DNA from: Deltaproteobacteria bacterium
GTDB lineage: Bacteria > Myxococcota_A > UBA9160 > SZUA-336
Reading direction: 5' to 3'
Length of the DNA stretch: 33,921 nt
NCBI GenBank assembly: GCA_016875225.1
Contig: VGRW01000038.1
Span: forward strand, 1-33,921
The notes below the pieces were generated by a model. That model did not search any database, was not told the DNA's origin, and saw nothing but the letters and a program-made list of their open reading frames with translations. Shown here one piece after another: positions 1 through 33,921 of the stretch. The translations under genes were made by a program, and so were the position numbers. The first letter of the stretch is position 1, and every line of letters begins with the position of its first letter.

Positions 1-543
1 CGCGACGGGCGCGATCGTCTCGGCCGTCGCGGCGAAGTCGCCGCCGCACTCCTTCAGCCCGGCGACGCCCGGTACGCGCGAGAGGCGCGCGGTGGTCTCG
101 GATTCGATCCGCGACGCCGTCCGGCCGGGGATGTTGTAGAGCACGATCGGCAGTCCGCCCTCGAGCGCCACCATCCGGTAGTGCTGGTAGATGCCCTCCT
201 GCGTCGGCTTGTTGTAGTAGGGCGAGATCAAGAGCGCTCCGTCGGCTCCGGCGCTGCGCGCGGCCGAGGTCAGCTCGATCGCCTCGCGCGTGGAGTTCGA
301 GCCCGTGCCCGCCACGACCGGCACGCGTCCGGACGCGACCTCGACCACGTGCCGGACCACGCGGATGTGCTCTTCGGGCGTGAGCGTGGCCGATTCACCG
401 GTGCTCCCGCACGGGACGAGTCCGGAGATGCCGCTCTCGATCTGCCACTCGACCAGACGGGCGAGCGCGTCGAGATCCAGCGACCCATCGCCGCGGAACG
501 GCGTCACCAGCGCGGTGAAGGCTCCGGAGAGATTCAGGGCCAT
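1..543 (-). CDS. dapA: 4-hydroxy-tetrahydrodipicolinate synthase, 3' end outside window
   Basis: Condenses pyruvate with aspartate semialdehyde, the first committed step of lysine and diaminopimelate synthesis in the cytoplasm. The visible 181 codons run from an ATG at 543 to the window edge; the family is about 290 residues, so roughly the last 110 are missing because the window ends, not because the gene is broken. The pyruvate-binding motif PCGSTGE is at residues 44-50, the catalytic tyrosine is in LYNIPGRT (Y136), and the Schiff-base lysine is in AGLKECGG (K164). The ATG overlaps the last codons of dapF by 10 bp, so the two are probably translationally coupled as the end of an argH-lptM-dapF-dapA operon. 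Identification is firm from these motifs; an N-acetylneuraminate lyase paralogue is unlikely given the adjacent dapF. Confidence 0.95.
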   Translation of the reverse strand, partial: MALNLSGAFTALVTPFRGDGSLDLDALARLVEWQIESGISGLVPCGSTGESATLTPEEHIRVVRHVVEVASGRVPVVAGTGSNSTREAIELTSAARSAGADGALLISPYYNKPTQEGIYQHYRMVALEGGLPIVLYNIPGRTASRIESETTARLSRVPGVAGLKECGGDFAATAETIAPVA

Positions 544-1382
544 TCGAGCTCTCCATCGAAGACGTGGGCCGCCGGGCCCGTCATGAAGACCGGACCGTCG
601 CTCTCCGGCCAGCGGATGCGCAAGACCCCGCCGCGAAGCCGGATCCGCACGTCGCGCTCCGCGCGGCCCGAGAGCACCGCGGCGACTCCGACCGCGCAGG
701 CGCCGCTGCCGCAGGCCAGCGTCTCGCCGGTGCCGCGCTCCCAGGTGCGCTGCACGAGCTCGTCGCGCGAGCGCACGCCGACGAACTCCACGTTCACGCG
801 CTCGGGGAACGCGGGGTGGTGCTCGATCAGCTTTCCGATCCGCTCGACCGCAAACGCGTCTGGATCGTCGACGAAGACCACGCAGTGCGGATTGCCCATG
901 CCCACGGCGCAGACGGACAGGCGCTCTCCGCCGACCTCGAGCGGCACGTCGATCAGCGGCGCGCGGCCGTCGAGGAGCGTGGGGATCTTCGCCGGCTCGA
1001 GCACCGGCCGCGTCATCTCGACCTCGACCTGATCGCCGCCGAGCCAGCGCGGGGTGACGATCCCCGCGAGCGTCTCGACCCGGATCACGTCCTTGCGCGT
1101 GAGCCCCTTGTCGCGCACGTACTTCGTGAACGCGCGAATCCCGTTCGCGCACATCTCGGCCTGGCTACCGTCCGCGTTGCGGATCGCCATGGCGAAATCC
1201 GCGTCCCTCGACCGCCGGACCAGCAGCAGCTGGTCGCCCCCGATCCCGAGCCGACGGTCGAGCGCGAAGCGCGCAAAGCTCGCCCAGTCGGAGACGGGAT
1301 CCCCGGCCAGGCAATCGATCACGACCAGGTCGTTTCCCGCGCCGTGCATCTTTGCGAAGCGGATCTTCGCTGGCGCAGTCAT
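534..1382 (-). CDS. dapF: Diaminopimelate epimerase
   Basis: Interconverts LL- and meso-diaminopimelate, supplying the cross-linking residue of peptidoglycan and the precursor of lysine. The 282-residue product has the usual family length. Both catalytic cysteines are present: C78 in EMCANGIRAF and C224 in TLACGSGACA. The N-terminal AKMHGAGNDLVVID is the typical family start, which supports the ATG at 1382 over longer readings. This ATG overlaps the stop of the upstream small lipoprotein (ATGA), and the 3' end overlaps the dapA start. Regulation is presumably shared with argH upstream; no internal promoter was evident. Confidence 0.97.
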   Translation of the reverse strand: MTAPAKIRFAKMHGAGNDLVVIDCLAGDPVSDWASFARFALDRRLGIGGDQLLLVRRSRDADFAMAIRNADGSQAEMCANGIRAFTKYVRDKGLTRKDVIRVETLAGIVTPRWLGGDQVEVEMTRPVLEPAKIPTLLDGRAPLIDVPLEVGGERLSVCAVGMGNPHCVVFVDDPDAFAVERIGKLIEHHPAFPERVNVEFVGVRSRDELVQRTWERGTGETLACGSGACAVGVAAVLSGRAERDVRIRLRGGVLRIRWPESDGPVFMTGPAAHVFDGELEWP

Positions 1383-1570
1383 GGCTTCTGCTCCGCGCCG
1401 TCCTCGGGCGAGTTCGGATCCGGACACACCTCGGTGTCGCTTGCGCCGGGTGCCGCTGCGGCCTTGGGCGCCGCGGCCGAGGTCCCGCCGTCGGCTCGCA
1501 CCGGAGGGCCGTACTTGCCGCAGGCGATCCCGGCGAGCAGCACCAGCGCGACGAGTCCGACGCGGGTCAT
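1379..1570 (-). CDS. lptM: LptM-like small outer-membrane lipoprotein
   Basis: A 63-residue protein with a signal peptide (MTRVGLVALVLLAGIACG) ending in a lipobox, LAGIAC, so the mature protein would begin at C17 as a lipoprotein. The first mature residues, CGKYGPPV, match the CGxxGPL signature of LptM (formerly YifL), which assists maturation of the LptD lipopolysaccharide translocon. The rest is Ala/Pro/Gly-rich and probably disordered. Position also fits: yifL/lptM homologues commonly sit next to argH, lysA or dapF. Its ATG overlaps the argH stop and its stop overlaps the dapF start. The family call rests on the short motif and context, since so small a protein carries little other signal. 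Confidence 0.75.
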   Translation of the reverse strand: MTRVGLVALVLLAGIACGKYGPPVRADGGTSAAAPKAAAAPGASDTEVCPDPNSPEDGAEQKP

Positions 1571-2967
1571 GGCGTCTCCTCCGCCAGCTCCGCGCGAGCC
1601 GACGCGATCGCTTCGAGCACGCGCGGGCGGGACGGCGCTCCGGGCTCGCGACGCGCCTCGAGCGAGCGCTCGACCCGGAAGAACTGCGCCGGATCGACGT
1701 CGAGCGCGGGGTGGAACGAGCGCAGGGTGTCGCGCGAGAGCGCCGAGAGCTCGACGCCGGCGGCGAGCGAGTGCGCGACGACGCTGCTCACCACCCCGTG
1801 CGCCTCGCGAAACGGCACGCCGGAGAGCACCAGCTGATCGGCGAGATCGGTCGCGATCAGCATCGGGTCGCTCGCGGCGCGCTCCATGCTGGCGTGGCTC
1901 ACGCGCAGCGTCTTGATCGCGGCCGCCAGGACCTCGAGACAGGTGCGCGTGGTGTCGACGGCGTCGATCACCGGCTCCTTGTCCTCCTGCATGTCGCGGT
2001 TGTAGGAGAGCGGGAGCCCCTTCATCGTCACGAGCAGGCTCATCAGATCGCCGATCACGCGCCCGGACTTGCCGCGCACCAGCTCGGCGGCGTCGGGGTT
2101 CTTCTTCTGCGGCATCAGGCTCGAGCCGGTCGAGAACGCGTCGTCGAGCTCGACGAAGCCGAACTCCGAGGAGCTCCACAGCACGAGCTCCTCGCAGAGC
2201 CTGGACAGGTGGACCATCGAGATGGCCAGCGCCGCGAGCAGCTCGAGCGCCGCGTCGCGCGCGGAGACGGAGTCGAGCGTGTTCCGCGTCGGGGCGGCGA
2301 AGCCGAGCTCGCGCGCGGTCTGATCGCGGTCGATCGGCAGCGTGCTGCCGGCGAGCGCGCCGGAGCCGAGCGGCGAGCGCGCCATTCGCGAGCGAGCGTC
2401 GCGGAGCCGGCCCGCGTCGCGAGTCAGCGCCTCGTAGTGCGCGAGCCAGTGGTGCGCGAGCCGCACCGGCTGCGCGCGCTGCATGTGCGTGTAGCCCGGC
2501 AGCACCACGTCCACCTCTTGCGCGGCGCGCTCGACCAGCACCCCGCGAAGCTCGCCGAGCGCGCCGAGCAGCGCCGGGATCTGGTCGCGCATCCACAGCA
2601 GCAGGTCGGTGGCGATCTGGTCGTTTCGGCTGCGCCCGGTGTGCAGCTTTCCCGCGAGCGGCCCGACCAGCTCGCCGAGGCGCCGCTCGATGTTGGTGTG
2701 CACGTCCTCGAGCGCGGGGTCGAGCAGGAGCGTTCCCGACTCGAGCTCGCGCGCGATCTGCTCCAGACCCTTCACGAGCTGCTCGCCTTCGGCGCTGCTC
2801 ACGATCCCCTGGCTGGCGAGCATCCGCGCGTGCGCGACGCTTCCGCGGACGTCCTGCGCCCAGAGCCTTCCGTCCACGTGCACGGAGGCGGAGAAGCGCT
2901 CCATGCGCGGATCCGTGGGCTTCGCAAAACGCCCGCCCCAGGTCTTGGAGCTCTTGGATTCGACCAT
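1567..2967 (-). CDS. argH: Argininosuccinate lyase
   Basis: Cleaves argininosuccinate to arginine and fumarate, the last step of arginine synthesis. The 466 residues match the usual length. The N-terminal KTWGGRFAKPTD is characteristic of ArgH, and the fumarase/aspartase-superfamily signature GSSLMPQKKNPD lies near residues 281-292, including the catalytic serine loop. The ATG at 2967 follows a GAGG ribosome-binding sequence 6-7 nt upstream. It is the first gene of the minus-strand argH-lptM-dapF-dapA cluster and diverges from the penicillin-binding protein gene across a 76-bp gap. In many related bacteria lysA lies inside this cluster; here it does not. Confidence 0.98.
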   Translation of the reverse strand: MVESKSSKTWGGRFAKPTDPRMERFSASVHVDGRLWAQDVRGSVAHARMLASQGIVSSAEGEQLVKGLEQIARELESGTLLLDPALEDVHTNIERRLGELVGPLAGKLHTGRSRNDQIATDLLLWMRDQIPALLGALGELRGVLVERAAQEVDVVLPGYTHMQRAQPVRLAHHWLAHYEALTRDAGRLRDARSRMARSPLGSGALAGSTLPIDRDQTARELGFAAPTRNTLDSVSARDAALELLAALAISMVHLSRLCEELVLWSSSEFGFVELDDAFSTGSSLMPQKKNPDAAELVRGKSGRVIGDLMSLLVTMKGLPLSYNRDMQEDKEPVIDAVDTTRTCLEVLAAAIKTLRVSHASMERAASDPMLIATDLADQLVLSGVPFREAHGVVSSVVAHSLAAGVELSALSRDTLRSFHPALDVDPAQFFRVERSLEARREPGAPSRPRVLEAIASARAELAEETP

Positions 2968-3031
2968 TCTTACCTCGGGGCCGGACGAGGATGCCCGCGC
3001 GCGGGGGGGCGCGCAAGCGACTTCGAGGCCA

Positions 3032-3037
3032 TAAGCT
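3032..3037 (+). promoter_or_regulatory. Candidate -10 element (TAAGCT) of the PBP gene
   Basis: The 76-bp gap between the divergent argH and PBP genes contains TAAGCT ending 6 nt before the GTG at 3044. No Shine-Dalgarno lies between it and the start, so the transcript would begin at or next to the start codon. The hexamer alone is weak evidence; support comes from the same spacing upstream of other genes in this window. No clear -35 element was seen. Confidence 0.35.
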
Positions 3038-3043
3038 CTGGGC

Positions 3044-5422
3044 GTGCGCAGACACCTCCCCAGGGCGGCCCTCCTGCTCGCGATCCTCCTGTTGCTTCTG
3101 GGGGTGTTCGCGCTTCGCGCCGTCTCCGATCTCGAGGAGCGCGTCGAAGCGCGCTTCGAGGGCCGGCTCTTCGCCGTCCCATCGCGGGTCTACTCGCGGC
3201 CGCTCGAGCTGCGGCCCGGGCTCGACGTCGAGCGCGTCCGGCTGCGCGCCCGACTGGAGCGGATGGGCTACGTGGCGGCGGCGAGCGCCAAGCGGACGCT
3301 CCGGCCCGGTGAGTACCGCCAGACGCCCGGACTGGTCGAGATCCACCGCCGCGCCTCGCGCCTGCCGGATCGCAACGACCCTGCGCGGCTGTTCCAGCTG
3401 CGGCTCTCGGGCACGCGAATCGCGGCGCTCCGGGACTCGAGCGGCGATCTGCTCGGCTCGGTCTCGCTCGAGCCCGAGATCATCGCGCAGTTCCACGGCG
3501 CCGAGCGCGCGGATCGCAAGCTCGAGGCGCTCGCCGACGTTCCCCCACTGCTCGTCGACGCCATCATCGCGGTCGAGGATCAGTCCTTCTTCGAGCACGG
3601 CGGCATCCACGTCTGGCGCATCGCCGGCGCGATGCTCGCGAACCTGCGCGCGGGACGCGTCGTGCAGGGTGGAAGCACGGTCACCCAGCAGCTGGCGAAG
3701 AATTTCTACCTGACGCGCGAGCGCACGCTCACGCGCAAAGGGACCGAAGCGCTGATGGCGCTGCTGCTCGAGCGCAACCACACCAAGCGCGAGATCCTCG
3801 AGGCCTACCTGAACGAGGTCTACATGGGGCAGCGCGGCTCGGTCGCCATCCACGGCGTCGGCGAGGCCGCGCAGCACTACTTCGGCAAGCAGGTCGGCGA
3901 CCTGACGCTGCCCGAGGCCGCGCTGATCGCCGGCCTGATCAAGGGTCCGAACCTGTACTCGCCGTACAAGCACCCCGAGGCCGCGCGCAAGCGTCGCGAC
4001 CTGGTGCTCGGGGTCCTGCGCGAGCAGGACAAGATCGACCGCGACGCGTACGAGAGCGCGCTGATCGCCGACCTCGGCGTGCGCGACGTGTACGTGGACG
4101 AGCACGTCGCGCCGTACTTCGTCGAGGAGCTGCGCCAGGAGCTCTCGGAGCGCTACGGCGAGGAGTTCCTGCAGAGCGAGGGAATGGCGATCTACTCCAC
4201 GCTCGACGCCGAGCTGCAGCGAGCGGCGAACGCGGCGGTGACGACGCGTCTCTCGCGGCTCGAGCAGGACTACCCGTCGCTGCGCCGGCCCGCCTCGCCG
4301 CTGCAGGCCGCGGTGGTCGCGCTCTCGCCTGCGAGCGGCGAAATCCTCGCGCTGGTCGGGGGCCGCGACTACAAGCTGAGCCAGTTCAATCGAGCCGCGC
4401 AGGCGCGTCGCCAGCCCGGGAGCGTCTTCAAGCCGATCGTCCTGCTCGCCGCGCTCGGCCGCGACGGAGGCGCGCCGCGCTTCACGCTGCTCTCGAAGCT
4501 CGAGGACGAGCCGTTCACGCTGAAGCTCCCGACCAGCACCTGGCAGCCGGTGAACTACGACGGCGAGTACCGCGGCACCGTGACGGTTCGCGAGGCGATC
4601 GAGCAGTCGCTGAACGTCCCGGTCGCCAAGCTCGGCATCGCGATCGGACCGGAGCGCATCGTCGCGACCGCGCGAAGGCTCGGCATCGAGAGCCCGCTTG
4701 CGCCCGTGCCGAGCGTCTCGCTCGGCTCCTTCGAGCTCACGGTGCTAGAGGCCGCGCGCGCCTATGCGGCGCTCGCCGCATCCGGTTCGCTGCCGGCGCT
4801 GCGCTCCTACACCGGTGTGGTTCACTCCGACGGACGCGTGCTCGAAGAGCGCCCGGGAGCGGCGGAGAAGGTCTTCGATCCGGCAGAGGTGTACCTGGTC
4901 ACCTCGGCTCTGCAGGGCGTCGTCGAGCGCGGCACGGGAGCCGCCCTGCGAGCGATGGGGTTCCGCGGCGACGTCGCCGGCAAGACAGGCACGAGCTCCG
5001 ACCATCGCGACGCCTGGTTCATCGGCTACACGCCGGAGATCGTGATCGCGGTCTGGGTCGGCTTCGACGACGGCGAGAGCGTGCGGGTCACCGGCTCGGT
5101 CGCGGCGCTGCCGATCTTCGCGGACGTGCTCGAGGTCGCGCGCGGCAAGGCGCCCGCAGAGGAGTTCTCGGCCCCCACCGGCGTGGAATCGCTCGAGGTC
5201 GACCGCGAGACCGGGCTGCGAGCGGGCTTCATGTGCGGCGGCGAGCGAGAGGTCTTCCTGCGCGGCACCGCGCCGGAAGGCGCCTGCGGGATTTTTCGCG
5301 GCTTCGGATCCGAGACCGCGAAGCCTTCGACCGGGCCGCCGCCGCCGCAGGAGCAAGCGCGCGCGAACCCGGTGCGCCGCGCGCTGCGCAGCGTGTTCGG
5401 CTGGTTCGGGCGCGGGAGGTGA
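3044..5422 (+). CDS. mrcB: PBP1B-like bifunctional transglycosylase/transpeptidase
   Basis: A class A penicillin-binding protein that polymerises lipid II and cross-links peptidoglycan on the periplasmic face of the inner membrane. The 792 residues show an N-terminal membrane anchor (about residues 8-26), a region resembling the UB2H domain of PBP1B (about 40-140), a GT51 transglycosylase with catalytic glutamate E178 in VEDQSFFEHGG and the GGSTVTQQLAKN motif (about 209-220), and a transpeptidase with S460-VFK, S522-LN and K647-TG. All catalytic motifs are intact. The start is a GTG at 3044; no better upstream start was seen. lspA, folK and a transaldolase follow closely on the same strand. 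PBP1B rather than PBP1A is inferred from the N-terminal region, so the symbol is tentative. Confidence 0.93.
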   Translation: MRRHLPRAALLLAILLLLLGVFALRAVSDLEERVEARFEGRLFAVPSRVYSRPLELRPGLDVERVRLRARLERMGYVAAASAKRTLRPGEYRQTPGLVEIHRRASRLPDRNDPARLFQLRLSGTRIAALRDSSGDLLGSVSLEPEIIAQFHGAERADRKLEALADVPPLLVDAIIAVEDQSFFEHGGIHVWRIAGAMLANLRAGRVVQGGSTVTQQLAKNFYLTRERTLTRKGTEALMALLLERNHTKREILEAYLNEVYMGQRGSVAIHGVGEAAQHYFGKQVGDLTLPEAALIAGLIKGPNLYSPYKHPEAARKRRDLVLGVLREQDKIDRDAYESALIADLGVRDVYVDEHVAPYFVEELRQELSERYGEEFLQSEGMAIYSTLDAELQRAANAAVTTRLSRLEQDYPSLRRPASPLQAAVVALSPASGEILALVGGRDYKLSQFNRAAQARRQPGSVFKPIVLLAALGRDGGAPRFTLLSKLEDEPFTLKLPTSTWQPVNYDGEYRGTVTVREAIEQSLNVPVAKLGIAIGPERIVATARRLGIESPLAPVPSVSLGSFELTVLEAARAYAALAASGSLPALRSYTGVVHSDGRVLEERPGAAEKVFDPAEVYLVTSALQGVVERGTGAALRAMGFRGDVAGKTGTSSDHRDAWFIGYTPEIVIAVWVGFDDGESVRVTGSVAALPIFADVLEVARGKAPAEEFSAPTGVESLEVDRETGLRAGFMCGGEREVFLRGTAPEGACGIFRGFGSETAKPSTGPPPPQEQARANPVRRALRSVFGWFGRGR

Positions 5423-5443
5423 CGATTTGGTAGAGAGCGGGCC

Positions 5444-5965
5444 ATGACGCCGAAGCTTCGCACCCTGCTCGCGCTGATGGCGGTGATCGTGCCGCTGGAC
5501 CAGATCACCAAGAGTCTGGTCTCCGCGTACATCGAGCGCGGCAGCTACTGGGCTCCGATCGCGGCGCTGGAGGGCTTCTTCCGCGTCACGCACGCGCGGA
5601 ACCCGGGCGGAGCGCTCGGTCTCGCGCAGGGCGTGCCCGTGCTGGTCTTCATCGTGCTCTCGCTCGTGGCGCTGGTGATGATCGGATCGTTCTTCCGGCG
5701 CATCGAGCCGAACGACCGGCTCTCGGCGGTGTCGCTGGGCCTGATCGTGTCCGGGGCGCTCGGCAACCTGATCGACCGGATCGCGCGCGGCGGCGAGGTC
5801 GTGGACTTCCTGCAGTTCAACCTCGGGCTGTTCGTGTTCCCGGACTTCAACGTCGCGGATTCGGCGATCGTGATCGGCGTGGTGCTCCTGCTGCTCGACG
5901 TCGTGACCCACGAGACCGAAGACGGCGTCACCCGGCCGAGCCTGCCCGGGGAGAAGGAAGGCTGA
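5444..5965 (+). CDS. lspA: Lipoprotein signal peptidase II
   Basis: Inner-membrane aspartic protease that removes the signal peptide of diacylglyceryl-prolipoproteins. The 173 residues form about four hydrophobic segments. Hallmarks are the N-terminal LDQITKSL box, the HARNPGGALGL segment, and the two catalytic aspartates D121 (VVDFLQFN) and D139 (FNVADSA). It begins 21 bp after the PBP gene. A strong GGGAGGTGA lies at the PBP stop but is about 21 nt from this ATG and therefore probably too far to serve it. Its stop codon overlaps the apparent CTG start of folK. A natural client is the small lipoprotein encoded at 1379-1570. Confidence 0.97.
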   Translation: MTPKLRTLLALMAVIVPLDQITKSLVSAYIERGSYWAPIAALEGFFRVTHARNPGGALGLAQGVPVLVFIVLSLVALVMIGSFFRRIEPNDRLSAVSLGLIVSGALGNLIDRIARGGEVVDFLQFNLGLFVFPDFNVADSAIVIGVVLLLLDVVTHETEDGVTRPSLPGEKEG

Positions 5966-6453
5966 GGCGCAAGGCCTACGTCGGCATCGGGGCGAATCTC
6001 GGCGATCCCGGGGCTCAGGTGCGGGCGGCGATCGCCGAGCTCTGCCGCTGGGGGCCGCATCGCGCCTCGTCGCTCTGGCGCACGGAGCCGCTAGCGCAGC
6101 GCGGCCAGCCCGAGCCGCAGCCCTGGTACGTGAACGCCGCAGTCGAGGTCGGGCTCGGCGGCGACGCCCTCTCCGTCCTCCAGCGCCTGCTCGCGCTCGA
6201 ACTCGAATTCGGCCGCCCTGCGAAGCGCGCTCGCTGGCAGCCGCGGCTGATCGACCTGGACCTGCTGCTCTTCGGAGATCTCGCGCTCGAGACCCCGCGC
6301 CTGACGCTGCCCCATCCGGGTCTCGCCCGTCGCCGCTTCGTGCTCGCGCCGCTCGCCGAGCTCGCCCCGGATCTGGTCGCCCCGGGGCAGACGCGCACGA
6401 TCTCCGAGCTGCTCGCCGACCTTGACGATCCCCTGCGAGTCGAGAAACTGTGA
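5962..6453 (+). CDS. folK: HPPK (2-amino-4-hydroxy-6-hydroxymethyldihydropteridine pyrophosphokinase), apparent CTG start
   Basis: Transfers pyrophosphate from ATP to hydroxymethyldihydropterin in folate synthesis. The family N-terminus [13 protein letters not shown] is encoded before the first in-frame ATG (6019), so the real start must lie upstream. Reading back, there is no in-frame ATG, GTG or TTG within the region examined (5881-5961). A CTG at 5962 overlaps the lspA stop as CTGA and follows a purine-rich GGGGAGAAGGAAGG, so CTG is the best start and gives 163 residues, the normal HPPK length. Mg-binding aspartates D98 and D100 are in [11 protein letters not shown], and the WRTEP and [12 protein letters not shown] segments are also typical. 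No other folate gene is nearby. The family call is firm; the initiation codon is inferred. Confidence 0.92.
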
Positions 6454-6478
6454 AGCCCGACCCCCTGGAGGACCCGCG

Positions 6479-7129
6479 ATGAAGTTCTTCCTCGACACCG
6501 CCCACGTTCCCGACATCCGCGAAGGCGTGTCGCTGGGTCTGTGCGACGGCGTGACCACCAATCCGAGCCTGCTCGCCAAGGAGAAGGGCGATCCGCGCGA
6601 CGTGGTCCGCGAGATCACCAAGATCTGCGACGGCCCGATCAGCGCCGAGGTCGTCTCGCTCGACTCCGAGGGCATGGTCCGGGAGGGCCTGGAGTGGCGG
6701 AAGGTCGCCTCGAACATCGTGGTCAAGATCCCCATGACGGTCGAGGGGTTGAAGGCGATCCGGGTCCTCTCCAGCCAGGACGTCCCGACCAACTGCACCC
6801 TGGTCTTCACGCCGATCCAGGCGCTGATGGCCGCCAAGGCCGGCGCCGCGATGATCTCGCCGTTCGTCGGCCGCCTGGACGACATCCAGCCGGAAAGCGG
6901 CATGCAGGTGATCGCGCAGATCCGCGAGATCTTCGAGAACTACGACATCGCGACCGAGATCATCGTCGCCAGCATTCGCAGCCCGCTCCACGTGCTCGAG
7001 TCCGCGCGGCTCGGCGCCGACATCGCGACGATTCCCCCGGCGGTGCTCTTCGGGCTCGCCAAGCACCCGCTCACCGACAAGGGCATCGAGCAGTTCCTGG
7101 CCGACTGGGAGAAGGTCAAGAACCGGTAG
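6479..7129 (+). CDS. Short transaldolase / fructose-6-phosphate aldolase family protein
   Basis: A compact class I aldolase-fold enzyme of 216 residues, the size of the FSA/TalC subfamily rather than the 310-residue classical transaldolase. It starts [10 protein letters not shown], has the GVTTNPSLL motif at about residues 24-32 and the Schiff-base lysine K83 in VVKIPMT. It probably moves dihydroxyacetone units between sugar phosphates in the non-oxidative pentose phosphate pathway, or acts as an aldolase; the sequence alone does not separate the two. The ATG at 6479 follows a GGAG ribosome-binding site about 8 nt upstream and gives the family N-terminus, unlike the longer reading from 6422. 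It is the last gene of the PBP-lspA-folK run. Confidence 0.93.
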
Positions 7130-7213
7130 GCGCGGGCAGCCGGCTCGGATCCGACGATCTGATATCCTGCGCCCCCAAACCTCCGACTCGACGAACCAGC
7201 GCCCTGTGAGCGG

Positions 7214-7247
7214 CTCGGCCGGATCGCGGCGCTCTGAGCCGGCCGAG
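7214..7247 (+). promoter_or_regulatory. Inverted repeat before the carboxylase operon, overlapping the likely RBS
   Basis: The 131-bp gap 7130-7260 carries no gene that I can see. It holds a perfect 9-bp inverted repeat, CTCGGCCGG at 7214-7222 and CCGGCCGAG at 7239-7247, with a 16-nt loop. Its right arm runs into GAGAAGG, the only plausible ribosome-binding sequence before the ATG at 7261. If the mRNA folds this way, initiation on the carboxylase operon could be dampened. GC-rich sequence forms such pairs by chance, so function is speculative. A possible -10-like TATCCT lies near 7162, without a convincing -35. Confidence 0.3.
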
Positions 7248-7260
7248 AAGGGCCCCCGGC

Positions 7261-8934
7261 ATGGCGACTGAGACTCCCAAATACCTGCTCGAAAACCCGC
7301 TGGCCGCGGTGGCGCCGGCGAAGACGGTCACCTCGCTGCACCCCTCGGCCGCGGTCTACGAGGAGTCGATCGAGCGCGGGCTCGAGCTGCTCGAGCGGCC
7401 CAAGCGCGGCGGTGGCCCGGCGCGCGTTCGCGTCCAGCACGCGAAGGGCCGCATGACGGTCTTCGAGCGGCTGAAGGTGCTCTCGGACCAGGAGCCGAAC
7501 CTGCTCTGGCAGAACTGGGGCAAGTCGCTCGACGGCGCCTCGATCGTGACGGGCGTGCTCTCGATCGGCGGGCGCGACGTGGCGGTGTACGGCCACGACT
7601 TCACGCTCCGCGCCGGCTCGATGGACGCCACCAACGGCGCGAAGCTCGCGCGGCTGATCTACATGGCGGCGGAGCGCGGCATCCCGCTGATCGGCATGAA
7701 CGACTCGGCCGGCGCGTTCGTGCCCGCGGGCGTGGGCGGGCTCGACGGCTACAGCGAGGCGTTCACCGCGCTGCGCCGCATATCGGGCGTCGTGCCGAGC
7801 ATCAGCCTGATGTTCGGCTACAACGCCGGCGGCGGCGCGTATCTGCCGCGCCAGGGCTCGTTCATGATCCAGTGCGCCGACACGTTCATCGGGCTCACCG
7901 GGCCCGGCGTGGTGAAGGCGGCGCTCGGCGAGGACGTGACGGCCGACGCGCTCGGCGGACCGGGCGTGCACGGGCGAAACGGCGTCTGCGATCTTACGAC
8001 GACCGACGAGGTCGGCTCGCTGCGCACCGCGCTGCGGCTGCTCTCGTACCTGCCCGACAACTGCCGTGTGTCGCCGCCGTTCCGGCCGACCAGCGATCCG
8101 ATCGACCGCTTCACCGTCGAAGAGGACATCCTGTTCCGCAAGACCTTCGACTCACCGGCGGGAATGAGCGCTCCGCTCGACATCACGCTCTTCCTGCAGC
8201 AGATCGTCGACCACGGCGAGTACTTCGAGCTGCAGCCGACCCGGGCGCGCAACCTGATCACGGCGTTCGGCCGGATCGGCGGCCACGTGGTCGGCTTCAT
8301 CGCCAACAACTCCGCGGTCGCGAGCGGCCAGATCGACGTCGACGCCGCGCGCAAGGGCACGCGCTTCATCCGCTTCTGCAACCTCTACAACGTCCCGATG
8401 ATCTTCCTCGAGGACGTCTCCGGCTTCACGCCGGGAACCGAGCAGGAGTCGCGCGGGATCATCCTCGAGGGCCGGCGCCTGCTCGACGCGATCATCGACA
8501 TCCGCGTGCCGTCGATGACGCTGATCATCCGCAACGCGTTCGGCGGGGCGTACGCGGCCTACAACTCCCACTTCACGGGAGCCGATGCGGTCTTCGCCAT
8601 GCCGATGGCGCGGATCTCCGTGATGGATGCCGGTGGCGGCGCGCAGTTCGTGTTCAAGGACGAGCTTCGCGCGATCGAGGCCGCGTACCAGAAGGCGCTC
8701 GCGCAGGGAACGACCGACGTCGACGCGCGGCGCGAGCGCGACGCCGGCCTGAAGGCGCTTCGCGAGCGCTACGAGCGCGAGCTGATGAACCCCAACGAAG
8801 CGCTCTCGCTGGGCTCGGTGTCGCGAATCGTGATGCCGGGCACGAGCCGGCGCGTGCTCGGCGAGCACCTCTCGTTCTTGATGCGCACCTACACGCCGAG
8901 CGCGATGTCCGGCCCGCAGCGGGAGTTCGAGTGA
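7261..8934 (+). CDS. Acyl-CoA carboxylase, carboxyltransferase (beta) subunit
   Basis: Carboxyltransferase of a biotin-dependent acyl-CoA carboxylase, transferring CO2 from carboxybiotin to an acyl-CoA. The 557 residues contain both crotonase-fold halves. The N-terminal half has [14 protein letters not shown] and ITGP-like [17 protein letters not shown]; the C-terminal half has [18 protein letters not shown] and [14 protein letters not shown], equivalents of the acyl-CoA and biotin oxyanion-hole regions of PccB/MccB. Length is that of PccB/MccB rather than of split AccD/AccA. The ATG at 7261 follows GAGAAGG. Its TGA overlaps the next ATG (TGATG), so the two subunits are co-translated. Substrate (propionyl-, acetyl-, methylcrotonyl- or other CoA) cannot be read from the sequence; no leucine-degradation genes are nearby. 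Confidence 0.9.
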
Positions 8935-11678
8935 TGCAGGGTCGCGACCTCGTTTCCCGGCGCTTCGCCGACTGCGACAGCCCCTGGTTGCGCTCGTTCG
9001 CGCTCGACGGGCTGAAGGTGCTGGTGGTCTGCCGCGGCCCGGTGCGCCTGGAGGCGTTCCAGGTCTTCGACGAGATCGGCGTGCGCGAGTACGGAATGCT
9101 GCTCTCCGAGAAGGACTCGATCGTGTACCCGCGCTGCCTGGCGCCGGAGCTGCGCTCGTTCCGCTTCCCGCAGAACGTGCACCGCGTGCAGGACTACACC
9201 GGATCGGGTCAGCAGCAGAAGAAGACCCGGATCGGCGAGATCGTCGCGATCGCGCTCGAGCACGGCTACACGCACGTCTTCGCCGGCTACGGGTTCATGG
9301 CCGAGGACGCCGAGCTGGTCGAGGCGATCGAGCGCGCGGGAATCGGCTTCATGGGGCCGTCCTCGCACGTGCTGCGGCGCGCGGGGGCCAAGGACGAGGC
9401 CAAGAAGCTCGCCCGCGGTCTCGGCAACACGGTGATACCGGGCGTGGACGACGTGAGCACGCGCGCGCTGCTCGAGCTCGCGAAGGACCGCAAGGCGCTC
9501 GAGAAGCGCGCGAAGGACGCCGGCCTCTCGTTCGGCTGGAGCGCCAAGGAGAGCCTGGAGGCGAACGCCGAGGCGGCGCTCCAGGCGAGCTACGCGGCGG
9601 GCGTGGACCTGGTGGGCATCGCCGACCTGCAGCTCGAGGCGGAGCGGATCTGCGCCGGAATCTGGCGCGACTACCCGACGCACCGCATCCGCTTCAAGTA
9701 CATCGGCGGCGGCGGCGGCAAGGGCCAGCGCGTGGTCTCCAAGCCCGAGGAGATCGCGACGGCGGTCCTGGACGTCTGCGCCGAGTCCAAGGTCGTCGAG
9801 CCGGGCTCGAACCGGAACTTCCTGATCGAGCTCAACATCGAGCGCACGCGCCACAACGAGATCCAGCTGATCGGAAACGGAGACTGGTGCGTCTCGCTCG
9901 GCGGCCGCGACTGCTCGGTGCAGATGCACGAGCAGAAGCTGATCGAGGTCTCCCTCACCCGAGAGCTGCTCGACGACGAGATCGCGCGAGCCGGCGGGAA
10001 GACGCGCGAGGTGCTGATCGGCGACCGCGGCTACCTCGAGCGGATGGAGGCCGAGAGCGAGAAGTTCGGTGCGGCCACCGGGCTCGATTCCGTGTCCACG
10101 TTCGAGTGCATCGTCGACGGCTTCGACTTCTTCTTCATGGAGATGAACACGCGCATCCAGGTCGAGCACGTCGTCACGGAGCTCGCCTATCGGCTGCGCT
10201 TCGTGAATCCGGACGACCCGAGCGAGCATTTCTACGTCGAGCGTCTGATCGAGGCGATGGCGCTGCTCGCCGCGCACGGCAAGCGCGTTCCGCGTCCCGA
10301 GCGTGTGCCCCGGCACCTGTCCGCCGTCGAGGTGCGCGTCAACGCGACCAATCGCGCGCTGCAGCCGCACGCGGGCGGGCTGATCCGAAGCTGGTCGAAG
10401 CCGCTCCCCGACGAGATCCGCTTCGACCAGGGGATCGGCATCCGCAACCCCGACACGAGCTCGTTCGTCTACTACAACGTCGCCGGCGCCTACGACTCGA
10501 ACATCGCGCTGGTCCTCACCCACGGCAGCTCGCGGCGCGAGAACTACGAGCGCATGGCCGAGATCCTGCGGCGGATGGAGCTGCGTGGCGACGACCTGCA
10601 GACGAACCGCGAGGTCCACTACGGCCTGATCCAGTGGTTCCTGGGCCGGGGCGTCATGGCCGAGCCGAACACCCGCTTCATGACCTCGTACCTCGGCGCG
10701 GTCGGCGCGCTGGAGCAGCTCGCGAGCAGCGTCGACCTGGAGTTCGCTTTCGCCCGGCTCGTGAAAGAGGCCTCCGACGCCGACGCCCGCGCGGCGCTCG
10801 AAGCCAAGGAAACCCTGCTGCTGCGCCCGCTCGGGCGCCTGCTCGCGAATGCGCACCTGCTCGCGGGCTTTCTCGGCCGCTACGACGGCGAGCTCTGGAA
10901 GGCGGACGGCGCGACCGTGCGCTTCGAGGCCAACCCGGTCGACGTCCTCGAGCGCCTCTACCACTTCCTCGACCTCGAAGCGCGCGCCGACAAGCCGCCC
11001 GCCGAGCAGATCTGGCGGCACGATGCGGCGGTACTGGAGTCCGCGCACGCGTTCTACGCGGCGGTCGAGGCGCGCACGACGGCGAAGGGTGCGGATGCGC
11101 TGGCAAAGCTCTTCGCGGGCAAGCCCGCGGCCGCTCTTTGCGGGGGCGACGAAGCGCTCTGGTCGCGCTGCGTGGCCGCGCACCGCGGCTTCCAGCTCGG
11201 CCTCGAGCTCCTGCTGTTGATCCCGCGCATCGGCGCGCGCGCCGGGTTCCTCGACATCCGTGTCGACGACGACCTGTCGATCAGCTTCCCGGAGCGCTTT
11301 CTGGACGCCTCGCGCGCCACCGAGCTCGCGCGCGCGCTGGCCCCGCCTCCGCCGGCCGCCTTCGACGAGATCGTCACACCGATGGGGGGGACGTTCTACT
11401 CGCGCGAAGCGCCGCACCTTCCGCCGCTGATCGAGGAGGGCCAGCACTTCGAAGCCGGCCAGCCGCTCTTCGTCATCGAAGTCATGAAGATGTTCAACAA
11501 GGTCGCGGCTCCGTACCCGGGCACCGTCACGCGGAACCTGATGGCGGATCGCGACGGCAGCATCGTCAAGAAGGGCGAACGGGTGTTCGCGATCGATCCC
11601 GACGAACGCCGCGAGCTCGAAACCGACGAGGCGCTCGCGCGGCGCAGGCGCGAAGCCACGCTGGCGCTGCTGCACTAG
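8934..11678 (+). CDS. Atypical acyl-CoA carboxylase alpha subunit (biotin carboxylase plus BCCP)
   Basis: Carboxylates its own biotin using ATP and bicarbonate, then delivers it to the partner carboxyltransferase. The 914-residue protein is longer than PccA/MccA (about 670). Recognisable biotin carboxylase elements are [17 protein letters not shown] (near residue 120), the glycine-rich ATP loop [11 protein letters not shown] (about 256-266), [16 protein letters not shown], and [14 protein letters not shown] (E403, N405, R407). Odd points: the canonical N-terminal LIANRGEIAVRI is replaced by [14 protein letters not shown]; about 80 residues separate PGVDD (169-173) from the ATP loop where usual enzymes have about 25; and a long mostly helical stretch of about 250 residues precedes the C-terminal BCCP domain. 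Biotinylation lysine K852 is in IEVMKMFNK. Catalytic residues look intact, so it is probably active. TGATG coupling pairs it with the beta subunit. Confidence 0.85.
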
Positions 11679-11680
11679 GC

Positions 11681-11699
11681 GCGCCGCCACGGGCGGCGC
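11681..11699 (+). terminator. GC-rich hairpin after the carboxylase operon
   Basis: Just after the stop at 11678, GCGCCGCC (11681-11688) pairs perfectly with GGCGGCGC (11692-11699) across a 3-nt loop. The following TTCGCGCT lacks a proper T run, so it is at best a weak intrinsic terminator or an RNA 3'-end stabiliser. The remaining gap to maeB holds an AAGGAC ribosome-binding sequence 7 nt before the ATG and nothing else that I can identify. Confidence 0.35.
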
Positions 11700-11757
11700 T
11701 TCGCGCTACGATCTCCACCCCCGGGGCCGCAGGCCCATTCCGGCAAGGACGATTCCG

Positions 11758-14016
11758 ATGAGCACCAAGGAGCAGGCCCTCGAATACCACCGCAAGGGAA
11801 AGCCGGGAAAGATCGAGGTCGTCGCCACCAAGAGCGTTCTGACCGCCCGCGATCTCGCCCTCGCGTACACACCCGGCGTGGCCGAGCCCTGCCTCGAGAT
11901 CCAGAAACGCCCGGACGACGCGTTCAAGTACACCTCTCGCGGGAACCTGGTCGCGGTGGTCTCGAACGGAACCGCGGTGCTGGGGCTGGGCAACCTCGGC
12001 GCGCTGGCCGGCAAGCCAGTGATGGAGGGCAAGGGCGTCCTGTTCAAGCGCTTCGCGGGTGTCGACGTCTTCGACATCGAGATCGATACGGAGGACGCGG
12101 AGAAGATCATCCAGACCGTGAAGCTGCTCGAGCCGACCTTCGGCGGGATCAACCTGGAGGACATTCGCGCGCCCGAGTGCTTCGAGATCGAAGAGCGGCT
12201 GATCGCGGAGATGAACATCCCGGTCTTCCACGACGACCAGCACGGAACGGCGATCATCTCGGCCGCCGCCTTCCTGAACGCGCTCGAGCTCACGCACCGC
12301 AAGATCGGCGACACCAAGGTCGTGTTCGCGGGCGCCGGCGCGGCGGGCATCGCCTGCGCGGATCTCTACCTGCACCTCGGCGTGCGCCCCGAGAACATCC
12401 TCATGACCGACAGCAAAGGGGTGATCTACGAGGGCCGCACCGAGGGCATGAACAAGTACAAGGTCCGCTTCGCGCGCAAGACTTCGGCTCGCACGCTCGA
12501 GGACGCCATGAAGGGCGCCGACGCGTTCGTCGGCGTCGCCTCCGCGGGCCTGGTGACCAAGCCGATGGTCGCGAGCATGGCAGCCAACCCGATCATCTTC
12601 GCGATGGCGAATCCCGACCCCGAGATCACGCCCGCGGAGGTCGCCGAGGTGCGCGGCGACGCGATCATGGCGACGGGCCGCTCGGACTATCCCAACCAGG
12701 TCAACAACGTGCTCGGTTTCCCGTTCATCTTCCGCGGCGCGCTCGACGTGCGCGCGCGCAAGATCAATCTGGAGATGAAGCTCGCCGCGGTGAAGGCGCT
12801 CGCGGAGCTGGCCCGACTGGGGGAGCAGGGCGTGCCCGAAGAGGTGTTCCACGCCTACCCGGGCGAGCGCTTCGAGTTCGGTCCGACCTACATCATTCCC
12901 AAGCCCTTCGATCCGCGCGTGCTGATCTACGAGTCCATGGCGGTGGCGAAGGCCGCGATGGACTCCGGCGTCGCGCGGCTGCAGATCGACCTCGATGAGT
13001 ACCGGGAGCGCCTGGAGCGCTACCTCGGCAGCTCGCGCGAGCTGATGCGCACGGTGATCAACAAGGCGAAGAGCGCCCCCAAGCGCATCGTGTTTCCGGA
13101 GGGAAGCGAGGAGCGCGTGCTGCGCGCGGTCCAGATCCTGAACGAGGAGCGGATCTGCGATGCGATCCTGCTCGGCAGCGAGGCCGAGATCCGCGCCAAG
13201 GCGGCGAAGGCGGGGATCGGCCTGGACGGCGTGGCGATCATCGACCACCAGCTGTCGCCCGAGCGCGGCAAGTATCAAGCCGAGCTGGTGCGCCTGCGCA
13301 AGCGCAAGGGCGTGACCGAGCAGGACGCGGAGCGATTGATCGGAAGGCGCAGCTACTTCGGCGCGATGATGGTGCGAACGGGCGCCGCCGACGGCCTGGT
13401 CGCGGGCCTCACCAAGTCCTACGCAGAGTCGATCCTGCCCGCATTCGAGGTCGTCGGGCTGGCGGAGGGCCGCGAGGCCGCCGCGGGCGTCTACATCGTG
13501 ATCCAGAAGGAGCGCGTGCTCTTCTTCGCCGACGGCTCGGTGAACGTCGAGCCGTCCGCCGAGGAGCTCGCCGACATCGCGGGGCTGGGTGCCGAGACGG
13601 CGCGCTGGTTCGGCTTCGATCCAGTCGTCGCGGTCCTGTCGTCGTCGAACTACGGAAGCGTGCGCGGCGAGCGCACGAACCGGCTGGCCCGGGCCGTAGA
13701 GCTGGCGAAGGCGCGCTGGAAGGACCTGGTGATCGACGGTGAGATGCAGGCCGACATCGCGCTCGATCCAGCGCGCCGGGCCACGCGCTTCGGCTTCTCC
13801 GAGATCAAGGGCGAGGCCAACGTGCTGATCTTCCCGAACCTCGAGGCCGCGCACATCGCGACGCGAATGATCGGCGCGATCGGCGGCGCCACCGTGGTCG
13901 GGCCGATCCTGATGGGAATGCGCAGCCCGATGAACTCGCTCCAGCGCACCGCCACCGTCGACGAGATCGTGAACCTCACGGCGATCACGGTGCTGCAGGC
14001 GCAACGGGAGTACTGA
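11758..14016 (+). CDS. maeB: Malic enzyme with phosphotransacetylase-like C-terminal domain
   Basis: Oxidatively decarboxylates malate to pyruvate, in this MaeB family usually with NADP. The 752 residues divide into a malic domain (about 1-160; AYTPGVAEP with Y37, the [11 protein letters not shown] lysine region about 91-101, and HDDQHGTA about 158-164), an NAD(P)-binding Rossmann domain with GAGAAG at 192-197, and from about residue 433 a phosphotransacetylase-like domain ([16 protein letters not shown]) that in MaeB proteins is generally regulatory and not catalytic. It follows the carboxylase operon by 79 bp and may be co-transcribed. Together they could convert carboxylated acyl-CoA products that reach malate into pyruvate and NADPH; this link is inference. 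Cofactor preference is not resolved here. Confidence 0.95.
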
Positions 14017-14018
14017 GC

Positions 14019-14144
14019 CTGCCGCGGGCCCCGGCGTTCGGGAAGCTGCTCGTCGCCAACCGCGCAGAGATCGCGGTCCGCATCGACGGCGGGGCGAACG
14101 CGCCGATCGACATCTTACCGCTCCGAGCAGGAGCGGCCGGATGA
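14019..14144 (+). pseudogene. Fossil of a canonical biotin carboxylase N-terminus
   Basis: The 124-bp gap after maeB translates in one frame to a peptide containing FGKLLVANRAEIAVRI (14037-14084). This is nearly the N-terminal consensus of AccC, PccA and pyruvate carboxylase, with one conserved glycine changed to alanine. Resemblance ends abruptly after the last isoleucine: the following residues DGGANAPIDILPL are unrelated, and a stop occurs at 14142-14144. No standard start codon precedes it; the frame opens with CTG at 14019. The simplest reading is the residue of a biotin carboxylase gene, deleted except for its 5' end, once located downstream of maeB. The intact alpha subunit upstream lacks this very motif, so the fragment is not a local duplicate of it. 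Confidence 0.6.
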
Positions 14145-15085
14145 GGCGCGCAATCGTCCTCGACACCGACATGGCGTCGGACGTGGACGACGCGCTCTGC
14201 CTGGCGCTTGCACTCGCCTCGCCCGAGCTCGAGATCCTCGGCGTCACCCACGTCGGACGCGAGGTGGATCTGCGCGCGCGCGTGACGCGGCGGCTTCTCG
14301 AGCTGGCCGGGAGGACCGAGATCCCGGTCTTCGCCGGCTGCCGGGTCCCGCTGCTCGCTGGCACCGGTTTCAACTGGTTCGGCCACGAGGGCGAGGGAAT
14401 CCTCGAGCCCGGCAGCGATCCGCCGCTCGAGCGCGCGCACGCGGTCGACGCGCTGCTGGAGCTCTCGCGTCGCCGTCCCGGGATCGAGGTCGTCGCCGTC
14501 GGGCCGCTCACGAACCTGGCGGTCGCGCTCGCTCTCGATCCCGACTTCGCCTCCAGGATCGGGCGGCTCACGCTGATGGGCGGGCACCTGCGCGAGGTCT
14601 CGTACCGCGGGCGCGTCTTCCCGCACGGCGTCGACTACAACCTGTGCTCGGACCCGCACGCTTCGCTTCTGGTTCTGCGCTCCGGAATTCCCACGACGCT
14701 GGTCACCGCCGACGTGACGCTTCGCACCCGGCTCCGCGAGACGGACGCTTCGCGGATCGAGCGCGCTGGAACCGAGCTCCACGCCGCGCTCGCGCGTGCG
14801 CTCAGGATCTGGACGCCGGTGCAGCGCCGCCTGTTCACCCCGCCGGGCGCCCCGCCCGACGACAACGCAGCCTTCCTGCACGATCCACTGACGCTGGCGT
14901 GCGTCTACGACGAGTCCTTCTGTCGCTTCGAGGAGCTCGAGATCGAGCCGGCGATCGAGAACGGAGTGTTCCGCACGCTGGAGCGGAAGCAGGCCGGCGT
15001 GCAGACCTTCCCGATGCGCTGCGCCACGCAAGTGGACGAAGCGCGCTTCGCAGCGCATTTCGTCGCGCGCGTGCTCTCGCTCTAG
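14141..15085 (+). CDS. Inosine/uridine-preferring nucleoside hydrolase family protein
   Basis: Predicted to hydrolyse the N-glycosidic bond of ribonucleosides for base salvage. The 314 residues begin with the calcium-binding aspartate cluster DTDMASDVDDALCLA (D8, D10, D16, D17), followed by AVGPLTNLAVAL and, near the C-terminus, the HDPLTLA motif providing a further metal-binding aspartate. The middle MGGHLREVSYRGR...DYN segment corresponds to the family's MGG and DxN region. The ATG at 14141 follows a GGAG about 9 nt upstream. It converges with the HAD hydrolase gene, sharing 4 bp at their stops. Substrate preference is unknown. No signal peptide is seen, so it is cytoplasmic. Confidence 0.9.
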   Translation: MRRAIVLDTDMASDVDDALCLALALASPELEILGVTHVGREVDLRARVTRRLLELAGRTEIPVFAGCRVPLLAGTGFNWFGHEGEGILEPGSDPPLERAHAVDALLELSRRRPGIEVVAVGPLTNLAVALALDPDFASRIGRLTLMGGHLREVSYRGRVFPHGVDYNLCSDPHASLLVLRSGIPTTLVTADVTLRTRLRETDASRIERAGTELHAALARALRIWTPVQRRLFTPPGAPPDDNAAFLHDPLTLACVYDESFCRFEELEIEPAIENGVFRTLERKQAGVQTFPMRCATQVDEARFAAHFVARVLSL

Positions 15086-15777
15086 CCGATCTGCCGCAGC
15101 AGAGCCGGCAACGCGCGCAGATCGGAGATCGTGAAATCGGGCCGTAGCTCGCGCGACGCGAACGGAGCACCGCGCTTGCGGATGTACACCGAGCGCACTC
15201 CCGCGGCGCGTGCCGCCGCAACGTCCGTGCGCAGCTTGTCCCCGACGAAGATCGCGCGCTCGACGGGAACGCCCAGCTCTCGCAGGACCGCGAAGATCAT
15301 CGCGGGGTCGGGCTTGCGCCGGCCGAAGTTCGCCGACCATGCCGCGCAGCCGACGTACTGCAGGATTCCAGCGCGCCGCAGGACCCGTGCATGGTGATCG
15401 CCCGGCATGGCGTTGTTCGAGACGACGCCGAGTGCGAAGTCGCGCGCGAGGTCGGCCACGACGACGCGCGCGTGCGCGTAGGGCGCCGGCGCCGCCTGCC
15501 GCTTGAACGCGCGCAGCAGGAGCCCGCGTACGACCGGAGTGCAGTCGGCGAGCACCTCGTCCACGTCGGGCTGTCGGCACTCCCGCTCGAGCGCCCGGTA
15601 GGCGTCGCGCAGTCGCCTGGCGCGCTCGATCACGAACGACTCCGCGTCGGCGACTCCCTGCTCTGCGAGCGCTGCGAGGAAGTCGCGGTCGCGAACCGAG
15701 CGCTCGTAGCTCTGCAGCTCGGGAAGCAGAACGCCCCCCATGTCGAGCAAGACGGCATCGATTCGGTCGGCGCGCAT
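15082..15777 (-). CDS. HAD-superfamily hydrolase
   Basis: A 231-residue HAD-IA-type hydrolase, most likely a small-molecule phosphatase. Motif I is LLDMGGVLL with nucleophile D12; the usual second aspartate is glycine (G14), a variant common among HAD members of the DxGGVL type. Motif II is VVSNN, motif III the lysine of RRKPDPAMIF, and motif IV FVGDKLRTDVAAARAAG. The helical cap lies between motifs I and II. The ATG at 15777 shares one base with the tatC stop (TGATG), so it is the third gene of a tatB-tatC-HAD unit. Substrate unknown; no functional link to Tat export is implied by adjacency alone. Confidence 0.88.
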   Translation of the reverse strand: MRADRIDAVLLDMGGVLLPELQSYERSVRDRDFLAALAEQGVADAESFVIERARRLRDAYRALERECRQPDVDEVLADCTPVVRGLLLRAFKRQAAPAPYAHARVVVADLARDFALGVVSNNAMPGDHHARVLRRAGILQYVGCAAWSANFGRRKPDPAMIFAVLRELGVPVERAIFVGDKLRTDVAAARAAGVRSVYIRKRGAPFASRELRPDFTISDLRALPALLRQIG

Positions 15778-16535
15778 CAGGATTCCGGCGTCCCCACCGG
15801 CAGAAGCTGCGCCTTGGGCTTGCGCACGAGCAGGCGCGAAACCCAGATCGACATCTCGTAGAGCAGGCAGAGCGGCACCGCGAGCATGATCTGGCTCGTC
15901 GCATCGGGCGGGGTCAGGATCGCGGCGGCGACGAACGCGACCAGGATCGCGTACTTCCGGTTCGAGGCGAGCTGCTTGGGCGTGACCACTCCGGCGAGCG
16001 CGAGCGCGACGAGCACGATCGGAAGCTGGAACGAAACTCCGAACGCCAGATACATGCTCGCGACCGAGCTGAACACGGCCTGGGTCGTCCAGCTCGTGTG
16101 CACGTAGTCGGCTTCGAGCGAGACGAAGTACTGGAAGATGATCGGAAGCGCGAAGAAGTAGCTGAACGCACAGCCGATCGCGAAGAGCGAGCTGGTCGAG
16201 AGCACGAACGGAAGTGCGAGCCGCCGCTCGCTCGCGTACAGCCCCGGCGCCACGAACGCCCAGAGCTGCCAGAGCGTGATCGGCATCGCGAGCACGAAAC
16301 CGGTCAGCAGGATCGTCTTCAGGTAGGTCATGAAGAGCTCGCTCGGAGCGACCGCGATCAGTGTATGGCCGGAGTCGCGAACGGCATCGATCGCGGGCGC
16401 CATCAGGATCTCGAACAGCTCCTTGGGCCAGAAGCTCGCCGCGAGCGAGGTGATCGCCCAGGCGCCGATGATCCAGAACAGCCGGCGCCGCAGCTCCGCG
16501 AGGTGCTCGAGGATGGGGCGCGGCTCGTCAGTCAT
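15777..16535 (-). CDS. tatC: Twin-arginine translocase subunit TatC
   Basis: Multi-spanning inner-membrane receptor of the Tat pathway, which recognises twin-arginine signal peptides of folded proteins. The 252 residues form six hydrophobic segments. Conserved features are the cytoplasmic HLAELRRRL with E14, [10 protein letters not shown] with its conserved glutamate, and [22 protein letters not shown] before the last helices. Its start overlaps the 3' end of tatB by 8 bp, so tatB-tatC are coupled. The C-terminal tail after the sixth helix is short and basic. No TatA or other Tat component is in this window apart from the adjacent tatB. Confidence 0.97.
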
Positions 16536-16803
16536 CGGCGCGCGGTCGTGGCGCGACTTCGGGCTCGGGCGCGCTCTTGGAATCCGCCGCGCTCTTGGAA
16601 TCCGCGGCGCGCTTCGGCGGCGGTGCCGCGGGCGGCTCGTCGACCGATGCCGAGAGCGTGCGCGTGAATTCGTTCGATGCGCGGCGGAACTCCGCCATCC
16701 CGCGCCCTAGCGAGCGCGCCATCTCGGGCAGACGCTTGGGGCCGAGCACGAGCAGCGCGACGACCAGGATCACCAGCAGCTCAGGCATGCCGATGCCGAA
16801 CAC
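16528..16803 (-). CDS. tatB: Tat translocase subunit TatB (TatA/B family)
   Basis: A 91-residue single-span protein of the TatA/TatB family. [20 protein letters not shown] forms the membrane helix, followed by the hinge [14 protein letters not shown], an amphipathic helix (to about residue 50) and a Pro/Ala/Lys-rich tail. Start MFGIGMPEL resembles TatB (glutamate at residue 8, close to the tatB MFDIGFSEL pattern), and it precedes tatC directly, so TatB is preferred over TatA; in two-gene Tat systems one protein can play both roles. The start is GTG at 16803 with GGGAGG a few nt upstream. The tail contains a tandem ADSKSA duplication caused by an 18-bp DNA repeat. Confidence 0.9.
16571..16606 (-). 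repeat. 18-bp tandem duplication within tatB
   Basis: Two adjacent 18-bp copies (16571-16588 and 16589-16606) differ only at the last base. They are in frame and repeat the peptide ADSKSA in the disordered TatB tail. The near identity suggests a recent slippage event that could vary between strains. Confidence 0.85.
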
Positions 16804-16885
16804 ACGTTCCTCCCAGGACTCCTGGCACTCGACACTACGCGGGACGGAGTCGTTCCGAAGGGTAGCGCGAACGCTCGATGCGGGG

Positions 16886-16950
16886 TGCTGCCCCGCGGAA
16901 TCTCGGATCCTCCACCCCCCGATGAAGATCCGGACCGTCGCGGGGCAGCA
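16886..16950. repeat. Long interrupted inverted repeat in the 210-bp gap upstream of tatB
   Basis: The gap 16804-17013 has no supported gene. It contains a perfect 12-bp inverted repeat (16886-16897 with 16939-16950, arms TGCTGCCCCGCG and CGCGGGGCAGCA) enclosing a nested 6-bp pair, CGGATC 16904-16909 with GATCCG 16927-16932. The left arm can instead pair locally (GCGGGG-TGCTG-CCCCGC), so two mutually exclusive folds exist. No T run follows on either strand, which argues against an intrinsic terminator. It lies in the leader or promoter region of tatB on the minus strand. It could be a REP-like element or a leader regulatory structure; function is not established. Confidence 0.5.
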
Positions 16951-17013
16951 GCAACCCGCAGCTGACTTAAATCAGACCCACGCCGCGCATGCAAGTGAAA
17001 TCATCCGGCAAGT

Positions 17014-17535
17014 TCAGTCGGAGCGCGGCGGAAGATCGACCGAGATCACCTCGAGGCGCTCCAGCAGAGCGGACTCGAAGCGGATCAAGCTCTCGCGCTC
17101 GACGTGCATCAGTGGACCGCCGCCGCGGCGCCGGATCAACAGACCGTCGGCGCCCTCGACGAAGTCCACCACCGCGCCTACGTGCTCGACGCCGGTCTCT
17201 GTCCAGAGCGTGATCGAGCGTTCGAGTCTGCGCGCGAGGACGAGCTGGATGCTCGCACCGATACAGCGCCGCAAGAGCGCGAGTGCATGCTGCGGATCTC
17301 GGCATAGCTCGTACGGATCGCCGGAGACGTGGACCCGACCGGCGCGCAGGATTCGGAGCCACCGCCCGACCCCGTACACGGCGGCGACCTCTCCCGGGCG
17401 GCCGAGATAGATGCGGTCCTCGATCTCGGGCGGGCCGCCCCGCTGCGGCGCGTAGCGGACGACGAGCGTCGAAAGCTCGGCGTCGGCGGCCGTCACCACG
17501 GCCGCGAGTTTGCGCGTGAGAGGTCGGAGCGCCAA
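17014..17535 (-). CDS. Conserved-looking protein of unknown function (173 aa)
   Basis: I do not recognise this family. The product is 173 residues, soluble and without signal peptide or membrane segment. The C-terminal third alternates hydrophobic and polar residues with glycines (VGAVVDFVEGADGLLIRRR, then PLMHVERESLIRFES), suggesting a small beta-barrel, and the middle is helical and rich in Arg/Leu. It starts at a TTG at 17535 preceded by GGAAGG 2 nt upstream; a TAGCGT hexamer at 17544-17549 (minus strand) is a possible internal promoter. The gene lies 24 bp after the 630-aa pseudo-signalling protein, so the two are probably co-transcribed and may work together. Coding status is supported by the operon position and a full-length frame. 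Confidence 0.7.
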   Translation of the reverse strand: MALRPLTRKLAAVVTAADAELSTLVVRYAPQRGGPPEIEDRIYLGRPGEVAAVYGVGRWLRILRAGRVHVSGDPYELCRDPQHALALLRRCIGASIQLVLARRLERSITLWTETGVEHVGAVVDFVEGADGLLIRRRGGGPLMHVERESLIRFESALLERLEVISVDLPPRSD

Positions 17536-17559
17536 GCCTTCCGACGCTAGCGGAGCGCG

Positions 17560-19452
17560 TCAGCCCGGCAACTGGACCAGGATGACGTTGTCCTGCGCGC
17601 CGCTCGCGTCGATCGCGAAGCTGCCCCCCGCTCGCTCGAAGAGGTCTCGCGCGATCACCACTTCGAGGAACTCGCCGTCCGGCTCGCCCGACGGCCCGGT
17701 CAGCACCTCCTCCGGACTGTGGAAGCGAAGCAGGATGCGGTGACCCGCCGCACTTCCCTCTCCCTTCGGTCGCCAGGCGCTGCCGAGATACAGGTCTCCA
17801 CCTTGGGGAACGAGGCGCAGCGCCAGGTCGAGAAGCGAGCGGATCGCGAGCCGCACGTGGCTCTCGTCGGCGACGAGCGCAGGCGCCTGGGCGTCGAGCT
17901 CGCGGAGCACGACCAGTGACTTCGATCGCGCCGCGCTCTGACGCGCGTCGAGCTCCGCGCCCAACGCCGCGGCGAGATCGAAAGGCCGCGGCTCTGCCGG
18001 GCCGAGCCGGGCGAACCGCTCGACGCGCTGCAGCGTCTCCTCGAGCCCGCCCAGATCGTGTTCCACCAGAGCCCGCAGCTCGCGCCGGACGTGTTCGTCA
18101 TCGGGTCGCTGTTCGACGAGGTTCGCGTAGGTTCGGAAGGCCCGAAGCGGCGCGCGAATCGATTGCGCGAGCGGGATCACGAGCTGGCGCGGCGAGAGTC
18201 CGGCAGATGCCGCCGGCACCAGATCCGCTTCGAGCTCGAGCAGATCGGCCGGCTCGAGCTCGTCCTCGCCGAGGCCATTCTCCGCGAGGGTCTCGAGCAT
18301 CAGATCCTCGTCGCTCGACGCCTCGGGCTCGGCCGGAAGCTGCGTCGGCGGCGCCGCTCGAAAACCCCCGCCCCTCGCGATCGGCAGATCCGCCGGGCCG
18401 ATTCGCGGCCCCGACGCGGCTGCGCAGGTCGCGTCGGCCACGAGGTCGAGCTCGCGCAAGTTCCCCGGCCAGGCGTACTCGGCGAGTAGCTCGCGCGCGT
18501 CAGGCTCGAGCGTGAGCTCGCGACCTTGACGCTCGGCGCAGCTTCGAAACGCGGCTTCGATCAGGGCGGCTTCGTCCGTGCGCGCTCGCAGCGGTGGAAG
18601 CTCGACGCGAAGCCAGGCGAGGTCGCGAAGCGATCGCGAGAGGCCGCGGCTGCTCGAGGTGGCGGCGATCCAGCGCAGGGGCTCGAGCGCGAGCGCGCCG
18701 CTCGCGCCGAGCAGATGCGCGAGCTCGTCCTGAAGCGTGGCCCCGGCGCGATCGACGTCTTCCAGGTAGGCGGTCACACGGCGGCTCGCGGTGCGCGTCA
18801 TGACCGCGTTCTCTAGCCCGCCCGATGCCAGCGACCGCAGCGCGAACGGCACGAACGCATCGCGCGCGGGCTCGGCCAGATTGTGCACGTAGCGCGCGAG
18901 CAGTCCGCGGCGTGTCCCGGGCTCGCCGATCAGCAGGATCGGCCGATGGGCGTTGCGCGGATCGACCGCCTGGCGCAGTGCGGGCAGGTCCAGACCCGCG
19001 TAGAGCCGTTCGACCTCTCGCGTCACCCAGAGCTTGCGCGCTCGCTCGCGCAGGCTCTCCGGTCCGTCGTTCGAGCGGAGCAGGTCGCGTGCTCGGGCCT
19101 GCAGATCGTCGGGATCGAACGGAAATACGAGTCGGGCGAGTCGCCGGTCGTCGAAGAGCCGCTCCAGGCGTTCGTCGCCCTCGGACCCGGCGTCGACCGC
19201 TACGTGGAGCACGGGCGCGGCGGCGCGTCGCCGCTGTGGGATCTGACGCACGAAGGAGAGCACCCGCTCGAGCGCGTCATTGCGGCCGGAGTCATCGCCG
19301 ACACCGCAGAGGATCAGCAGGTCCGGAGGTGGAGCGCCCTTGAAGCTCGCGGCCTCGGGCGAGCCGAGCCAGACCTCGCCCAGAGCGTCGACGTGGTGGG
19401 CCAACGTCGAAGCGAGCGCCGACTCTTCGGATACCACCCAGATCGCAGCCAC
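17560..19452 (-). CDS. Pseudo-receiver / degenerate sigma54-type AAA+ / histidine-kinase-like fusion protein
   Basis: A 630-residue fusion resembling response regulator, NtrC-type ATPase and histidine kinase, but with key residues missing. Residues 1-125 resemble a receiver: PDLLILCG has Cys at the phospho-acceptor position and FPFD lacks the usual lysine of KPF. Residues 150-358 resemble the sigma54-activator AAA+ domain: Walker A is GEPGTRRG (Arg for Lys), Walker B AYLEDVD (acid order swapped), GAFTGA is absent, yet WIAATSSS, LPPLRAR and YAWPGNLREL persist. An acidic linker (372-412) follows. Residues 420-630 resemble DHp plus HATPase_c: AQSIRAPLRAF has Gln where His is expected, the N-box lacks Asn (SLLDLALRLVPQGG) and no DxGxG is seen. 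There is no HTH. It is probably a catalytically dead scaffold or sensor. GTG start at 19452 after AAGGCGGGG. Confidence 0.8.
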   Translation of the reverse strand: MAAIWVVSEESALASTLAHHVDALGEVWLGSPEAASFKGAPPPDLLILCGVGDDSGRNDALERVLSFVRQIPQRRRAAAPVLHVAVDAGSEGDERLERLFDDRRLARLVFPFDPDDLQARARDLLRSNDGPESLRERARKLWVTREVERLYAGLDLPALRQAVDPRNAHRPILLIGEPGTRRGLLARYVHNLAEPARDAFVPFALRSLASGGLENAVMTRTASRRVTAYLEDVDRAGATLQDELAHLLGASGALALEPLRWIAATSSSRGLSRSLRDLAWLRVELPPLRARTDEAALIEAAFRSCAERQGRELTLEPDARELLAEYAWPGNLRELDLVADATCAAASGPRIGPADLPIARGGGFRAAPPTQLPAEPEASSDEDLMLETLAENGLGEDELEPADLLELEADLVPAASAGLSPRQLVIPLAQSIRAPLRAFRTYANLVEQRPDDEHVRRELRALVEHDLGGLEETLQRVERFARLGPAEPRPFDLAAALGAELDARQSAARSKSLVVLRELDAQAPALVADESHVRLAIRSLLDLALRLVPQGGDLYLGSAWRPKGEGSAAGHRILLRFHSPEEVLTGPSGEPDGEFLEVVIARDLFERAGGSFAIDASGAQDNVILVQLPG

Positions 19453-19500
19453 AACCCCGCCTTCGGGCGCGCGATCCGTCGCGCCGCTCCATCGAGCGCG

Positions 19501-19520
19501 AGTCTACACCACCCGTGGTG
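19501..19520 (-). promoter_or_regulatory. Candidate promoter -10 with adjoining palindrome, upstream of the fusion gene
   Basis: In the 128-bp divergent gap 19453-19580, the minus strand has TAGACT (plus positions 19501-19506) directly abutting a palindrome CACCAC-CC-GTGGTG (19507-19520). A palindrome between -10 and -35 is a classic operator position, so the 630-aa gene may be repressed or activated there. No convincing -35 was found, and the transcript would have a leader of about 45 nt before the GTG. Confidence 0.35.
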
Positions 19521-19566
19521 AGGCTCCCCCGCCCTCCGGGGCGCCTTTTCGCGCTCCGATCGCGGC

Positions 19567-19572
19567 TATACT
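19567..19572 (+). promoter_or_regulatory. -10 element TATACT for the secreted-protein gene
   Basis: TATACT, close to the sigma70 consensus, ends 8 nt before the ATG at 19581 and no Shine-Dalgarno intervenes. Transcription would start at or within a few nt of the ATG. A -35 is not clear. Confidence 0.5.
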
Positions 19573-19580
19573 GGCCGTCC

Positions 19581-20240
19581 ATGCACACCTTTGGACTCGT
19601 CCTGCTTCTGGGTTGCACGTGGCTTGCGGCGCCCCGCTTCGCACTCGCCGAGGACCTGTCGAATCTCGATCTCGGCGGCGAATGGTATGTGTTGATCCAC
19701 TACAAGGACGCGAAGTCCGAGGACAAGTCGATCACCAAGTTCAAGGACTTCGCCTGGTCGATCCGCCAGCAAGCCGACGCGCTCGAGATCGACGAGTACC
19801 CGTACGTGCTCTTCGACGAGGGCAGCGAGGAGATCCGCCGCGCGAGCATGCGCGGACACAAGCCCTGGCAGCCGGAGGGCCTGGTGCTCGACGAGCTCTC
19901 CAAACACATCGACGTCTCGACCCGCGCGATGCGCTCGAAGCAGCTCGTGGGCAGCACCAAGAGCGGGATGAAGTCGCTGGCGCCAGAAGGGTCGGGCGGC
20001 GCGGGAGCCGTGAGCTTCGTGCGGAACTGGGACGTGACCTGGTCGCCCGATCTGGTGCGCGTGAGCGTCGTGGATTCGCTATCGGGCGGCAGCACGATGC
20101 TGGGTGGAATGGAAGAGGCGGCGGTCTTCGAGATCAAGGAGCGAGCGTCGGCGGACGAGCTTCGAGGATCCTGGAGCGAGGGTGACAAGGCGGGCAGCCT
20201 GCGCATGATTCGTGCGAAGGAGCGCCGGGTGCTGAAGTAG
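19581..20240 (+). CDS. Secreted protein of unknown function
   Basis: A 219-residue protein with a Sec-type signal peptide (MHTFGLVLLLGCTWLAAPRF, predicted cleavage near FALA-ED at residue 23). The mature part begins with a short GGEWYVLIHYKD stretch and ends with RGSWSEGDKAGSLRMIRAKE; this start-and-end pattern of beta-rich, tryptophan-containing segments recalls a lipocalin-like or similar barrel that reports ligand binding, but I cannot assign a family. No lipobox and no internal membrane segment, so periplasmic or outer-membrane-associated. The ATG at 19581 is chosen over an upstream reading (19515) because it begins the signal peptide and lies 8 nt from a good -10. A GNAT gene follows after 11 bp. 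Confidence 0.8.
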   Translation: MHTFGLVLLLGCTWLAAPRFALAEDLSNLDLGGEWYVLIHYKDAKSEDKSITKFKDFAWSIRQQADALEIDEYPYVLFDEGSEEIRRASMRGHKPWQPEGLVLDELSKHIDVSTRAMRSKQLVGSTKSGMKSLAPEGSGGAGAVSFVRNWDVTWSPDLVRVSVVDSLSGGSTMLGGMEEAAVFEIKERASADELRGSWSEGDKAGSLRMIRAKERRVLK

Positions 20241-20251
20241 CCCGGCCCGCG

Positions 20252-20722
20252 ATGATGCTCGAGATCCGCGAGGCGCGCCCGGACGACCATGCCCGAGTAC
20301 TCGAGCTCTGGCTGCGCTTGATCGATCACCATCGCGCACTCTCGCGGGATTTTCCGGCGCTGCCCGGGATCGCCTCGGCGATCGCGAGCGAGATCCGCCG
20401 CGCGACCTCGAGTCCCGACTGCCGCCTGATCGTCGCGGAGGGCGAGGGCCGGCTGGTCGGCTTCCTCTTCGCCGAAGTCGAGATCGGCGGCGGATCCCAT
20501 GCGGAGCCCGCGCCGGGCTGGATCCACGAGCTGTTCGTCGATGCGCCGCAGCGCGGCCGGGGCGTGGCGGCGCGTCTTCTCGCGGAGAGCGACGTCTTCT
20601 TCGCAGAACGCGGCTCGAAGAAGGTCTCGGTCCGCGTCGAGAGCAGCAACTCCGAGGCGTTGGAGTACTGGGGCCGGCGCGGTTTCGGCGAGCGAGCGCG
20701 CATTCTCGAACGCGTCTCTTAA
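20252..20722 (+). CDS. GNAT-family N-acetyltransferase
   Basis: A 156-residue Gcn5-related acetyltransferase. The acetyl-CoA pyrophosphate loop is DAPQRGRGVAARLL, preceded by the beta-strand IHELFVD; C-terminal SSNSEALEYWGRRGFGE is the typical NxxAxxxYxxxGF motif B. The N-terminal REARPDDHARVLELW is the usual GNAT opening. Two adjacent ATGs (20252 and 20255) could both serve; the first is used here. It begins 11 bp after the secreted-protein gene, so co-transcription is likely. Acceptor substrate unknown. Confidence 0.9.
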   Translation: MMLEIREARPDDHARVLELWLRLIDHHRALSRDFPALPGIASAIASEIRRATSSPDCRLIVAEGEGRLVGFLFAEVEIGGGSHAEPAPGWIHELFVDAPQRGRGVAARLLAESDVFFAERGSKKVSVRVESSNSEALEYWGRRGFGERARILERVS

Positions 20723-20741
20723 TTTGCTCCGTTCGACCTGC

Positions 20742-20747
20742 TAACGT
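20742..20747 (+). promoter_or_regulatory. Candidate -10 element (TAACGT) of the aminotransferase gene
   Basis: TAACGT ends 8 nt before the ATG at 20756, with GCGCCGCC between and no Shine-Dalgarno. The AT-richer CTTAATTTG stretch upstream is unusual for this GC-rich window and could be part of the promoter, but -35 spacing is poor. Confidence 0.35.
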
Positions 20748-20755
20748 GCGCCGCC

Positions 20756-22057
20756 ATGCACCCGATCGCGGCAGAGCTGAACGAGAAGATTCGCGCCGAG
20801 AGCCGAGTGACCTACGAGCTGCTCTCCGCGCGCGGCCGCGAGCTCTACTTCCCGAGGGGAATCCTCTCGCAGTCGGCCGAGGCGAAAGAGAAGGCGAACC
20901 GCTTCAACGCGACGATCGGGGAGGCGACCGAGGGCGGCGGTCCGATGGTCCTGCCCTCCGTGATCGCGCACGTGGGGGACATCTCTCCCTCCGACGCCGT
21001 GCGCTACGCGCCGCCGCAGGGACGAGCCGACCTGCGCGAGGCGTGGCGGAAAAAGCTGCTCGCGGAGAACCCGACCCTGCGCGAGCGCAGCTTCAGTCTG
21101 CCGATCGTGACGCACGCGATCACGCACGGCCTGGCGCTGGTCGGTGATCTGTTCGTCGATCCCGGTGACCGGGTGCTGATCCCGGACATGCTCTGGGACA
21201 ACTACGCGCTGAACTTCGAGACGCGCCTCGGCGGCGTGGTCGAGACGTTTCCAACCTACGACGGCGAACGCTTCAACGTTCCAGCGCTGCGCCGTGCGCT
21301 CCTGGCCGGGCCGTCGAAGCAGCTACTGCTCCTGAACTTCCCCAACAACCCGACCGGCTACATGCCCACGCCGGGCGAGGTTGGCGAGATGCGCGATGCC
21401 GTGCTCGCCGCGGCGCGCGCCGGCAAGAAGATCGTCGTGATCTGCGACGACGCCTACTTCGGCCTGCTGTTCGACGACGGCGCGATCAAGGAGTCGCCGT
21501 TCGGCTGGCTGGCCAACCTTCACGAGAACGTGCTCACGGTGAAGCTCGACGGCGCCACCAAGGAGCTCTTCGTCTGGGGTCTGCGCTGCGGGTTCCTGAC
21601 GATTGCGCCGCCGCCCGTCGGGAATCCGACCGCGCTGCTCGCGGCCCTCGAGCGCAAGCTCATGGGCGCGATCCGCGCGTCGATCTCCAACTGCGCTTCG
21701 CTCTCGCAGAGCATCGTGGCGTCCGCCTTGCGCTCGAGCACGATCGACGTCGAGCGCCGCGAGAAGCTCGAGATCCTGAAGGCGCGCGCGTCGCGCTTGC
21801 GCGAAGTGGTCTACCGAGCCAAGTACCGCCCGCTCTGGGACGTCTACCCGTTCAACGCGGGCTACTTCATGTGCATCCGCGTGAAGGGCGTCGACGCGGA
21901 GCAGCTGCGCCTGCACCTGCTCGAGAAGTACGGCGTCGGCGTGATCTCGATGGGTGCGACCGACATCCGCGTCGCGTTCTCGTGTCTCGAGGTCGGCCAG
22001 ATCGAGCCGCTCTTCGAGTGCGTTGCCGAGGCGATCGGAGACCTGAAGTCGGCGTAG
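20756..22057 (+). CDS. Class I/II PLP-dependent aminotransferase
   Basis: A fold-type I aminotransferase of 433 residues. The Asn of NFPNNPTGY (about residues 194-202) and the acidic pair CDDAYFG (D231/D232) bind the cofactor, and the PLP Schiff-base lysine is K269 in LDGATKELFVWGLRCGF. The N-terminal region has an extended RGREL-YFPRGILSQ segment and QGRADLREAW, as in the family. GYFMCIRVKG and IRVAFSCLE form the C-terminal small domain. The substrate cannot be fixed from these motifs; alanine- or aromatic-type enzymes are both possible. It stands alone between the GNAT gene and a convergent gene, with only 16 bp to the next stop. Confidence 0.9.
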   Translation: MHPIAAELNEKIRAESRVTYELLSARGRELYFPRGILSQSAEAKEKANRFNATIGEATEGGGPMVLPSVIAHVGDISPSDAVRYAPPQGRADLREAWRKKLLAENPTLRERSFSLPIVTHAITHGLALVGDLFVDPGDRVLIPDMLWDNYALNFETRLGGVVETFPTYDGERFNVPALRRALLAGPSKQLLLLNFPNNPTGYMPTPGEVGEMRDAVLAAARAGKKIVVICDDAYFGLLFDDGAIKESPFGWLANLHENVLTVKLDGATKELFVWGLRCGFLTIAPPPVGNPTALLAALERKLMGAIRASISNCASLSQSIVASALRSSTIDVERREKLEILKARASRLREVVYRAKYRPLWDVYPFNAGYFMCIRVKGVDAEQLRLHLLEKYGVGVISMGATDIRVAFSCLEVGQIEPLFECVAEAIGDLKSA

Positions 22058-22073
22058 CCGCGCGCCGCAGGCC

Positions 22074-23447
22074 TCAGTCGAGCTCCCGCGCCAGGCTCTC
22101 TCCGGCATCGAGAAGCGCCTCGGACGCGCCAGGGGCGAGCAGGCTCTGCAGCACCTCGTAGTGCCAGTGGGCGCGAGGATGCGACAGGTCCGCCGCGTGC
22201 GGCAGGTAGCGAAGCCAGCCGTTTGCGATTCCGATCACGGCGCCGATCCGAGCGGGACCGATACGATCGCGCCAGTCGAAGCCGACCTGCGTCGTCGGCT
22301 CGAGCGGCAGGCCGAGGAGGACGGCGCGACCGATGCGAAGCACCTGCAATTCCACGTCGAGCTCCCGCCGGTTCATGACGAAAAATGGGGAAGTCTTGTC
22401 GCGGACGTACAGACGAACTTGCGCAATCGCCTCGCGCGCCTCGGCCATCGGAAGTCCGCGCGTCGCGCGGCTTGCGAGGTCCCAGAGCTCGGCGAGCCGC
22501 GGCAGCGACTCGGCCGTCACGCCGAGAAGCTCGGCGATCCGCAGCTTGCGCTGCTCGAGCTCGGCCCGCGCCGCCTCGGGCGAGCGGTCGCCGAGATGAA
22601 TCGCCAGTCGAACCGCTCGGGTTCCCGCCGTCACGCGAGCGTCGTCGATCGGGTCGGGCACGGCGCCGTCGAGACTGGCGAGCACCGCGTCGGCGACCTC
22701 GCGGCCGAGCACGCGAACGGCCTCGGCACCCAGACCGACGCTCTGGCCCGGAATCGCGAGGTCCATCAGGCCGCGCGTGCGCGGGTCCACGTCCGCGTGA
22801 GCGCCGAGCAGGAAGACCGCGATCGCGCCGGTCTCGGCCTCGATCGCGCCGGCCGCTGCGCCGGGCCAGTCGGCGGAGATTTCGAGGCTGTCGTGGCCGC
22901 GGACCGTTCCGTGACAGGAATGGCGGAAGAGGACCGCGATCGGCCGGCCCGAGACCGCGTCGATGCGAAGCACCTCGACGCCTTCGTCGATTGGCGCGTC
23001 CTCGACGCGGCGATTCCTGCCGATCCGGGCTCGCGTGCGCGTCCAGGCGAGCCCGGCGGGCTCGCGTCCATGCCAGGCCTGGATGGCCGCGGCCGCAATG
23101 CCCTCGAGAATCGCCGGCACGTGCGGCGGGGCGGGCCTTCCCGCGAGCAGGTCCGCGAGTCCTGTATCCGGCCCGGAATGAGTGTGAGTGCAGGCGACGA
23201 GGATCCGCGGGACGCCGACCCCCGTCGCGGCCGCGATCCGCTCGCGCACCGAGAGCGCTTGCTCCGGGGCCATCAGGCACAGGTCCGCGGAGACGGCGAT
23301 CAGGCGGTTCGTCCCGCCGTCATCGAGCGCGATCGCCCGGGCGTGCAGCCGGTCTGCGACGGACTGCGCGGTGCCGACCCGGGCGCCGTATCCCATGAGC
23401 GACACGCCGAGCTCCGGCGTCAGGTCCACACGCGCCGCTCCCGCCAA
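22074..23447 (-). CDS. Ceramidase-fold (neutral/alkaline ceramidase family) protein, probably not a ceramidase
   Basis: The 457 residues match the N-terminal domain of the neutral/alkaline non-lysosomal ceramidase family (ARVDLTPELG, SLMGYGAR, HTHSGPD). Zinc-ligand histidines are H88 and H90 in CTHTHSGPD and H179 in RHSCHG. The ceramidase nucleophile serine of GDVSPN is here D221 in ADVDPR, so classical amide hydrolysis by serine is not expected; many environmental members of this domain lack that serine. No signal peptide is seen. Start is uncertain: TTG at 23447 gives the family N-terminus and lies downstream of the CRP-like site, whereas GTG at 23516 would run through it; I prefer TTG. Function is unknown beyond a predicted zinc-dependent hydrolase. 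Confidence 0.8.
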   Translation of the reverse strand: MAGAARVDLTPELGVSLMGYGARVGTAQSVADRLHARAIALDDGGTNRLIAVSADLCLMAPEQALSVRERIAAATGVGVPRILVACTHTHSGPDTGLADLLAGRPAPPHVPAILEGIAAAAIQAWHGREPAGLAWTRTRARIGRNRRVEDAPIDEGVEVLRIDAVSGRPIAVLFRHSCHGTVRGHDSLEISADWPGAAAGAIEAETGAIAVFLLGAHADVDPRTRGLMDLAIPGQSVGLGAEAVRVLGREVADAVLASLDGAVPDPIDDARVTAGTRAVRLAIHLGDRSPEAARAELEQRKLRIAELLGVTAESLPRLAELWDLASRATRGLPMAEAREAIAQVRLYVRDKTSPFFVMNRRELDVELQVLRIGRAVLLGLPLEPTTQVGFDWRDRIGPARIGAVIGIANGWLRYLPHAADLSHPRAHWHYEVLQSLLAPGASEALLDAGESLARELD

Positions 23448-23476
23448 TCTCGCCAGGTTCCTGCTCCGAGTTGCTG

Positions 23477-23497
23477 GTTCGAGCCAAGTGCTCGAAC
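23477..23497. promoter_or_regulatory. Operator-like inverted repeat in the divergent region
   Basis: GTTCGAG (23477-23483) and CTCGAAC (23491-23497) form a perfect 7-bp inverted repeat with a 7-nt spacer, just upstream of the ceramidase-fold gene and 5 bp from the CRP-type site. It could be a regulator-binding site or an RNA hairpin in the short leader. Confidence 0.4.
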
Positions 23498-23501
23498 TGG
23501 T

Positions 23502-23517
23502 TGTGATTCTGGTCACA
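23502..23517. promoter_or_regulatory. CRP-type binding site TGTGA-N6-TCACA
   Basis: TGTGATTCTGGTCACA matches the E. coli CRP half-sites perfectly, in a 135-bp region between divergent genes. Its centre is near 23509.5. A -10-like GATACA/TACAGA near 23539-23546 places a start near 23551, so the site would be centred about 41.5 bp upstream, the class II activator position for the M23 gene. Whether a CRP/FNR-family regulator of this organism uses this consensus is not known from the window. Confidence 0.6.
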
Positions 23518-23581
23518 GTCTCGAATCGGTCGGACTGCGATACAGATACAGGGAGTTCTCGCCCGTTTGCGGAGGCATAGC

Positions 23582-24919
23582 ATGAGGGGTCTTTCGGCGC
23601 TCTTTGCGAGCGGGTTGCTGGTCGCAGCAGCGGCTGTCGCGCCGGTCGCGTCGGCGGATGGCTCCCCATTCCCGATTCTCACCGCCTCGATCGAGCCCGC
23701 ACCCCGCTCCGAGATGTCGACCCGCTACGGCGATCTCTCGGATCTCCTCGCACCCGAGACGGATCGATCGCTCGATCCCGTGCTCGCGAGTGCGACCGAC
23801 TCGACGCTCACGATCGCGACCGGTCGCGTGCCCAAGGGCGGAACGCTGGCCGGCGCGCTGCGCGGCTCCGGTGTGAGCCCGATCCTCGTCGATCAGATTG
23901 CGCGCGGGCTGCGGCCGGTCTTCGACTTCCGCCGCGCGCGCCCGGGCGACTTCTACGCGCTGATCCGCAGCGAAGCTGGAGAGCTGCTCTCGTTCGAGTA
24001 CCAGCGCGGACGCGGAGAGATCTACCGCCTCGATCGCAACCCGAGCGGCGGATTGGTCGCGAAGAAGGAAGTCGCTCCGCTGGAGCGACGCATCCTGCAG
24101 CTCGGCGGCGTCGTCACGGGATCGCTGTTCAACTCGCTGGTCGATCTCGGCGAGCGCGCCGAGCTCGTCCACTCCTTCACCGACATCTTCCTCTGGGACT
24201 TCGACTTCTCGACGCAGACCCGGTCCGGCGACGAGTTCCGCATGGTCTTCGAGAAGTACTTCGACAAGGACGGCTTCGTCCGGTACGGGCGCGTGCTTGC
24301 CGCCGAGTACCGTTCGTCGAAGGCGAAGCGCTCCTACGTCGCGGTCTGGTTCGAGGACGAAACCGGCCGCGGCGACTACTTCTCGCCCGAGGGCAATTCG
24401 GTGCGCCGCTCGTTCCTGAAGGCGCCGGTGAAGTACAGCCGCATCTCTTCTCGCTACAGCAAGGCGCGGCTGCACCCGGTGCTCCACGTACGCCGGCCGC
24501 ACGAAGCCGTGGACTACGCGGCTCCCGTCGGCACGCCGGTCTGGTCGGTGGCCAACGGCAAGGTCGTCCACGTCGGTTGGAGCGGTGGGCTCGGGCGCAC
24601 GGTGAAGGTCAAGCACAGCAATGGCTACATCACCTTCTACGCGCATCTCTCGCGCTTCGCGCAGGGACTGCGCGTCGGCCAGCAGGTCTCGCAGAAGCAG
24701 CTGCTCGGCTACGTCGGCATGACCGGCCTCGCGAGCGGGCCGCATCTAGACTTCCGGATCCAGAAGAACGGCCGCTTCTTCGACCCGCTCGCGGTGAAGT
24801 TCGAGATGGGTGAGCCGGTGCCTTCGCGCTCTCGCGCGCGCTTCAACCAGATCAAGGACATGCGCCTCGCAGAGCTGCAGGCAGCGGAGCTCTCGGCCGG
24901 CCTCGACGCGGCACTCTGA
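23582..24919 (+). CDS. Secreted M23-family peptidoglycan endopeptidase
   Basis: Periplasmic metallopeptidase that cuts peptidoglycan peptides or binds wall. The 445 residues start with a signal peptide (MRGLSALFASGLLVAAAAVA, cleavage near ASA-DG) at an ATG preceded by GGAGG. The middle has an OapA/LysM-like region (RVPKGGTLAGALRGSGVS...RPVFDFRRARPGDFY, about 80-140) and a linker domain. The C-terminal LytM/M23 domain has the zinc ligands H307 and D311 in RPHEAVDYAAPVGTPV; the usual HLH motif is GPHLDF (H388, D390), so the third ligand position is Asp rather than His, a variant I recall from some M23 proteins. The domain ends NGRFFDPLAVKF. Divergent to the ceramidase-fold gene under a CRP-like site. 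Confidence 0.9.
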   Translation: MRGLSALFASGLLVAAAAVAPVASADGSPFPILTASIEPAPRSEMSTRYGDLSDLLAPETDRSLDPVLASATDSTLTIATGRVPKGGTLAGALRGSGVSPILVDQIARGLRPVFDFRRARPGDFYALIRSEAGELLSFEYQRGRGEIYRLDRNPSGGLVAKKEVAPLERRILQLGGVVTGSLFNSLVDLGERAELVHSFTDIFLWDFDFSTQTRSGDEFRMVFEKYFDKDGFVRYGRVLAAEYRSSKAKRSYVAVWFEDETGRGDYFSPEGNSVRRSFLKAPVKYSRISSRYSKARLHPVLHVRRPHEAVDYAAPVGTPVWSVANGKVVHVGWSGGLGRTVKVKHSNGYITFYAHLSRFAQGLRVGQQVSQKQLLGYVGMTGLASGPHLDFRIQKNGRFFDPLAVKFEMGEPVPSRSRARFNQIKDMRLAELQAAELSAGLDAAL

Positions 24920-24928
24920 CCCGACGCG

Positions 24929-26293
24929 TCAGGCGAGCTGACGCGAGACGATTGCGGCGACGACGGCGTCGCCCTCCACGTTCGCCATCGTGCGAAACGT
25001 GTCGAGGAAGCGGTCGATCGTGAGCAGCAGACCCACGGCTTCGCCGGGCAGGCCTGCCGCCTCGAGCACGATGACCATCGTGACCATGCCGGCACTCGGG
25101 ATTCCGGGAGCGCCGATGGCCGTTGCGATCGAGACCACGAACACGACGAGCTGACCGCCGAAGCCGAGATCGACTCCGTAGATGGCGGCCACGAAGAGCG
25201 CCGCAACGGCTTCGTAGAGCGCGGTGCCGTCCATGTTGACGGTAGCGCCGAGCGGCAGCACGAAGCTCGAGATCTGCGGAGGAACGCCGAGTCCGTCCTC
25301 TACGCAGCGGGTCGTGACCGGGAGCGTGGCCGTGCTCGAGCTGGTCGTGAAGGCAACGACGAGCGCTTCACGAATTCCCCGGAACAGAGCCAGCGGCCTG
25401 ATCCCACCCAGGTACCAGGCCATCGCGGGAAGCGTAACCACGGCGTGAAAGAGCGTTCCGAAGATCACGACACCCGAGAACGCGGCGAGGTTGTCGACGA
25501 TCACGCGGAAGCTCACGGTCGCGACCAGATGCCCGATCAGAGCGAAGATCCCGACCGGCGCGAGGCGAACGAACCAGCTGATGATCAACATCACGGCCGC
25601 CGACGCGCCGGAGAGCGTGGCGATCAGGGACGCGCCGATCGGTCCGAGCTCGAGCAACGCAACTCCGAGCAGGATCGCGAACAGGACGATCGGAAGGATC
25701 TTTCCCTCGGCCAGCGCGGCGATCGGGTTCGAGGTCATCTGAGAGACCGTCGCGACCAGGAACTCGCCGAGCCCGGGAGGGCCCTGCGGCGCGGCCGGAA
25801 CCGCACCGACCGCCTCGCGAAAGAACTCGCTCTGCGCGAGGGCGCTGCCCGCTCCCGGCTGCACCAGGTTCACGAGCAGGAGACCCGTGCCCGCAGCCAG
25901 CACCATCGTAAGCAGGTAGAGCGCGAGCGTGCGCGTGCCCAGGCGGCCCAGCTGCCTCGCCCCTCCCATGCTCGCGATTCCGTGCACGATGGAGAGCAGG
26001 ATCATGGGCGCGATCAGCATCTTCAGAAGCCCGATGAAGAGCTTTCCCACACTCTGCATCGCGTCGGAGGCGGCGGCGTCGAGGAGCCCCGCGCCGACCG
26101 CTCGACCGAAGGCCACACCCAGCAGCGTCGCGATCGCGATCTGCCAATTGAGCGAGACGGGCGTCGACAGGCAGAAGACGAGCAGGGCCACGGCGAAGCA
26201 CGCCCAAGCCAGCGCGGAGTGCCCGGCGATCCCTGCGATTGCGAAGCCGCCGAGCGCCGTCGCGATCGCCAGCCATCCCTTCGAGCCGTTCAA
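24929..26293 (-). CDS. Dicarboxylate/amino-acid:cation symporter (SDF/DAACS family)
   Basis: Inner-membrane secondary transporter for C4-dicarboxylates or acidic amino acids driven by sodium or protons. The 454 residues form about eight hydrophobic segments plus re-entrant loops. Substrate-site signatures are FTTSSSTATLPVT (serine-rich hairpin) and LGATVNMDGTALYEAV, followed by AIGAPGIPSAGMV. The start is a TTG at 26293, 9 nt from a TATACT on the minus strand, with no Shine-Dalgarno. Its stop converges on the M23 gene with 9 bp between. The substrate is not predictable from this sequence alone. Confidence 0.95.
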   Translation of the reverse strand: MNGSKGWLAIATALGGFAIAGIAGHSALAWACFAVALLVFCLSTPVSLNWQIAIATLLGVAFGRAVGAGLLDAAASDAMQSVGKLFIGLLKMLIAPMILLSIVHGIASMGGARQLGRLGTRTLALYLLTMVLAAGTGLLLVNLVQPGAGSALAQSEFFREAVGAVPAAPQGPPGLGEFLVATVSQMTSNPIAALAEGKILPIVLFAILLGVALLELGPIGASLIATLSGASAAVMLIISWFVRLAPVGIFALIGHLVATVSFRVIVDNLAAFSGVVIFGTLFHAVVTLPAMAWYLGGIRPLALFRGIREALVVAFTTSSSTATLPVTTRCVEDGLGVPPQISSFVLPLGATVNMDGTALYEAVAALFVAAIYGVDLGFGGQLVVFVVSIATAIGAPGIPSAGMVTMVIVLEAAGLPGEAVGLLLTIDRFLDTFRTMANVEGDAVVAAIVSRQLA

Positions 26294-26302
26294 AGCGCCG
26301 CG

Positions 26303-26343
26303 AGTATACCGCCGCGATCCTGGCGGCCCGAATGAAATACACT
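26303..26343. promoter_or_regulatory. Divergent -10 elements for the symporter and the plus-strand operon
   Basis: In the 56-bp gap between divergent starts, the minus strand carries TATACT at 26303-26308, 9 nt before the TTG at 26293, and the plus strand carries TACACT at 26338-26343, 6 nt before the ATG at 26350. Both imply leaderless or near-leaderless mRNAs. The -35 regions would overlap, so the two promoters could interfere with each other. The plus-strand hexamer also argues for ATG 26350 over ATG 26332. Confidence 0.5.
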
Positions 26344-26349
26344 CGCCAG

Positions 26350-26775
26350 ATGGACAGAGCGCGATTCCGGAAGCTGGCAGAGGATCTTGCGTCTCGAGAC
26401 CCGGGCCTGGCCGAGCGCATCGGTGTGGTGGACGACGCCGCGCGCCTGCTGCGGGACCAGGCCTTCCACGCCGTCGAGGCGTTCCGCGAGCGAGCGCGCG
26501 AGCTTGGCGCGCCCTACCTGGGGAACCTCGAGGTCTCCGCGGTGGAGCCGGACGAGAAGCATGTCGACAGCGTCCAGTTTCGGGTGAGTCGCGGGAGATT
26601 CGAGCTGCTCTGCATCGCGATCGCGCAGGATTCCGGGAAGGTGCGCCTGGTGGGACCGTTCAAGCGCGGCAAGCAGGAGGGACCGTGCCACGAGGCGCCG
26701 CTGCGCGGCGACGTCGTGGAGAAGGCGCTCGAGGATCGCATCGAGCAGCTCTTGCGCGAGGCGTCGGGCGGTTGA
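26350..26775 (+). CDS. Hypothetical protein (141 aa)
   Basis: I do not recognise this family. It is soluble, without signal peptide or membrane segment, and opens with a helix rich in Arg, Ala and Leu (MDRARFRKLAEDLASRD), followed by two more helices and an alternating hydrophobic strand region (VDSVQFRVSRGRFELLCIAI, KVRLVGPFKRGK), and ends in a helix EKALEDRIEQLLREA. Start ATG at 26350 is chosen for its -10 at 26338-26343; an upstream ATG at 26332 is less likely because it lies in the promoter. It overlaps the next gene by 4 bp (TTGA), so it is the first gene of an operon with a non-canonical NTP phosphatase and gshA. Confidence 0.7.
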   Translation: MDRARFRKLAEDLASRDPGLAERIGVVDDAARLLRDQAFHAVEAFRERARELGAPYLGNLEVSAVEPDEKHVDSVQFRVSRGRFELLCIAIAQDSGKVRLVGPFKRGKQEGPCHEAPLRGDVVEKALEDRIEQLLREASGG

Positions 26776-27356
26776 ACTCGAGCGTTCTCGTGCGCGTGGG
26801 TAGCCGGAATCCCGCCAAGCTCGAGGCCGTGCGGAGCGGGCTCGCCCCGTTCTTCGCGAGCGTCGTGACGGAATCGGCGGAGATCCCGAGCGGCGTCGAC
26901 GCGCAGCCGCTCGGCTGGGCGGAGATCATCGCGGGCGCGCGCAGCCGCGCGCGCGGTGCTCATCGCGTCGGTCCGTGCGACCTCGCGGCCGGAATCGAGG
27001 ACGGCCTGATTCCGGTCCCGGACGCGGCGATCGGATGGGTGAACATCGGCTGCTGCGTGCTCTACGACGGGGCGCGCGAGGCGGTCGGATTCACGGCGGG
27101 CTTCAGCTACCCGCCGGAGTGCGTCCGCCTCGCGACGGCGACCGAGCGCACGCCGATCGGAGACGCGTTCGACTCGCTCTATCGCGCGCCGGCGGGTCTC
27201 TCCGACCCGGGCAGCGCAGCTGGCAACATCGGCCGACTGAGCGGCGGAGTCCTGACTCGCGCCGAGTATGGCGCTCAGGCCGTCGTGTGCGCGTTCGTCC
27301 GCTGGCTTCATCCAGACCTCTACCGGTACGCGCCGTGCGCGGGAGCGCCGACATGA
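26772..27356 (+). CDS. DUF84/YjjX-type non-canonical purine NTP phosphatase
   Basis: A 194-residue protein of the YjjX (DUF84) family, which hydrolyses ITP and XTP to protect nucleotide pools. It opens VRVGSRNPAKLEAVRSGL, the NPAK motif of the family, with PSGVDAQPLGWAEIIAGARSRA and AAGIEDGLIPV further on; the GIEDGL segment is the typical metal-site region. The TTG at 26772 overlaps the upstream TGA as TTGA, and no other start gives the full N-terminus. Its stop overlaps the gshA ATG (ATGA). The linkage of this enzyme with gshA may reflect oxidative-damage handling; that is inference. Confidence 0.85.
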   Translation: MNSSVLVRVGSRNPAKLEAVRSGLAPFFASVVTESAEIPSGVDAQPLGWAEIIAGARSRARGAHRVGPCDLAAGIEDGLIPVPDAAIGWVNIGCCVLYDGAREAVGFTAGFSYPPECVRLATATERTPIGDAFDSLYRAPAGLSDPGSAAGNIGRLSGGVLTRAEYGAQAVVCAFVRWLHPDLYRYAPCAGAPT

Positions 27357-28729
27357 GCTTGACGCGGGACGACCCGCGCTTCGAGCATCCGATCGAGGCG
27401 GTCGAGCAGCTCGTCGACTTCTTCCGCCAAGGCGAGACGCCGCGTGCGGATTGGCGCGTTGGCACCGAGCACGAGAAGATCGGGCTCTACGCGCAGAGTC
27501 TGCGCCCCGTCCCGTACGAGGGCGAGCGCGGGATCCGCGCGCTGCTCGCGGCGATCTCCAGCCGATTCGGCTGGAAGCCCCTGCTCGACGCCGGCATGCT
27601 CGTCGGACTCGAGCGCGATGGAAGCACGATCACGCTGGAGCCCGGCGGTCAGCTCGAGCTGTCCGGCGCGCCGCTCGCGTCGATCCACGAGACGGTGCGC
27701 GAGTTCCGCGAGCACATCGCGCTGGTGAATCAGGTGTCGGCCCCGCTCGGAATCATCTGGCTCGGCCTCGGCGTGCACCCGATCGCCGGTATCGACGAGA
27801 TGCCGCGGATGCCTCGCGAGCGGCACGCGATCATGCGCGAGTACCTCGGACGGCGCGACGAGCTCGGCCTGCACATGATGCACGCCACGGCGGGAGTGCA
27901 GGCGAACTTCGACTTCGATTGCGAGGCCGACGCCGCGAAGAAGCTGCGGCTCGCGCTCGCGGCTTCGCCGATCTCCTCCGCGCTCTTTGCCAACTCGGGC
28001 ATCAGCCAGGGCCGTCCGAACGGATTCGAGTCCTGGCGCGCCTGGATCTGGCGCCACACCGACAACGACCGCTGGAGCCTGCTGCCCTTTGCTTTCGAGG
28101 CGAGCTTCGGCGCTGGCACGGCCTATCGCGCGTACACGGAGTGGGCGCTCGACGTGCCGATGTTCCTGATCGTGCGCGACGGACGGAGCATTCCCGCCCA
28201 CGGCCAGACCTTCCGAGAATTCCTGACGAACGGCCGGGACGGAATGCGCGCCTCGCTCGCGGACTGGAACGTGCACCTGACCACACTGTTCCCGGAGGTC
28301 CGCCTGAAGCGCGTGATCGAGACTCGCGGGACCGATGCCGTCCCTGGTGCGGCGGTTTGCGCGCTGCCCGCGTTCTGGAAGGGTCTGCTCTACGACGAGA
28401 CCGCTCTAGAGGCCGGACTCGCGCGGATCCACGCCTGGACCCACGACCAGGTCTTCGCACTGCACGGCGAGGTTGCGCGAGCCGGACTGCAGGCGAGAGC
28501 CCCCGACGCCACGGTGCTGGACGTCGCGCGCGAGCTGCTCGCGCTCTCGAGAGCGGGGTTGGCCCGACAGGCCGTGCTCGACGCAGCGGGTCGCGACGAG
28601 TCGATCCATCTCGAGCCGCTCGAGGCCGTCGTCGGGCGCGGAAGCAGCCCGGCGCGTGCGGTGCTCGAGAGCTGGAACGGGCCGTGGCAGAAGGCGATTC
28701 CCAAGCTGATCGAATACGCGAAGTACTGA
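27353..28729 (+). CDS. gshA: Glutamate-cysteine ligase, plant-type (GCS2 family)
   Basis: Joins glutamate and cysteine, the first step of glutathione synthesis, using ATP. The 458 residues resemble the plant/alphaproteobacterial GCS2 type rather than the enterobacterial GshA. Hallmarks are WRVGTEHEKIGLY near the start, GSTITLEPGGQLELSGAP (metal/ATP-site glutamates), GLGVHPI, MMHATAGVQANFDF and, at the C-terminus, NGPWQKAIPKLIEYAKY. Start ATG at 27353 overlaps the upstream stop. No gshB is in this window. The gene is followed by 137 bp without a gene up to the BON protein, so it ends the operon. Confidence 0.93.
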   Translation: MSLTRDDPRFEHPIEAVEQLVDFFRQGETPRADWRVGTEHEKIGLYAQSLRPVPYEGERGIRALLAAISSRFGWKPLLDAGMLVGLERDGSTITLEPGGQLELSGAPLASIHETVREFREHIALVNQVSAPLGIIWLGLGVHPIAGIDEMPRMPRERHAIMREYLGRRDELGLHMMHATAGVQANFDFDCEADAAKKLRLALAASPISSALFANSGISQGRPNGFESWRAWIWRHTDNDRWSLLPFAFEASFGAGTAYRAYTEWALDVPMFLIVRDGRSIPAHGQTFREFLTNGRDGMRASLADWNVHLTTLFPEVRLKRVIETRGTDAVPGAAVCALPAFWKGLLYDETALEAGLARIHAWTHDQVFALHGEVARAGLQARAPDATVLDVARELLALSRAGLARQAVLDAAGRDESIHLEPLEAVVGRGSSPARAVLESWNGPWQKAIPKLIEYAKY

Positions 28730-28772
28730 CTCTGTCGGATCTGGCGAATCGAGATGCCCAAGCCAATCGCGG

Positions 28773-28802
28773 TTGACCGTTGCGAGCAGCGTCCGATAGG
28801 CT
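28773..28802 (+). promoter_or_regulatory. Sigma70-like promoter of the BON gene (TTGACC-N18-TAGGCT)
   Basis: The gap 28730-28866 contains TTGACC at 28773-28778 and TAGGCT at 28797-28802 with an 18-bp spacer, predicting a start near 28809 and a leader of about 58 nt. It is one of the two best sigma70-like promoters seen in the window. Nothing else identifiable lies between gshA and this element. Confidence 0.6.
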
Positions 28803-28822
28803 ACGGCCCGATTCAACGCTGG

Positions 28823-28836
28823 GCCCGATATCGGGC
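28823..28836. promoter_or_regulatory. Perfect palindrome GCCCGATATCGGGC in the BON leader
   Basis: A 14-bp perfect palindrome lies about 14-28 nt after the predicted start. A second copy of its left arm, GGCCCGAT, sits at 28805-28812 and could pair with ATCGGGC at 28830-28836 in the RNA. Either an operator (repressor downstream of the start) or an RNA switch is possible; the sequence cannot decide. Confidence 0.45.
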
Positions 28837-28866
28837 ACCCAAGCACCCACTTCGGAGGCAGTCCAA

Positions 28867-29385
28867 ATGAATCGGTCCGTGCGCGCCGTGTTCGCTATCG
28901 CAGTCGCTCTCTGCGTCGGGTTCGCCGTGCAGGCCTCGGCCCAGAGCCAGGCCGAGTTCAAGCGAGAGCTGAAGGCCGGGAAGGATCTCTACAAGGTGCC
29001 CGGAATGATGGAAGTCACCGTGAAGTCGATGCGCGGCATGATGATGATGACCGGCAACGTCGCCACGGCAGAGGACAGCAAGAAGGCCGAGGAGATCATC
29101 AAGGGCATGCGCGGGGTGAAGGAAGTCCGAAACCGCATCCGCGTGGGCAACGTCGAGGACTGCAGCGCCGCCACCGACGAGACGGTCATGGCCAAGGTCG
29201 AGAAGGAGATCGGCAACGACGAGGAGCTGACCCAGGCCAGGCGCAAGATCGACATCCAGATCAAGGACCGGAACCTGGTCGTGAAGGGCGGTCTCAAGGA
29301 CTACTCGCAGGCCGGCTCGCTGATCAATCTGATCAAGCGCGTGCCCTGCGTGAATTCGCTGAACTACGAGGATCTCGACTACTGA
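28867..29385 (+). CDS. Periplasmic BON-domain protein
   Basis: A 172-residue exported protein. A signal peptide covers residues 1 to about 24 ([15 protein letters not shown], cleavage before QSQ). The mature part carries two BON-like modules, about 45-95 ([20 protein letters not shown] then [12 protein letters not shown]) and about 105-170 ([14 protein letters not shown], then [17 protein letters not shown] and RVPCVNSL), the usual strand-helix-strand pattern of BON domains, which bind lipid surfaces as in OsmY and BamE-like contexts. Two cysteines, C99 and C161, could form a disulfide. The run of methionines at residues 58-61 in the first BON is unusual. ATG at 28867 follows GGAGG 8 nt upstream. 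It is monocistronic, with its own promoter and terminator. Confidence 0.85.
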
Positions 29386-29412
29386 TCGCGCGAGCGACCG
29401 AGATCCGCTGCG

Positions 29413-29451
29413 GAAGAGCCGCTGCCGCCAGGCAGCGGCTCTTCTCGTTTT
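29413..29451 (+). terminator. Strong intrinsic terminator
   Basis: A 14-bp perfect stem (29413-29426 with 29431-29444) has a GCCA tetraloop and is followed by TCGTTTT. It lies 28 bp after the BON stop and separates that gene from lon. Confidence 0.92.
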
Positions 29452-29462
29452 CAGGCCTGGAG

Positions 29463-29490
29463 TTGACCGAGACCGGCATGGCTCTAGCGT
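29463..29490 (+). promoter_or_regulatory. Sigma70-like promoter of lon (TTGACC-N16-TAGCGT)
   Basis: TTGACC at 29463-29468 and TAGCGT at 29485-29490 with a 16-bp spacer. The ATG is 10 nt after the -10, with no Shine-Dalgarno, so the mRNA would be leaderless or nearly so. No heat-shock-type (CIRCE or sigma32-like) element was seen. Confidence 0.6.
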
Positions 29491-29500
29491 TGCCCGCACG

Positions 29501-31858
29501 ATGAGTGAAGGCGAGACGACCTCGGTCGAGATCGGCGGCGAGCGGGTGGAAGTGCCCGTTCGCGTTCCGGTATTGCCGGTGCGCAATACCGTGATCTTTC
29601 CAGGCGTGACGCTGCCGCTGTCGGTCGGCCGCAAGGAGTCGCTCGCCGCAGTCCAACAGGCCGCTCGAAGCGGCGGTTTCCTGGTCGTGGTCACCCAGCG
29701 AACCCCCGAGACCGAGCAGCCGCGTCGCGAGGATCTCTACCCGGTCGGGACTCTTGCGAAGATCGTGCACCTCGCGGACACCGGCTCGGGTCTCTCGGTG
29801 GTGGCGGTCGGACTGGCGCGCGTGCGACTTCTCGGCTTCACCGAGGTCGGGCAGTTCCAGGAGGCCGAGACGGAGGTTCTTCCGGATCTGCTCGATCGCA
29901 CCTCGGAGGCGGAGGCCGCGCGTCGCACCGTTCAGCGGCTCGGAAAGGAGCTCGTCGAGCTTCGCGAAGACATCCCGGACGAGGCCGCGCAGATCCTGGA
30001 TCGTTTCGACGACCCCGCGCGCCTCGCCGACGTGATCGCGTTCAACGGCGCGATGCCCGTCGAGGAGAAGATCGAGCTGCTCTCGCAGCAGGACGTGCTG
30101 GCGCGGCTCCGCACGCTGATGCGGTACCTGATGCGCGAGATCCGGATCGCGCAGGTGTCGAAGTCCTTCGCGGAACGCGCGGCGGGCGAGATCGGCGAGG
30201 CGGAGCGTCGCAAGCTCCTGCGCGAGCAGCTGCACAAGATCCGAGCGGAGCTGGGCGAGGCGGACGAGCAGTCCGCAGAGGGTGACGAGCTGCGCGAGCG
30301 GCTCGAAGCTGCGGACCTTCCCGACGAAGTCCGCGAGGTGGCCGAGCGCGAGGTGAACCGCCTGGCGGGAATGCCCTCGCACTCGCCCGAGCGTTCGGTC
30401 ACGCGCACGTACGTGGAGTGGATTCTCGATCTGCCCTGGAAGACCGAGACCGAGGACGATCTCGATCTCGCCAACGCGAGGCGCATCCTCGACGAGGACC
30501 ATTTCGATCTCGAGAAGGTGAAGGAGCGGATCCTCGAGTACATGGCGGTGCGGCACCTCGTCCCCGATCCGAAGGGGCCGATCCTGTGCTTCGTCGGCCC
30601 GCCAGGCGTCGGCAAGACGTCGCTCGGCAAGTCGATCGCGCGCGCGATGGGCCGCAAGTTCGTGCGCTGCTCGCTCGGCGGCGTGCGCGACGAGGCGGAG
30701 ATCCGCGGTCACCGCCGCACCTACGTCGCCGCGCTGCCCGGGCGCGTGCTGCAGAACCTGCGGACGGCGGGAACGCGGAACCCCGTCTTCATCCTCGACG
30801 AGATCGACAAGGTCGGAATGGACTACCGCGGCGACCCGTCTTCCGCGCTGCTCGAGGTGCTCGATCCCGAGCAGAACTCGGCGTTCTCCGACCACTACGT
30901 CGAGCTGCCGTTCGATCTGTCGCGGGTGCTCTTCATCGCGACCGCCAATCGCATCGACACGATTCCGGCGCCGCTTCTCGATCGGATGGAGATCATCGAG
31001 CTGCCCGGCTACACCGCGCGCGAGAAGCTCCGAATCGGACGCGACCACCTGCTTCCCCGCCAGCTCTCCGAGCACGGTCTCGAGCCCGGCTCGATCGAGT
31101 TCGGCGACGAACTGCTTCTGCGCCTGATCGACGGCTACACGCGCGAAGCCGGCGTGCGCAGTCTCGAGCGCCAGGTGGCGTCGCTCGTGCGCAAGTGCGC
31201 GCTCGCGATCGCGGAGGGAAAGGGCGCGCCGCAGATCGGCCCGGCCGACCTCGCGAGGCTTCTCGGGCCGGCGCAGTTCACGCAGGAGGTCGCGGAGCGA
31301 AACGAACGGCCGGGAGTCGCGACCGGAATGGTCTGGACCCCCGTCGGTGGCGACATCGTCTTCGTCGAAGCGGCCCGAATGGAAGGCAAGCCGGAGCTGA
31401 ACCTCACCGGCCAGATGGGCGACGTCATGCGAGAGTCGGTCGAGGCGGCGCTCTCCTACGTGCGGACGAATGCCGAGGCCCTGGGGATCGATCCGGACTG
31501 TTTCGAGAAGACGAAAATCCACGTTCACGTGCCCGCGGGCGGCACCCCGAAGGACGGCCCTTCCGCAGGAATCACCATGATCGTGGCGCTGGCGAGCCTG
31601 CTCTCGGGAAAGCCCGTGCGCGGCGACCTCGCCATGACTGGCGAGATCACGCTGCGCGGGCAGGTTCTGCCGGTCGGTGGTATCAAGGGCAAGGTTCTCG
31701 CCGCCCACCGCGCGGGGATCAAGGAGCTGATTCTGCCCAGCCGCAACGCAAAGGACCTCGAGGACGTTCCGCCCGAGGTGCTCTCCGCGTTCAAGATCCA
31801 CCTCTTCGATCAGTCGATCGACGCGGTGCGCGAGGCGATTCCCGGCATTGGCGGATGA
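29501..31858 (+). CDS. lon: ATP-dependent protease Lon
   Basis: Cytoplasmic AAA+ serine protease that degrades misfolded and regulatory proteins. The 785 residues show the LAN substrate-binding domain ([13 protein letters not shown] near residue 23), a coiled coil (about 195-280), an AAA+ module with Walker [12 protein letters not shown] (K372), Walker [12 protein letters not shown] and sensor regions, and the C-terminal protease domain with catalytic S688 in [11 protein letters not shown] and K731 in [12 protein letters not shown], 43 residues apart as in E. coli. All catalytic residues are intact. Length is usual for LonA. The last codons overlap the TTG start of the following gene. The upstream terminator isolates it from the BON gene. 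Confidence 0.98.
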
Positions 31859-32972
31859 GCGACCCGATCCGCTTTCCGCGGACCTCTCCGGCGCCGAGCT
31901 GCTTCGGCTCGCGCGCAGCGACAAGGCTGCCGCGAAAGCCGCGGCCGCGCGGATGTCGGTCGAGGCCCAGGCGAGCGCCTGCCAGGATCTCCGGCTCGAG
32001 GTGCGCAGCGAGTTCCTGATGCTCGTCGAGCATCCCGAAGATGTCGTGCCGCTCCTGCCCGAAGCCGAGCTGGTCCAGACCGTGCGCGCGGGAGGAATGT
32101 CGGAGGCCGCCTGGCTGCTCGAGCTCGCGACCCCCGCGCAGAGGATCGCGGCGTTCGATCTGGACTGCTGGGTCGGCTCGGAGCTCCAGGTCGAGCGGGT
32201 GCACGAGTGGCTCGACGCGCTGATCGAAGCCGGGAGACCGACGCTGATCAAGGCGCTGCAGGAGATCGACCTCGAGATCCTGCTGCTGGCGGTGCGCGCC
32301 GAGGCCGAGGTCGCGGTCGTGTCCAAGGAGCAGGAGCCGCCGATCGGCTACTTCACACCGGATGGTGTCGTCTACTTCGGGACCGCGCCCGACGCCTCGC
32401 CCCACCGCGTCCACGAGATCTCCCACGCGCTCTTCTCCGAGGATCAGCCGCTCTACTGGCGGCTGGTCTACGGGCTGCTCTTCGAGAGCCCGAGCGAGTG
32501 CGAGGAGTACGCGCTCCGCTGGCGCACGAACCGGCTTCAGGATCTCGGCTTCCCGGACGTCGAGCAGGCGATGCGCGTGTATCGGCCGCTGCCGGCCGAT
32601 CGCGTCACCGACTGGGTACCGCCGACATCCGAACGCGCTCTCGTCGACGTCACGACTCTGCCGCGACAGCTCCGAGGCACGCTGCTCGGCGAGGCGCTGG
32701 CGAAACTTCCCGCGGCGCGCGCCGCCGACCTGCTCGGATACGTGCTGGGAGTCGCGAACTCCCTGGCCGTGGCGGACGGGCTCGCGCTCTCGGAGCGAGA
32801 GTCGGTGCCGCGGGCGCTCGAAAAGGCGGTACGCGGCATCGACACGGGAATTCGCGAGCTATCGCGGGCCCGCGGACAGGCGCCCGAGGAGGTCCTGGAT
32901 CGCACGGCGCCATTGGATCTGTTTCGCGTGGGCGCGACCGCCGATCCGACCCTGAAGGAGCGCGCGAAGTGA
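31848..32972 (+). CDS. DUF6178-like protein of unknown function
   Basis: A 374-residue soluble protein resembling the DUF6178 family of deltaproteobacteria, by recall of its pattern: a helical N-terminus ([20 protein letters not shown]), then [11 protein letters not shown], and [20 protein letters not shown]. The biochemical role of the family is unknown to me. No signal peptide or membrane span. The frame starts at a TTG at 31848 that overlaps the end of lon by 11 bp; the ATG at 31855 is out of frame, and the next in-frame ATG (31953) would lose a helical region. The 4-bp overlap with the next gene (GTGA) makes lon, this gene and the next a likely operon. The tight link to lon hints at a role around proteolysis, which is only inference. 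Confidence 0.75.
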
Positions 32973-33358
32973 CGCAAGCCGGGCACGCTCTCTCAGAGGG
33001 TTGGCAGGCGTTCCTGCTGCTCGCGTTCGGCGCCTCCACGTCGCTCGTGATCCTCGCGCTCGGCGGCGCGGGTGCCCGGCCGCTCGATCTCCTGCTTCTG
33101 GGTGCGAGCCTGGGCGCGCTGCTCACCGCGGGAATCTGGCTGTGGATCCTCGCGGCGCGGCGAAGCTTCGGCTGGGGTCTGCTGTTCACGGCGACGGCGC
33201 TGATTCCGTACCTGAACTTCGTGGTCGCGAGCGTGTATGCGCGGCGCTACTGGGCCGAGGGTGCGCGCAAACCCGCGCTGCTCGCGTTGGGGGCGATCTT
33301 CGCCCAGACGATCGCGTCGCTTCGGGTCTTCCTGGTGAGCGTCACTCCCCCGATCTGA
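32969..33358 (+). CDS. Small membrane protein of unknown function
   Basis: A 129-residue protein with three to four hydrophobic segments (about residues 13-33, 38-60, 66-90 and 105-125), most likely an inner-membrane protein. There is no recognisable domain. The start is a GTG at 32969 overlapping the upstream TGA. Its 3' end overlaps the convergent Nudix gene by 17 bp. It appears to be the third gene after lon and could be its membrane-side partner, but nothing in the sequence shows that. Confidence 0.7.
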   Translation: MTQAGHALSEGWQAFLLLAFGASTSLVILALGGAGARPLDLLLLGASLGALLTAGIWLWILAARRSFGWGLLFTATALIPYLNFVVASVYARRYWAEGARKPALLALGAIFAQTIASLRVFLVSVTPPI

Positions 33359-33914
33359 GCTCGCGTCCCAGCACCGAGAACAGGTTGCCGAGGATCCGGT
33401 AGGTGAGACCCCAAACGGTGTAGCGGTCGTAGCGGATCGCCGGGAACGTGCCTTCGTACTCCGGGCGCTCGAAGCGATAGTCGTAGGCGGAGTCGGGATG
33501 CAGGATCCACGGAACCGGAATCCAGACCGTCGACTGGACTTCGACGTTCGGGCGCAGCCGCGGCCGCTCGCTCACCTCGTAGAGGAAGGGCGAGACCACC
33601 AGCGGCGCGACGCGCGGGTTGCGGGTGCCGGAGAAGTCGTCGAGCCGTCCGAACGGGGATCCGACCTCCAACCCGACTTCCTCGAGCGTCTCGCGCGCGG
33701 CAGTCGCCGCGATGTCGGGGTCGACCGCATCTCGCCGCCCGCCCGGAAACGCCATCTGCCCCGACCACGGGTCGCCTTCCTTTCGGGCGCGCTCGATGAA
33801 GAGCAGCTCGGGCTCCCCGCCGCGCGGCTGATGGAAGACCAACGCGACGGCGGCCAGCATCGTCGGCTCGGAGGTCGGCGCTGCCAGCGCGGGGCGGTGC
33901 GCCTCGATCCGCAT
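33342..33914 (-). CDS. Nudix hydrolase, CoA-pyrophosphatase-like (NudL type)
   Basis: A 190-residue Nudix enzyme, close to the UPF0035/NudL group that cleaves CoA derivatives. Signatures are FIERARKEGDPWSG-QMAFPGGRRD (the LLTxR and GQVAFPGGxxD region of this group) and the Nudix core AARETLEEVGLEVG, whose RExxEE glutamates bind the metal. The C-terminus FPAIRYDRYTVWGLTYRIL is also typical. The ATG at 33914 is only 7 bp from the window edge, so an upstream start cannot be excluded, though the internal spacing fits the family. It converges with the membrane-protein gene with overlapping 3' ends. Confidence 0.88.
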   Translation of the reverse strand: MRIEAHRPALAAPTSEPTMLAAVALVFHQPRGGEPELLFIERARKEGDPWSGQMAFPGGRRDAVDPDIAATAARETLEEVGLEVGSPFGRLDDFSGTRNPRVAPLVVSPFLYEVSERPRLRPNVEVQSTVWIPVPWILHPDSAYDYRFERPEYEGTFPAIRYDRYTVWGLTYRILGNLFSVLGRELRSGE

Positions 33915-33921
33915 GCGGGGG

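Follow-up and report, generated by a model that had tools for sequence, protein, structure and literature searches.

The fusion gene and its locus

The window (the whole stretch of 33,921 nucleotides that was analysed) carries a complete gene encoding a receiver-like, an NtrC-AAA+-like and a DHp-CA segment in one chain (Table 1). Across the Myxococcota class to which its relatives belong, the gene order is fusion, c3 NtrC regulator, RR-HD-GYP (c11), PilZ (c10), TatA/B and TatC, with c3 being an intact NtrC regulator (receiver, sigma54 AAA and Fis HTH). The window's own family has the order fusion, c15, TatA/B and TatC: c15 occupies the place of c3 and is found just where this family lost the NtrC regulator gene, and RR-HD-GYP and PilZ are both absent at the equivalent place. 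The AlphaFold2 (AF2) model of c15 (pLDDT 85) has a beta-rich fold, for which no significant structural match was obtained; c15 matched no Pfam family either. Pfam TatA_B_E matched the L111 relative of the window's TatA/B frame. The true start of the divergent gene is probably at about 19581, and its product is likely related to the c8 proteins of other loci, as judged by eye. Further out, at 22074-23669 (-), lies a ceramidase-like (neutral/alkaline) protein (Pfam Ceramidase_alk, E=6e-17), and similar ORFs occur nearby in L111 and L114. Elsewhere in the class, RR-HD-GYP and PilZ stand between the NtrC regulator and the tat genes (L125, 12494-14127, and many other genomes), a block that suggests a cyclic-di-GMP output.

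Table 1. Positions of the fusion gene, its domains and the adjoining genes in the window
Feature	Position	Strand	Basis or remark
TatC, end of syntenic block	15777..16535	(-)	Pfam TatC, E=1e-65
TatA/B-type open frame, class-wide syntenic	16531..16971	(-)	Stop-to-stop coordinates; profile from syntenic TatA/B genes
c15, conserved protein of 173-181 aa, directly downstream of the fusion	17014..17559	(-)	Seen in the window's family only
Fusion gene, complete (pseudo-receiver / pseudo-NtrC-AAA+ / DHp-pseudoCA)	17560..19452	(-)	630 aa, GTG start
Pseudo-CA (HATPase-like), residues 483-630	17563..18006	(-)	AF2, Foldseek; without N, G1 and G2 box
DHp two-helix hairpin, residues 419-482	18007..18198	(-)	AF2 and residue columns
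Phospho-His column, Gln430	18163-18165	(-)	Alignment columns; H+4 is Ala
Acidic/proline linker, disordered, residues 359-418	18199..18378	(-)	pLDDT <50 at 364-418
NtrC-like AAA+ core and lid, residues 151-358	18379..19002	(-)	Pfam lid match, AF2, alignment columns
Pseudo-receiver, residues 1-125	19078..19452	(-)	AF2 fold and residue columns
Phospho-acceptor Asp column, Cys49	19306-19308	(-)	Alignment columns
Divergent putative signal-peptide protein, cluster c25	19515..20240	(+)	Syntenic across the family

The fusion protein was submitted to Pfam, which returned the AAA lid (PF25601, residues 292-357, E=1.7e-11) and a partial Sigma54_activ_2 match (residues 167-251, E=1e-5); receiver, HisKA and HATPase all stayed below threshold, and NCBIfam gave weak, sub-cutoff matches to the CreC and AtoS kinases (residues ~425-557). 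Above threshold, profile searches thus recovered the AAA lid and part of the sigma54 core. Structure prediction went further: the AF2 model (27 homologues, mean pLDDT 80.5) forms all three folds, with receiver, AAA and DHp-CA ordered and the linker (364-418) disordered. Foldseek matched the N-terminal 400 residues of the model to NtrC1/NtrX/LuxO (E down to 8e-14) and the last ~220 residues to RetS, ZraS and DivL (E about 1e-11). The domain order and folds read in the initial annotation are borne out by both, and the receiver-AAA fold and AAA lid of NtrC-type sigma54 activators are predicted to be present. Pfam detected no C-terminal HTH, and in the AF2 model and the Foldseek matches a DHp-CA module occupies that place, which supports the annotation's view of an unusual architecture and a non-DNA-binding pseudo-enzyme.

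Substitutions were read per aligned column, against intact receivers and AAA domains of related loci and four intact histidine kinases (HKs). The N-terminal domain is a pseudo-receiver, keeping the receiver fold without the phosphorylation Asp: Cys49 stands in its place, the acidic pair reads S,E and the receiver Lys is Phe. In the AAA+ part, the Walker A motif GESGTGKE has become GEPGTRRG (residues 176-183), the GAFTGA loop is deleted and the arginine fingers are absent; the sensor-II motif WPGNLREL (328-335) and the AAA lid are still intact. The phospho-His of the DHp is replaced by Gln430 and the H+4 Asn by Ala; in the CA domain the N-box Asn is Leu, and G1 and G2 are absent. All chemistry losses named earlier (Cys, GEPGTRRG, no GAFTGA, Gln, no N-box Asn) were found again in this way. 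The protein lacks the GAFTGA loop, Walker A Lys, arginine fingers and HTH of an NtrC-type sigma54 activator, as well as the phospho-accepting His and the N/G1/G2 boxes for ATP of a HisKA histidine kinase. With its DHp-CA fold kept, its catalytic residues gone and its conservation across species, it fits a pseudo-histidine kinase.

Distribution of the family and two ages of residue loss

Comparison across genomes shows conservation of the family, a division between ancient and recent losses, and a link between DHp chemistry and c3. The fusion gene is single-copy in 81 of the 91 genomes of the Myxococcota class, a few copies being cut by contig ends; full-length homologues throughout the class appeared already in the first search for relatives, and the named relatives are Myxococcota/'Deltaproteobacteria' MAGs. 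A phylum-wide sample of 89 genomes from other classes yielded no full-length match. More distant relatives (L051, L054, L056, L058 and L072 among them) occur in the phylum containing Syntrophaceae, in 13 of 148 sampled genomes (about 9%), and some of these Syntrophaceae-type members have no receiver. A search for plasmid-borne relatives returned just generic sigma54 AAA matches. Two further matches were noted in genomes that also carry a fusion: the DHp-pseudoCA half alone, in a 295-aa frame (G180:C159:98184-98999) that may be a stand-alone version, and another DHp-pseudoCA match, located where a contig ends and with an NtrC-like match after it (G182:C55:1-1777).

Within the window's family, nine of the eleven genomes hold an open, full-length, single copy at the same site beside the tat genes. 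Since full-length orthologues are free of internal stops, the window ORF is no chance frame or reading error. About 90 columns are invariant across these nine family copies, including much of the RFHSPEE stretch of the pseudo-CA domain, and conservation of CA and AAA matches that in c3-positive relatives. A decayed local copy is ruled out by the single-copy full-length orthologues, their constant location and the conserved columns. That the window copy is functionless and simply decaying would fit the loss of its catalytic residues and of its partner gene, but we consider this very unlikely in view of the open copies beside the tat genes, the invariant columns, the undiminished conservation of CA and AAA and the confidently predicted fold.

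The residue survey covered 53 nonredundant homologues, every one of which has the GAFTGA column deleted. The receiver Asp column holds G, A, V, P, I or C, with Asp in a single homologue that is without the acidic pair and the Lys. In the pseudo-receivers of L050 (G020) and L066 an Asp stands at or close to the phospho-acceptor position, the acidic pair and Lys being missing. Walker A Lys has become Arg in 44 homologues, mostly with GTG retained outside the window copy, and is kept in six. Intact N, G1 and G2 boxes were present in no homologue aligned against the four intact HKs; three of the 53 have the N-box Asn, all without G boxes. The DHp His is present in 43 homologues, and the H+4 Asn likewise (43/53). 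As the receiver Asp, GAFTGA and the CA nucleotide boxes are missing nearly throughout the family, those losses are fixed and ancient, and the loss of His in the window is a recent decay of one function atop an ancient pseudo-enzyme. The losses named in the initial annotation are not a single event with one meaning but of two ages, the DHp His and Asn being intact in most homologues. The annotation's question whether the losses are fixed is answered positively for the receiver Asp, GAFTGA and the CA boxes and negatively for the DHp His and H+4 Asn, which are lost only in c3-less lineages. Its own objection, that homologues with intact His would mark a decayed copy, holds by half: the His is intact in most of them, and the other losses are ancient.

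Association of the DHp residues with the c3 regulator

Presence of c3 in the class-wide set was scored by profile and then corrected with tblastn and whole-genome searches; G149 and G150 (an intact and a frameshifted c3) are counted as not c3-less. The DHp His is present in all 56 genomes with c3 and in 3 of the 16 without it (Fisher 8e-12, not corrected for phylogeny; the genomes have shared ancestry, most of them are draft MAGs, and 'c3 absent' rests on paralogue-level best matches). Thirteen of the 16 c3-less genomes have lost the His, through at least six independent events, all of them in c3-less genomes: the tree places one loss in the window's family and separate ones in G019, G021, G156, G157 and G038, each without c3. 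The c3-less genomes that retain it are G001, G158 and G164. G016 is an apparent exception in which c3 was found 15 kb from the fusion, and its His is retained. The H+4 Asn is retained in 56 of 56 readable c3-positive genomes. Six c3-positive genomes have Ala or Asp in place of the H+1 Glu, and several Syntrophaceae-type members have Arg or Lys there.

RR-HD-GYP (c11) was considered as the partner of the DHp and ruled out. In 13 genomes c3 is present and c11 is missing ahead of TatC, and all of them retain the His; G156 has c11 and no c3, and its His is lost. The His therefore follows c3, not c11, which ties it to c3. In the window's family the full-length candidates for c11 reach ~36% identity (43-62% within c11), and none is adjacent. 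No c3 orthologue was found in this family, the best matches having at most about 50% identity to the c3 query vs 58-69% within c3. Relocation of c3 in the window's genome was likewise rejected, as the best matches are paralogue-level and fall outside the c3 branch (modest support, 94/87).

The association extends beyond the two residues. In within-family pairs, DHp identity minus AAA+CA identity is 0.158 when both members have c3, 0.006 when one has it and -0.03 when neither does. In the nine-genome set of family f4, no domain is more conserved than the DHp (0.65); in the window's family its conservation is average (0.50). Constraint on the whole DHp relaxes along with the loss of c3. By sequence comparison the link to the c3 NtrC regulator is strong, which makes c3 a candidate specific partner of the pseudo-kinase, absent from the window's family.

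Proposed action of the pseudo-kinase on c3, and known relatives

Two-component pseudo-enzymes are common and their logic is poorly known. Our favoured reading, held with moderate confidence, is that the family consists of non-kinase pseudo-HKs that bind and probably dephosphorylate c3, and that the window's family, having lost c3, retains the protein as a scaffold with no phosphorylating activity. The family would then be a third component beside an HK/NtrC two-component pair. In a complete member, the four-helix bundle of the DHp would dock the receiver of the neighbour-encoded c3, and its His and H+4 Asn would most likely dephosphorylate c3; the CA domain would be unable to make phospho-His. 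The pseudo-receiver and the loop-less AAA+ may be kept to serve in allostery or docking, possibly towards the AAA ring of c3. With the CA boxes gone, it is very unlikely that any member is an autokinase. The phosphatase action is suggested by which residues persist. In CrdS (Myxococcus) and other HisKA kinases, the H+1 Glu is needed for kinase and not for phosphatase activity, and the H+4 Thr/Asn for phosphatase and not for kinase activity (PMC3510030), so that an H+4 Asn kept with c3 while the H+1 Glu drifts favours a phosphatase-type DHp acting on c3. In the window's family c3 is gone and the DHp His and Asn have decayed; the protein would persist there as a scaffold, with c15 in the place of c3. 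Without His, Asn and c3, the window protein should do no phosphoryl chemistry, and it may serve in docking or ligand binding, perhaps with c15.

The conserved His is not strictly required for HisKA phosphatase activity (PMC12632262), so its strict retention could equally mean phospho-His chemistry: the DHp His would take a phosphoryl group from another protein and hand it to c3, as in the phosphotransferases Spo0B and ChpT, the CA being dead. The family shares with these proteins the DHp bundle and degenerate CA domain (for the ChpT layout, PMC3433190), and strict His retention with c3 suits such chemistry better than phosphatase action (PMC12632262). However, in a relay the His has to be preceded by a phospho-receiver. 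Nearly all members lack the Asp of the fused receiver, and the cassette has no conserved free receiver. In addition the H+4 Asn, dispensable for HisKA kinase activity (PMC3510030), is kept as strictly as the His. ChpT and Spo0B differ in having no fused receiver or AAA+ and in relaying with an upstream phospho-receiver, which is missing from this cassette. On balance we regard the transfer function as unlikely.

A wider form of control, in which the pseudo-enzyme governs both ends of c3, with DHp-CA dephosphorylating the receiver and the loop-less AAA+ joining the AAA ring as a non-catalytic subunit, we hold to be unlikely. Identity correlations, which are exploratory (pairs non-independent, no significance test), fit it, with DHp and CA tracking the c3 receiver and the pseudo-AAA tracking the c3 AAA. 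If true, the window's family would represent the fate of such a protein after loss of its target.

The family belongs, as a variant, among pseudo-kinases such as DivL and RetS. DivL of Caulobacter, among the best structural matches, likewise reads a response regulator with a DHp-CA module that has no kinase function, and where its partner DivK is lacking this DHp-CA is often lost as well (PMC4211667). However, DivL has PAS sensors and a Tyr at the His site and retains its N and G boxes, whereas the fusion family has a pseudo-receiver and pseudo-NtrC AAA+ before the DHp and has lost the CA boxes. The NtrC/AtoC activators, with the same receiver-AAA+ order, AAA lid and WPGNLREL, are the probable source of the N-terminal 360 residues; unlike them, the fusion is without the Asp, GAFTGA, arginine fingers and HTH, and DHp-CA replaces the DNA-binding domain. 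A narrow search of the open-access literature found no description of the pseudo-NtrC front-end fusion, the three-gene cassette or the repeated partner loss. The family offers a natural experiment, in which the regulator was lost repeatedly and then, in most lineages, the residues that would act on it. The function of a dead kinase becomes testable here: the partner and the residues can be named, and there are matched species that either have or lack this partner.

Of the solved structures, that of RetS of Pseudomonas comes closest in fold to the C-terminal 220 residues; RetS modulates signalling partly as a transmitter phosphatase (PMC5992135); it differs in being a membrane hybrid kinase that acts on another kinase and has no AAA+ part. 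By analogy with RetS and GacS, the pseudo-kinase could pair through its DHp helices with an intact HK and damp or redirect it. RetS, one of the best structural matches, acts in this way (PMC5992135), the ChrS pseudokinase forms heterodimers (PMC9491836), and in the Syntrophaceae-type cassette an intact HK lies directly upstream with a near-identical DHp (LAHEIRNPLVAIKTFTQLLPERFDD vs LAHEVKNPLVSIKTFAQLLPERFED). In the Myxococcota class, however, no adjacent HK was found, and the HKs that a limited search returned were all ordinary ones with other DHp sequences; moreover, the loss of His and Asn tracks the regulator, not a kinase. HK pairing is thus quite unlikely in our estimate, and action on c3 remains the preferred reading. 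All Syntrophaceae-type loci with a long enough flank have the intact HK directly upstream of the fusion and a c3-type regulator directly downstream, apparently an undescribed three-protein signalling unit, and the family thereby adds a third, overlooked gene to the HK-NtrC cassette. This arrangement was seen in L058 (3330-10009), L072 (8528-12947) and L335-L344, and in L058 an RR-HD-GYP gene follows the NtrC regulator.
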